Assembly: GCA_036426205.1 (NCBI GenBank)
Contig: WSYH01000269.1
Location: 1 to 64,000, forward strand
Direction of reading: 5' to 3'
Origin: Ascaphus truei
Taxonomy: Eukaryota > Chordata > Amphibia > Anura > Ascaphidae
Length of the DNA stretch: 64,000 bases
Shown: one piece after another, positions 1-64,000 of the stretch
Position numbering within the stretch: position 1 is the first letter of the stretch
How the letters are laid out: each line of letters begins with the position of its first letter
The notes under the pieces: generated by a model
Database searches by the model: none
What the model was told of the DNA's origin: nothing
The model's input: only the letters and a program-made list of their open reading frames with translations
Program-made: the position numbers and the translations under genes

Positions 1-600
1 CACCCGCTCTATTTACCAATCCTCCCCTGATACTGGTTCTGCCCCTCAGAGCTTACAGGCCATTACCTTAGATTACCTCCCTGTCTCCGCCCCTACTCTC
101 ACACACCTATCCCTGCAAGCACCAAGACAAACCCCTGCTCCTCCCCTTCCTGCTATTTGTCCTCCCTCCTTTATAACCCCACTCTACCCTCTGCTTCCTC
201 GCTCTGCATAGCTTTCCTGTAGCTCCTGTGTGTGCAGTGTCTATGCCCAGCTCCCTTGTCTATTTCAGCTCTGGTTACTGTCCCTGCCCTTGTTTGGATT
301 CCCTTGGTTTGAACTTGAACTCTGCTTTGGACTTTGACTACGCTGCCTTCTCTTGCCCTTGAACCTTGGCTTTCGGACATTACTACGCTGCTCTCTCCTA
401 TCCCTGGACTCTGGCACTTGGACAACTACCTTCCGTCATCTGGTGCCCTGGACTCAGTAAGTATAACGTTCTCTTTCTCACCAGGCCTGGCAACGCAATC
501 ACCACACTCCGGGCACGCCCTCACTGCTGTGGGTGCATGTTATTCCCTTACCCACCTCAGTACTGGGAACTGGCCAGGTCTGCGGCATACAGGCGTTACA
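1..600 (+). repeat. 5' LTR of gypsy chromovirus (left end outside window)
   Basis: The last 600 bases of an LTR, ending in GTTACA at base 600. It aligns end to end with 5738-6337 with scattered substitutions and small indels, including a 6-bp deletion in the right copy near 6095. The divergence shows an old insertion. Gag begins three bases after the LTR end. ORFs inside it are unlikely to be genes. Confidence 0.9.
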
Positions 601-602
601 TT

Positions 603-1514
603 ATGCAGAGCCCAACAAATGCAGACCACCCTGAGGTGGGCCAAGGTGTTACTATGGAACATTGGCAATTCTTGAGCAATCAACTCACTGATGTCACTAA
701 GAAACTTTCTACTCTATCCCTCCGGGAATCACCTGTGACACCACCTACCCCGACCATGTTACCTCTAAACAATCCGGGACCACGTATTCCACCCCCCAAC
801 CGGTATGACGGGGACCCCCTCGCCTGTCGTGGATTCCTGAACCACTGCGAGGTCCAATTCGAAATGTCTCCATCCCACTTCCTTACTGGTCGTTCCAAGG
901 TGGCCTACGTATATGCCCTGCTCACCGGTGACACCCTCGCTTGGGCCTCTCCCCTCTGGGAACACAGATCAGACCTAACTCAGGATTATCTCAAATTCCG
1001 GCATGAGTTCCAACTAGTTTTTGATACACCGGCACGTAGGGAGACTGCTGCTTTTTCTTTATTTCACCTTTCTCAGGCTCGTAGGCCGGCTGCAAGATAT
1101 GCAGTGGAGTGCCGCACCATCGCTGCAGAGATGCAGTGGCACGACGAAGCTCTTGCTGCAGCATACTGGCATGGATTGTCCGAATCTCTCAAGGATGACC
1201 TTGCAGCCCACGCCCGGCCTTGATCTCTCGAGGAACTCATCGCTCTCAGTATCCGGATGGATCAGCGCACTCAAGAACGACGCCACGAGTGTCATCGTTC
1301 TCGTTCTCTCTCTTCCATGACTGTTTCTCTTAGGTATCCACCACTGCCCTTTCCCGTGTTGGATGCTCCCGAACCAATGCAAATTGGTAGCCAACAACCT
1401 CGGGTCGCTGAGAAAGCACGACGTCGGGAGTAGGGTCTCTGCTATTACTGCGGCTCCCTTGAACACCAACTTCGCCAGTGCCGCTTGAAGCCTGGAAACG
1501 GGAATGCCCAGTAA
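603..1514 (+). pseudogene. gag: gypsy Gag (capsid and zinc knuckle), broken
   Basis: Structural protein of the LTR retrotransposon; it packages element RNA into cytoplasmic particles. The start at 603 lies just after the LTR. Visible parts are a proline-rich linker with NRYDGDP, a capsid-like segment containing LTGDTLAWASPLWE, and a C-terminal CCHC zinc knuckle (CYYC...H...C, about 1440-1481). Two in-frame stops interrupt it: TGA at 1221-1223 and TAG at 1431-1433, the latter just before the knuckle. The layout matches vertebrate gypsy elements of the chromovirus type. The copy cannot make full-length Gag, so it is a relic. Confidence 0.88.
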
Positions 1515-2320
1515 AGGTAGAGGGGCTTCTACTGGGTACAATCTCTCCTTGCCCCTTTCTCCCTAAGGAATTACCGAAGAAGTTATTTATCCCCATAACC
1601 CTGGTGGCTCCTGGTCTCCAAATAGAAGTTAAAGCCTTCATCGACTCCAGGTTTGGTGGCAACTTTCTTGATCACGCCTTCGCTTGCAACAACCAGATTC
1701 CACTAGTCAAAAAGAAGTCACCCATCGGCCTCGAGGCCATTGACGGTCGACCACTTCAACCAGCATTCATCATTTGGAAGACCATGCCACTTACCTTGAC
1801 CACCGTGGATGGTCATACCGAGGTAATAGTCTTTGATGTTTTCCACTCCCCTACTGTCTAGGTTATACTGGGATTGCCGTGGCTGCAGCTTCACAACCCG
1901 CTTATTGATTGGACCAATGTTTTGCCGATCCAATGGGCTGACTCTCCAGAGAAGTTGGTTTCTCCTCCTGTTGCCGTGCTAGCAGGCCTCGACACCACCT
2001 CATCTTCTTACTCTCCTTTGCCAAAGGTATATCATGAATACTTAGATGTCTTCAATAAAACTCAGGCCGAAGTACTACCTCCTCATCGCCTTTACGACTG
2101 TCCCATTGATTTGATTCCTGGAACCATTCTCCCCAAATCTAAATCTTATCCCTTATCTGTGCCCGAGACGGAGGCAATGACAGCCTACATCCAGGATAAT
2201 CTTAAAAAAGGGTTCATCTGGAATTCTACCTCCCCCGCCGGCTTCTTCTTCGTGAAGAGGATGGCTCTCTAAGACCCTGTATCGACTTTCATGGGCTAAA
2301 CAAAAGCACCATTGTCAAGG
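1478..2320 (+). pseudogene. pol: gypsy Pol: protease and start of reverse transcriptase, broken
   Basis: N-terminal part of Pol in a different frame from Gag. The aspartic protease is recognisable around AFIDSRFGGNFLD (near 1630), where the family has D-S/T-G; the glycine is replaced by R, so the active site is damaged. The flap-side motif ILGLPWL follows at about 1865. An in-frame TAG lies at 1859-1861. The start of the reverse transcriptase, with PLSVPETEAM and STSPAGFFFVK, is present from about 2130. Coding is then interrupted by a foreign insertion at about 2320. The LTR context and order support assignment to the same element as Gag. Confidence 0.85.
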
Positions 2321-2832
2321 ATTGGACTTCGGCTGAAGTGGATCCCAGTGGCAGGAACAGCAGGGAGCGAAGTAGGAGTCACAAGCAGAGATCAGAGGCA
2401 GGCGGCAGGTAGCGAAGTCAGGAAACAAGCAGGGGTCCAAGGCAGGCGGTAGGTAGCGAAGTCAGGAAACAAGCAGGGGTCCAAGGCAGGCGGCAGGTAG
2501 CGAAGTCAGGAAACAAGCAGAGGTCGGCAACGAGGAAACTGGAACAGGATGATAGCAATAGCTAGGACAGCAGTAAACACAGGAACCTTGCAGGAGCTAG
2601 GAACCAGTATAAACAGGCAAGGGAGGAACAGGAAAGGGAGGTTTATATAGGCAGGCTGAGAGGTGGAGCACAGGTGCAGAGGTGTCAGGTCTGGAGTCTG
2701 GAATGTTCCTTAGTTTAGCAGCAGCAATCCCGGTGGACAAGTATAGGTACTGCAGGCTAGAACAAGACATTGAGAGTGGCAGCAGTCCCGGTGGCCAAGC
2801 ATGGGTACAGCAGGCTAGAGAATATGACAACC
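2321..2832. mobile_element. about 510-bp insertion inside the reverse transcriptase
   Basis: The RT reading breaks off after GTCAAG at about 2320 and resumes at GTAAAGAACCGG near 2833. Both sides belong to one conserved RT region, so the segment between is foreign. The flanking GTCAAG/GTAAAG may be a worn 6-bp target duplication. The insertion holds three near-identical 44-bp tandem units (about 2396-2530) containing GGCAGGTAGCGAAGTCAGG. No coding capacity is recognisable and the family is unknown to me. Confidence 0.7.
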
Positions 2833-3260
2833 GTAAAGAACCGGTACCCCTTGCCGTTGATTTCTTAACTTTTCGACCGTTTACAAGGAGCCTCCATTTT
2901 CTACAAACTCGATTTAAGAGGAGCCTACAACTCCTTCGTGTAAGAGAAGGGGTCAAATGGAAAACCACGTTTAACACGCGTTTGTAACATTACGAGTACT
3001 TAGTGATGCCGTTTGGCCTTTGCAATGCTCCTGCTGTATTCCAAGAGTTCATGAATGATATCTTCCGGGACGTGTTGGGTACGTTAGTCATCGTATATTT
3101 GGACGACATCCTCATTTTCTCCAAAAGCCTGGAGGAGAACGTTCAGCATACCAAATTGGTTCTCTCTTGGCTTCGTGCTAATCGCCTCTACGTGAGAATG
3201 GAGAAATGGAGAAATGTTTATTCCATCAATCTTCCACAGCCTTCTTGGGCTATATAATTT
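2833..3260 (+). pseudogene. pol: gypsy reverse transcriptase core
   Basis: Continuation of RT after the insertion. It contains the fingers/palm segment with LRGAYN-like residues, then [20 protein letters not shown] and the catalytic box YLDDIL near 3100, whose two aspartates bind the metal ions for cDNA synthesis. The frame shifts between about 2990 and 3003, and the ORF ends at 3255 where related elements continue into the thumb. The stretch 3260-3540 is a decayed RT connection region with several frame changes. It is non-functional. Confidence 0.9.
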
Positions 3261-3539
3261 CGATCAAAGGCTTTACTATGGACCACATGAGAAATTGTAG
3301 TCAGTACTCGATTGACCGTTAACGAACTCTCGCAAGGCCGTGCAGCGCTTCCTTGGCTTTGCCAATTACTATCGTAAATGATCTGTAACTTCTCTACTAT
3401 TGCTCTACCAATCACTGCTCTCACCAAGAAAGGTCTGATCCGACTGTTTGGTCTCCTTAAGCCATCAAAGCCTTTGACTTTCTCAAAGGAGCATTTGTGT
3501 CCGCCCCTATCCTTTGGCATCCAGATACTTCCCTTCCTT

Positions 3540-3908
3540 TCACTCTTGAAGTAGACGCTTCAGATGTGGGAGCCGGCGCAGTGCTTTCTCAGAGATCCTA
3601 CCCACAGGAAAAACTATCCGTGTGGATTGTTTTCCAGAAAATTTTCTTCAGCCGAGAGAAATTATGATGTCGGGAACCGCGAGCTGCTGGCCATCAAGTT
3701 GGCTCTCCAGGAATGGAGACATCTCCTCGAAGGTACCAAAGAGCCAGTGGCCATCCTCACTGATCACAAAAACTTATTGTACATCGAGGGGGCTCGTCGT
3801 TTGGAATCCCGTCAAGCTCGTTGGGCCTTGTTCTTTTCTAGGTTCAATTATACTATTTCTTACATTCCGGGCACCAAAAACATCAAGGGCGATGCTCTAT
3901 CTCATTAG
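3540..3908 (+). pseudogene. pol: gypsy RNase H
   Basis: RNase H domain, which removes RNA from RNA-DNA hybrids during reverse transcription. Visible motifs are the first aspartate in [17 protein letters not shown], the glutamate in [15 protein letters not shown], and the aspartate in [11 protein letters not shown]. The domain ends with the usual [13 protein letters not shown], immediately followed by TAG (3906-3908) where integrase should continue in the same frame. A shift near 3564 separates the first catalytic aspartate from the rest. Confidence 0.9.
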
Positions 3909-5340
3909 TTCTCCACCGAGAACGAATCTAATGAATCCTCAGAGTCAATTGTTCCTGCTAAGTGTATTATTGCCGCCAACAATTTTGATATCTTGGACGA
4001 AATCAATAAAGCCCAGGCTCATGTTACAAGGAGATTTAAGGTGCCAGAGGGACGGTTGTACGCTGCTCCGCATTTCCGCCACAAGATTCTTCTATGGGGA
4101 CATTCGTCTAGAGCGGCAGGTCATCCAGGCTACAAACGAACTGTAGATCTCATCAAACTGACCTTTTGGTGGCCTAAAATGAATAAGGACATTTTTGAGT
4201 TCACCAGGGCTTGTCCTGTCTGCGCCCAGAGCAAATCCGCCCGTCATAAACCTTCTGGTCTTCTCATGCCTCTTCCTATTCCAGAGCAACCTTGGAAACA
4301 TATCTCCATGGACTTTATTGTAGAGCTTCCCAATTCTAAAATGATGAATACGATCCTTGTGGTTGTTGATAAGTTTTCTAAGCATACCCACTTTATACCC
4401 CTCAAGGGTCTTCCTAATTCAGCTACTTTAGCCGACGTTTTTTCCAAGGAAATTTTCAGATTACACGGTGTACCCATTTCCATTGTTTCTGACAGAGGTA
4501 CTCAATTCATCTCTAAGTTTTGGCGAGCTTTTTCTCAAAGACTTGGCATTTCCCTTCTATTTTCCTCGGGTTATCACCCACAAACCAACGGGCAGACGGA
4601 GAGGATGAATTAGACGCTGGAACAGTATCTTAGATGCTTCGTGTCTGAATCGCAGGACAATTGGGTACACCTGTTACCCTGGGCTGAGTTTGCTATTAAC
4701 TCATTAAAAAACGAATCCACACAAGAGTCGCCGTTTTTCATTAACTATGGATTCCACCCCAGCAGTCTTCCCCTCTCCTCCCTCCCCTCTGGTGTTCCCG
4801 CAGCAGATTCTCACATTTCCAGTCTTCAGAATTCCTGGAAAAGGATCACAAAAGCTTTGCGAAATTCCGTTCTAAGACAAAAGACGCAAGCGGATCGGCG
4901 ACGCCAAGTGGGCCCTGAGTTCAAACCTGGAGACAGTTTGTGGCTATCTTCCAGGAATATAAACTCAAGACCCCTTCCCAGAAACTGGCCCAAAGGTTCT
5001 TAGGTCTTTTCAAAATTCTCGAAAGGATCAACCAGGTCGCATTCCGACTTGCACACTCTCCTACAATGAAGATCCCTTCGGTGTTCCATGTATCTTTACT
5101 GAAACCTGTGATCCAGAATCTTCATTTTCCAGACCGTCCTCGGAGGCCTAATCCTGTCATTATACAAGGACAACAAGAGTTTGAAATTCAATCCTTACTT
5201 GATTCTCATTGGTCCCGGGGCAAACTCCAGTTCCTCGTACACTGGAAAGGTTAAGGACCGGAGGAGCACTCCTGGATACCTTCTCACCACGTCCATGCCC
5301 CAACTCTCCTCAGGCAGTTCCGTTGAAAGTTCCCTCATAA
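3909..5340 (+). pseudogene. pol: gypsy integrase with C-terminal chromodomain, broken
   Basis: Integrase inserts the cDNA into chromosomes. In order: the HHCC zinc domain (HPGYKRTVDLI then CPVCAQSK, about 4125-4225); the DDE core with D in SMDFIVELP, D in VSDRGTQF and E in TNGQTERMN; the C-terminal domain with PGDSLWL; and a chromodomain near 5185-5300 with DSHWSRGKLQFLVHWKG and GPEEHSWIPS. The chromodomain identifies a chromovirus. An in-frame TAG lies at 4611-4613, a frameshift near 4940-4980, and a TAA in the chromodomain at about 5253, so the copy is dead. Confidence 0.92.
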
Positions 5341-5370
5341 ACCTTGGGGGGATCGTCCGGAGTCCGATCC

Positions 5371-5385
5371 TCAAGGGGGGGATAC
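5371..5385 (+). other. Polypurine tract of the gypsy element
   Basis: Purine-rich TCAAGGGGGGGATAC just upstream of the TGTAAC start of the right LTR. This is the normal position of the plus-strand primer. Confidence 0.8.
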
Positions 5386-6337
5386 TGTAACGGATCGGGG
5401 GACTCGCTCTTCCCAGCGTGTCCCCGTCACCTTGGTCCCTTCGGCTAGCCCCTCCCTTCCTCTGTCTTCTCGATCCCTGCCCCACTCCCTTGCAGTGCGC
5501 TCAGCGCGCTCCCATTAGCGGTCCGCGCACTCGCACCATTCTCCTATTATGCGCGTGTTCCCGTTCCCTGGTCTCCCGTCAGGGGACTTGTGCCCCTCGG
5601 CGTGCCTCCGTCCCCTCACCTGCTTCCTCCATTCCTTCTCCTTCTCCTGCCCTTCAGCCGAGCATCTCCTCCGCGATGCTTCCCCCACTCTCTGGCACTC
5701 GTGTGTTGCGCGCACGTATCCACGTTACAGAGGGCGCGCGCACCTGTTCTATTTACCAATCCTCCCCTGATACTTGTTACACCCCTCAGAGCTTACAGGC
5801 CATTAACCTAGATTACCTCCCTGTCTCCTCCCGTACTCGCACACACCTATCCCTGCAAGCTCCCAGACAAACCCCTGCTCCTCCCCTTCCTGCTATTTGT
5901 CCTCCCTCATTTATAACCCCACTCTACCCTCTGCTTCCTCGCTCTGCATAGCTTTCCTGTAGCTCCTGTGTGTGCAGTGTCTATGCCCAGCTCCCCTGTC
6001 TATTTCAGCTCTGGTTCCTGCCCCGGCCCTTTTTTGGATTCCCTTGGTTTGAACTTGAACTTTGTTTTGGACTTTGACTATGCTGCCTTCTCTTGAACCT
6101 TGGCTTTCGGACATTACTATGCTGCTCTCTCCTATCCCTGGACTCTGGCACTTGGACAACTGCCTTCTGTCCTCTGGCGCCCCGGACTCAGCAAGTATAA
6201 CGTTAACCCTTTCTCACCAGGCTTGGCAACGCAATTATCACACTCCGGGCACGCCCTCACTGCTGTGGGTGCATGTTATACCCTCACCCACCTCAGTACT
6301 GGGGACTGGCCAGGTCTGTGGGCATACAGGCGTTACA
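5386..6337 (+). repeat. 3' LTR of gypsy chromovirus (952 bp)
   Basis: Begins TGTAAC and ends GTTACA, giving the short inverted terminal repeat expected of an LTR. Its last 600 bases match 1-600. The ORFs within it are LTR sequence rather than genes. Confidence 0.9.
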
Positions 6338-7440
6338 GTTATATATTTTAATTTTAAAATGTAAAAATCATCTCTGCAGGAAAATAATTATAGCAATCAC
6401 TCTGCCTCTTAGGTCACTTGTAATCAAATAACAAAAAGAATTAGAAAAATGTTAAAAATATATATATTGCTTTAATGAATACACACAAAACAAAAGGAGT
6501 GGATAACGCCATTAAAAAAGGACAAATTAAACAATATAAAAGCAATAATATGCAAAAAAAAAAGAAACTACAAATCTCTAAGCACTCCTACAGAGACACA
6601 CAATGCAAGTTAATGCAGAGAAAAGGAAAGCAGGGGGGGAAAAAGTGGAATAAACACTTGTATTGAAACATTGAAGCAAATGCAGAGCATCTATCTCTAA
6701 ACGTTCTGACAAATTGTTTTGCTCAAGTTAGGAAAAACCCTAATGCAGTCAGTGAATATTGATGCAGCTCTGTGGCATGGCTGGTATATAAATGATCCCT
6801 AAATGTTCTAACACATTTTTAAGCAGTATTTGTCACGGGTAGCTAGAATGAAACATAGTTAATATCAGTTTTTGGTTTTCTGTGATTTATTATGAGTATG
6901 CAAACACTTTAATTTGCAGTGATAAATACCTCTGCCCTTTCTACAGCTAACAGGTTGTGGATGGCACTAGAGGCAGATCCCACCTTTGGACATGCACAGT
7001 CCAACAGGTTTCATCTTTGCTTTCTATTCTTCATAAAGTATCATTGCCACATAATTGAATAAAATCATGTATGTTTTTTTCAACACCAGTGTGCCATACC
7101 CTTTTTATTTACTTTGGATCTACGGTACAGTATGCAGATGGAGCTGCTGCTAAATTTGAGCAACCGGCTTATTATACACTAATTCTATTACTTTCAAGGT
7201 GTGTACATCCATTTGTATTACGTTGTAAAAGTAAACTCTTTGTAGATAACCTCCCCCCTCGTTCAGAGACACGGGTGAAAATAAAATATTTTGAAGTGAA
7301 ACTTCCTTAGTGGCACCTCATTCGAACTGGGGCAAAAATGGATTGTGGAGACAGAAATGAAACGGATGTGATGTCAGTGCTGGCAGTTGAGGCCGGGCTG
7401 TGTTCTGGCTCAGCCCAACCCCAACACTGACATCACACCC
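6338..7440. other. AT-rich unique-looking DNA, no gene seen
   Basis: No ORF with recognisable protein features and no RNA gene. I see nothing identifiable beyond short A/T runs. Confidence 0.6.
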
Positions 7441-7990
7441 GCTCCACAAATCAGAATGCGGCGGCGGCGGCGATAGCCGCCGGCGCCGACCTCCTAACCG
7501 GCCTGCTCCCCCCACATGGCTGATGACATATGCGGCGGCGGCGATAGCCACCGGCGCGCTCTAACGGCCCGCCATTCCCCCCGCACATCCGATGCCAAGG
7601 CCGGCGCATGATCAGTAATCATGGGGACAGGAGGAAAGCCACGCATGCGCAGAAGCGGTTGCAGCGGCGCCTTTCCCTGCCCACTGCCACGGCTGTGACA
7701 TGTGTTGACGTTTCCCGTCTGCTGCCCGGGACAGCAGAGACACGGCCCGGGACCGGGACAGCCCCCCCCCCACCCTTTCCTAACCCGAATGGGACCTCCC
7801 TCCCAGCCCAACATGAGCCCGCCTAATTCCACTACGTCTGCAAGCCCGCGCATGGCGCAGAAGACGGCGCAATTCAGCCACTCCAGTGACGCGGGTGTTG
7901 CGGGCCCCCAGGAGAAGGCGTGGGTGGTACAAAAACCGGGCGCAAACCCGGCGCGGACCCCCCCCGGACCCCCCACACACACTGACGGAC
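7440..7990. other. GC- and CpG-rich block
   Basis: Contains many CpGs, with two near copies of a GGCGGCGGCGATAGCC segment (about 7460 and 7533) and GCATGCGC motifs. It has island-like composition, but no gene start or splice signal is apparent. It runs directly into a satellite array, so it may simply be repeat DNA. Confidence 0.5.
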
Positions 7991-8570
7991 CCCCGGAACC
8001 CTACACACAGACGGACCCCCCCACACACTGACTGACCCCCCCACACACTGACTGACCCTCCCCGGACCACCTCCACACACTGACGACCCCCCAGACCCAC
8101 ACACACTGACTGACCCCCCCAGACCCCCACACACACACGGACTGAACCCCCCCCAGACCCCCACACACACCACTGACGACCCCCCCAGACACCCCCACAC
8201 ATATGACTGACACAACCCAGACCCCCACAACAACTGAATGACCCCAGAGACCACACACATGACTGACCCCCAGAGACCCACACACATTGACTGAACCCCA
8301 GACCCCACACCCCACATGACTGAACCCCCCAGACCCCCACAACACTGACTGAACCCCCCAGACCCCCACACACATGACGACACCCCACACACTGACCTGA
8401 CCCCCCCAGACTCCCACACACACATGCATGACCCCCCCAGAACCCACACACACTGCCTGACCCCCCAGACCCCCACACACACTGACCCCCCCAGAGCCCA
8501 CACACACTGACTGACCCCCCCAGGCCCCACACAAGACCCCCCCACGACCCACAACACACACTCACAGTCA
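7960..8570. repeat. Degenerate tandem array, about 30-bp units
   Basis: Repeats of roughly ACACACTGACTGACCCCCCCAGACCCCC, about 20 copies with length variation. The long G/V/C-rich minus-strand reading frames here come purely from the repeat and are not genes. Confidence 0.9.
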
Positions 8571-9150
8571 CACGCACACTCAGTCACACACTCACAGTCA
8601 CACGTACACTCAGTCACACTCACAGTCACATGCACACTCAGTCACACTCAGTCACACGCACACTCAGTCACACTCACAGTCAGACGCACACAGTCCAGTC
8701 ACACATCACCAGTCAGACGCACACGCACAGCACACGACACAGCCACAGTCACACGCTCAGTCACACATGCACCCACTCAGTCACACGCACACTCTCAGTG
8801 CACACGCAACACTCAGTCGACACTCAGCACACGCACCACTCTCAGTCACCCGCACACTTCAGTCACCACGCACACTCTCAGTCACACGCACACTCTCAGT
8901 CACACGCACACTCTCAGTCACACGCACACTCTCAGTCACACGCACACTCTCAGTCACACGCACACTCTCAGTCACACGCACACTCTCAGTCACACGCACA
9001 CTCTCAGTCACACGCACACTCTCAGTCACACGCACACTCTCAGTCACACGCACACTCTCAGTCACACGCACACTCTCAGTCACACGCACACTCTCAGTCA
9101 CACGCACACTCTCAGTCACACACACACTCTCAGTCACACGCACACTGTCA
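8570..9150. repeat. 18-bp minisatellite
   Basis: Starts as irregular CACACTCAGTCACA repeats and becomes a regular array of CACACTCTCAGTCACACG from about 8872 to 9145, about 15 units. Because 18 is a multiple of 3, several frames stay open and give hexapeptide ORFs. There is no start context and no gene. It is too short and spacerless to be a CRISPR array. Confidence 0.95.
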
Positions 9151-9159
9151 CACGCGGAA

Positions 9160-9950
9160 TTCACACTTAGTGCAAATAGCTAATACAGGGGATGTGTGCC
9201 GAGCACGCGCATTCTAAGTCAAATTTATTTGCGTTTTGTCATTGAGATTGTATTTTGATTTTTAATTAAAACATCACCAACACCAACACAAATACAATTT
9301 CTGTGACAAAAGTCACAGAAGTTTCACTTACTATGCGCGTGCACAGCACACACAGCTTTTTTTTTTTGTTTCCAAAAGAAACCAAAACATTCAAATATTG
9401 CTTTAGGGCTGATTACTTTTGTTTAAGGAAGATAGCTTGTTAAACTACATAGAAAATGTTTTTATCAGGTGCACCACTAGCATACATCTCTTTATTTAAA
9501 CAATGGAGTGTAATCAGCTCCTTAGAGAGATGCAATTTTCCTTAAATTATTTTTTTTACTTTGTATCTTGTGAAAATGATTGTGTTTTTTTATTTTTCTA
9601 AGGGATTACTTAATTCCAGCATATCAGCGAGTTATGTTTATCTGTTTGATTAATGACGGCTTTATAATTACTTTGCAAACAAAAGACAGAGTAAAGCTAA
9701 CAATTTACCTGGGGGTTTAAGGACTGACAAACATTCTGTTCACAAAGACATTGTACTGTAAAGATTTTTTTTTAATTACATATTAAACCTAACACTGTTT
9801 TAGTTTACTTTGGTTCAAAGATGGACTGACTATTTAATCTCCATGCATTTTGTAGAAAAAAAACAAACAAAACCCTTTTGAACCCTTTTGCAGCTAAAGG
9901 GTTAAGAAAGTGGCACCTTTATCTTACTCCCAAACAAAATGACAAGCTCA
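9160..9950. other. AT-rich DNA, no gene seen; intron side of the P450 exon
   Basis: No second P450 exon is visible here. If the P450 gene is real, this is its intron 1, in minus-strand orientation. Confidence 0.5.
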
Positions 9951-9951
9951 C

Positions 9952-10131
9952 CTGTATCAATGACTTAGCCAGCTCGCCACTGCTTAACTGCAGAATGTTT
10001 CCCAAAAATGGAAGAGGTATGGGCCCAGGTGGCAGAAGGCCCCTTGTGCAAAACTTCTTGAACCCCCTCAAAAAGATCAGGCAGGAGAGGCAAACGGCCA
10101 GAAGTAGAGTCCCAGCACCCACCCAATCCAT
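9952..10131 (-). CDS. Cytochrome P450 family 2-like, exon 1
   Basis: First coding exon of a microsomal monooxygenase. The 60 codons hold the start of a CYP2-type protein: a hydrophobic signal anchor of about 20 residues (GAGTLLLAVCLSCLIF), a short basic stretch, then the proline-rich hinge LLPPGPIPLPFLGN that packs the catalytic domain in CYP2 proteins. I chose the ATG at 10129-10131 because the anchor begins two residues later; the longer upstream ORF adds unrelated residues. The exon ends at CAG followed by GTGAGC, a good splice donor in phase 0, at the place where CYP2 exon 1 normally ends. No later exon is found between here and base 1, so the rest of the gene must lie beyond the left edge or be lost. 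The heme-binding cysteine is therefore not visible. Family confidence is high, subfamily unknown. Confidence 0.85.
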
Positions 10132-10371
10132 GGTTGGTTTAAATAATGAAGAGCACCTCACAAACTTAACAAGCTGTGATAGTAAACAAGACAATCTCTC
10201 CGTCTTTCAAATCCTTTGGAAATGACTCGAAGCTTGACAGCATTGGAATTTTATTTGGCTTCTTTATTTTGAGAGAGTTTGATCACAATGCCTGGATGAG
10301 TCAAATGTTTTCTGTGCCAGAGAAAGTCTGTAACACATTGTAAGCCCATAGCCATACCACTCATGAGTACA

Positions 10372-10540
10372 TTCACATAGTTACATAGTAGATAAGGTTG
10401 AAAAAGACATGTCCATCAAGTTCAACCTACAGTATGCTAAATTTAGAGCACAGAAGCATATCCTATATTTGGGTTTACAGTATTTTGATATAAAGGAAGG
10501 CAAACAAAAAACCCCAATGCATCCTCTATTCAGGGAGAGT
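10372..10540 (-). mobile_element. CR1/L2-type LINE 3' fragment
   Basis: Begins (plus strand) with TACATAGTTACATAGTAGAT, the short-repeat 3' tail in antisense, followed by GGTTGAAAAAGACATGTCCATCAAG. The same sequence recurs at 10866, 16433 and 60737. The class is inferred from the longer neighbouring copy. Confidence 0.7.
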
Positions 10541-10865
10541 GTCTGTGTTCAGCCGCCCTCATTACTGCTTCGCTGACATATGGCTAATCCTCCCCTGGTC
10601 ATAATCTGCACTTAATAGCACACTTTGCGATCTGCGCAACTCAACCGGGTCAACCGAGGGTATATGGAGCACCTGGTAGGACCCACACTAGTGGTTTTAC
10701 CGCAGGAGAAGAAAACCTAGTCATGTCCCAAAGTACATTTTTACTATAATACAATCTATATCTATGGTGTCTGCACACTTCACCAACAGTCGCGTGTTCT
10801 TCCGTCAACTTGCCCGCTTCCAATCATGCTTCATCTCATCCAGCTCAGCAGCTGATTACACGAGT

Positions 10866-11440
10866 GAGGTTACATAGTTACATATATAGTTACATATATA
10901 GTTACATAGTAGATGAGGTTGAAAAAAGACGTACGTCCATCAAGTTCAACCTATGCTAAATTTAGACAACAGATACTTTATCCTATATTTATACTTACTT
11001 ATTGATCCAGAGGAAGGCAAACAAAAAACCCCAGAGTCACATCATCCAATGATGTCTCATAAGGGGAAAAAAAGTAATTCCTCCCTGACTCCAAATACTG
11101 GCAATCTGATTTCTCCCGGGATTAAAAGCCTTCTCATGTTTACTTATTTGGTATATCACTGTATAGCATTCCTTTCTAAAAAGATGTAGAAGCGATTTTT
11201 TTGGAAGATATTTATTGTATCTGCCATCACAGTCTCCATGGGAAATTAATTCCACATTTTAACTGCCCTTGCTTGAAAGAACCCTTTCCTTTGTTCCTGA
11301 TGAAATCGTCTTTCACTCAAACTTAAGGGATGACCCTGTGCAGTTTGTACTGACCTTGGGATTCATAGTTCTTTTGAAAGCTCCTGTCCACAAACTCCAT
11401 TATATCTTAGCACTTATTATTCCACTGCAGCCAGTGTTTC
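10866..11440 (-). mobile_element. CR1/L2-type LINE 3' end, longer copy
   Basis: Same family as the copy at 10372, also minus strand. It starts with the (TACATAGT)n-like tail and extends into the C-terminal end of the RT ORF. Reading the minus strand gives residues like the end of jockey/CR1-group ORF2 proteins (HNKGKGSF-, VKMWNSLP- and FKKNR-like patterns, with stops). It is 5' truncated and inactive. The family assignment comes from remembered residue patterns, not a search. Confidence 0.65.
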
Positions 11441-11496
11441 CGGTTAATAACATGCACATGAGCACACAGTGTGTCACATTTTGCCTCCTCAAATTT

Positions 11497-12345
11497 TTTT
11501 TTTTGTAACTTAGATTTTATTGCATTTTTTCCAAACAAATGATACAGAATACAGTATACATTACATTCATTTTTAGTGTTAATCTCCGCTATAGACAGTA
11601 CCGTACTGTATGTCAGCTCGTGAGACATATCCCGGTTTTTCGGGCCCTACTCGACCGGGTTATTTTGGGTGGACTAGCAATAAAGATAATAACATAATTC
11701 ACATAATACAATTAATTCAAATTGACAAACACAAAGACAAAATCAATAAAGACAAAAGAAAAAGAAAAGAAAAAAAAGGGGGGTAGGAAGGGATGGGGAG
11801 GCTAGGAAGGGATGGGGAGGGTAGGGAGGGAGTAAGGGGCGGCACGGCCGAGAGAGGAGCATCTACTCGTGCTAAGTCTCTCCACCGCTCCTAGTAAGGC
11901 TCTTTGTGGGTTGTGTCCTCTCCAGTTTATCACCTCTGTAGGCTGTCTATTTGTTCGTGTAGTCGTCGTGAGCTGAGTTTCCACTCCTAAAGGAGAACAC
12001 ACCTGCATCTATCATAGCCAGATTGTGTTCCTCTCAACCCCGGGGATATCCGTCTGCGCCAGCCAAGGCGTCCATACTTTGAGATAATTTGTGCCAGTGT
12101 CGTTAACTAGACTCATCAATTTTTCCATCTGGCAGATAAACCACAATCGATTTCGAATCTTTGGGATACTTGGAATTTCGGGGCGTTTCCATAGTGCTGC
12201 GATCTCGCTCCGTGTGGCTATTGCAAAATGTGCTATTAGTTTATTGTTTGCTTTGGACAGGCCTATTGGTGGTCTATTCAAGAGGAATAGCCATGGGTCT
12301 AGGGGAATAGTGAGGTCGAATTTTGACATGAATCCCTATAAGCTT
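11497..12345 (-). pseudogene. L1-like LINE: ORF2 C-terminus, 3' UTR and poly(A)
   Basis: The minus strand contains a 105-residue ORF (12012-12329) with AHFAIATRSEIAALWKRPE, QMEKLMSL and YLKVWTPWL. This is the tail of an L1 ORF2 protein beyond the reverse transcriptase. A purine-rich 3' UTR follows, then AATAAA and an A-run, seen on the plus strand as a T-run near 11498-11506. The element is 5' truncated near 12345, as is usual for L1 insertions. No RT or endonuclease domain remains, so it is inactive. Confidence 0.8.
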
Positions 12346-12664
12346 ATAAAAGTAAGTATAGACAGCACACACTAAGAAAGTCTGTGTAGCAATAACGGGT
12401 GCAGACGGGAATAGAGAGGACCCTCGTTCCTCTCAAATAATCAATAGAACATACATGTTCCCAGCACACCAAGAAAAAAAGAACCAATAAAGGATTAGCC
12501 AAAAAGTCAAATTTAATTAAACATTTACAATGTAAATAATGTCAAACAGCAATAGAGGGACAACGTATATATATGGGAACAGGGACAAAGACAGGGATGG
12601 GGAAGGAAACAGAGGAAAGGAGAGGAAGAAAAAAACACAGGAAATAAAAAGTGCAGGGCAAGGG

Positions 12665-12707
12665 GGGCAACGTAACGTTTCGGGGTACAGACCCCTTCTT
12701 CTGGCCC
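12665..12707 (-). ncRNA. Hammerhead-ribozyme-like motif, degenerate
   Basis: Minus strand: stem I GGGC/GCCC, core CAGAAGA where the consensus is CTGANGA, stem II GGGGTC...ACCCC, then GAAA and CGTTACGTT. The changed first core residues make activity doubtful. It resembles the better copies at 14265 and 43945. Confidence 0.5.
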
Positions 12708-13429
12708 GTTCCCAGGTAGACCGAAGGCACCTGGTACTTCCCTTACCCTGTGACTAGGTCCCTGAAATACACAGTGACACACTGACACTAAATTACAAAG
12801 GTAAATGAAACAGTGGAATACCAAAGATATATAAAGAGCAACTGCTAGTTCTCCATGCAAAATACAGGTAAACTGGGAAGCACAAATCTCATATAGGAGT
12901 GCCTGAAAACACAGTGAAGGATAAGGAGTATAACTGGCAAAATATGGTGCTACAAGGTTAATGACTCACTGAAGTAGACTTGTGGCCAGCATACACAGGA
13001 ACAGTCCAAAGGTAGATAAAGCTGGAACAGTAAACTCCTCAGTGTGCAAAAAAACAGCTTATGGCTGCTATATCCCACAGCCGGGGTTAAAGAAAAGCAT
13101 AGCTTCACACAAACAGAAATAAGAATATTGGGAAAACACTACACATTATGCAACATGTATGGTCATAATGCAGACTTTTTTCAGGATACATTGGTGAAAA
13201 TCCAAAACAGCAAGAACAACAACTTGATAATAGGAGGTGAAATGAATTCCATACAAAACACTTACTTAGACAAATCAGGTTCGAATATAAACGTGACTGT
13301 CAGAGTCTTTATGGACATCCTGCTCCAGCCACAGTTCCCTTTTCTGTCCACCAGGTGTACTGCTGTTTTCTGTCTGCTCTGGGGTTCCTCAAATTTTCAC
13401 AATTCTTTTCCAGAATAGATTGTATATTA
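12708..13429. other. No gene seen
   Basis: Non-coding DNA between the hammerhead-like motif and the 13.4-kb inverted repeat. Short ORFs show no family features. Confidence 0.5.
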
Positions 13430-15120
13430 GGGATACAGAAAGAAAGGGGGAGCACAGGTAGAGGGATAGTATTGTAATGTATATAACCTCTAATGGTGGT
13501 GGGGGTAATAAAAAATGGAAACACACTTACACGGCCTTGTGTAAATGCTATCACATCAAGGTTTCTTTGTGGTCTTCTTTTTTTCTCTCTTTCCTTTTTC
13601 TCTGTTATGGTGTTTTTCTTTCTTTCAGGTCCAGGTATATTCTTAGGTTCGCCGACGACTTTCCATTCAGACGTCACCCTCGAGGCAAACAAATATATTA
13701 TATATATATATATAACAGTATTGAAGAGACAATGCAAATGATAATATTGATATGGGTGTCCAGCTGAGATATAAATAAGCAGCAAATAAATGCAGTCACT
13801 CACACGGGACAAGTGTGAGTTCAAATTGTGGGGGAGGTGTCTTTCTTTTTCACATGTAGGGGACCTATTCAGTGGTCTTATGGGCACGTATGGATAGGGG
13901 TAATAATAAGTATAGAAAATGATACTCACACGGCCTCGGTGGAGTAAGCACACATGGGTATCTTTAAAACTTCAATGTGGTTTCCAGGTATGGGGAGAGT
14001 GGCTGGACGCTCCTCCCCTTTAGTAATGAGAACAGGTGCAGTCTCAAATAAAGAGTACCGTTCTTTTATTTAACATTAAAAATGAAACAGAAAAGGTAAA
14101 AAGCGACTATAAAACAAATAAAAGAATGCAGCCAGTCTTTAGGATGGTTAATCGTAGGGCTTGAGGCACGCAGCTAACTGCCTCTGCGTCCGGATATGGT
14201 GCTGTGTTCCTGTTGTCCTACTCCTCGACGGTGGCTGTGGTTGTCCAAAATTGCTGACAAGAAAGAGCAACGCGTTTCGCCCCTTTGCGGGCTTCATCAG
14301 GCTCCGTACATGGTGGGATAAGGCTGATACCGGTATATATGCTACTGGCAGCCAATCCCCTATCTTGTCAGCATAATTGATCTTGATTGGAAAGTTGTGA
14401 CTCATAGGTACTACGCACACAGGTCTTTGGGGATAAAAACTTAATTGTGAGTGCACTGTATAAGTGCAAACATGTGTGCATAAATAAATAAAGGGACATA
14501 TAATGATGTCCCAATGGGGGAATAAGTATAACAATATATATTGGTGCTGGGGGGCATAGTATAAACACATGTTAATACTATCAGAATATCAAACATCTGG
14601 GCAGAAGGGCAATTTCGCGAAAAAACTGGTAATAGATTATAATGTGACTTATAGGAAGTGTGACATGTACATATAATTGTGATGGCTGAGTGAATAAATA
14701 TATGAGTGTGTCTCAGCTGGACACCCAATATCAATATTATCATTTGCATTGTCTCTTCAATACTGTTATATATATATATATATATATCTGTTTGCTCGAG
14801 GGTGACGTCTGAATGGAAGTCGTCGGCGAACCTAAGAATTACCGCCCCGCCTTGATGTTTGGCACACTGAAGTGCCTGGATCGCTGTTGATGGCGTGCTG
14901 AATGAATGCTTGTTGGACCTGAGAAGAAAGAAAAACCATAACAGAGAAAAAGGAAAGAGAGAAAAAAAGAAGACCACAAAGAAACCTTGATGTGACAGCA
15001 TTTACACAAGGCCGTGTAAGTGTGTTTCCATTTTTTATTACCCCCACCACCATTAATTAGAGGTTATATACATTACAATACTATCCCTCTACCTGTGCTC
15101 CCCCTTTCTTTCTGTATCCC
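13430..15120. mobile_element. Inverted-repeat element enclosing a hammerhead motif
   Basis: 13430-13772 and 14711-15120 are inverted copies of each other. Examples are GGTGGTGGGGGTAATAAAAA at 13490 against its complement near 15050, and GACACCCAATATCAATATTA near 14720 against its complement near 13750. The right arm has an extra segment of about 86 bp (about 14838-14925). The spacer of about 940 bp carries a hammerhead motif. I read it as a Penelope-derived non-coding element with inverted terminal segments; no protein is encoded. Confidence 0.7.
14265..14305 (-). ncRNA. Hammerhead ribozyme motif (Penelope type)
   Basis: Minus strand reads stem I GAGC, core CTGATGA, stem II GCCC-GCAAA-GGGGC, GAAA, palindromic CGCG, TT, then GCTC, which closes stem I exactly. 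This matches the hammerhead consensus CTGANGA...GAAA with the very short stem III known from Penelope-like elements, where two units can act as a dimer. A TATA-like ATATATACCG lies at 14331-14340, about 27 bp upstream. It is the best-preserved motif in the window. Confidence 0.82.
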
Positions 15121-15423
15121 TGTACCAACAAGGATCCTGGATAGATCCTATTGGGGTCAGAGCCATAGGAGAGACGACGACACTGAGGGGATCCTTGTAT
15201 AACAATTTCAAGGTTGTAAACTATTTATTGTATTTACCCCATTTAATATACTCTTTGGAGGGAGCGCCCGGGTTTTCCCTGATAGATAGTATATTAATCA
15301 GCCCACACCTTATAGGGAAAAAACTGACGGGAGAGATTGTCATATCAGAACATGGAGTCGTAAAGCTAGACATAAAAGGTGGGAATATAGACTATGCACT
15401 AAGCTGTAATACAGTAAATCGTT

Positions 15424-15511
15424 TTAAGAACGCGAAGTGCTGTTAGAATGTGATGTTCCGCTGAGCGCGATTCACAGAGCAGTGCTAACAGGCACTTTGC
15501 GCTCTTAAACT
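15424..15511. repeat. Short hairpin repeat
   Basis: TTTTAAGAACGCGAAGTGCTGTTAG and a near-perfect inverted partner, CTAACAGGCACTTTGCGCTC..., enclose about 40 bp. Probably a small foldback element. No gene. Confidence 0.6.
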
Positions 15512-16432
15512 GACTTTTTTCAAGACATTTTTCTAAGTCCAACTTTGTCGTATGATCAGCTGTTTGCGCTGAATCCTGCCCTTCTACGCGATTCTCTAAG
15601 CTCCGCTAACTTATCGTACTTGAAAGTTGCGCTGAAACAAGCTCACCAGCTAAAGGCAGGTGATAAAAAAGCAGGACTTAGAAACATTTCTTTGTTTACT
15701 TTTTTGCTGGCGCAACACCCATACAACAAACCGACAGGTGTCCCCGGCTGACCCCGCGGAGGTCCCCATGGGTGTCCTGTGGGTGTCCCTGGCTGACCAA
15801 GCGGGGGACCGGGGATCCACTCGGCCATCCCGGGATCCACTCGGCCGTTCCGGGGTCCCCGCGGGCCTGCGGTACCAATGGTGTACCTTAAAAAATATAA
15901 AAAATATTTCTAACTAAATACACCCCCCTCCCCCTAACACATACAATACAGTAATGGGCAAAATTACTATTATCCACATATGGATAATAATGCATTTGCC
16001 CATTTTAAATACATTAATCACAATAAATACAGTAAATACATATTTACACCCACGATGAAGGCCATCTTCATCCTCATCTTCATCCTGCCCATGTCCCCTC
16101 CGATGCTGCAAAACATACAAAAGAATAAAAATAGCCAATGTAATGTCCCCTAACCCTTTAATCACCGTAGCGGTCATTAACCGCTATAGTCATTAAAGGG
16201 TTAACCCACCCTCACCCACCACTCGGGAGGCCTATACACACTCCCCCACTACCCACCCAGTGACGCCTAACTACCCACAGGGAGGCCTACCCACTCTGGC
16301 TTGGGGACAATACCCACTTCCCCCACCCCCGTTAACCACAATAAACATCACTATATTTAATAAACAATACATAACCCACCCCCTGTGCCCACCCCATAAA
16401 TACCTGATTTATTCCTTTTACAAACAGGGTTA
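15512..16432. other. Repeat-like DNA, no gene seen
   Basis: Includes a GC-rich stretch (15735-15870) with repeated GGGATCCACTCGGCC. The segment 15920-15990 reappears inverted at about 28895-28960. ORFs have no family features. Confidence 0.5.
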
Positions 16433-16477
16433 CATAGTTACATAGTTACATAGTAGATGAGGTTCAAAAAAGACATA
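16433..16477 (-). mobile_element. CR1/L2-type LINE tail cut by the outer transposon
   Basis: TACATAGTTACATAGTTACATAGTAGATGAGG followed by AAAAAAGACATA, then the outer transposon begins at CAGTGG. The same LINE sequence uninterrupted is seen at 10866 and 60737, which fixes the left boundary of the transposon at 16478 with TA as target. Confidence 0.75.
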
Positions 16478-18795
16478 CAGTGGCGGCCGCCTTTAGCTTC
16501 ATGCGGCCGTAGCGGCACAATTCTGATAACAGCGGGCAGATGCAGTATGTTTTTTTTTGTCCGGAATGTATTGCGGTATTTCAGCGCTCGTAATGTATTA
16601 GCATTTTATTATCGCTGTGTGCAATACTGCAATACCGTCTAAAAACTCAGGGGGGCGTTCGCGAGGTGTTGTCTTCAAAGTCTAATACTTTAGCAGTTCA
16701 ACCTACGTCAGTACACAGTCTGCATGCGTGCGCGCAGTAATTGTAAGTTTGCATATTTATACATGCATTTGCAGTGCTGTACTGTATGTCTCATTTGAAA
16801 ATTGTTGAAACGCATAGGCATGTGCTGTTACAGTATCACATTTCGGCATATACAGCGCTCTCCCCTCGCTCGCCCCCGCACACACACAGGATAATTTACT
16901 GCACTGCAGTATTTCAACTTCTTATCTTATACACAGTGCAGTACACCTCTCCCACACCATTCCTTTGAATGTGTGTCCTTCTGGTTTCAATCACATTCCT
17001 GCTTGATAGCTGATGATTACTGCGCATGCGCCTGTAAATTCACCACTGCTTGAATGCGAAATTTAAAAGGTGGGGACCAAAAAAAAATATATATATTTTT
17101 TTTTCTCCTAATTTTTTTTTTATTTTCTCCACAAACCTGCCTAGACCAACTTGATATTACGATATTCAAATCTGTGCTGTGGCTTTTGACTGCGACCCAG
17201 TGCGTTTGACTGCACATGGTTGATTTGTATGCTTTTTATGTACTGTATTTGGGGGTGTAGAGATCAAATTATTATGATGACCTGCCTTTTAAAATTATGT
17301 CATTTCTTTGAACTGCAGTACAGCTAATCCTTCATGCAGCTGTACCCTGTACCCCCCTCCCCCACGCACACACGCAAGGCTCGCTCAAGGATTTGAAACT
17401 TTTATCGACAGACACCTCTACAGAGGCATTCAGTTTCTGAAGCTTACCATTGTGTTTTTAATCCGTCCCTAGCCGAGCATCACCTCTCTGCTGCGCCTGC
17501 GTGTAATCCTCTTTGGGATGGGAGCTAGTTGATGATTACTGCGCATGACTCACCCATCCCCCCCCAACCCTTTGAGGCTTTGTTTACGGTAACGCTTTTG
17601 AAAATCCCTTCTCGAATTTGATATGTAAATCTGATTTGCACAGCACTGTGAGAATTGAGAGTTAAAATAACCATTATCTGATTCATGTTATTGATGCAGT
17701 AAATTACCACTTTTTGTCATTCTTTCTTTTTCTTTGGTGTAGGTGTGGGGGGGGGGAGTTGTTGTCAATGATTATGATTATCATGAATGTAAATAAATAT
17801 TTATTTTATTTTATCAGGAACAAAAAAAAACAATATAAATTTAATCATGAATAATACAAAATGCAGTCTTTATTAAGTTCTTCTGTCAGATGGAAATTGA
17901 GGGCCGGTGGATAATCATGAATAATGCACATTGATAATATTTTTAATTAATAATATATAATATATAATAATATATATATATAGTAATATAATTTTTTCCG
18001 TCTTTATCTTCTTCCTCATTCTGTGTACAGTAGTTCATTGAGAGAGGAGAGGTTTTGTGTACATCATGACTGCAGTTTAGATACTGTACACTTAACTGTT
18101 CAAACAGTTCACAGACTTTACACGATACCCCCCCCTCTCTCCCAGGCCATCCTTTTTTTCTGAAAAGACAAGAAAACAAAAAATTAGTACAGTTATGTGC
18201 ATACTGTATTATGACATTGTGTGCTGTGTAGTACTGTCAAACTACTCTATACTGGAACTACTGTATACTGTGACTACTGTTAAATACTTTGTAACCAGGT
18301 GGATGGTGCTGCTCTCTCTGGAAAGAAAAAAATTGAGCAGTTAGGTGCATACTGTATTATGGCATTGTGTACTGTATAGCTACTCCATATTGGACTACAG
18401 TATGCAGTTAGTACTGTCAAACTAGTCTATACTGGAACTACTGTATAGTCTTACTACTAGGAAAGAAAAAATCTGTGCCATACTTACCTGTATCATACTG
18501 TACTTACAATACTACAGTACAGTACTATACCATACTACCTTCCTGATGCTTGCCCATTACGCGCGATCACAATGGGCAACACAGTCGCAATATAGTCAAT
18601 ATATTTATTGCATCGTCCCACGGTGAGTACATCGTTCCAAAAACTCATTATGCCTTGCGCAAACTCATCCTTTTTAGAGGGTTTCACGACTTTTCGGATA
18701 TGGTCCTTCAGCTAATGCCAGACCATTTCGATAGGATTGAAGTCTGGCGATCTGTCATTGGAGGGGAAAAAAAAGGACAATTAGTTTAAGAGATA
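16478..18795. mobile_element. Outer Tc1/mariner-type transposon, left part (E1)
   Basis: Starts CAGTGGCGGCCG after TA. It is colinear with the inner copy E2 (18796 onward), at an estimated 80-85 percent identity by eye, through about 2.3 kb of non-coding DNA to transposase exon 5. It is interrupted at TA (18794-18795) by E2. Its continuation is found at 28240, where the intron 4 sequence resumes exactly. Confidence 0.85.
18535..18751 (-). pseudogene. E1 transposase, exon 5
   Basis: 217 nt, the same length as exon 5 of E2, preceded by the acceptor ...CAATGACAG. It encodes the third part of the DDE catalytic domain with SPDFNPIEMVWH. Here the catalytic glutamate is present, whereas E2 has lysine at that place. 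A TAG stop follows directly after MVWH, so this copy is dead. The two copies together show the ancestral protein was of the DD34E (Tc1-like) type. Confidence 0.85.
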
Positions 18796-19639
18796 CAGTG
18801 GCGGCCGATCTCAGTCTAAGACGGCTAGATCCGTGGCTCTCAGATTATCCCGGTTAGGTGCGTTTTTTTGTTGTTTTCGTCCGGAGTGAACTTTGTTATT
18901 TTCGCGCTCGTGATATTAGCATTTTATTCTCGATGTCTGCAATACTGCAATGCCGTGTAAAAACTCAGGGGGGCATTTGCAGCTGTTGTTTTGGAAGTCT
19001 AATACCTTCGCGGTTCAACCTACGTCAGTACACAGTCTGTAAATTTGCATATTTAAAGTATACATGCATTTGCAGTGCTGTGCTTCTGTACGGTATGTCT
19101 CATTTGAAAATTGTTGAAATGCATAGGCGTGTACAGTACTGTAACAGTGTCACATTTCGGCATATACAGCGCTCTACCCTCGCTCAGGATAATTAACTGC
19201 ACTGCATTGTATTTCAACTTCTTATCTTCTCTACAATGCAGTACATCTCTCCCACAGCATTCCTTTGAACGTGTGTCCGGTTTCAATCACATTCCTGCTT
19301 GGCAGCAGGAATTTACTGCGCATGGGCTTGTAACTTCACCCACCACTGCTTGCTTGCCTGAGTGAGTAACCAAAAAAAATAAAAAAAATATTTTATTGTC
19401 ATTTTTTTTTTCTCCACAAGCCTGCAAAAACCATCTTACTGTATTACGATATTCAATCAGTGCTGTAGCCTTTGACTGCGACCCTGTGCGTTTGACTGCA
19501 CATGGTTGATTTGTGTGCTTTTTACGTACTGTATTTGGGGGTGTATTATTATGATGAACTGCCTTTTGAAATTAAAGTATGTCTTTAGCGATGAACTTCA
19601 TGCAGCTGTACCCTGTAGCCCCCTCCCCCACGAACGCTA

Positions 19640-20645
19640 GCTCAAGGATTTGAAATTCCACAGAGTCGTTAATTTTCTGAATCTTGCAATTGTGTTCCTA
19701 ATCCGTCCATAGCCGACCTACAAAGCCTCACTGCGCCTGCGTGTAATTCTCTTTGAGATGGGAGCTAGCTGCTTACTGCGCATGAGTCACCCAACCCCCC
19801 CCTCTAAACAGAGTCATTAATTTTCTGAATCTTGCCATTATGTTCTGAATTTGTCCATATCCGAGCTACAAAGCCTCACTGCGCCTGCGTGTAATTCTCT
19901 TTGAGATGGGAAATTTGAGGCTTTGTTTACAGCAACGCTTTGGAAAATCCCTTCTCGAATTTGATTTGCACAGAGCATCACCTCTCTATGCGCCTATGTG
20001 TAATCCTCTTTCGGATGGGAGCTAGTTTACTCCTGCTCATGCGCCTGTAACTTCACCCACCACTGCTTGCTTGAGTGCCCCCCCCAAAAATTTTAATTAG
20101 GATTTTTTAACTGTTATTTTATCCACAAGCATGCAAAAACAATCTTGATATTACGATATTAAATCTGTGCGTTTGCCTGCACATGGTTGATTTGTGTGCT
20201 TTTTATGTACTATATTTGGGGGGGTGTAGGGATCAATTTACAGTATTATGATGAACTGCCTTTTGAAATTACTGTATTCTACAGTACAGTATGTTATTTC
20301 TTTGTAACTGCTGCACAACTAATCCTTCATCCCTTCCCCACGCACACACAAACTCTTATCGACAGACACTTCCACAGAGTCATTCATTTTCTGAACCTAG
20401 TTAGTCATTGTGTTTTTAATCCGTCCCTAGCCGAGCGTCAATCGTCTCACTGTGCCTGCGTGTACTCTAATTCTTTTAGAGATGGGAGCTTGCTGCTTTC
20501 TGCGCATGAGTCACCCAACCCCCTCTCTCCACAGAGTCGTTAATTTTCTGAATATTGCCATTGTGTTCTTAATCCGTCCATAGCCGAGCTACAAAGCCTC
20601 AGTGCGCCTGCGTGTAATCACCACACCCCCCCCCCCCACACCCTT
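19640..20645. repeat. Subterminal direct repeats of the transposon
   Basis: A segment of about 110-150 bp recurs at about 19655, 19800, 20365 and 20530, and in E1 near 17410. Its core is TTAATTTTCTGAAT..., then AATCCGTCCATAGCCGA and ACTGCGCCTGCGTGTAAT. Subterminal repeats often bind transposase; that role is inferred. Confidence 0.7.
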
Positions 20646-21051
20646 TGAGGCTTTGTTTACGGTAACGCTTTGGAAAATCCCTTCTCGATTTTGAAATGTA
20701 AATCCGATTTGCACAGCATTGTGAGAATTGAGAGTTAAAAAAAACCATTAACTGATTCATGTTGTTTTGTCATTCATTCTTATTCATTGGTGTACTGTAG
20801 GGGTGGGGGGGTTGTGGTTGTTGTAAATGATTATGACTAGCAGGAATGTGAATAAATATTTATTTTATTTTATCATCAGGACCCAAAAAATATAAAAATA
20901 ATCATGAATAATACATAATGCAGTCTTTATTAAGTTCTTTTGGCAGATTGAAATTCGATAATAATTTAGAAAACATTTGTAAAACATGGGGAAACATGAA
21001 TAATGCACATTTATAAGAATATTATTTAATAATATATACTGTAATGTACTG

Positions 21052-21099
<48 letters not shown>

Positions 21100-21133
21100 T
21101 TTTCCGTCTTTATCTTGTTCCTCATTCTGTGTA

Positions 21134-22024
21134 CAGTACTGCTGCGACACACTTTATTCGAGCAAATACCCAGTATGTACCTGGCAGATACCTGGAATGC
21201 GCCGCTCCTCACCTCTGACAAGCCCCGTTGCGTATGCCTTCCCAGCCATGGTTCATGCCTGGCTGACGATCGGCTGATCTGTTAAATGATAATGATTAGG
21301 ATTTAATAGGCTGCAATGCTTCGCGTGTCTACCAGATGGCATAAATTCATGAATTGTAATGCAGTATATATATATATATATATACTGTGCAGTATTGCAG
21401 CCAGCGGGAATAAAATGCTTCAATCCCTGCCTGGAAAATAACGCAATGCACTCGGGCAGAAAACAGTCACAAACCTCAATACACCCGAGTATACCCGAAT
21501 TCGTGGGACTAGCCGAGCTCGAATAAAGTGTGTCGNNNNNNNNNNNNNNNNNNNATATATATATATATATATATATATTATTTTTTCCGTCTTTATCTTG
21601 TTCCTCATTCTGTGTACAGTACTGCTGCGACACACTTTATTCGAGCAAATACCCAGTATGTACCTGGCAGATACCTGGAATGCGCCGCTCCTCACCTCTG
21701 ACAAGCCCCGTTGCGTATGCCTTCCCAGCCATGGTTCATGCCTGGCTGACGATCGGCTGATCTGTTAAATGATAATGATTAGGATTTAATAGGCTGCAAT
21801 GCTTCGCGTGTCTACCAGATGGCATAAATTCATGAATTGTAATGCAGTATATATATATATATATATACTGTGCAGTATTGCAGCCAGCGGGAATAAAATG
21901 CTTCAATCCCTGCCTGGAAAATAACGCAATGCACTCGGGCAGAAAACAGTCACAAACCTCAATACACCCGAGTATACCCGAATTCGTGGGACTAGCCGAG
22001 CTCGAATAAAGTGTGTCGCCAGTG
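21134..22024. mobile_element. MITE related to E2's right end, with false duplication
   Basis: A small element starting CAGTACTGCTGCGACACAC and ending ...GTGTGTCGCCAGTG, with TIR core CGACACACTTTATTCGAGC and TA flanks. The empty site is seen at 18020-18035 in E1. Its interior (about 21190-21360) matches the complement of about 28017-28239, the right end of E2, so it is probably a deletion derivative. The element appears twice, separated by an N run; the true length is about 420 bp. Confidence 0.75.
21536..21554. other. Assembly gap (19 N) between two identical segments
   Basis: About 450 bases left of the gap (about 21085-21535) recur right of it (about 21570-22018) without visible difference. 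The repeated unit begins in the same (AT)n run. This looks like two contig ends that overlap but were joined by a gap. Confidence 0.9.
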
Positions 22025-22497
22025 TACAGTAGTTCATTGAGAGAGGAGAGGTTTTGTGTACATCATTACTACTGTTTATATACTGTACATTTTTCTGTAC
22101 AAACAGATTAGACTGGACACAAAACCCCACCTCCCCCCAGGCCACCCTTTTTTCCTTAAACGACAAGAAAAAAAAAATTAGTGCAGTTATGTGCGTACTG
22201 TATTATGGCATTGTGTGATGTGTAGTACTACCGTAGACGGCTGGTGCTGATTTCTCTGGAAAGTAAAAAATTGAGCAGTTAGTAGGCAGTTACTGTAGTA
22301 CTGTCAAACTAGTCTATACTGGAATTACTGTATGCTCTGACTACTGGTAAATACTATGTACTGTAACCTGATGGCTGGTGCTGCTCTCTCTGTAAAGAAA
22401 AAACTGTAACTACTGTATACTCTGACTATTGGTAAAGAAAAAAATCTGTGCCATACTTACCTGTATCATACTGTACTTACAATACTACAGCACAGTA

Positions 22498-24208
22498 CTA
22501 CTTTCCTGATGCTTGCCCATTTCGCACGATGACAATGGGCAACACAGTGGCAATATGGTCTATATATTTATTGCAGCGTTCCACAGTGAGTACATCATTC
22601 CAAAAACTCATTATGCCTTTCAACAACTCGTCCTTTTTGGAGGGTTTCGCCACTTTCCAGATATGGTCCTTCAGCTGATGCCAGACCATTTTGATCGGAT
22701 TGAAGTCTGGCGATCTGTCATTGGAAAAAAAGGACAATTAGTTTAAGAGATACAGTACACAGTAAAAACTGTGGGAAACAAATGAGACACGGTTACCGCA
22801 CTTACTCCGCTGGCGTCTTCACCCAGTTGATACTACGCTCAAGGATATGCGCTGTTGACGCAGTGTGGTTCGGATCGTTGTCCTGGTAGAAGCGGTGACC
22901 ATTCGGGAACTCGCGTGTGATGTATTGCACTCTCAGGGACAATGTTGTCTTGGAAGAAAGCTTTATTCATGATTCCTATAGCAAGAAAAGAAAAGTGCTC
23001 AAAAAACTGCACAATAGTACAGTACAGTACATACAGTAAGGCTACACTAGTAAAGTACAGTGCATAAGGCTACATTATATTTCATATATTTTACCTTCAA
23101 AGATGACAATGCATCCTGGTCCATGCCTAGAGATGGCACCCCACACATGCAGCTTCACGTTGTGTTTTGGCCGCGGCTTCAAAGATATGTGGCCTTTTTT
23201 GTGGAATGCAATGCTTGCAAATCTCTCCAGCGACACAGTAGACTCGTCAGTGAAGATGCAATCCTGGAAAGTTTCCCCACTGTCGATCCATGCCTGGGCC
23301 TGGACCACTCTTTTGATTTTGTTTGCGTCCCTTATCATGGGGTACGCTCTGTAATGACAAGGAATAAATAATTTTAGCGGTACAGTAGTTTCCTAAACAA
23401 TACTTTTACCTCCTGTACTGTCCAGTACTAACCTCACACGTCCATATTTCCATCCAATGCTGCATCTCATCTTCTTTATGCTGGTCTCGGATACAGCGAG
23501 ATTGTGATTTTCCTGCAGAGTGTATTTGACCCTTAATGCACTCCTCTCATCATTCTCCTCACTTATTTTGTCAACCAGAAGAGTGGTCTCCCTACAATGT
23601 AAAGAAAAACATTCCGGTAAGTAAAAATATTAGAGACAGTACTGTAGATCAAGAGGATACAATATATTGTTCTATTAATACAGTATGCAGCAATATAAAA
23701 CTGTTGTAATATAAATATAAATATACAAAATATATATACTGTTGTAATATAAATATACAAAATATAAATACTGTTGTAATATAAATATAAATATACAAAA
23801 TATATACACTGTTGTAATATAAATATACAAAATATATATACTGTTGTAAAATAAATATAAATATACAAAATATATATACTGTTGTAATATAAATATAAAT
23901 ATACAAAATATATTCACTGTTATAATATAAATATACAAATTATATATACTGTTGTAATATAAATCTACAGAAATAACAAAAATATTAGATACAGTACTGT
24001 AGATGTACAGTACATTTTTGGATCAATTTTTTTTTTTAAAGTTTTATAAATATACTTACGCGTTATTTACCCTTTGTGCCCTTTTGCGTTCTCTGTTTTT
24101 TCCGTGTGCATGATAGCTCACGGTGGTTGCTGGCACAACGAGGCCAAAAGTAGCTAACATCTCCTTAATTCGCATGCTGAGATCCTTGGAAATCTTTTTA
24201 ACAACCAT
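22498..24208 (-). CDS. Tc1/mariner-type transposase, five exons, one frameshift
   Basis: DDE transposase that would cut and paste the 9.4-kb element. Exons (minus): 24060-24208, 23433-23591, 23095-23348, 22806-22975 and 22498-22714. Every intron is GT-AG with a pyrimidine-rich acceptor, and phases fit at all four junctions. Predicted length is about 315 residues, normal for the superfamily. Exon 1 is basic and DNA-binding-like. Exon 3 has the first catalytic aspartate in FTDESTV and [12 protein letters not shown]. Exon 4 has [11 protein letters not shown]. Exon 5 has [11 protein letters not shown]. Two defects: exon 4 lacks 2 bp relative to E1 (170 against 172 nt), which shifts the frame near 22920, and the third catalytic residue is K instead of E. 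The start ATG at 24206-24208 precedes MVVKKISKD; a TATAAATA box lies about 100 bp upstream. Confidence 0.85.
23690..23965. repeat. AT-rich minisatellite in transposase intron 1
   Basis: Repeated CTGTTGTAATATAAATATA plus AATATACAAAATATA in alternating unit lengths, seven or so copies. It explains the Y/I-rich minus-strand ORFs here. Confidence 0.9.
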
Positions 24209-24447
24209 TGTTGCGAGTAGAAAGAAATACAAACACAAGAATGTATATTCGATGTTTAGTCGCTGTGTATTCAATGTGCAGTGAATCTACAAAATGGATG
24301 GTGTATTTATACGGTAATGACTCACATTAGAGTACGCCCACTTTCAACACCTGTACCTCGGCGCCATGCATAAAAGGTTACACACTTTGCATAGCCCACC
24401 ACTCGAACTTGAACTCTTCCAGATACTGCATTGTGCCAGCTGCTTCC
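24209..24447. promoter_or_regulatory. Bidirectional promoter between transposase and BEN-like gene
   Basis: The 239 bp between divergent start codons contain TATAAATA on the minus strand (24304-24311) for the transposase and CATAAAAGG on the plus strand (24369-24377) for the BEN-like gene. An AP-1-like TGAGTCAT (24317-24324, minus) lies between. Divergent TATA boxes fit two oppositely transcribed genes. Activity is inferred. Confidence 0.65.
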
Positions 24448-25374
24448 ATGGAGCAAACCCGATTCTACGGACGCAGGAACCCACTCGCCTCTGCCGTGCC
24501 TGTCATGCAGAAAAAGCAAAAGGCGGTTGCCGTTTCCACGCCAAGGCAAAAGCGACAGGCTAAGGCCAATAAAGAAAACCTTCTGCTGACCCCAAAGGCT
24601 AAGGGTTTTCATAGACGTCAGCCTTATTATGTCAAGAAGATATACGGTGATGTACTCTCGACGCAAAACGATTGGCAGCCAACCCATCGAATCCGCAGAC
24701 CACTTCCTCACATACGCTTCGACGACTCTGCCGCCGCTGTCCCGGAAATCTTCAGCCAGTCTTCTCCACCCCTCATCCTCGACGCTGTCGCCGCCCTCCC
24801 AGAAACCCACAGGCCATCTTCTCCGGTTCTATCCGATGACGCTGCCGCCTCTGTAATCCACGGGTCACTTTCTCCTTTGCTCTTAGACGACTCTGCTTCT
24901 CGCCCGGAAATCCAAAGGTCACTTTCTCCATCCTTCTTCGACGACGCTGCCGCTTCTCCTCTACCAGATATCCACAGGTCACCTCCTCCACCCTTCTTCG
25001 ATGTCGCTGCCGCTTCTCTCCATGGAACCCCCATCTCATCCTCCGTTGCACCCATCCACCCAGATGTCCACACGCCATGCACAAGAAGCAGCTCGTTAGA
25101 CCGGATGCTGAATGGGATAAGTGTGGATCTCCCCGGGAACTTTATTGTGCTAGCAAAGATAGATCTACTTCTGGAGACCATGTTAAATGTGGAGCAACGG
25201 ATGCTACATATGGATCAACGGATGATATATATGGATCAACGGATGCTAGATATGGATCAACAGATGGATCGACGGATGGAGAAGATAGAGGCTGACATAG
25301 CGGGTATACATTGTTTGCTCGGTGTTAATGCCCCTGTTTCCCCGACGCCGGAGCAGGGGGTGACGTGGTTGTAA
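24448..25374 (+). CDS. Coiled-coil protein with KEN-like box and SP repeats (BEN-like gene, first part)
   Basis: 308 residues from the ATG at 24448, in good context (TTCCATGG) and 72 bp after a TATA box; the longer frame starts at a TTG and is less likely. Residues 18-50 are basic and contain NKENLLLTPKAK, which resembles a KEN degradation box. About residues 87-200 are six imperfect repeats of some 20 residues, pattern DDAAAS-PEIHRSLSP, rich in SP/TP sites that proline-directed kinases could use. Near the C-terminus a run of heptads (QRMLHMD, QRMIYMD, QRMLDMD) predicts a coiled coil for oligomerisation. The frame ends at 25374, but the -1 frame continues as coding-like sequence (NGSIDPLPSPSASPPPEDVV) to 25457. 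One frameshift may therefore separate this from the next ORF. Function unknown; nuclear DNA-binding partner inferred. Confidence 0.6.
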   Translation: MEQTRFYGRRNPLASAVPVMQKKQKAVAVSTPRQKRQAKANKENLLLTPKAKGFHRRQPYYVKKIYGDVLSTQNDWQPTHRIRRPLPHIRFDDSAAAVPEIFSQSSPPLILDAVAALPETHRPSSPVLSDDAAASVIHGSLSPLLLDDSASRPEIQRSLSPSFFDDAAASPLPDIHRSPPPPFFDVAAASLHGTPISSSVAPIHPDVHTPCTRSSSLDRMLNGISVDLPGNFIVLAKIDLLLETMLNVEQRMLHMDQRMIYMDQRMLDMDQQMDRRMEKIEADIAGIHCLLGVNAPVSPTPEQGVTWL

Positions 25375-25460
25375 TGAATGGGAGCATCGACCCCCTTCCA
25401 TCACCAAGCGCATCCCCTCCACCAGAAGATGTAGTGTATATGTATGCCATTGAGTAAGAC

Positions 25461-25937
25461 ATGACAACCCCTTCAAGACCCCACCAAGAGACAACACGGC
25501 GACCAAGACCGGAGAAAAGCCTCCTCCCAGACAACCTACCATCGTCCGTCGCCTCAAGCACAACCGCTCGCAGAAGACCTACATTCGCTCGCATCGATAC
25601 GGTGCCCGACATCACCCTGCGCGATCTGCCATCGGCGCTCAGGGAGAAGTATAGGGAGATGAGTGCTGGTGCACCCCACAAGTATGCCTTGTTACTTTTT
25701 AAGCACCATGTTCCCTACTCGTTGTACTGCGACTGGGCCTTCAAAGTGAACTACGATGGAAATCTCGTAAAAAAGGTGCTTCCTGACAATTTAAGAAAGA
25801 ACATTCTGGATGAAATGCGGCGCTTTTATCCAATTACAGATCCTGTAATGAAAGGCGTTCGAGACTGCATTAATGGCGTTTTGCGCCATGCAAGGAATCG
25901 GCCATGGACGGACAATGTGGTGGACTTTCTGGTTTAA
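25461..25937 (+). CDS. BEN-domain-like protein (second part)
   Basis: 158 residues. The first 60 are basic and disordered. From about residue 75 the pattern ALLLFKHHVPY, a glycine turn, KKVLPDNLRKNILDEMRRF, YP and GVRDCINGVLRHARN matches my memory of the BEN domain: a leading L-x-x-LF helix, then K-x-LDP-x-x-x-x-x-I, then W/V-x-x-CI-x-x-IN-x-x-x-R. BEN domains bind DNA or chromatin. An in-frame TAA (25455-25457) precedes it, so it either starts at 25461 or is the end of one gene with the preceding coiled-coil ORF, broken by small indels. AATAAA lies at 26011-26016, 74 bp after the stop. It could instead be another helical DNA-binding fold. Confidence 0.6.
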   Translation: MTTPSRPHQETTRRPRPEKSLLPDNLPSSVASSTTARRRPTFARIDTVPDITLRDLPSALREKYREMSAGAPHKYALLLFKHHVPYSLYCDWAFKVNYDGNLVKKVLPDNLRKNILDEMRRFYPITDPVMKGVRDCINGVLRHARNRPWTDNVVDFLV

Positions 25938-26078
25938 TCACGGGAACTGTAAGACCATACTGTTGTGCTGTACTGTACAGTACATGTTTTGACCTGCTGA
26001 ACTTACTGTAAATAAAGGAGATGTTTTGACCTGCTGTACTGTATTTAACTTACTGTTTTAACTTGCTGTACACACACA

Positions 26079-26189
26079 CAGGACCTGCACAATTCCAGTC
26101 CCTGAGGGCCGCAAACAGGCACGGTTTTCAAGGTTGTCCTGAAAACCGGGCCTGTCTGCTGCCCTCGAGGACTGTACTGGTGCAGACTG
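26079..26189. mobile_element. Short hAT-type MITE
   Basis: Begins CAGGACCTGCACAATTCCAGT and ends with a diverged inverted partner, ...ACTGTACTGGTGCAGACTG. It is a shorter relative of the MITE at 33257. No clear 8-bp target duplication remains. Confidence 0.6.
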
Positions 26190-26834
26190 TTTTGCACACC
26201 ATCCCACTGTATATGTTTTGACTTTAATAAAGGAGATGTTGCGTTTTGTATATTTTATTAATAAAGAATTTGTTTTTAAAACATGTGACTGTAAACCATA
26301 CTGACTGACTGTAAATGTTTTTACTTTCTATACATAAATGTTTTCACTAATGTAGTAGTAAACCATACACCTGTTGATGTTTTGAATTGCTGTGCACTTA
26401 AAATGTTTCTATATTGTACAGTATTTGTAAATAAATGTTTTTGTACTTACTCCACCAATAAAAGAACATGTTGATTTGTTTTACATTGTTCCATTGGCTC
26501 CTTTGCTACTGTAACAAAATACAGTGTTTCTAGTATGTACACTACTGTCCAGGCACACTGTACAGTATACTGTAGGCATGCTCAGTACAAGAGTATTAAA
26601 ACATATAGAAGACACATACAGTACTGTACTGTACTGTATGTACTTGCACTATATAGAAGACACATACTGTATGTACAGTACTGTAATACATGTAGAATAA
26701 ATGCATAGTTTTTATTTTTTTCGGGATTATTACACAGTATACTGTTTATAAAAAAGTATTGTATACTGTACGGCCGGAAAACATCAGCATAGTGTACATC
26801 AGCCACTAAACTGTAGACTCCGGTACGTGGGTTT

Positions 26835-27827
26835 TTAAATCCGATTCAGCAATGTGCAGGCATTGTTACACAAAGCGATATTATCCATCGAAATCCCTCC
26901 ATTAGCCGTTTTCTTTTCTGAGGAAAAACAAAAAGAAAAGTTTTACTGTAATGGTTTAAAGAAGTTCCCAGCCAGTCCCACCAATAATTTTCTCGGGGGG
27001 GCGTCTCCTGTTCACATGCGCACGCGCCTATCGTCGATGTAATGACACGCATACTGTATCCGTTTCAAGAAGGTTCCAATGCGCATGCGCCTAGCGTTTC
27101 ACCAATAGTTCAGTATCTGCAGTACAGTACTGTAGAAGCCTCTCAGCCAATAATATTGCTTACAGGAGAATCACTTGACTTTTGAATCGCACCGATATTG
27201 ATACTGTATTGTCAAAATAAAAAAAACACAGAAAATAATACGGCAGCAATACTCACCATAGAATTTCCCATTCAGCTGGCGCTGGCGCCGGTACACTGCC
27301 AGTCCAGCGTTCTTGATCATCCACGTCGATAGTTTGCAGCGGGACTTGTCCACCTGTAGTCAGCTGATGAGGCTGGAAATTGCTTAGGTACATGCAAGCT
27401 TGTTCAAAACTGCACGCGAAATCCGGCTCAGGCTCAGTGTTGTCACTGACAGTGGGACCGTTATTGGAAGCCGGTGCATTGCTTGGCAGCGACTGTCGTT
27501 TCTTAGTTGGTTTTAACATGACCCTTCGCCTTTTGCCGTCTGCATGATCAAAGATACAGGAAAAACCGGTGATACACACCAATACCCTCCAACAAATTGT
27601 GGCTCAATATGATAAAAACAGGGATCGCTACATAACCTTTTCCTTATTGCACGCTTCCACGTATGAGGAGCTGGCGAAAATTTGTAAAAGTCATAGTTTT
27701 CGATAAAATACTGATACATTTGCACAACTGTTGCCATCTTATCATCTGTTGCATTATTTGCGGCCCATATCAAATACGCGTAACTTCTGTCGGGTTTTTG
27801 GAAAGCGGGCTGCACTTGAACACTCAT
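26835..27827 (-). CDS. Forkhead-like winged-helix protein in the transposon
   Basis: Exon 1 (27257-27827) starts at an ATG in strong context (CCGCCCGCCATGAG). Residues 11-85 look like a forkhead DNA-binding domain: helix 1 KPDRSYAYLIWAA, helix 2 around VVQMYQYFIENYDFY, recognition-helix segment HTWKRAIRKRL in place of W-x-x-SIRHNLS, and wing GGYWCV in place of G-x-YW. It then changes frame near 27560-27580: the continuation (DGKRRRVMLKPTKKRQ, then an acidic, proline-rich tail with TEPEPDF) is in another frame, so there is one small indel. The exon ends at TATG|GTGAGT; a strong acceptor (TTTTTCCTCAG) at 26918 opens a last exon, giving a stop at or soon after the junction. AATAAA is at 26711-26716 on this strand. 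It lies between the ends of the 9.4-kb transposon. Its role, such as promoter binding, is unknown. Confidence 0.7.
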
Positions 27828-28016
27828 GGCGGGCGGCGGGTCTCTGGAGAATACTGTAACCGAAACTGGTCTTTGTCTTTCTTTAATATGAAAAGCCTAA
27901 ATTGATACATTTTTGAAACCTCTTCCTTCAGTCTCAAGGCCAAGTTACAATAGCACACTGTGGTATCTTTTTTAAACGAAACACCTGCAAGTCGACACAT
28001 TACTGAAGCGCATGCG

Positions 28017-28239
28017 CATTACAATTCATGAATATCTGCCATCTGGTGGACACGCGAAGAATTGCAACCTATTAAATCCGAACCATTCTCAATAAACGCA
28101 TCAACCGCGCGTCAACCGCACATGACCCGTGGCTGAGAACGCAAAATGAATGCGGCACGCTCCATGTGAAGTGCGTCGCATTCCAGGAAAAAGCCAGGGA
28201 AAAACCGGCGATGTGTTAGACTCAGATGTGCCGCAGCAG
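28017..28239. repeat. Right terminal region of E2
   Basis: Upstream of the forkhead-like gene and ending in the right TIR. On the complement it matches the MITE at 21134 through GGATTTAATAGG, CTTCGCGTGTCCACCAGATGG and ATTCATGAATTGTAATGC. This ties the forkhead gene's 5' flank to the transposon family. Confidence 0.7.
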
Positions 28240-28888
28240 TACAGTACACAGTAAAAACAGTGGGAAAAAATAAGACACGGTTACCGCACTTACTCCGCTG
28301 GCGTCTTCACCCAGTTGGTACCGCGCTCAAGGATATGCGCTGTTGACGCGGTTTGCTTCGGATCGTTGTTCTGGTAGAAACGGTGACCATCCGGGAACTC
28401 ACGTGTGATTTATTCCACAATCTCAGTTACAATTTTCTCTTGGAAGAAAGCTTTATTCATGATTCCTATAACAAGAAAAGAAAAGTGCTCAAAAAACTGC
28501 ACACTAGTACAGTACAGTGCGTAAGGCAAAAGCGTGTGACATACATTTTACTGTACCTTCAAAGATGACGATGCATCCTGGTCCACGCCTAGAGATGGCA
28601 CCCCACACATGCATCTTCACTGGGTGTTTTGGACGCGGCTTTATAGATATGCGACCATTTTTGTGGAATGCAAAGGTGGCAAATATCTCCAGCGAAACAG
28701 TAGACTCATCAGTGAAGATGCAATCCTGGAAAGTTCCTCCACTGTCGATCCATGCCTAGACCTGGACCACTCTCTTGACTTTGTTAACGTCCCTTATCAT
28801 AGGGTACGCTCTGTAATGACAAGGAATTAATAATTTTAGAAGTACAGTACAGTTTCTTAAACAACACCTTTACCTCCTGTACTGTCCA
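28240..28888 (-). pseudogene. Outer transposon E1, right part: transposase exons 4 and 3
   Basis: Resumes E1 exactly where it was cut at 18795, in intron 4. Exon 4 (28294-28465, 172 nt, in frame but with one TAA) has FYQNNDPKQTA. Exon 3 (28557-28810, 254 nt, the same length as in E2) has FTDESTV and [12 protein letters not shown] plus one TAG. Splice sites match E2. Exons 2 and 1 and the right end are missing: E1 similarity ends near 28888 in intron 2, where unrelated repeat DNA begins. Confidence 0.85.
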
Positions 28889-29103
28889 GAAAACCCGTTA
28901 CATGTGGATAATATTAATTTTGCCCATTTCTGTATTGTATGTGTTAGGGGGCGGGGGAGGGGATGTGTGTTGTATATTGCTATGTTTATTGGGGGCAATT
29001 GTCCCCAATAAACATGCTATTTGCCTTAACCCCTTCATTGCCTTAGCGGATAGCCGCTAAGGTAATGAAGCTGCTTTAATGTGTTTTTATTAATAGTGTG
29101 CGG

Positions 29104-29500
29104 GAGCAGGGGGTCCCCTGAGCTGAACCGCATTGATTTCTGCCTCAGAGACCCCCTCTTTCCCAAGTTACAGTCCCCAGTTTGGGGCATCGATGCCAGT
29201 GTAGTCACCATCTTTATAGCGTCCACGTCGCATCTTGGACGCTATAAAGATGGCGGCGACACTGGCCTCCGATGCCCCAAACCGCATTGGTTTCAGCCCT
29301 GGGGACCCCCTACTTCAGGAGATACAGGCCCCGTTATGGGGTGCCGGTATCCCCTGCAGAATTAAAAGTCCCGACACGTGACGCGGAAACTTTAAAAGTG
29401 CAGGGGATACCGGCACCCCATAACGGGCCCTGTATCTACTGAAGTAGGGGGTCCCCGGACCTGAAACCAATGCGGTTCAGCTCCGGAGACCCCCTGCTCA
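29104..29500. mobile_element. Foldback element
   Basis: Begins GAGCAGGGGGTCCC... with CTGAACCGCATTG, and ends CAATGCGGTTCAG...GACCCCCTGCTC. The internal halves are also inverted around GGGGTGCCGGTATCCCC. The same family is at 30110-30370 and 49780-49920. Non-coding. Confidence 0.75.
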
Positions 29501-30109
29501 TGTAAACTATTATTCAAATGTATATTGTTAATGCACGATCGCCTGTAACAGCTTTGCATGGAGATGCAGAATCTCCATGCAAATGTTACAGGCAGCTTTT
29601 TTTTTCTAGCAGCTTTCGCACGTGAAGTTTCAGTGCACTAGCAGAGGGAAAAAAACATTGCACGCATAATAAGCCAGTTTTTGACACGTTCGATAAAAAA
29701 TGGGCTCAAGGCCTTAGTGAATCGCGCCTCCGGCTTCACTTTTTATCGGACGTGCAATTTTTTTTCAGCCTGGCGCAAAAGGTCACTGCTTAGTGCATAG
29801 CCCCCTACGCACTTTATTCTAGTAGCCTAGATAAAATGTCCGCCAAATCGTACGATTTGGCATGACCCTACCTCACGGTCTGACATTTGTGTTATCACGG
29901 TAATCCGAACGAATTTAGAAGGATTACCGCAAGTCAGAAACCATGAAGTAGGAAAATGCCAATACCGCTCGGATAGCTGTGACTTTATCTCAGCCTCTCT
30001 CTAAATTCTACCGCTGCGATCTCCCCACAGTCAGTAAGAGCTGCACAGAGAGCTGCTTCTCCCTGCAAAGATCTTACAGGGGATCGCACTGTTTTTATTT
30101 AAATAACGG

Positions 30110-30370
30110 AGTATTGTAGCAAGGGGTCTCCGGAGCAGAACCACATTAATTTCAGTCTTTGGGACCCCCTGCTTCCTGAGATACAGACCCCGGAATGGGG
30201 TGCCGGTATCTCCTGTGTGTTTAAATGTCCCGGTCACGTGACGCAGGAGATATAAACAATGCAGGGAGATACCGGCACCCCATACCGGTGGGGCCTGTAA
30301 CTCAGAAGCAGGGGGTCCTCGTAACTGAAATGCAAGCGGTTCTGCTTCGGAGACCCCCTGCTTCAATAAT
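30110..30370. mobile_element. Foldback element, same family as 29104
   Basis: Inverted GGGGTCTCCGGAGCAGAACC and GGTTCTGCTTCGGAGACCCC ends with the conserved ATACCGGCACCCCAT core. The flanking TTGTCTTAGCGGCTAGCTGCTA hairpin (30400-30440) recurs near 29035 and 49300. Confidence 0.7.
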
Positions 30371-30440
30371 GTGTTATTAAAATAAAATACAAACAGCTTC
30401 ATTGTCTTAGCGGCTAGCTGCTATGGCAATGAAGGGGTTA

Positions 30441-31170
30441 AACCTGAGTACCTGGTTTCTTGGGTGTGGGGGAAGGGGGTAGTTAGGCCTACCGTGAAGG
30501 TTGCGGGAGGAGTTGACCCTTTCACTGCCATAGGTGAAGGGCCTAACCCCTTCCACTACCCACCAGAGAGGCCTAACCACCCACCCGCGGAAACTACACC
30601 TTCACCCACCCACTCTTCCCCCAGAGACATTAAAATACAACAACCCTACTACCCTCTCCCCAACACATACATTGATTGAGCAAAGCAAGGAGGTAAAATA
30701 AATTGCAATTTATTTCAGGAAAAGACATATACACAATGTAACACAATTTACAGGGTTAACATACTTACTGGGAACAGGGCTAACGAATAAATCTATCCTT
30801 AGAACGAAATTCACAAAAATGACTTCTGTAGGAGCCTTTTCCAATGACCGGTAGGTACTCACGAAAGTCCTGGAACGGATTTCGGCATGCAATGCCAGAC
30901 GCGACCACTACGTTTTTCAGAAGTGGAATTTAGAAGAATTCTTGAGTCAAAATCTTGAAAGCCGACTCGCGTCTATTCAGTACATAGCATTTTAAATTTC
31001 CCTCTGTTGGTTTGGCACTTGGAATCTCCGCTTCTCATTGGCTGCAAGGTTTCTTATGGGTTCAACGTCCAATTCACAAGCCTCTACAGCCTATCAAAGC
31101 ATGGGAATTCTCCTGCCAGTCAATCACCGATTAGCCGGTATTGTAAAGCTGGGATGGCACATTTTCAGTC
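30441..31170. other. No gene seen
   Basis: Low-information DNA between the foldback family and the hAT element. ORFs are short and without motifs. Confidence 0.5.
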
Positions 31171-31317
31171 TGGAAAGGCAGAACCATCTTAACAACATTA
31201 GGGCCCCCCGGGCAAAGCAGTGCACGGGGCCCTGCCTACACTGTCGCTCCCAGCCTCCAACGCGCTCACTAGCAGCAGCAGGCACCGGAAGTGTTGCACT
31301 GCTAGGTTGCGAGCGGT

Positions 31318-31456
31318 TGTGGCGCAAGCTGGGTGCCGGGCGGGCGGAGAGTGAGCGGAGCCAGGGTGCCGGGTTGGGGGTGAGCGAACGGAGCCGGGGA
31401 GCCAGGCGGGGGGTGAGCAATCGGAGCCGTGGAGCCGGGCGGGGGGAGAGCGAGTA
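31318..31456. repeat. GC-rich minisatellite
   Basis: About four units of roughly 35 bp around GTGAGCGAACGGAGCCGGGG. The R/S/P-rich ORFs in both strands here are artefacts of the repeat. Confidence 0.75.
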
Positions 31457-31537
31457 GGGCTGCCAGGTGGCTTGTCCAAAAATACTGGACACAATGGTGA
31501 AAGGTGCGACGCGCGAGAATCGTTGGTGGGGAAGAAT

Positions 31538-31771
31538 GTTATTTATAAAGGACCTGACTTATGTAATTTGTTCTAAATTTCACTCCAAGTGTTCACCAAT
31601 TTGCACCAATTTATATTCTATTTCGCAAAAAATCTGGGGAGGAGTCTTGGGAGGGAGCGCCCTTCCGAGGATTGTTTTAGGAAATAGAATATGAAATAGT
31701 GCAAATTGGTGCATGATTGGAGTTAAATTTAGAACAAATGACGTAATGGTCAGATCATTTATACATAACTG
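31538..31771. repeat. Inverted repeat inside the hAT element
   Basis: GACTTATGTAATTTGTTCTAAATTTCACTCC with TTGCACCAATTTATATTCTA and their complements (31680-31771) enclose about 60 bp. A nested foldback. Confidence 0.7.
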
Positions 31772-32114
31772 ACCGGCAGTCATACTGTACATGGCGAGCA
31801 ATACTGATCTTACTGCTTTCCCACACGTTCCAAGATTGTTGCACACGCTCCTCATCCTCTCTCTCTCCCCCCTTGTCCTCTCACCCTCCCACCACCCTTT
31901 GTCCTCTCACCCCCCTTGTCCTCTCACCCCCTCCCTTCATCCTCTCTCACCCCCTCCCTTCATCCTCTGTTACCCCCATCCCTTCATCCTCTCACCCCCC
32001 CACCCCCTCCCTGTCATTATCCATACAGTAGCTTTCAAATTTAGACTTCAAAATCCAGCTTTAAATTGCATATTGAATCATGCCATTGAATAAGTAACCT
32101 GCTCTGCCTTCTTG

Positions 32115-32385
32115 GGGGTGATCTGTAAGTAAGGGTGCTGCAGAGATTGCAATGCTGCTGGGATGAGAGCTGAGATCTGTAAGTAAGAGTGCTGCAGAGA
32201 TTGCAATGCTGCTGGGATGAGGGCTGAGATCTGTAAGTAAGGGTGCTGCAGAGATTGCAATGCTGCTGTGATGAGGGCTGAGATCTGTAAGTAAGGGTGC
32301 TGCAGAGATTGCAATGCTGCTGTGATGATCTGTAAGTAAGGGTGCTGCAGAGATTGCAATGCTGCTGTGATGAGAGCTGAGTTAT
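32115..32385. repeat. 54-bp minisatellite
   Basis: Five units of GATCTGTAAGTAAGGGTGCT...ATTGCAATGCTGCTG; one unit is shortened. It produces an 18-residue repeat in a minus-strand frame, not a gene. Confidence 0.9.
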
Positions 32386-32517
32386 GGAGTCTTTCTGAGA
32401 ATTTACAATGGGGGTTATTTTTAATAAATCTTGAAAATGGGAAAACTGTTAGTATAGTAAAATAAAAGTGAAGGTGAGTGAGCAATTAAACAAAGTTGCC
32501 AGTACTGTATGTACTGT

Positions 32518-32715
32518 CACACCACACACACACACACACACACACTCTGAGACATTCACTCACTCACACTGAGGCACACACATACAGTATACAGGCAGGA
32601 CACAGACAGAAAGACAGACACATACACTCACACACAGATACACACTGAGACACACAGATAGACATACACACTCATATACAGACAGGACACAGATAGACAG
32701 ACACACACAGGATCA
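32518..32715. repeat. CA-rich simple repeat
   Basis: A (CA)n run at 32520-32545 followed by ACACAGATAGACA-type degenerate repeats. Confidence 0.85.
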
Positions 32716-33256
32716 CCTCTCTGCTGCATGCTTTTCCTCCGCTCTTTGGCCCCACCCCCCAGGCTCCTGCCACCTCCCGATTGGTTGCTACTGTGTAATT
32801 CAGCCAATCAGAAGCTGCCCAGCCCCCTAGCAGCAGCAGCCCTGCTCTATCCCATGTCCGGTATTATCTCTCATATATTGGTGGGCACGCATGGGCCGGG
32901 CGCATGGGGCCCCCCTATGCTGTGGGGCCCCCAGGCAACTGCCCAGTGCCCATACGTTAAGACGGCCCTGTGTAAAGGGGCATGCGCCAACCTGGCACCT
33001 CTGCCTCTTTGTATACTGAGCCCACCCGCTGCCCAGACTCCACAGAGTCTGGAATCTGGCAAATGGTGGCCGGATAGCACTGTGTTAGCCCAGGATATGG
33101 GTACTCAAGCAGAATTGCAGTACCCTTCCTGTTCTAACACCTTGGCATCCCTGAGGCTTTCAAGTCTGGACTCCGCACGGACCCAGAGGCACCAAGCTTG
33201 GTAGCCATCTGGTCCTTTGGAATCCAGGACTTGGAAATCCCACAGTTCATTTACAA

Positions 33257-33449
33257 CAGGCCTGCACAACTCCAGTCCTCGAGGGCCACAAACAGGCCAG
33301 GTTTTCAGGATATCCCTTCTTCAGCACAGCTGGCTCAATTAGTGGCTCAGTATGACTGAGCAACCAATTGAGCCAGCTGTGCTTAAGTAAGGATATCCTG
33401 AAAACCTGGCCTGTTTGCAGCTCTCGAGGACTGGAGATGTTCAGGCCTG
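33257..33449. mobile_element. hAT-type MITE with 8-bp target duplication
   Basis: CAGGCCTGCACAACTCCAGTC at the left, inverted ...GACTGGAGATGTTCAGGCCTG at the right. The inner CTCAATTAGTGGCTCAGT...GAGCAACCAATTGAG half-sites continue the palindrome. Flanks are ATTTACAA (33249-33256) and ATTTACAG (33450-33457). Confidence 0.85.
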
Positions 33450-33457
33450 ATTTACAG

Positions 33458-34250
33458 GTTATCAGTATATATATTATATTTTATATATTAAATATAACTT
33501 GTTTAATAAAATATACAGTGCCCTGTCTTTTGTGTGATGAAAGGTATAAGTTCCCATTCTGGTGTCAGGGATGGAGTGAGAGTATAAGTTACCAACACTC
33601 ACTAGCCTCATTCTTGGCGCACACGAGAAAATACAATTTAAAACTTTTCACACAAGAAATCATGCTCAGCATTATCACATTGCTGAAGCACCCCCTGAAC
33701 CCCTATACCAGTTTCAGGGTACCTGGGCTTGTATCTGGGTACCCATTCTAATACTAGGGACCCCCTTTGTGGTTGCAGGTATAGTTAACACCTTCATGCC
33801 CATTTACCTTGTGTGGAAGATGCTGCAGCAGGAATCCTGGCGGTGAGTCATCAAAGAATGTTTTCATCAGAGTCAACGTTTGACCGGAGTAATGTGCTTG
33901 GCTGTATCCGAGAATCTCACTCTAATCTCGGATCCAACTTTTGGGGTATCCCTTAACTCTGGAACCCTGATACATAGACATCCTGTAAAGACTTTCTCCG
34001 GCAAACCCACCCTGAAACTTACAGCCTAGAAATCTCCCGGTACTAGCATCCCAGGAAAGGCACAAGACAAAAAAATCTTTAATGTCGCATCATTTGCGCA
34101 CAGTCTCAGTAATGCATTTCTGACATCGGGGTCCAAGAGCTGACACTCTAGGACCCCAACACATGGGTCAGGGATAACCAAGTGGGCTTAACCTTTTTTA
34201 GTGAGCCTGGTTAACCCCTTTAATCATTACATTCACATTACACTGGTTCA
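33458..34250. other. No gene recognised
   Basis: Probably the 3' part or flank of the minus-strand Gmr1-like element. I find no RT or RNase H motifs in it. Confidence 0.45.
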
Positions 34251-34329
34251 AAAGGGGAAAAACCTGTAGAGGCTTGGGGTACTTCTCTAATGAAGAACAT
34301 TAGGTAGGGTAACAAAAAGTCCCTCTTTT

Positions 34330-34900
34330 TCCCATCTGTGTCAATTACCTTCGGTAGCATACCTTTAGGGTTTTATTAAATCTTTCCACTAAGCCATCAG
34401 TCTGGGGATGATATACAGAGGTCCTAATTTGTTTCACTTGAAGACACTTGCACAATTCTTTTGTGACCCTAGACAGAATAGAGGTTCCTTGCTCTGACAG
34501 GCTTTCCTTGGGAATACCCACTTGCTAAACGTTAGCATTAGTTCCTTTGCTATGATTTTTGCAGAGGTATTACGCAGGGGTATTGCCTTTGGATAGCGGG
34601 TTGCATATTCCAGAACAACCAGTATACAGTATACTGATGCCATCTTGCGGATTTTACCAGAGGGCCCACCAAGTCAATAGCTATCTTTTCAAAAGGTACA
34701 TCAATTATAGGTAGGAGCACTAGTGGGCTACGGAAAGCCTTGAAAGGAGCTGCGCTTGGAGTCAGGGCATGAGGACCAATAGTTTGTTATTGCAGCAAGC
34801 ACCCCAGGCCAGTAAAAACCCCTAAGGATTCTATCTCGTCTCTCTCACCAGTACGTGGCTATGTGCAAGGTTTATTACAGTGTTACAGAAAGCCTGGGGA
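34330..34900 (-). pseudogene. Gmr1-like gypsy integrase
   Basis: Decayed integrase read on the minus strand. A zinc-domain remnant lies near 34740-34870. The core has a DLVGPL-like first aspartate around 34675, then LVVLEYATRYPKAIPLRNTSAK (in part) and KELMLTFSKW (34434-34643). The third acidic residue lies in YHPQTDGLVERFNK near 34395. Several stops. It follows protease directly with no reverse transcriptase between, the unusual domain order described for Gmr1-type elements. Confidence 0.8.
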
Positions 34901-34961
34901 ACCAGCAACTGCTTAGTGATGGCCGAGTCCTTTTTCCCTACTCTATAAATTAGGTTATTTA

Positions 34962-35600
34962 TCACTTCAAAATAGGGTTAGGTAACACATTTTCTGGCTG
35001 TGTAGCAACCCCATTCACATCCTGAACATTATTGCTAGCAGTGACTAGAGTAGGATCTTCCCATTGGGCGCTCTTAAAATTAATAGGACTGACCCCCAAG
35101 TCCAGCAAATCATCCTCCTTCTCTGTGCTAGTACTAGGCTCTTCACTATTGTCAACGGGGTTGTCCTCTACTAACACCGGCAAAGGGCAGTCATTTTGAT
35201 GTTTCTCTTCCACCTTACAACCCTGGTCACTCTCCAAATCAAACTCAGAAAATGGAAATACATGTTCCTCACTAGTTTGACCCTTTTCTGATGAGCATTG
35301 GACTGCCTTCTCTTTTAATGACCACAACTCTAGAAAGTTGGGGAAATCTCTACCGAGTACCACATCAAGGTCTAATCTGGGTACTACCCCCACCAGGTAA
35401 TTTAGGGTACCACACTGGGTTTCAATATTTACCTCAGCTGTGGGATATTCCCTTTTATCACCATGGATGCAAATAATTTCCATCTTCTGTATATTATCTA
35501 TTTTCACGTTCGGTATTACAGGCTTTGCTACTAAGGTGACCATGCTTCCTGAATCAAGCATTGCTCTATACATTTTCCCATTCACCATCACATAGCACAA
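34962..35600 (-). pseudogene. Gmr1-like gypsy aspartic protease and linker
   Basis: 212-residue open stretch. Near its start AMLDSGSMVTLV is a retroviral-type aspartic protease active site (D-S-G). LDVVLGRDFPNFLEL is the second conserved strand of the same domain. The rest is an acidic, low-complexity linker (EEPSTSTEKEDDLLDLG) before integrase. The ORF begins at an internal Met; the upstream reading joins Gag by a frame change. Confidence 0.8.
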
Positions 35601-35639
35601 ATGAAAACCCTTACCACCATCATTATTAGTAGATCCAAT

Positions 35640-36863
35640 ACATCCACAAAATGAGTATGTCCCATCTTTTCACCCAAATTGCTTTCCATGAGTTCATCTT
35701 TAAGTGGGTTGTCCTTGACTATATGACCAACCTCATTACATTTAAAAAATGTTATAACATAAACTGACCCCAAATAAGTTATTTTTCTAGATCCGTGACG
35801 TCTGAACGCACGCCTGGCTCCTGCAGTAGTGTCCCTGGGATCTTGGGAATATATCTCTGTTGCTCTCCAGTTTCCCTTAAACCCTGAACAGTCTTACCAG
35901 GTCTTGCAGGATCCTGGGCCTCGGAATTGCGGGTTTGTTCAGCTGGAGCAGGGCGTAGGATTTCTCCTGCAGCGACATGTCTCTCCATCAAAGCAATCAG
36001 CTGGTCCCCTGTATGGGGGTCGCTTTGACTGACCCACCGATGCAGGGTAGCAGGAAGGCCCGCAGAAATTGGTCCATAACTAAAAGCTCCACAATGTGGC
36101 TGGCCGAGTAAACCTCAGTTTGAAGCCACTTTCGGGCAAGATGTATGAGGTCAAACATTTGGTATCTTGCAGTCTTGTCAGGAGAATACAACCATAAGTG
36201 GAACCTTTGAGCCCGTACTGCAGCGGTCACTCCCAGGCATGCCAGAATTTCATCCTTCAGCTTGTTGTAGTCACTGGCTTGCGCTGGTTCTAGGTCACAG
36301 TAGGCCTTTTGAGGTTCTCCGCTCAGGAACAGTGCCAGTATGCTTGACCACTCAGATTCCGGCCATCCCTCTCTTTCTGCTGTATGCTCAAACGCCAGAA
36401 GCTACGCCTCAACATCATCTGTTGCAGTCATCTTTTAAAGGCAATGACTGGCCCGAATTGCCTTGGGTCCTTGGTATCTCCCATCAGGATCCCCGCTCAG
36501 CCTCTCAGACCCAGCCTGAATCTTCTGTCGCAGCTCACGGATGGCACCTTGCTGTGCACCGGTAGCATCCAGTTGTGCAGCGGTAACTGCACCGATAGCC
36601 TGCTGTTGGGCACCATTAGTATTCTGTTGAGCAGCGTTAGTTTCTTGTTGTGCAGCGACAGCCTGCTGGTGTATCTGATGTTCTCTAAAGTTAGTTTCTT
36701 GTTGTGTAGCGATAGCCTGCTGTTGGGCACCATTAGTTTTCTGTTGGGCAGCGTTAGTTTCTTGTTGTGCAGCGACAGCCTGCTGGTGCATCAGCTGTTG
36801 TGCAGCGTTCATCTGCAGCTGTGTGGATGCAGTCTGGAGCAATGCCTTGACAATGTCCTCCAT
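35640..36863 (-). pseudogene. Gmr1-like gypsy Gag with SCAN-like domain
   Basis: Starts at ATG 36861-36863. The N-terminal 130 residues are glutamine/alanine-rich repeats (AAQQETNAAQQ). After a stop at about 36435 the same frame continues through a Gag stretch ([25 protein letters not shown]) into [17 protein letters not shown] and [15 protein letters not shown] (about 36020-36190). This is the SCAN-like part of Gag, known to be the source of the host SCAN domain. A zinc-knuckle remnant (FKCNEVGHIVKD) lies near 35740. Multiple stops and frameshifts; inactive. Confidence 0.85.
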
Positions 36864-36927
36864 GGTTAGTTTGAAGTAGTTTTATACCCACAGACATATA
36901 ATTTGGGTGCCTGTATTCTACACCAAA

Positions 36928-37335
36928 TGTGACAAAATACCCTTTTTGTTTGATGGGTTCTTGTCTGGGAAACTTAAAACCCACTGTCTTTTAGGGTAAA
37001 GCCCAGTCACAGGACCATCCAGCTTTGGTTTAAAGGCTTTATTTTCTTTGTCACTCCAGCAGACAAAATCAAGACAAACAAAATAATCAAAAATAAATCC
37101 TAGCTCTATCTGAGCATTAACTAGAAAGCAATTCTCTAACTATTTTTGGGTGGCTTTCCCACTTACCAAACAATAAAACAGATTTCATAAAACCAAACCT
37201 GTTGCAGGCCAGTGCCTGTCTGTAGCATCCAGCTCTCTTAGCTGGAATGAGGGGAGAACTGATCCAGCCTGCCCTTTCTTATACTCTGTTAATTAAGCCA
37301 GGTGATCTGCACCTGGCTTCATTTGCACAAAAACA
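36928..37335 (-). repeat. Probable 5' LTR of the Gmr1-like element
   Basis: On the minus strand it ends ...TTTTGTCACA just before a primer-site-like TTTGGTGTAGAATACAGG, about 65 bp upstream of the gag ATG. The outer boundary is uncertain and I see no second LTR in the window. Confidence 0.5.
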
Positions 37336-37356
37336 AACTTTAGAAGAAAAAATCTG

Positions 37357-37523
37357 AGAGCACAGCAAAAAGGTGGGGAACTGGAGGCCAATGAAAAAAT
37401 AACAAAAAAACTTTATTGAAACAAAACTCAAGAGAATCTTTTAATTAGGTTATGTTTCAATAAAGTTTTTTTGTTATTTTTTCATTGGCCTCCAGTTCCC
37501 CACCTTTTTGCTGTGCTCTTAGT
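37357..37523. repeat. Perfect-arm palindrome, about 70-bp arms
   Basis: AGCACAGCAAAAAGGTGGGG...ACTTTATTGAAACA and its complement are separated by about 28 bp. Each arm ends towards the centre in AATAAAG on the plus or minus strand. Confidence 0.85.
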
Positions 37524-37540
37524 TTTTTTCTTCTATCCTG

Positions 37541-37705
37541 CTTGCTTACCTGTGGATGCACGCTGCTGTATTGCTTGCTTACCTGTGGATGCACGCTGCT
37601 GTATTGCTTGCTTACCTGTGGATGCACGCTGCTGTATTGCTTGCTTACCTGTGGATGCACGCTGCTGTATTGCTTGCTTACCTGTGGATGAACGCTGCTG
37701 TATAC
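37541..37705. repeat. 33-bp minisatellite
   Basis: Five units of CTTGCTTACCTGTGGATGCA + CGCTGCTGTATTG, the last with an A for C change. It gives an 11-residue repeat in all forward frames. Directly adjacent to the palindrome. Confidence 0.9.
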
Positions 37706-38164
37706 CGGATGTCTTCAACTCACCTGAGAATAAATTTGTGAGTACCCCATTCATTGAACTGTTTGCTGCTACTTTGTTCATCACTAGGGGATTTGTCCGG
37801 CATTTCTGGGGTCTGCTGGTTCCTGTCGGGGGACCTCATGATTACCGTGGTCAGCCTATCCCTGTTCTATGTGATTGCCTTAGGGGCATTACTAATTACA
37901 GCTACAGCTTGCTTGGTGTTTAAAGTTCTGGACTCCGGTATGATAGGGTTAATATTGTTGCCTCTGCGTGATGCACGCGTGTCTATTAGGCTAGTAGCGC
38001 CGAACATTGAGGTTCATTCCTCTATCTGCTACTGCAAAAAAACCTTCCCTGGGTCTTTAACCCTTAGTAGGGATAGGTATAATTTGCAAATACAGGGTTT
38101 ATGTATCTCCCATCCACAACTTCACCACCTTTACTTTCACAATATCCTCTGATTTTTAAATCTG

Positions 38165-39263
38165 TGTAACACCTTTCCCCCCCCCCCCAATCGCAGATGG
38201 GGACCATGTGGGGAAATACACACTTGTGTTACCGGGTATAGTGCGTCACCTGATAGGCTCACAGAAGGCCTGAACCTCCGCCACTGGGAGCCTGGGGTTA
38301 CCTGATCCGTCGTCGAACACAGCACCTCCACCTGTAAGGGTTCCCAATTCAGTGGGATGGTCCTCTTACAGGAACCACAATAATAAGACACGCACACAGT
38401 GTATGCTAATAACTGTTTACTATTGTAATTACTAATAATAACTCCGGAACCTGTACCACACAGAATAATGCGTATACACACATGGATGTGCACCGGGTGC
38501 ACACATCAACATAGGTATTCCCCAAAGTACCTTATGTCCAAACCCCACCCATGTGTGTTGGAGATAGCGCTATCCCTGGACGTGTTTGGTGCACTCTTTA
38601 TAGATACCTGCCCGGGCTCCAGCCACGGGTGCCGCTATACACTGAAGTGGATCCGCCTGATCCGACGTGATGACCTCCTACGCGTGGGGTGACTTCCAGC
38701 GTGGATAATATAACCGCAGCTCCGCACCGTCTGTACTTTGACGGGGATCCGTCTGCAACCGGCCGGCCGCAGTCACTGCTTGGCGGGGCCTCCGAGAAGA
38801 TAGTCTCTATATAACTCTGGGGGGGGGGGCTTGAGCCCAGACCCAGTATTCAGGCTGCGCACTACTGAGTGGCTTCTAACTTAACCAAATAGCTAAAGGG
38901 GCAGAACTCCTCAAGTAGGGCCTGTCCCTGAAGCAACCATAAACTGGGGCAATGTTAACTTATCTGGGGCCTCTGGGGGTAACTAGGCCTAGTGCCAGGG
39001 GCTACTGCTCCCTGCACACACACCCTAACTCACCCAGCTCCTAGCTCCAACTGACACTCTTTTTAAAAACTGTCTAAACTGTCATCTCTCACAGCTTCAC
39101 TGGTTGCCTAGCAACATGTAACTGCAGCCTCTCTTAACTGTCCCTATTCAAAACTGCCAGCGCAGGCTCCCTTGCACTGAAAAGGCCTTAATTGCAAATG
39201 CAGCCGCCCTATTGACTAAGCCGCAGCATGTGACAATCCCCTGAGGGATACCAGGGCTATACA
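38165..39263 (-). repeat. Left LTR of a pol-less LTR element
   Basis: TGTAACACCTTTCC...GGGCTATACA, matching 41289-42555 over its length apart from an insertion in the right copy. In the element's minus orientation this is the 3' LTR, preceded by the polypurine tract ACCAGGGGGAG (39264-39275). Confidence 0.88.
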
Positions 39264-40245
39264 CTCCCCCTGGTAAAATCCCAACAGCCTCGCTTGGGTA
39301 GCAGACATATAACAGAGAGTTATATAATGAAAAATGCATTGCATAGGATACACAACAAATCACGTTGATACCCGAGGCCAGCTGAGTCTCATAGTGGGGT
39401 ACCCCTAACTGATTGAGTGATTGACTCCTGGGAGTCTTTTGGAGCTCATGATCGGGGGCTACAGTCTCTGATCCCAAACCATCTCTTCCCCCTGGTAGAA
39501 GGAATAGTAAGGGGTCTTGGTGACAAACTTTTACCCGGCCATCCGCGACATGGATGAGGTGGGCCAGGATGTCTTGCTCTTTGCCTCGGTCCACCATATG
39601 GTGAATGAAGCGCTCCAGCGTGCGCATGAAGGAGGCAATAATTACCAGAGCTGTCACAGCACAGTCTTTGTTCACTCCAGCAATCTCTTTAGTGGTGACG
39701 TGTTCTGGGGACATCACAATATCTACATGCAGGTCCATGTCTTGAGACGAGCAGGATTGAAGGTTCCTCTTGTAGGAGTAAGTGCCGTGCATAGCCACTG
39801 TACTGGATGCCTTGATGGGGTCAAATCGGTTCTCTGGTCTGCAGAGATCTTCTAGGGGAGACACCTCCACCAGGACACGATGACGGGGTGAGCCCATCGC
39901 CTGTTTGACCCTACCTTTGGAGCCACCAAGCTCCACGATCACCGGGGAGCTCACACCCAACACCCCTGGGGCAGTCAACTCACCCCTGCTATCGTTGGCA
40001 GGTACTGATCCCAAGCCTGGGACCGATGGTACCATCGTTGAAGGCCGGACAGGCCGTGGCAGGGCACACGGGCCCACAGCAGAGTCCGCAGTAGGTGAGT
40101 CAATCAGCCCGTTGTCCTCAGCGTCACTTGAGTGGTCCGCTGGCAGGCGCATCACCACGGCTGATTGGATACTGTTGTCAGTAGAAGAGAATGGGGGAAG
40201 GGACGCCTTACCCTTTGTTGGTTCGAACATCTGTGGTTCCGTCAT
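39148..40245 (-). CDS. 365-residue ORF of the LTR element, unknown
   Basis: Open for 365 codons between the LTRs and extending into the left LTR. It is rich in S/P/V with no domain I can name. The segment SQSLNQLGVPHYETQ resembles the tail that follows integrase in the gypsy at 52.9 kb (there GHSTTRVAYD). It may therefore be the fused end of a deleted Pol preceded by Gag-derived sequence. The opposite strand is also open (39905-40552), so coding is uncertain. No protease, RT or integrase motif is present. Confidence 0.4.
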   Translation of the reverse strand: MTEPQMFEPTKGKASLPPFSSTDNSIQSAVVMRLPADHSSDAEDNGLIDSPTADSAVGPCALPRPVRPSTMVPSVPGLGSVPANDSRGELTAPGVLGVSSPVIVELGGSKGRVKQAMGSPRHRVLVEVSPLEDLCRPENRFDPIKASSTVAMHGTYSYKRNLQSCSSQDMDLHVDIVMSPEHVTTKEIAGVNKDCAVTALVIIASFMRTLERFIHHMVDRGKEQDILAHLIHVADGRVKVCHQDPLLFLLPGGRDGLGSETVAPDHELQKTPRSQSLNQLGVPHYETQLASGINVICCVSYAMHFSLYNSLLYVCYPSEAVGILPGGVYSPGIPQGIVTCCGLVNRAAAFAIKAFSVQGSLRWQF

Positions 40246-41207
40246 TGGAACCGAATCTGGAACCGATTCTGGAGTTCAGTCTGGAACCGCTGTTAGGGTG
40301 CACGGGCCCTCCAAAACATCTGCTCTTGAGGTAGGGAGATTGGCAGCATTGATCGGCCCAGTAGAGGGGTCTGTCGCATCTTTCTCTGCAGTTTCTGTGG
40401 GCCGCAGCAGCATGGGTTGCAGGAACTGTGCTCCGCAGCAAGCACTCTTGGGTCCCCAAGTCAGTTCTCCATCTGGAAAATCACATTTGCTGCAGAAACA
40501 TCTGACGCACCCCTGCCTGTCCACTATTTGCCACCAGAAGTTCTACTGGTAGGTGATAAGGGTCAAAGTCCATACCGCCATACTTATTCAACTTCTTTTG
40601 TAAGCACGGGCACAAAAGATAGGGTGCTTTCACTCCTTTTACTCGCCAACCTCTGTATAACTGAGGGTGCAGTTCGCTGTATCCTGTTTCTCCCTGCCGG
40701 GGAACAGAAGTGGTGGACTGAGACTCACTTACGTCACGGGGGTGGAGCTCTGGTTCTCGCGCCAGACCCGGGCTGGTTACTGTAACGCATTGTGGTGCAG
40801 CCTGGCCACCATTAGCACGCGCGCTCTCCTGACTTGGCGGGAGACGCGATTTTTAGGTGGGACTCATGATTAGCCTCCCCAGATGAGGGAGCCAAAGAAA
40901 CTGCTGGGTAAGGGTAGATAATTGGGCACCCATTGGTCGGACCCTCGGGCAGAGTTAGGAATTGGGGACCGTCTTCCTCGCTTATGGCATGGAATACCTT
41001 TAGTATCATGGCACTTCATTGATGGAGGGAATCATACTTTTGCCCTATGACCCATGCTTGCGCCAGTCCAGGGAGTTTGCGAACATGCTCCTGGATGTCT
41101 GAAGCGAATGCGTGAGCAGGAACTCCGCCCACAATGACCAGGCGGTTCGGGGTCGAGCTAAGCTTTGTGGCCCATGCGTGGACCTCATGCCTTGAGGGCA
41201 CCCACAT
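40246..41207 (-). pseudogene. Gag-like N-terminus of the LTR element, decayed
   Basis: From ATG 41205-41207: VPSRHEVHAWATKLSSTP, then RLVIVGGVPAHA and DIQEHVRKLPGLAQAWVIG, a pattern like the N-terminal domain of gypsy/PNMA-type Gag proteins. A TAA stops it at 41016. Further coding-like stretches follow with frame changes to about 40250, including a CFCSKC cluster near 40490. It sits just downstream (minus sense) of the right LTR and a TTTTGGAGGCGCTGCTGAG primer-site-like sequence. Confidence 0.55.
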
Positions 41208-41288
41208 AGTGGAAAATTAAATTGGACAAATTTGGATGAAAAATAGGACAGGGCACCCCAGGTCTGAGATCTCAGCAGCGCCTCCAAA

Positions 41289-42555
41289 ATGTAACACCTT
41301 TCCCCCCCCCAATCGCAGGTGAGGACCATGTGGGGAAATACACACTTGTGTTACCGGGTGTGCTGCGTCACCTTATAGGCTCACGGAAGGCCTGAACTTC
41401 CGCCACTGGGAGCCTGGGTTACCTGATCCGTCGTCGAACACAGCGCCTCCACCTGTAAGGGTTCCCACCTGAGTGGGATGGTCCTCTTACAGGAACCACA
41501 ATAATAAAACATGCACACAGTGTATGCTAATAACTGTTTACTATTGTAACTACTAATAATAACTCCGGTACCTGTACCACACAGGATAATGCGTATACAC
41601 ACACACAATGACGTGCACTGGGTGCACACATCAACATAGGTATTCCCCAAAGTACCTTATGTCCAAACCCCACCAACGTGTGTTGGAGATAGCGCTATCC
41701 CTGGACGTGTTGGTGCACTCTTTATAGATACCTGCCCGGGCTCCAGCCACAGGTGCCGCTATACACTGAAGTGGATCCGCCTGATCTGACGTGATGACCT
41801 CCTACGCGTGGGGTGACTTCCAGCGTGGATAATATCACTGCAGCTCCGCACCGTCTGTACTTTGACGGGGATCCGTCTGCAACCGGCCGGCCGCAGTCAC
41901 TGCTTGGCAGGGCCTCCGAGAAGATAGTCTCTATATAACTCTGGGGGGGGGGGTCTGAGACCTAGTAATCAGGCTGCGCACTACTGAGTGGCTTCTAACT
42001 TAACCAAATAGCTAAAGGGGCAGAACTCCTCAAGTAGGGCCTGTCCCTGAAGCAACCACAAACTGGGGCAATGTTAACTTATCTGGGGCCTCTGGGGGTA
42101 TTATTTATTTATTTATAAAATATTTTACCAGGAAGTAATACATTGAGAGCTACCTCTCGTTTTCAAGTATGTCCTGGGCACAGAGTAAAACAAATAATAC
42201 ATGGTTACAAATACAGTTACATAAATGAACAGGGTATACATTATATACAAGACACTGCGTGCACAGTTGGTAACTAGGCCTAGTGCCAGGGGCTACTGCT
42301 CCCTGCACACACACCCTAACTCAACCCAGCTCCCAGCTCCAACTGACACTCTTTTTAAAAACTGTCTAAACTGTCATCTCTCACAGCTTCACTGGTTGCC
42401 TAGCAACATGTAACTGCAGCCTCTCTTAACTGTCCCTTTTTAAAACTGCCAGCGCAGGCTCCCTTGCACTGAAAAGGCCTTAATTGCAAATGCATCCGCC
42501 CTATTGACTAAGCCGCAGCATGTGACAATCCCCTGAGGGATACCGGGGCTATATA
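41289..42555 (-). repeat. Right LTR of the pol-less LTR element
   Basis: Starts TGTAACACCTTTCC like the left LTR. It is longer because of an insertion of about 170 bp at 42101. In element orientation this is the 5' LTR. Confidence 0.88.
42101..42273. mobile_element. Short interspersed insertion in the right LTR
   Basis: TTATTTATTTATTTATAAAA + TATTTTACCAGGAAGTAATA ... ending GCACAGTTGGTA. It is absent at the same site of the left LTR (38990), so its borders are precise; GGTA is duplicated at the edges. A simple-repeat tail at one end suggests a retroposed 3' end. Confidence 0.75.
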
Positions 42556-42999
42556 TGCATAAGATGCTGGGATTGACATACTGTATAAACGCCTCATCAG
42601 AGGAGCACAATCTCCTTAACCTAAGGAATGGTCCTTAGTATCCCTTTTATTAGAGAACTTGAATGACTGCTGTCTGACCTTAAAAAGTTATTGCATAAAT
42701 TGATCTTCCTAAACATATCCATTTGGATGGTGATCCTCCCTGATAATGCTTCATTAAAGGATTTGTTATACAGCACAGTCCAGCTTCAGCAACTTTTTTC
42801 TTCTGCCTCGTGGTGCCCGCTGAATCGCCTCTCCTCACTGGAACAGGTACACTTCTTCTCCCTGATATTAATATAAGATTTATTTGGAATTTAAAACTAT
42901 TTTGTAATATCTGCATCGTATGTAGAGCTTTAGTAGTTGAATACAATACAATTGATGCAGGTATGTTTTGCAAATTAATACATACATTTAATTTGTTTT

Positions 43000-43065
43000 A
43001 TTTATATATATATATATCTATATCTATATATCTATATATATATATTATATATAGATATATATGAG

Positions 43066-43125
<60 letters not shown>
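43000..43125. repeat. (AT)n microsatellite
   Basis: Long TA run with interspersed TATC and TATATAGATA units. Confidence 0.95.
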
Positions 43126-43944
43126 GCACATATTATTGGGGTGAAACCCAGTGACTTGGAAAAGGCGCTTAACAACTATAAAAGTGTAATCAAAAAAATA
43201 AATGTGTGGAACTGACGAATTCTCTCAACCTTCCAGGGAATATGCACTGATTCCCTTACAACAGTTTAGGATCCAGGGCAGGAAGGGAGCAGTATCCTCA
43301 GGAACACCCAGAAAAAAATACAAAAATAATCATAGTGTGGTATGAAAAATACATATATGTCAAACTCTGTAGACTTGGCTCTTATGGTGACCTACTTACA
43401 AAATGTAAGATTCAAAATAGCAGGTTTGTATTAGTGATGGATCTTTGGACACCTCAGCTTTGGACCACGGCATACAGCAGCATACATCAATAGGGTTGGT
43501 GTCAGGCAGGATGGTGTATTTCTCTGCAGCAGCTCCCAATCAGTCATATGCAATCATACAGAGATAATGGAAACAATAGTGCTTTACCAGATAACACAAA
43601 GTTTTATCATAGAGACTTGCAGGATTGTACTCACAATATATTCAATGAGCACATTCACATCAAGGTATCTTTAGGCATGTGGATATCGGCTCGGCAGATG
43701 GAAAACAAATCCCATCCCACTCCGCTCACTTGTCCTCCACGAGGGGTGCCCCCTCGTCCGGTCGGATGGTTGGCGTCTGTCGTCACTTCCTGGCCTGGCG
43801 GTGACGACTTCCGGTAGGCGCGAGTTAGAACGGGGGAGTAGGAGGGATGCCGGTCCGCAGCTCTGCCTCCGTGGAAACAGCAGTACAACAGCTCCCCAAC
43901 GGTGATACAGCTGGGCTCTGCTAACTGGAACTGGAACTTCTTTG

Positions 43945-43985
43945 GCTCAACGCGTTTCACTGCATACCGCAGCTTCCTCAGGAGC
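43945..43985 (-). ncRNA. Hammerhead ribozyme motif (Penelope type)
   Basis: Minus strand: stem I GCTC, CTGAGGA, stem II GCTGC-GGTAT-GCAGT, GAAA, CGCG, TT, GAGC. Stem I pairs exactly. A TATA-like CTATTTAATA lies at about 44017-44026, roughly 32 bp upstream. Confidence 0.8.
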
Positions 43986-44429
43986 AATGATAAGTCCCCT
44001 ACGTGTGGTTATTATTAAATAGCCTTCTCAATTAAGGCAATTGGTGATGTAATCAAGCATAATTCCACACAGGATAGTTAACATAATTAACACACGAGTC
44101 TCCCAAAATGGGTACATGATCTCTGTGGCCAAAAAACGACGCAATAAAATACTTTATTAATTTATAAAAAACATGAAACTGAGTACCTACATAGTTTAAA
44201 AATGATTGAATAATAAAATTAATTGGGGGTTGTTAGATCGAGATGCTTAATGGAGGGTAGAGAGAGAGAGAGAGAAACATATGTTAGTTAATCATAAATA
44301 TCAAATATGGCTAACATTAATAAAAACATATTAAAAGTGAAAAACTAAAATGCAAATAATAAGACTGACATGACTTAAAAAAGGGATGACACAGGAAAGT
44401 GCAATTAAAGTGACTAGAGGAAGGGTGCA

Positions 44430-44917
44430 ATCTCAAAATCAACATTAAGACCATGTGGTTCAAAGTGTTAAGTTTATGCACCCAGTACATTTCTCTTTAC
44501 TTAAATCTAAATTTAGTCCCGTCCTCTCCAATGTTGTTCACATTTTCTATCCGGTGAATTTTAACCCTTTCGTATTGGAGTTATGAAAAAAGGAAAAATG
44601 TTTAGAAACATTATGTGACTGCACATTGCGCCTTATATTACTTAGGTGCTCCAAAATCCGTGTCTTAATGGCTCTTGATGTTTTGCCAACGTATTGGAGC
44701 CCGCATGGGCATTCCAGGAGGTAGATTATGTATTTAGAGTTACAGTTCATGTACTGTTTTATTTGTAATTCTCATTTTTGTTATTGCACCTAAATCCCTT
44801 TTTGTCTTGCTGTTTGTATTCACAGGCTTTGCAAGAACCACAGCCATGGAACCCTTCCAATTTCTGGAGCCATCCATTTCTGTTCGTCTCTAATTTTTTA
44901 ATATTAAATTACATTTT
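44430..44917 (-). pseudogene. Penelope GIY-YIG endonuclease region
   Basis: Minus-strand reading. It begins with LETNRNGWLQKLEGF and a zinc-ribbon-like GCGSCKAC, then a frameshifted GIY-YIG nuclease: YIIYLLECPCGLQYVGKTS, ILEHLSNIRRN, and the end HGLNVDFEIAPF. The nuclease nicks target DNA for insertion. Frameshifts and stops make it inactive. The RT is absent on this side. Confidence 0.85.
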
Positions 44918-44924
44918 TTTAATA

Positions 44925-45165
44925 TTAAAAATACAAAAACACTGGCATGTTTTATTAAATGACCCAATTTTGAAGGAAGAGATTCCAGAACGTCCGAGAG
45001 TAATTTTTAAAAAAGCAAAAAATTTAAAAGGCATAATAGCTCCAAGTAATATTAAAAAATTAGAGACGAACAGAAATGGATGGCTCCAGAAATTGGAAGG
45101 GTTCCATGGCTGTGGTTCTTGCAAAGCCTGTGAATACAAACAGCAAGACAAAAAGGGATTCCATT
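44925..45165 (+). pseudogene. Penelope RT-to-nuclease linker, inverted copy
   Basis: Plus-strand reading with KHWHVLLNDPILKEEIPERP, VIFKKAKNLKGI and the same GCGSCKAC cluster. It mirrors the minus-strand copy to its left and stops at 45165, where the shared outer arm begins. Confidence 0.8.
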
Positions 45166-45536
45166 AATGTTTCCATTATCTCTGTATGATTGCATATGAC
45201 TGATTGGGAGCTGCTGCCAGAGTAAATACACATCCTGCCTGACACCAACCCTATTTGAATCTTATGCTGCTGTATGCCGTGGTCCAAAGCTGAGGTGTCC
45301 AAAGTTCCATCACTAATACAAACCTGCTATTTTGAATCTTACATTTTGTAAGTATTTTTTTCTGGGTGTTCCTGAGGATACTGCTCCCTTCCTGCCCTGC
45401 ATATTATTTGGGGGCCATGATTAATTTGATTAGCTTATTTATTAATTTTTTCATTTTTTTGGTGCCATTGCTGATTATTTTGTTATCATATGTTTTATCC
45501 AGGATTTGTATTTCAGCAGAGTATTGTTTTTATGTA

Positions 45537-45855
45537 CAGCAGGGCCCCGGGTATACGGCGGGTTCCGTTCCAGAGGCCCGCCGTATAGTGAAAATCGCCG
45601 GAAAGCGGATTCGGCGATTTTCAGTGCTGCGCATGCGCAAACCGGCATTTTTGCCATTCTGCGCATGTGCGACCGGCGGTCTGCGCGTGCAACCGGCAGT
45701 CTGTGAGCGCAACCGGCGGACTGCGCATGTGCACCGGGCGCACCCGCTCGTTCTGCGCATGCGGAATTTTAAATTCAACATGGCGGCCCCCTTTTCGGTG
45801 CCGCCGTATCAGCGGATTGCCGAAAAGCGGAGCGCCGAGAAGTGGGGCCCTGCTG
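45537..45855. mobile_element. Tc1/mariner-superfamily MITE, 319 bp
   Basis: CAGCAGGGCCCC at the left and GGGGCCCTGCTG at the right, flanked by TA on both sides. Longer inverted homology covers GTATACGGCGG and GCCGCCGTAT-type segments. The interior holds repeated TGCGCATG and ACCGGC units. Non-coding. Confidence 0.85.
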
Positions 45856-46017
45856 TATCAACAATTTTTGTGTAAGATTTATGCTGGACATTGGATGGTG
45901 TAATAGGTTAACAAATTGTCCTTCCCTAGTTTTTGGGTTATTATATCTTGAATGTAATATTTACACTATCCTCTGTTTAGCTGCTTTTTTTGCTTTTTGT
46001 TTGTTTCATATATGTAG

Positions 46018-47068
46018 AAAATAAAGTTGTCCTCCTGCGCGTGGTCTTATTGCCCTTTTCTTCCTTATGTAGACAAAAAAGACAACAACAAAAGAACACC
46101 ACACACAAGTGGTATGATAGGCGTCGGTAATCAATATCTTTATCTATAGAGAAGTAGAGAACTTAACACTTGCCTGTGTGTTTGTTCCCGTAGTATGTAC
46201 TCCTCTATTTTCCTTCTGCTGTTACCTTAAAAGAGTGGAGTGAGGCGTAGCATAATACTGTTTATTAAAAAAAACTTTAGGAGGTGAGATAAAATACACT
46301 TACAAACAACCAACCACAAGGATTGTGTTGGTTTCTGTTGCTGTAAGTGTCCTTAAAAAGTTGTCCTTTCTGGAGGTGCTTTCCAGTCACTCGTTTTCAA
46401 CTCCTGACTTGTCAGTCTGGGTCCACGGGACAGAGAGGCTTTTTCAGACTCGTGCATAGTCTGTGTTGCCTCTCCTCGTCTGTTTCTGCGCGCCGCGCAT
46501 GCGCAGAACTCCCTGCTGCTTGTCAGTGTTGGTTTGTGGATCCTCACTGAGGAAGCCAACTGGGCGAAACGTGTTTGATGTGGACATCCCCTTTTTTGGT
46601 CTCTTGGAGCCACCATACCGGTGGAGTCTGCTGATCTCTGTCCCGTGGACCCAGACTGACAAGTCAGGATTGGAAAACGAGTGACTGGAAAGCACCTCCA
46701 GAAAGGACAACTTTTTAAGGACACTTGCAGCAACAGAAACCACCACAATCCTTGTGGTTGGTTGTTTGTAAGTGTATTTTATCTCACCTCCTAAAGTTTT
46801 TTTGTAATAAACAGTATTACGCTATGCCTCTCTCCACCTCTCCACTCTTTTAAGGTAACAGCAGAATGAAAATAGAGGAGTACATACTACGGGAACAAAC
46901 ACACAGGCAAGTGTTAAGTTCTCTTCTTCCCTATAGATAAAGATATTGATTACCGACGCCTATTATACCACTTGTGTGTGGTGTTCTTTTGTTGTTGTCT
47001 TTTTTTGTCTACATAAGGAAGAAAAGGGAAATAAGACCATGCTCTGGAGGACAACTTTATTTTCTACA
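46018..47068. mobile_element. Inverted-repeat element around a hammerhead motif
   Basis: Arms 46018-46437 and 46640-47068 are near-perfect inverted copies (for example GGACAACTTTTTAAGGACAC at 46706 against its complement near 46350). The spacer of about 200 bp holds the hammerhead motif at 46541. No protein is encoded. Confidence 0.82.
46541..46580 (+). ncRNA. Hammerhead ribozyme motif (variant)
   Basis: TCA, CTGAGGA, stem II GCC-AACT-GGGC, GAAA, CGTG, TT, TGA. Core intact; stem I is only three pairs. No clear TATA box upstream. Confidence 0.65.
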
Positions 47069-47362
47069 ATTCTTATATAAGGAGGAGTTTGAATAACCTC
47101 CTGGGACACCAGCTGTGGGACTTAAAGTATTTATTGCACTTCATTAATAGGACTAGCGCCACTTTTATTTTTCTTTATTGTTTCATATATGTGCACGCGA
47201 TCCCCCTGCTCCGTGCTACACATCCCCACCTATGATTGAGAATAAGAGGAGGTTATGGACACATCAGGTGTGGGGTGTTTTTTCTTATGTTCTGAGCACT
47301 GATTCGTCACGGGTCAAGGGGTACTGTGGGTATTTATGTAGCTCGCTTGATAGTGTATTGTA

Positions 47363-47404
47363 CTCTTTGATAAAGCACGGAGAACCGCGTGAAACGCGTA
47401 AGAG
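47363..47404 (+). ncRNA. Hammerhead-like motif, degenerate core
   Basis: CTCTT, TGATAA in place of CTGANGA, a long stem II region, GAAA, CGCG, TA, AAGAG. Stem I pairs well. GTATTTATG lies about 30 bp upstream. Confidence 0.5.
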
Positions 47405-50400
47405 GTCACTCCTGCTGTTTTTTTAAATGTGCCATTAAAGTATTTTTTGTACCAAGAAGACAGCAGTCCGGTTCATATTGTTCTCCAAGGCAGCTGCACC
47501 GCCTCTTTACCCCACTCCTTCGTTGATCTTGTCTGGTAGGAGCATGCCGACAGCACCCAGAGTCCTACAGTGTATCTAGTGAGTAACAACTTCATCTGTA
47601 CATACTCGTCACGCTATTGCAACTACTGGCTACTACGTTCACCATTGCAGTTTCATACAAGACATGTGAAAACAAAGAAAAACCTGGCGCCAAAAGTTCA
47701 TTGGATAATCCTGTACTCCTCAGGGGATCAGCACACTTGCTTGACAGGCCATGTAGGGAAAAACACAAACAGACACAGATCATAGTGCAACACTGTAGGG
47801 TTAAAACAGGTCTACACTAATACACACACTGCACATATAACATAGAGACTCCAAGTGACTATAAAAACTATTTATTAAATAAAAAGAACTATGCCATAAA
47901 ATGGTTTGGACAAATGAGAACACCGCTGGTCATCCAGATGGGAAAAATCAGAGCCCTACTTACAAGCAGCAAGGCAAATACAGGCAATGCAACAAAGAGT
48001 CCTCCGGCTGCTGCTGATGTCTTTGCAGAGATGTAGTTCCTGCTGCACCGTGACTCTCGTGCTGACTCTCCCTCCAGGGGTTAACAGGAACAGTGGCAGT
48101 GTCGGAGGCCCGCTCGTGGGGCTCACAGCTCTCCTCCACGTGAGGCTGCTCTCCTCACTTGCTCCTCCGGTTACACAGGCTGTCTCAGCGTGCCCGCGCG
48201 CGAGTGTGACACATTTTTTCTTTTTCACATTTTTGCACACATTTTTTCTTTTTCATACAAGACATACCTTGTTCACAAGGCTATTGAGCATGCATACAAT
48301 GTGGTGTCTTAAAATTGTTTGGATTTCTAAGCACAGTGCATATTATTGACTACGTGGGACATACTTACCGGGTTCATATACTGTCTGCAAATTGGAGATT
48401 TTATGTGTTACATATTGAATATACACTCATATGGATATTATTCTGGTTAGCATCGCTGGGGGTTGTTTCTCCCACCATTCCCTAAATACTGTACACTGGC
48501 CAATCAGGGAAACGCTTCATATGCAGTAAAAGGCCAGTCTAGTATACCATAATGGTACAGATGCCCTTATGCCTAACATTAAATATATAAAACTAAACAA
48601 TTTATTACATTCAACACAGGTTAAAATAAAGCTAGAAGTCTCATAACACATGACTAAGAAACAGTAGGACTAAAAGCTAATGAAATACAAAATCACATAA
48701 AACTTTGTACAGTATAAGCTAAAAAAACGACCTTGCTTTCAGATCCCTTTTATAGAGTCCATAATAGTGACCCTAGAGCTTTACATTTTGCTGCAGTGGA
48801 ATGTTTTAGTTAACACATCAGAGGTGGTATTAAAGATTTGCACCTACTATGAGCCTCACGCAGTAGGCGCCGATAAGCCCCTTATCGCCAGCTTCTCGCC
48901 AAAAAAGTCTACTGCGATTCAGTAAGCTCCGAGAAGCTGGCGAGAAGAGCAAAACACTGTGTTTTTTTATTCCCCGAAAAAAAAAAAATCCGCCGACCGC
49001 TCGGCGATAAGCCACTTCTCGCCACTCATCGCCCGCTTCTCAAACTCACAGTATTCTAGTAGCACCGATCAGCTTCTCGCAGATGATCACCGCTCTTGAA
49101 TGGAGAATTTCTCTCCAAATCGCTCTGCCAGAAAAAGTTGGCATGAAGCTGGGGATGAGCGGTGAGACGCACTTAGAAAAAAAAAATCAGGCCTTTTTCC
49201 TGCCTTGGATTGATATCCATTAGTACCAGCACCAGAGACCCCTGGCATGAATCAGATGCAGGACAAATGCATTTACTGTACAGCCCACTCCATTACCTTA
49301 GTGGCTAACTACTAAGGCAATGAAGGGGTTAACCACAAGTGCCAGGCTTATTGTGGATTGTGAGGGTGGGTGAAGGTGGTATTTGGCCCATGGTGGGTAT
49401 TTAGGCCTTGCGGGGGGGTAGCGGGTGGACTTGGCCAATTTATTACTTTAGCGGCTAATACCGCTAAGGTAATGAAGTGGTTAACCACTCCCAATACCCA
49501 CCCGCAAGACTTAAACACCCATCCTTGGGGCTTATACCCCCTTCACCCACCATTGCTACCCACAATTAAAAAAATACACACAATAGCCCCACTACCCAAC
49601 TCCTAGGCCCACAATAAACATTACAATCTCTAATACACCAACCACCCACTGTGCCCCCGCATAAAACCATGATTTATTATTTTACACACACGATTAACAC
49701 CACAGGTTTATGGGGGGGCACGGGGGTGGGTTGTGTATTGGTGCTTACTAAATATTTTTACATTTTATGACTAATATAAATGTCCCAATCACGTGATGTG
49801 AGACATTTCAATGCATAGGAGATAGCGGCACACCATAACGGGGCCTGTATCTCGGGAAGTAGGGGGTCCCAGGACCTGAAACCCATGCGGTTCTGCTCCG
49901 GAGACCCCCTGCTCAACTACACTAGTAATAAAATTTATGTGTAAAAATACCCTTTTCGGAGGGCGGGTCATATTGGCGCCGGCAACTCGCCATGTTTGGA
50001 AATGTTGCTCTCACTGATATTCGGGCCTTTCTGCCGTGAGAGTAACTCGGCCAAAACATAGCGAGTTCAAAACCAGCCGATAATTTCTATCGGACTTTAC
50101 TGCATAGGCCCCTATGTCGGGAACAATACTGGATATTCAAATTAAAGACTAAGCAACCTGTGGTTTTCAATTATGTGTGGATATTACGCCATTTTTGAAA
50201 AAATAGGGTTCTTGGTGTCTTTATGGGTTTCTTTAAGTACTAGTAAGAGAGCCACATTCATTCTACTTATCACTTATATTTTTCATCCTAGGGTGCCGGT
50301 TCCCATTTATAGGAAACGCAACCGTGTGAATGCATTTTATGTATCTTTTATAGCCAGCAGCTATTTGTTTTTTTATTCAAGGTTTATAATGTTATAAATA

Positions 50401-50880
50401 AAGATTATTTAAATAGGATTAGGAGCATTCACCTCATGCAAATGGATATTTTTTTCATTTTGAGTTTTTATCCTTGCATATTGGTAGATGTAGTAGTATT
50501 ATTAGAGATCACACATACAGTAATAGGATGTCTTAATATATGTGTTTTTGTTTGTTTGTATAAAATATGCATCTGGTAGATTTTTTACACATGTAGGAAA
50601 ACAATGAAATGCATTATTGAGGAATATTATATTATTCAAATGTGTATATTAATACTATGTTTTAAGGGAGTAGGAATTGTCGTTTACAAATCCTTCATAA
50701 ACATCTAATATTTATATCTAATAACATAATTTTGGCATTTGCTGTTGCAGCTGTGTATGTTCTCTCTGAACAGCCTTCGTGCAGTAACCACAGTGATTCA
50801 GTCATTGTTGTCCATGTTGAATTTGTAATTACATTTTGTGGAGATTAGACACAGCTTTTACGAATTGGGATGAGTAGATC
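47405..50880. other. Mostly repeat DNA, no gene seen
   Basis: Holds a CGATAAGCCCCTTATCG / GAGAAGCTGGCGAGAAG hairpin family (48860-49140), two TTAGCGGCTAA-type hairpins (49290-49330, 49440-49485) and a foldback relative of 29104 at 49780-49920. No protein features. Confidence 0.5.
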
Positions 50881-50918
50881 CAAGGGAGGGGTATAAATAT
50901 CAGAGCTCCCACACTAGT

Positions 50919-50970
50919 GACGTCTCACCCTGAAGAAACACTTTTTGTGCGAAAAGCGTTGAGGTCGTCA
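50919..50970 (+). ncRNA. Hammerhead-like motif with upstream TATA box
   Basis: CTGAAGA, stem II ACAC-TTTTT-GTGC, GAAA, AGCG, TT, then GAGG. Stem I pairs only partly (GACG with CGTC). GTATAAATATC at 50891-50901 lies about 25 bp upstream. Confidence 0.55.
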
Positions 50971-51280
50971 CTCCCACATTATCACGCACACTGACGGTGG
51001 AACCCCTTAACCCTAATCAGCTTGAAGCGGTCCGGCTCTTGGAGGTGCTAGCAAAGTTTCCCCATTTAGCGTTAGTGCAGGTGGCTGCACACAGGATGCT
51101 CTCAGAGGCTAATTAGCTGTTCACCTTTCACCGCATCTCCCCACATCCGGGTGCTGCGAGCTGTCGACCAATTGGAACTCACGGCTGTGGGTCCCAGAGA
51201 CATTGTGAACGTCGGTCGGTGAAGGTCTCTCGGTGCCGTGAGGAGTCTGCTTTTAATTACTTACATGTGGGTCAGTTACT

Positions 51281-51860
51281 GTATGTAGCCCTGTCTGGTT
51301 TGGGCTAATACGCCTGCCCTCCTCCTGGCAGTAATTCCTGGTAAGGCAGGTGCCAGGAGTGATCATGGGTTTTCCTCAGCTCTCTTCAGCCTAGTGAGTC
51401 ACAGAGAAAGTAATGTAATCAGGCCTGGTGTCCAATCAGGGACAAGGGGCTGGTTCTTACTGGATCTGTACTTAAGGGGCTGCACTTTCTGAATTTAGTT
51501 AGTTGCCTCTACCATGAGAGAGACTGGTTTACCCAAGAGCAGTGTGCAGGGCTCTGCACACTGTGTGCCCTCCTTTTAGGGGAGCGGTGGGAGACTGTTC
51601 CCCTTACTCTATCAGAGAGTAAGGGAAGAGCTAGGACTGCTCCTGGTGCCTGCTGGCTTGGAGTGTAGTCCAGGAACATCCTGAGGGTGCAGGCCCTAGT
51701 TCTGCTGAGTGACTGCTGTGCTGTGTGCATAGGGAATAAAGACATCCTGGTTTACTATACTTCTGTCCTGAGATTGAAATCTATTGGGAAGAAGAAGAAA
51801 GAGACTCTCACGCAGAGATTTCACCCCATATTCTGGGGGCTGCAAGAGATGGAGGAGCTG
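51281..51860 (+). repeat. LTR-like sequence (solo or start of an element)
   Basis: Begins TGTATGTAGCCCTG, with AATAAA at 51735-51740 and a downstream GGGGGCTGCAAGAGATGGAG resembling a primer site. A short ORF (51866-52081) may be a Gag start, but I cannot name it. Boundaries are approximate and no partner LTR is seen. Confidence 0.45.
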
Positions 51861-52099
51861 TCACCATGAGTACGAGTCAGGTTATACCCCAGAAGCCTGT
51901 CCTGTTGCTATCCCCTAACATCACGCGGGAGACTCAGGGCTACTGTTTATCAGCAGGTATGCACCACACTACTTCAAGTAACCAGCATAGCTTTCCCTCT
52001 GCTAGACTCTATCTAAGATTGGGGGTGAAACAGGGTTACATGTATGTTTGTGTGTCCTCTAATACACTTATTTGGCATTGAATCTGGTGCGTTGTGCCT

Positions 52100-52686
52100 T
52101 TTTTTATATTTGTCTTTAGAAAGGTGCCTTTGGTCTGGTCCTAGCCCGCAGGCCGTGCGCACCTCACGGCTTTCGTCACTGTGCAGTAACACTATTAGCT
52201 ACTGGGGAAGCGTCCCTATCTATGGGCCTTCCCTGTAGCAGCCAAAGCTGAGGTGAGTCGGGCCTAGCTGGGATCTATGGGGGTCTCCGGCCTTGTTTAG
52301 GGTCCACTGGCACCCTGAACACCTCCTTACCCCTTGCTGTCCCTGATCCGACTGAGCGTGAGGCGCCTAGCACGCCAAAAGTATCTCTTCTTTGCCGGGG
52401 ATCCACCAGCCTTATAGGCTATCCTGCAGCACATGTGGTACACCCCTAGAGCATGCTAGGATCTGTTCTCCCTATCTAACATGGCTGCCGCATCTCTCGC
52501 CCACTGCGCTTTCACATGGCCTCAGCCACGCATGTGCGAAGAATCAAGGTGGCAGCCCCCACTTGCCGGGTATGCCACGGAGCTCCAGCGCTCCCACTGC
52601 ATACCTGCAGCCTCTTCCAGAGCTGCTCCCCTATAGCCCGGCAGCTCCCCCACTCGTGGAATAGGTATGCGGGGAGCCTGACAACA
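52100..52686 (-). repeat. 3' LTR of minus-strand gypsy
   Basis: Minus strand: polypurine CCAGGGGGAGGA (52687-52699) then TGTTGTCAGGCTCC. The far end is not defined. It belongs with the integrase to its right. Confidence 0.65.
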
Positions 52687-52890
52687 TCCTCCCCCTGGTG
52701 GAGAAACTAACATCCCCGCTTGGGAACAACATATATTTATATCATGGAAAATGCATACAGGTTTATACAACTTAACGGTACACTCAACATCTACTGTAAA
52801 TGATATTGAAAACTCCCATGAGCATGGTTATGATAGAGGCAAACCGGCTCCGAGAGACAGCTGCTGAGACTCATAGTGAGGTGCCCCTAA

Positions 52891-54030
52891 TTAATCATAT
52901 GCAACTCTAGTGGTAGAATGTCCCACTCGCTGACTCCTGCGAGTCTCTTCTGCAGTGTCTTCCTCTTGGGAGATGCTATCATGGGTTTGAGACCCTGACC
53001 CTATCATAAGAGGTGAACCAGTCTCTACAAAGTCTCTGGAAGGGACAAAGCTCTGGCTTCTTGGGTCAAGGGGACGGCTTGTTGAAGCCACTGGTGAAGG
53101 TACTTGGGGCATTGGCCCATTACCCGATGCTTCCTCCCAAAAGTTTCCGTTGGAGTTGGTGGAGGTTTCTTACAAAGGATCTTGGTTTGGTTCTATGACT
53201 GAAGCTGGAGTCTCTGCGGATTCCCCTGGCTCACTGGCCACTGCTGTTGTCTCGGGTTTGGGGGTCACTGCCCCCACTTGAAGAATGGGCAGCATGACTG
53301 CAGTGCCAGACCTTTACCCTGCCACCGGCGTCTCAAATTCTCTAGACAGGGAGGCCCGGCTTCTGTGACTCTACCTCAAAGGGACCGTCTGCTAGCTTGG
53401 GTTTGCCGGGGGCTCCTAGATTCCTCAGGAGAATGGCGTCTCCAGGCCAAAGTTCCCGGAAGCAGACCTTGTGGTCATATCTCTGCTTGTTGCAAGCATT
53501 TAGTTTTGCAGTGGCTTTCTCAGCCAACTTGTATGCTCTGTTAAGGCTATCTTGGAGCCGTTTCACATATTTGTAGTGAGTCATGTTGGGTACCCCATCA
53601 GTATATACCCAGAGATGGATGTCCACAGGTAGTCATGCCTCTCACCCGAACATCATGAAATACAGTGTGAATCCCGTGGATTCGTGCCTGGTGCAGTTGT
53701 ACACATGCACTAGCGCTTCGACGTGCTTGCTCCATTCGGCTTTCTGGGAGCCCTGTAGGGTGCCTAGCATGTCAAGTAGAGTTCGGTTGAACCTCTCCAG
53801 CAGAGCGTCTCCCTCTGGATGGTATGGAGTGGTTTGAGACTTTTTGATGTTCAGCAAGTTGAGAAGCTCTTTAATCAACTTGCTCTCAAAGTCTCTCCCT
53901 TGGTCGGAGTGCATTGGATTCGGCAAGCCGTAGTGGATGAAATATTTCTCCTATATTTGGCCACTATTCAAGCTTTCTGATCCTTGGTTGGGAAAGCTTG
54001 GGCGTATCGGGTGTAGTGATTGGTCACTAC
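52891..54030 (-). pseudogene. Gypsy integrase core, C-terminal domain and tail
   Basis: Minus strand from about 54030: RYAQAFPTKDQ, PNPMHSDQGRDF with the second catalytic aspartate, YHPEGDALLERFNRTLL with the glutamate, then the C-terminal domain (YDHKVCFRELWPGDAILLRN) and a proline/serine tail ending QRVGHSTTRVAYD. Frameshifts lie near 53640 and 53930. The element is cut at about 54030 by the Penelope block. Its upstream half (zinc domain, RNase H) is at 59690-60735. Confidence 0.88.
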
Positions 54031-54035
54031 CTGGC

Positions 54036-55382
54036 ACTAAACATACACAATTTAGAAATAGGTCCATTTTTTGTCCATCCTTTTCAAAGGGTCCTCATTT
54101 ACAAACATACGAACGGCTTGTAGAGCAGGATTTGCAGGCCTTGGCTAAAGGCTACATGTTCACTGCTCCCTCTTTTGATAACCTATCTAGAGTGGATAGG
54201 ATGAATCTGAATATACTAAAAAAGAAATCCGATATCATTATAAAAAATGCGGACAAAGGGGGAGCAGTGGTCATCATGCACACATCAGCATATCATGCAG
54301 AAGCACTTAGACAATTGTCAAATATACAGGCATACTGCAAATTGTACAAAGACCCCACTCAAATGTACCTAAGGGAAATTTATGATCTGTTAGATCTGGG
54401 CAGAGAGTTAGGAGTGATCAACAATCGTGAGTCAACCTATTTGTACAATTCCGTTCCGGTCGTGCCTATCTTTCACCATCTCCCAAAGATCCACAAGACT
54501 CTGGTCTGCCCTCCAGGCAGACCCATTATATCGAGTATTGGATCTTTGGGAGATGATCTATCTAGGTACGTCGATTATTTCTTACAAACTTTAGTCAAAG
54601 AATTACCGGCTTATCTTAGAGACTCCGCAGATTTGCTCCAAGATATTCAAAAAATCACTTGGCTCAAAGGTTACACTTGGGTTACCCTTGATGTAACTTC
54701 TTTATACACAATAATTGATCACACTTTGGGCACAAGGGCTATCAGTCACTTTCTTAATCACTCTAATTTGAATATGGCACAAATCACTTTCTTGTTAGAT
54801 TCAGTCACTTTTTTATTACAGCACAACTACTTTATGTACTATGCACAGTTTTATTTACAGTCACAAGGCACAGCCATGGGCACGTCATTTGCACCCTCAT
54901 ACGCGAACCTCTTTATGGGATTTTGGGAATCTACCCACATTTTCGGTGATCACAATCCCTTTAGAGATAATATTATTTTTTATCGTCGCTTTATTGACGA
55001 CTTATTAATCATTTGGAAGGGGGACACCGACACTTTACACGAGTTTTTTGAATATCTTGGAGCAAAGACATACAATTTAAAATTCACACATTGTTACAGT
55101 GACTCACAGATTGATTATTTAGATCTTCATCTATATATAGATGTTGGACAACAAATTCAGACCAGCATCTATAGGAAAGCAAATTCCAAAAACTCTCTGC
55201 TCAGATCAAACAGTGCCCACCCGAGACCCCTGATTAGGAATACCCAAAGGCAATATTTAAGATTAAGGAGACTATGCTCCACTGATGAGTCCTTCTTGGC
55301 ACAAGCTGATGAATTGAAGAGCAGGTTTAGAGAGCGTGACTATGATGAGGGGACCTTGAGAATGCCTTCCAAAATGCCCTAA
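54036..55382 (+). CDS. Penelope-like element reverse transcriptase
   Basis: About 450 open codons of PLE RT after the gypsy junction; the open frame begins in gypsy sequence, so the true start is not shown. Motifs in order: KNADKGGAVVIM, PVVPIFHHLPKIHK, PPGRPIISSIGS, motif A LDVTSLYT, QGTAMGTSFAPSYANLFMG, and the catalytic box RRFIDDLLIIWKG. A thumb-like region with DYLDLHLYI and RLRRLCSTDESFL follows. This is the telomerase-related RT type of Penelope elements. The frame closes at 55382 (SKMP), where related proteins continue to the zinc ribbon and nuclease; those are present but frameshifted downstream. RT is the best-preserved large protein here. Confidence 0.9.
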   Translation, partial: TKHTQFRNRSIFCPSFSKGPHLQTYERLVEQDLQALAKGYMFTAPSFDNLSRVDRMNLNILKKKSDIIIKNADKGGAVVIMHTSAYHAEALRQLSNIQAYCKLYKDPTQMYLREIYDLLDLGRELGVINNRESTYLYNSVPVVPIFHHLPKIHKTLVCPPGRPIISSIGSLGDDLSRYVDYFLQTLVKELPAYLRDSADLLQDIQKITWLKGYTWVTLDVTSLYTIIDHTLGTRAISHFLNHSNLNMAQITFLLDSVTFLLQHNYFMYYAQFYLQSQGTAMGTSFAPSYANLFMGFWESTHIFGDHNPFRDNIIFYRRFIDDLLIIWKGDTDTLHEFFEYLGAKTYNLKFTHCYSDSQIDYLDLHLYIDVGQQIQTSIYRKANSKNSLLRSNSAHPRPLIRNTQRQYLRLRRLCSTDESFLAQADELKSRFRERDYDEGTLRMPSKMP

Positions 55383-56110
55383 GACCGATCGCAATGATCT
55401 GATTAAGAAGAGGAAACCTGGGAAGTCCTCGAAACGGGAAGGGGCAGCACAGTCGCACTCTTCATAACCACCTTCTCTAGACAGGCAGAGCAAATACGGC
55501 ACATCTTGCAAAAACACTGGGGGTTCTGCAATTGGATTCTGAACTAGATCCATATACTATACACAAGCCTAGAATAGTATTAAGAAGGCAAAGACCATTG
55601 GAAATTCTGTATCCCCCAGTTATTTTGCTCAAAAAAAAAAAACAACACACAGCTACCAAGGGGATTCTTTAAATGTGTCTATTGTAACCTGTGTAGGTAT
55701 GCGGAACCTGTCAAATCCTAAGGGATGTACACACTGGTCCCATCTATAAGATTGAGTCATTTATGACATTGTACACTGAGTTCGTGATTTATCTCTTGAA
55801 AGTGCATGTGTAGTGGCTACGTTGGCAGGACAATTAGAACAGTGAAAGTGAGAATCACAGAGCATATACCCAGTATCAGAAAATAAAGATGAACTTCCCA
55901 GTAGCGTCACTTTAATACATGCAAACAGGGATCAATCAAAACCCTTACATACAGTGCTATTGAAAAGATCTCCATACATCCTAGAGGAGGAAATAGGGAG
56001 GCACATAAACCGTCGAGAAATGTTCTGGATTTATGCCCTTGGGAAATGGCTCCAGGGGCATAAACCAGGACTGGGAATTGAAACACTCCTAAATTAAAAT
56101 AAACTAATGG
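55383..56110 (+). pseudogene. Penelope linker and GIY-YIG nuclease, frameshifted
   Basis: Continues the element above in changing frames: LDPYTIHKPRIVLRRQRPLE, a cysteine cluster (CNLCRYAEPV), then GYVGRTIRTVKVRITEHI of the GIY-YIG nuclease near 55815-55870, and EMFWIYALGK...GLGIE. Many stops. Confidence 0.8.
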
Positions 56111-57120
56111 TATAACCAAATATTATTCATAATATATTTATACTTGAGTAGTTTTGGGGTATTCAATTATCCCTGACCGGAGTGTTCAATAAATGTTTTT
56201 TGTGCCTCGAGCTAAATGTATTTACCCCCAGTGTCTCGCAGTGATACAGTTCACAGTATGCACATGTACACATAAAAGAATATATATCCCAATAAGCATA
56301 AAACTACTCAATATTCAGAGTACAGGAAAGATAAAGAGTTAATGTTAATATTCGTATGATGATAATAATTTTAAAGCCAACAATGTATGTCTTTATCATA
56401 AGATATGATATCATATGGTACCTGAATAGCTCCACGGCGGATATAAGATTCGCAATATAGTATTTTTAACTTTTTTTTATGTATTGTTATTGTTGTGTTT
56501 GATATGTATGTGATTACTTATTGGTGATGTTCACTGATTTTGTTTTTCTCCCCCTTGTCATTCACTGTTTATTCCTTTTCCTTCCCTCCCCCCCCTCCCC
56601 CCCCCCCCTCCCTCATGGGGTCACCTTATGTCATGTCATTTTTTCTGCAACATGAGAACATAGAGTGAATGTGTGAATTATGTTTCCTTATACATCTTTA
56701 TGTTGCTTAGATATTTTTGGGACACATGAGGAGGTTGCATATGATCTATTCAGACAGTAATTCATTATGATCGATCGGGGTTCGCTGAGACAACGCCGTT
56801 ATGACGTAGGCAGTGTTCTATTGCGGTCACCCAGCAACCCACACTCGTGGTGTTTACGAGAGGCAATAGCACATAGACTAATTATATTCACTGCACTTTC
56901 CCACCGCTGGACGGGGTTACGCTGATACACGCAATGCATGACGTAGGCAGTGTTTACTGCGGTCACTTAGCAACCCACAGCCTGCGTGTGTTGAAAGTAG
57001 AACAGCACTGGCTAATTAATATTCACTGCACCCTCCAACCGCGCGCATACACACTGTTAGTATAGACTAGTTATCGATTTCTGCGCGCAAAACACACAGC
57101 GCAATGACGCAGGGGGGGGG
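56111..57120. other. No gene seen; Penelope flanks likely
   Basis: AT-rich DNA with a poly-C tract at 56588-56609. Two diverged direct copies of GACGTAGGCAGTGTT...TGCGGTCAC lie at about 56803 and 56941, perhaps promoter-side repeats of the Penelope element that follows. Confidence 0.45.
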
Positions 57121-57159
57121 TTTTACACTATAAACAGGGGGTAATGGAACGCGAATCAG

Positions 57160-57199
57160 CTCTATGATTAAGGACCACGCAGGTCCGAAACCGTCAGAG
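57160..57199 (+). ncRNA. Hammerhead-like motif upstream of a Penelope ORF
   Basis: CTCT, ATGATTA (degenerate core), stem II GGACC-ACGC-GGTCC, GAAA, CCG, TC, AGAG. Stem I and stem II pair well. ACTATAAAC lies at 57128-57136, about 25-30 bp upstream. Confidence 0.55.
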
Positions 57200-57348
57200 T
57201 GTGTCCCCCATACATATGTTTTTTCAATAAAATTTCATTTTAATCTACACCTTGCTGGTCTCTCATCTCTACAAGCTGTGCACCGCTGGAATCTTCGGAT
57301 CCTTCCTACTGTTACATTTGGAACAACTGTCCACTCGGGGCTCACCTC

Positions 57349-58053
57349 GTGCTCTGGCGCTGTTTCATAGATGACGTCATATTCGTTTGGTCTGGCAGTC
57401 AGGTACAGCTAGAGTTATTTTTTGTATATTTAAACTCTAATGATAGGGATTTGAAATTTACCTTTAACCACCAGAAGGAACGTATAGAATTTTTAGACCT
57501 CGAGATTTATATTAGTAACAATAAAATAGAAACTAAAACATTCTTTAAGTCTGTCCAGGCTAATAACTACCTTAGGGCAGACAGCCAGCATAACCCTAGC
57601 TGGATCCGGAATATTCCTAAGGGTCAGCTCACCCGCCTCAAGCGAAACTGTTCAAATCAAGAGGAGTTTGCGCTTCAGGCGAGTGAGCTTAAAGACAAAT
57701 TCCGTGATAGAAGTTACCCAGAACATCTACTTGAGGCAGCTTCCCTTCAGGTGGAGACAATTGAGAGACACACATTGTTAGAATATAAAGATAAAAATAA
57801 TAAAAATGCATTGAATCAAAATAATGGAGTCTCTTTCATAACACAGTATAACGAGATGGCGCCAAAAATTCGTCAAATTTTTAACAAACATTGGCCCATG
57901 CTCTTGTGCGATACTACTCTATCTAAATGTCTCCCGGAGAAACCAAAAATAATCTTTACCAAAGCACCAAACATCAAGATGCGTCTAGCACCTAGCTGTC
58001 CATTAGACAATTCAAAATCTAAAATTAATAGCAATAAAAAGTTTTTTTTTTAA
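57349..58053 (+). pseudogene. Second Penelope-like element: C-terminal RT
   Basis: Reads from the catalytic box (FIDDVIFVWSG) onward: DLKFTFNHQ, IEFLDLEIYI, the thumb with IPKGQLTRLKRNCS, and a linker with FNKHWPMLL and PKIIFTKAPNIK. RT motifs before FIDD are absent; sequence upstream is non-coding element DNA, so an internal deletion joins the 5' region to the late RT. The frame ends in a T-run at 58041-58050, a frameshift relative to the nuclease. Confidence 0.85.
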
Positions 58054-58054
58054 A

Positions 58055-58489
58055 TGCACCAAATGTATGGCTTGTTCATTTAGTAGTACCACTGACACCT
58101 TCCAATCTAATGTTACAGATAAAATTTATACCATCAAAACATCAATTAACTGTAATTCCTCATTTGTAATCTATCTATTGCAGTGCCCGTGTGGCCTGCA
58201 ATATGTGGGTAGAACTGGAAGATGTTATAAAAGAAGAGTGTATGAACATATTTATAATATAAAAAGAGGTCTTAATACACACAGTGTGTCACACCATTTT
58301 AATATCCATCATAATAGGAATCCAATGGGTCTAAAATGTCAAGCCATAGAAATTGTGCAAAACAATTGGAGAGGTGGCAATCTATTGAAGCAGATCAGTA
58401 GGCGTGAAGCCTACTGGATCTACGAATTAAAGACATTATCACCTAACGGTCTCAACATTGATTTCGATCTAGGCGTTTTTTTAAAGTGA
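58055..58489 (+). CDS. Second Penelope-like element: GIY-YIG endonuclease
   Basis: 140-residue ORF (first Met 58067), unbroken. It starts in the zinc-ribbon region (CTKCMACSF in the upstream reading), then the nuclease: FVIYLLQCPCGLQYVGRTG as the GIY-YIG pair, RRVYEHIYNIKRG with the catalytic arginine side, HHFNIHHNRNP, and the C-terminal glutamate helix RREAYWIYELKTLSPNGLN, ending FDLGVFLK. The nuclease would nick the target. The domain looks intact, but RT upstream is out of frame. Confidence 0.88.
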   Translation, partial: CTKCMACSFSSTTDTFQSNVTDKIYTIKTSINCNSSFVIYLLQCPCGLQYVGRTGRCYKRRVYEHIYNIKRGLNTHSVSHHFNIHHNRNPMGLKCQAIEIVQNNWRGGNLLKQISRREAYWIYELKTLSPNGLNIDFDLGVFLK

Positions 58490-59005
58490 TTTTAAGATGA
58501 TCATTTTTAAAATCACTTCTAACATTTTTATATAAAGTTGAATTGATCTTCTTAAATTATATTTAATAAATTATAGGGTTTTAATATATACATATATTTT
58601 TATAACATATTTTTATTTTTAACATACTCTTATAATAATGGGTCCTTCAGCAATATTAGCTGCTGCAATCTTAATAGCCAATAGCGTGCAAATGAGTTCA
58701 CATCATTATGTAAATATGCATTATAAATATTACTAAGTCTATATAATATTGGTTAGATTCTGATTAATAAGCTGTGAATAGGCATGATCAGTAACAACTG
58801 TTTAATTTTATGTGTTTTTATGGTGTATATGTTTGTTATTTTCAGTTACATGTTGTCTAGTTGTATGTTTAGGCTGACTTATACACAGGACATGATTGAC
58901 AGGCAGCATATCCAATCACAGTTTGCATGAATGAACTGTGAGGGACGCTTCTTTTAACCAATGAGGAGCGCCCTGTCTGTATTTAAAGTCACCATGGACT
59001 GTGCT
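58490..59005. other. AT-rich 3' region of the Penelope element, no gene
   Basis: Non-coding. ATTTAAAG at 58981-58988 serves as a TATA-like box for the next hammerhead unit. Confidence 0.5.
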
Positions 59006-59012
59006 CATTTAT

Positions 59013-59050
59013 CCCCTGAAGAAGTGCGCATGCGCACGAAACGCGTTGGG
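59013..59050 (+). ncRNA. Hammerhead ribozyme motif (Penelope type)
   Basis: CCC, CTGAAGA, stem II GTGCGC-AT-GCGCAC, GAAA, CGCG, TT, GGG. The core is perfect and stem II is a six-pair helix. TATTTAAAG lies about 25-30 bp upstream. Confidence 0.8.
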
Positions 59051-59689
59051 CCATTGAGAAATCATTCAATAGCAGCACTGGTAGAGGAGCAGATCATTCA
59101 AATAGTCCCTGGAGCCGCAGTGTTCAGGAGTTGGTATCGGCAAGTGATACCTGGTGTCCCGTCCCGCCCGCTGTGACGTAGTTCCGGGCGCCAACGAAGG
59201 ACTCCACGTGGAGCAGAAGGAAGCGGCGCCATCTTTGGCAGCCAGCCAAGGCAGCCCCTGCAGGCACTCACACGTGGCACGCGTCCACCAACATCATCTG
59301 TCGGACACTCAGACTACCCTTACCTGCGCATATCCTAGGGACCTGCTGTAAGTAGGATTCCAGTTTTTACACACTGGATCCCTAACCTGCTCGTCACCAG
59401 TCATCTGCATTTTTTTTGTGTTCATTAAAATATCTTCATTATTAGCCAGCCTATTGTTTAGTGTTGTTCAGTGTTGTGTGTGTCTGTTTGTTTAAGTCTA
59501 TGTGTTTTTTGTTATTATCATACAGTGTTGCACTATGATCTTATCTTCTTGTCTCCCCTGCATGTCCCAATACCTCTGATACCGAGGAACCTGCTGTCCA
59601 CTGGACCAGATCTACATTCATTGATCATTCCAATCATCAATTGAACTTTATATTTCCCATTTGGACTTTAAGGCGCCGGTCTGTATTGT

Positions 59690-60735
59690 TTTCTTGGTCT
59701 ACTGACTCCCGCATTTTGGGCCAGAAGACCCGGTCACGCACTAAGCCAAATGTCTTGTCTATGCCCAGATGCCCATGGTCATCATGAAGAGAGCATAGAA
59801 CCTGATACTGCAGACATCGGGGCATAACTTGTTGTCTCTCTTGTCGGGGTGGTTATGGTACAGAACGACCCTGTAGAGGAGACCACGTTCTAACCGGAAC
59901 TTGTCCCATTCCCTCATGATGACCGTGACTGTGTCACTTCACCAAGGAGGGGTTGTTCTGTTGAATGGCCTGGCATATAGCTCTAGCTACCGGGTCACGC
60001 ATTTTGGACTTTACCAAGTTTTTCCATTCTAGGATCGTATCCTGAGTGATTGACATGCCCTCTGGATGGCAGTACGCGGCAGGGAGTGCCTTGGACTGAC
60101 ATCCCAGTGAGTCAGCTACTCTTAGTTCAGAGAAAGCCACCTTATCTTCTACTATGGTGGCAGTTAAGCACATGGCCCGAATCCCAGGTCCAGGGATTTC
60201 TTTCCACGGGCTGTCGTCTAACGTTGCACTCAGTCCAGGTCTTCTAGACAGAGCATCGGCTCCGATGTTTTAGGGTCCCAGCTTGCATTTGAGGGTGAAT
60301 TGATAGTTTGATAATGCCACCAGCCACCAGCGACCGGTGGCGTCCAGTTTAGCGGAGATTAGGATATATGTTAAAGGTCGTACTTACTTGTACTTCAAAC
60401 AAGACTCCGTACAAGTAGTCGTGGAGTTTGTCAACTACCACCCACTTCAGTGTGAGGATCTCCAGTTTGTGAAACGAGTAGTTTTGCTCGCTTGGCGTTA
60501 AGCTTCGGCTCACATACGCCACTGGGCGGAGGCCAGCAGGGTACTTCTGGTGTAGTACAGCTCCCAGCCCATTGAAGCTAGCATCTACATGCAGGATATA
60601 CGGCTGCTCTAGGTTCGCGTAGGCCAAGTCCGGGGCATCCGTTAAACTTTTCTTAAGTCCGGTGAACGCCTTTTTGCAGGCGGACGTCCACTTGTCTCCA
60701 AAGGGTGTCCGTGGGGATGTGGCGTTCTGCCGAGG
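59690..60735 (-). pseudogene. Upstream half of the split gypsy: RNase H to integrase zinc domain
   Basis: Minus strand: RNase H with PYILHVDASFNGLGAVLHQ and a KLEILTLKWVV helix (60349-60627), a linker (59934-60173) with DTILEWKNLVKSKMRDP, and the integrase zinc domain HDDHGHLGIDKTFGLVRDR (59700-59825). The order RNase H then integrase is the normal gypsy one. The copy stops at about 59690, before the first integrase aspartate. The rest is at 54030, with about 200 bp missing between. Confidence 0.88.
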
Positions 60736-60736
60736 T

Positions 60737-60830
60737 TACATAGTAGATGAGGTTGAAAAAAGACGTACGTCCATCAAGTTCAACCTATGCTAAATTTAGA
60801 CAACAGATACTTTATCCTATATCTATACTG
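60737..60830 (-). mobile_element. CR1/L2-type LINE 3' fragment inside the palindrome arm
   Basis: TTACATAGTAGATGAGGTTG to CTTTATCCTATATCTATACT, same family as 10866. A worn inverted copy lies at about 62545-62645. Confidence 0.75.
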
Positions 60831-60899
60831 TGGAAAAAATGAGTTCCAAATGCGCACAGTCTCATCAGAGTATATAGAAAAAGGGGGAAAAAATACACA

Positions 60900-61385
60900 A
60901 TAGGTAGGTGTCAGTAGAGTAGTAAAGCAGAGTGTGCACTCATATTTTATGTGAAAATATACAGGCTTGTGGTTGTTTAAAGTAGAAACCCCCTGGAAGA
61001 AGTCCGCTAAGACGAAACGCGTTGGGACATCTTTCACTTACCTTACAGATTGCATAAGACCTTTGGGAGTTCATTTGGAGCATTGCTACCTCCTCCTAGC
61101 TATATCCCCTGGTGTATGGCCATCACTGGGGATTATTGGAAGTTGGGATCCAGTTGCTTTATTTAGCTCCCTCTGGATATCTGATTGCTTTACTGTTTTT
61201 ATGTTATAAAGATTTTTTCCTTTTTTCCTGCGTCCTTTCCCTTTTTTCTTTTTGGAATTAACCTGCTATTCCAGAACCACCCGTATAAGTCGGTCACTTT
61301 AAACAACCACAAGCCTATATATTTCCACATAAAATGTGAGTGCACACTCTGCTTTACTACTCTACTGACACCTACCTATACAGTA
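60900..61385. mobile_element. Inverted-repeat element with hammerhead, left-arm copy
   Basis: 60900-60985 and 61296-61385 are inverted copies (GGTAGGTGTCAGTAGAGTAG against its complement). They enclose the hammerhead at 60988. The same unit, inverted, is at about 62000-62480. Confidence 0.75.
60988..61027 (+). ncRNA. Hammerhead-like motif, one-base insertion in core
   Basis: CCC, CTGGAAGA (consensus CTGANGA), stem II GTC-CGCTAA-GAC, GAAA, CGCG, TT, GGG. Confidence 0.6.
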
Positions 61386-61624
61386 TCACACTATTTTTTA
61401 TTTATATCTGTTCTATTGAGAGTATCCTGTCAACGGTGACCCATTACAACATTGCGGACACTATCATTGGAGACGGTCTGCACTGCCGGAGGTATCCTGT
61501 TCACAGAGAACCTGCAACACCAGTGTGGTTAAACTCAGTAACCGAAATGCCCGCTTGATTGCATAAAATGTGACTGCATTACCTTCTTTGATCCAACTGT
61601 ATCATACAATATTACTGTGACAGA

Positions 61625-61750
61625 GTGAAGTCAACTCCTATCAGTTACGCCTGGGAGACATATGTCTGAGTGCTTCATCCAGCACTCATAAGGGTTAACT
61701 CAGGTGGAAGTTAGGAAATCAGGAGGCAAGCTGACACCTGAGAGCCAGCA
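61625..61750 (+). repeat. 126-bp segment, copy 1 (palindrome spacer)
   Basis: GTGAAGTCAACTCCTATCAG to GACACCTGAGAGCCAGCA. It differs from copy 2 at one base seen by eye. Confidence 0.9.
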
Positions 61751-62347
61751 TCTGTCAGCAGGTAATATTGTGATGATCTACAGTTTGGGATCCAAAAGAA
61801 GGTAATGGCAGTCACATTTTATGCAAATCAAGCGGGCATTTCGGTTACTGAGTTACCACAACTGGTGTTTGCAGTTCTCTGTGAACAGGTACCCTCCGGC
61901 AGTTGCAGACCCGTCCCAATGATAGTGTCCCAATGTTGTAAATGGGTCACCGTTGAACAGGATATCTCAATAGAACATGAATAAAAAAATAGTGTGATAC
62001 TGTATAGGTAGGTGTCAGTAGAGTAGTAAGCAGTAGTGTGCACTCACATTTTATGTGGATATATAGGCCTTGTGGTTGTTTAAAGTGACCGACTTATACG
62101 GGTGGTTTCTGGAATAGCAGGTTAATTCCAAAAGAAAAAAGGGAAAGGACCGCAGGAAAAAAGGAAAATTTTATAAACATAAAACAGTAAAGCAATCATA
62201 TTCCAGAGGGAGCTAAAATAAAGCAACTGGATCCCAACTTCCATAATCCCCAGTGATGGCCATACACCCAGGGGATATAGCTAGGAGAGGTAACAATGCT
62301 CCAATAACTCCCAAAGGTCTTATCAATCTGTAAGGTAAAGTGAAGAT

Positions 62348-62387
62348 GTCCCAACGCGTTTCGTCTTAGGGACTTCTTCCAGGGGTT
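62348..62387 (-). ncRNA. Hammerhead-like motif, right-arm copy
   Basis: Complement of the motif at 60988, with the same CTGGAAGA core and a slightly altered stem II loop. Confidence 0.6.
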
Positions 62388-62639
62388 TTCTACTTTAAAC
62401 AACCACAGCCTGTATATTTTCACATAAAATATGAGTGCACACTCTGCTTTCACTACTCTACTGACACCTACCTATTGTGTTTTTCCCCCCTTTTTCTATA
62501 TACTCTGATGAGTACTGTGCGCATTTGGAACTCATTTTTTCTCCACATAAGATATAGATAAAGTATATCTGTATGTTAAAAATTTGCATAGTGTTTGAAC
62601 TTGATGACGTACGCTCTTTTTTACCCTCTCACTACTATG

Positions 62640-63465
62640 TAACCTCAGGCAGAACGCCACATCCCCACGGACCCCTTTGGGAGCCAAGTGGACGTCCGCC
62701 TCCAAAAAGGCCGTTCACCGGACTTAATAGACAAAGTTTAAACGGATGCCCCGGACTTGGCCTACCGAACCTAGAGCACCCGTATATCCTGCATGTAGTA
62801 TTCCTAGCTTCAATCGGCTGGGAGTCTGTACTACACCAGAAGTACCCCTGCTGGCCTCCGCCCAGTGGCGTATGTGAGCCGAAGCTTAACGCCACTAGCA
62901 GTGCAAAACTACTTCGTTTCACAACTGGAGATCCTCACACACTGACGATGGGTGGTAGTTGACAAACTCCACGACTACTTGTACGGAGTCTTTTTGGAAG
63001 TACAAGTAAGTACGACCTTTACATATACCTAATCTCTCCTAAGTCTCCGCTAAACTGGACGCCACCGTCGCCTGGTGGCTGGTGGCATTATCAAACTATC
63101 AATTCACCCCAAATGTGCAAGCTGGGACCCTAAAAATCGGAGCCGATGCCTGCTCTAGAAAGCACCTGGACTGAGTGCAACGTTAGACGACAGCCCGTGG
63201 AACGAAATCCCTGGACCTGGGATTCGGCCATGTGCTTACCGCCACCATAGTAGAAGATAAGGTTGGCTTTCTCTGAACTAAATAGCGACCTCACTGGTAT
63301 GTCAGATCCAAGGCACTCCCTGCCGCGTAACTGCCATCCGAGGGCATGTCAATCACTCAGGATCGAACGATCCTAGAATGGAAAAACTTGGTAAAGTCCA
63401 AAATGCGTACCCGGTGCTAGAGCTATATGCCCGGCCATTCAGACAGAACCCCCTCCTTGTGGAAA
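62640..63465 (+). pseudogene. Inverted copy of gypsy RNase H region, degraded
   Basis: Plus-strand mirror of 59940-60735. HPYILHV and VLHQKYP remain, but the metal-binding DASFN is lost and indels shift the frame repeatedly. Confidence 0.8.
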
Positions 63466-63535
63466 GTTGACCCAACTACTTAGACATTGCTCTGAATTCT
63501 GTCATCCCATTTCATCACTAAAACTAATGGGTATT

Positions 63536-64000
63536 TGTGAAGTCAACTCCTATCAGTTATGCCTGGGAGACATATGTCTGAGTGCTTCATCCAGCACTCA
63601 TAAGGGTTAACTCAGGTGGAAGTTAGGAAATCAGGAGGCAAGCTGACACCTGAGAGCCAGCAAGGTAGAAAAAGGATCATGTGACTGGAAGTAGCTGCCC
63701 TGCCTTAGAGAGGAGCACACTGCTGCGTGAGCCCTTAGCCAGAGGGATTTCACCAAAGACTACTTCAACCAAAGTAAGGATTATTCATTTGTTTACTGAC
63801 TGCTTAAAGTACCCTTATGGTTTGGTTCTGGTTTAGCCAGCCAGCCTGCTAGATAGGTCTGCTGTGTTATTAGTCAGTTTTTCTCCCAAAGTGGAGCAGG
63901 ATTTATTTTGTTAAGGGGACAGTGTACCCGCATGTTATGTTACTGTGGAGAAATAAAGCCACTGAATGTTTTTATTTATCCTGAAACTACACGTGTGGAC
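63536..64000 (+). repeat. LTR-like sequence starting with 126-bp copy 2, cut by the window edge
   Basis: Starts TGTGAAGTCAACTCC, with copy 2 of the 126-bp segment at 63537-63662. AATAAA lies at 63952-63957, near the right edge. This resembles an LTR with a polyadenylation signal; its end is beyond the window. Confidence 0.55.

Follow-up and report, generated by a model that had tools for sequence, protein, structure and literature searches.

Within the 64,000-nt stretch of Ascaphus truei DNA analysed here (the window; contig WSYH01000269.1) lies a Tc1/mariner-superfamily transposon copy, B, whose TA insertion site falls within A, an older member of the same family (Table 1). Copy B starts CAGTGGCGG at 18796 and ends CCGCAGCAG at 28239, and its terminal inverted repeats agree at 20 of 27 positions, a level equalled by 5 of 200,000 random pairs drawn from the element. 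Copy A (16478-18793 plus 28242-28889) begins TA followed by CAGTGGCGGCCG, its right half being missing, and the sequence interrupted by B matches its uninterrupted homologue inside B at 22726-22775. A TA target-site duplication flanks B, as TA flanks both sides of all seven two-ended copies found elsewhere in the host genome. The precise insertion described from the letters alone, with TA flanks, imperfect terminal inverted repeats and an older copy resuming on the far side, thus holds to the exact coordinates.

Table 1. Features of the transposon copies in the window (positions on the forward strand)
Feature	Positions	Strand	Basis or remark
Transposon copy B	18796..28239	.	TA at 18794-18795 and 28240-28241; all 7 two-ended copies elsewhere share these ends and are flanked by TA
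Left terminal inverted repeat	18796..18822	+	20 of 27 positions as in right end
Right terminal inverted repeat	28213..28239	-	Flanking TA in 16 of 16 right ends of fetched loci
Outer older copy A, left part	16478..18793	.	Same family as B
Outer copy A, continued	28242..28889	.	Holds transposase exons 3 and 4; remainder lost
464-bp exact tandem duplication around N gap	21072..22018	.	Likely assembly artefact
Nested non-autonomous relative	21139..22024	-	Composed of both end regions; about 403 bp without the assembly duplication
Transposase exon 5	22498..22714	-	Third catalytic position K in place of E
Transposase exon 4	22806..22975	-	Second catalytic D; frameshift in B, 2 nt missing relative to other copies
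Transposase exon 3	23095..23348	-	First catalytic D
Transposase exon 2	23433..23591	-	Splice signals and frame
Transposase exon 1	24060..24208	-	Lacks 39 nt present in 9 other copies
Intergenic 238 bp separating the divergent starts of transposase and gene 2	24209..24446	.	Coordinates; shared promoter presumed
Gene 2	24447..25937	+	Has peptide repeats, a run of heptad repeats and a conserved domain at the C-terminus; B carries a frameshift and a stop
Gene 2 conserved C-terminal domain (formerly "BEN-like")	25461..25937	+	Sequence conservation
Noncoding interval, gene 2 to forkhead gene	25938..27252	.	Densest kilobase of TACAGTA in the window: 15 in 26001-27000
Forkhead-domain gene	27253..27827	-	PF00250, E 5.8e-13; frameshift after domain core in B

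The sequence-only reading had put the element at 9.4 kb, correctly placing its ends, although that length is inflated by a likely assembly duplication and by a nested small element. The segments 21072-21535 and 21555-22018 are 100% identical, with a gap of Ns between them; this duplication is most likely an assembly artefact, so that the true length of copy B would be about 8.96 kb. The nested element is a small relative of the same family, and copy A has the corresponding empty site at 18023-18032.

Splice signals and reading frame predict a five-exon transposase gene. In nine five-exon copies elsewhere all 36 acceptors read AG and 34 of the 36 donors read GT, and the 329-aa frame is uninterrupted in two of the nine. 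The protein resembles Sleeping Beauty across residues 102-295, the DDE catalytic domain (E 2.2e-13), and PF13358 is present in many of its relatives (51.4 bits in the one from Xenopus; window exon 3 by itself reaches 16 bits, below the cut-off), which places it among IS630/Tc1-type DDE transposases. It had been taken for a DD34E enzyme; the spacing from the second D to the E is instead 32 residues, in the six of nine copies with a readable pattern as well as in seven relatives, making it DD32E, with two residues fewer in the alignment than Sleeping Beauty and outside the Tc1 subgroup with a spacing of 34. The catalytic E is replaced by K in the window, as in two of six other copies read. From what is known of the family, the transposase would cut at the element ends and insert at TA.

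As had been proposed, a second gene is transcribed divergently from the transposase, the two starts lying 238 bp apart on either side of what is presumably a shared promoter. Gene 2 is a single gene. A frameshift and a stop break it up in copy B; related proteins and other copies have the open frame. The BEN-like label given to it is not supported: the Pfam search with gene 2 returned no family match, no Pfam BEN family or BEN structure was matched, and a three-sequence BEN profile did not tell it from shuffled sequences, of which 192 and 267 of 500 scored as high. A remote relation to BEN is conceivable. A structure model of the domain was poor (pLDDT 47.5), and the fold search with it gave no significant match. 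The forkhead-like assignment of the third gene stood up at the sequence level, with PF00250 scoring 49.2 bits against a curated cut-off of 27; this gene is split by a frameshift in the window and has open frames in other copies and related proteins. Its target cannot be guessed, because its recognition helix reads WKRAIRKRL where the canonical sequence is WQNSIRHNL, and canonical forkhead sites are not enriched. For the winged-helix fold of the forkhead domain the structure model was likewise poor (pLDDT 49.3), and the fold search with it gave nothing significant. Both extra proteins would probably bind DNA. Copy B is decayed, all three of its genes being broken.

Other copies were fetched from the host genome as the 40 best-scoring places per search, a sample biased to young, window-like copies rather than random, and the set anchored on gene 2 comprised 20 of the 39 other places listed. 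Among these 20, all 12 tested parts occur in order at four loci (one with a partial forkhead gene), all five transposase exons are present at nine, and the forkhead gene is in place at 17, nearly or fully complete at 15 and partial at two. Anchoring on the right end of the element, where copies without the extra genes might have appeared, recovered the forkhead gene in 15 of 16 loci and, in the ten examined further, gene 2 in nine and transposase sequence in five. Gene 2 is open in at least two of 20 loci scanned and forkhead frames of 193-219 aa are open in at least five, counts that are lower bounds because the scan covered part of each locus. The gene order is thus repeated in copies collected by either anchor, supporting the view that the three genes belong to the element; in place of the single transposase ORF of a typical animal Tc1/mariner element, the family is a many-copy three-gene transposon with a five-exon DD32E transposase, a repeat-rich gene 2 and a forkhead-domain gene. 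Scans of viral contigs found no relative. It is very improbable that gene 2 and the forkhead gene make up a transposon of their own inside a Tc1/mariner element that has one gene, or were captured by chance in the window copy: the family does nest in itself here, but other copies have the identical gene order, the interval 24209-28016 holds a single perfect 11-nt inverted pair whose arms, separated by over 1 kb, lie within the two genes, and no second set of long ends lies between those positions.

Synonymous-site comparisons point to purifying selection on the three genes. The transposase gave a dN/dS of 0.20 against copy A, gene 2 a pN/pS of 0.57 (p 0.014), and the forkhead gene a pN/pS of 0.49 against an older copy (p 0.019) and, for three pairings of intact copies, of 0.24-0.30 (p < 0.01). 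For single domains, the test was not significant for the forkhead domain alone against one other locus, L017 (p 0.19), nor for the gene 2 C-terminal domain in four of five pairs, one of them with a ratio of 1.00. A conservative-substitution test was positive for the gene 2 C-terminal domain (4/1000) and both forkhead parts (13 and 26/1000), and negative for the N-terminal and repeat portion of gene 2 (204 and 198/1000) and transposase exon 3 (75/1000). Polymorphism among loci consists mostly of singletons, with raw N/S ratios of 1.9-3.9 for the forkhead and transposase genes, and shared variants were too few to use.

Animal Tc1/mariner elements usually carry a transposase gene only, and Sleeping Beauty, with which the window transposase has the DDE catalytic domain in common, is a single intron-free ORF. 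The window transposase falls with a vertebrate DD32E branch (Xenopus laevis LOC121396371, Polypterus TCB1-like and others) in a 14-row clade with support of 100/100, and the spacing is 32 in all seven readable of the 13 database rows of that branch, as in the window family; the comparison covers transposase proteins of these hosts. Because the ciliate elements TBE and Tec are Tc1/mariner elements with three ORFs, one of them oppositely oriented (PMC4724952, PMC7325037), a layout that the window element has in common with them, the earlier suggestion of a new kind of transposon goes too far. They differ from the window element in having a DD34E rather than a DD32E transposase and in their extra ORFs, a zinc-finger/kinase and a 22-kD protein in TBE and a set including a site-specific recombinase in Tec, neither of them a forkhead gene or gene 2; the window element has no zinc-finger/kinase or recombinase ORF. 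What is new here is a Tc1/mariner variant with a forkhead gene and gene 2, the three-gene Tc1/mariner element itself being known.

The noncoding DNA of the element is rich in TACAGTA/TACTGTA. Copy B contains 53 such motifs in 6.4 kb of noncoding sequence and none in 3.0 kb of exons, a zero that does not amount to depletion, given 0.48 per kb outside the copy. The observed count exceeds all 200 simulations at each of model orders 2, 3 and 4, for which 8.1, 17.2 and 35.5 motifs were expected, the excess diminishing as the order rises. The rest of the window has 25 motifs in 51.6 kb against 8.4 from its own order-2 model, seven other copies have 274 in 36.0 kb of noncoding sequence and none in 17.9 kb of exons, and the older copy A has 17 in 2,964 nt against 2.25 expected (order 2). 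Motif positions turn over: of the B motifs in the left part, 1 of 11 is unchanged in copy A, and for the right part the figure is 5 of 8, where all 7-mers give 17% and 39%. An unlikely reading of the excess is that it consists only of drifting short repeats, with the extra genes acting elsewhere, for example on host genes. It fits the turnover and the 10 of 52 spacings equal to 5, which make part of the excess (TACTG)n-like runs, and other blocks of the window hold a 7-mer even more strongly over-represented, within an ordinary tandem repeat; it fits poorly with the 27 of 53 motifs that are isolated by more than 12 nt from the next and scattered over 9 kb, and with the similar density in other copies and in copy A.

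VANDAL transposons are Mutator-like plant elements. The Arabidopsis element VANDAL21, with its VANC gene, is described as multi-gene, with a dense, fast-turning short motif in its noncoding parts, and VANC proteins as combining conserved domains with variable regions that often hold tandem peptide motifs (PMC5735166). Gene 2 likewise has a conserved domain and peptide repeats, and the density and turnover of the TACAGTA arrays resemble those so described, which suggests, short of proof, that the extra proteins may recognise the element itself via TACAGTA, as VANC does in VANDAL. The likeness is one of layout only: the window transposase is Tc1-type and not Mutator-type, and motif binding is proven for VANC, whereas what the window element shows is the motif excess.

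We favour, at a probability of roughly 0.6, the reading that copy B is a decayed copy of a three-gene element and that the two extra proteins of this element would probably attach to its TACAGTA-rich noncoding DNA, keeping it expressed and mobile. Gene 2 would be a likelier binder of the motif than the forkhead protein, because it couples a conserved domain with variable peptide repeats, the arrangement seen in VANC, and binding by either would counter silencing or activate the presumed divergent promoter. Regulation by these putative DNA-binding proteins is plausible. More tentatively, and with some doubt, an animal Tc1/mariner element may have independently evolved VANC-like self-recognition, in which the variable gene 2, aided by a captured and re-purposed forkhead, would read the TACAGTA arrays and thereby mark copies of the element to be expressed in the face of host silencing.

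The Myb-like protein of Harbinger and TnpA of Spm/CACTA bind end regions and aid transposase assembly, and it is conceivable, if not probable, that the extra proteins are structural transposition machinery of this sort, binding the end regions and helping the transposase assemble without regulating expression. The retention of two further genes beside the transposase with low nonsynonymous change is consistent with such a role, as is the nested relative, which retains some 236 bp of right-end and some 90 bp of left-end sequence, far beyond the inverted repeat, and contains no TACAGTA, suggesting that mobility does not require the motif in cis. Against it, relatives in the Tc1/mariner superfamily work with the transposase alone.

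Tc1/mariner elements are prized for requiring one protein, and a lineage, likely of vertebrates, in which many copies keep two further genes, one of them with a domain of DNA-binding type, would offer a natural setting for asking why helpers are added to a simple transposon, with evading silencing, choosing targets and transposing as candidate roles. A forkhead domain within a transposon would be a route for transcription-factor genes to move around the genome, and the motif arrays open the silencing idea to direct test. Self-homing into TACAGTA was considered and rejected: copy B and the nested relative each lie in one, yet 0 of 7 two-ended copies elsewhere do, and the motif contains 96 of B's 736 TA sites and 33 of A's 240.

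In the sampled loci of the host genome, the two extra genes of the window's Tc1/mariner transposon (copy B), gene 2 and a forkhead gene, are retained no less often than its transposase. Searches of the 2.82-Gb genome gave 2,981 first-look candidates for gene 2, 2,580 for the right end and 4,054 for the forkhead gene; the best 40 places per search were scored and, the window itself aside, showed 94–98% identity. As the other candidates were left unscored, the family has a minimum of about 40 copies and may have thousands. Of the 39 gene 2 places other than the window, we examined 20, with 10 kb around each (omitting 16, plus three near a contig start). Here the forkhead gene was in place over at least 535 of its 575 nt in 15 loci, partial in two (L021, cut by the slice, and L022) and missing from its place in three (L017, where a forkhead match comes from a different copy, L023 and L028); all five transposase exons were found in nine. 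All 12 tested parts occurred in order in four loci (L015, L022, L025 and L027), with only a partial forkhead gene in L022. Two-ended copies measured 5.4–9.3 kb, the two shortest being devoid of transposase exons, and in these loci TA flanked every one of the 16 right ends and 10 of the 11 left ends, the exception being L023.

To avoid selecting by gene 2, we also sampled 16 loci from the 39 right-end places outside the window, which bears on the proposal in the sequence-only reading that the three genes form one unit, and on whether full copies might lack the extra genes. The forkhead gene was present at 15 of the 16 and represented by 278 of 575 nt at the last; in 10 of these loci, gene 2 was found in its slice at nine and transposase sequence at five, including one where gene 2 was expected, with fixed slices that can miss shifted copies. 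Because the sampled places were the best-scoring ones, older copies are under-represented.

The precise insertion previously proposed for B was borne out, with TA at either side. Its two ends agree in 20 of 27 positions, a level reached by 5 of 200,000 random 27-mer pairs (drawn from B, one reverse-complemented). The interrupted older copy was likewise recovered as a broken member of B's own family (copy A) enclosing B, its left end the same as B's and preceded by TA; the pre-insertion state of B's site can be read from a homologous stretch inside B. Nothing of copy A is left past 28889, so it is uninformative on gene 2 and the forkhead gene. Within B, 21072–21535 and 21555–22018 are identical with 19 N between them, most likely an artefact of assembly, which would make the true length of B about 8.96 kb. 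The small relative inside B is approximately 75% alike to B's right end over 236 nt, and copy A carries its empty site; the flanks of this relative share seven bases, TACAGTA, and its target duplication is therefore TA or up to seven bases.

Features of copy B and of the rest of the window
Feature	Position	Strand	Remarks
Copy B	18796-28239
Copy A	16478-18793, 28242-28889
Small non-autonomous relative	21139-22024		inside B; made of B's two end regions
Transposase gene		minus	five exons; splice signals
70-bp minisatellite	23692-23975		intron 1 of transposase gene
Gene 2	24447-25937	plus	roughly 460-470 aa
Forkhead gene	27827-27253	minus	Pfam Forkhead 49.2 bits, cut-off 27
Ty3-type retroelement pieces	366-1223, 3993-4613		gag-like (PF03732) and integrase (PF17921, PF00665) frames
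Tandem array	8557-9150		18-bp unit, about 35 units
Aspartyl-protease-like retroelement frame	34962-35600		below Pfam cut-offs
Reverse-transcriptase-type frames	53937-55382, 57349-58053

Three lesions make the window's transposase dead: exon 1 has a deletion, exon 4 a 2-nt frameshift, and the catalytic E is replaced by K; an open 329-aa frame is present in two of the nine other five-exon copies (L011 and L022). The DD34E assignment did not hold: D-to-E spacing is 32 in all six readable copies of these nine, with the catalytic E in four and K in two. The transposase falls in a 14-row clade made up of frog, fish and unnamed sequences (support 100/100), where spacing is 32 in all seven readable of the 13 database rows; rows adjoining the clade have 34 or 35. 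Seven database proteins (P0004, P0006–P0009, P0012 and P0013) represent a DD32E branch within the Tc1/mariner transposases that includes vertebrate members, and a literature search for "DD32E" together with "transposase" found no paper under that name.

The forkhead identification was upheld by Pfam and by matches to solved forkhead structures (best E 2e-9), and the recognition helix is non-canonical. Among 126 candidates the gene has two protein relatives, both from Ascaphus truei and nearly identical in this helix. For gene 2, the BEN label failed in the tests made, with residue spacing that by eye partly recalls BEN. The protein comprises about five peptide-repeat copies, a 7-residue repeat that is encoded by a 21-nt array and, judged by eye, suits a coiled coil, and a conserved C-terminal domain. 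It is a single open frame in Ascaphus truei proteins and in L014 and L024, and its three relatives among 771 candidates are all from Ascaphus truei. The relatives point to a host frog close to Ascaphus. Proteins of gene 2 and of the forkhead gene in the window have 71–85% identity to their Ascaphus truei counterparts, while copies in the searched genome are approximately 95% alike at the DNA level.

Divergence in the gene 2 domain (median 3.4% over 153 copy pairs) marks a young burst. An older, more diverged copy (L017, 58–2237; forkhead gene 81%, right end 87%), inverted next to a young one, was used in the selection test. Against it, forkhead pN/pS was 0.49 (p 0.019), or 0.51 (p 0.19) for the domain alone; against L011, L026 and L027 it was 0.24–0.30 (p below 0.01). 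Gene 2 gave 0.57 between L014 and L024 (p 0.014); for its C-terminal domain by itself, five pairs ranged from 0.26 to 1.00, with significance in one. Transposase exons 3 and 5 gave a dN/dS of 0.20 between L011 and copy A; these ratios include CpG decay, and open-frame copies were chosen for some comparisons.

B contains 53 instances of TACAGTA, counted on both strands and always in noncoding sequence (8.2 per kb), whereas models of order 2, 3 and 4 predict 8.1, 17.2 and 35.5; the count is higher than in any of 200 simulations at each order. Outside, the window has 25 in 51.6 kb, exceeding the order-2 mean of 8.4, and in a control scan a 7-mer elsewhere in the window, inside a plain tandem repeat, proved stronger. 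Seven other copies, related and hence not independent, hold 274 motifs in 36.0 kb of noncoding and none in 17.9 kb of coding sequence; outside them there are 29 in 16.0 kb, 21 adjoining L014, the site of another element end. Zero in coding DNA is the same as background, and motif positions mostly turn over between copies A and B. In VANDAL21 (PMC5735166), VANC21 binds YAGTATTAY, a motif dense in noncoding parts and quickly turned over, and tandem peptide motifs are frequent in variable regions of VANC proteins. The layout of B is closely alike; binding of the motif by B's own proteins is putative. Ciliate TBE (PMC4724952) and Tec elements (PMC7325037) are described as having three ORFs, one of them reversed. 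Among titles and abstract openings, no paper was found that describes, as here, Tc1/mariner elements with a forkhead, BEN or accessory gene.

Elsewhere in the window, the first of the two reverse-transcriptase-type frames has a weak RVT_1 match and the second none; both look like Penelope elements.
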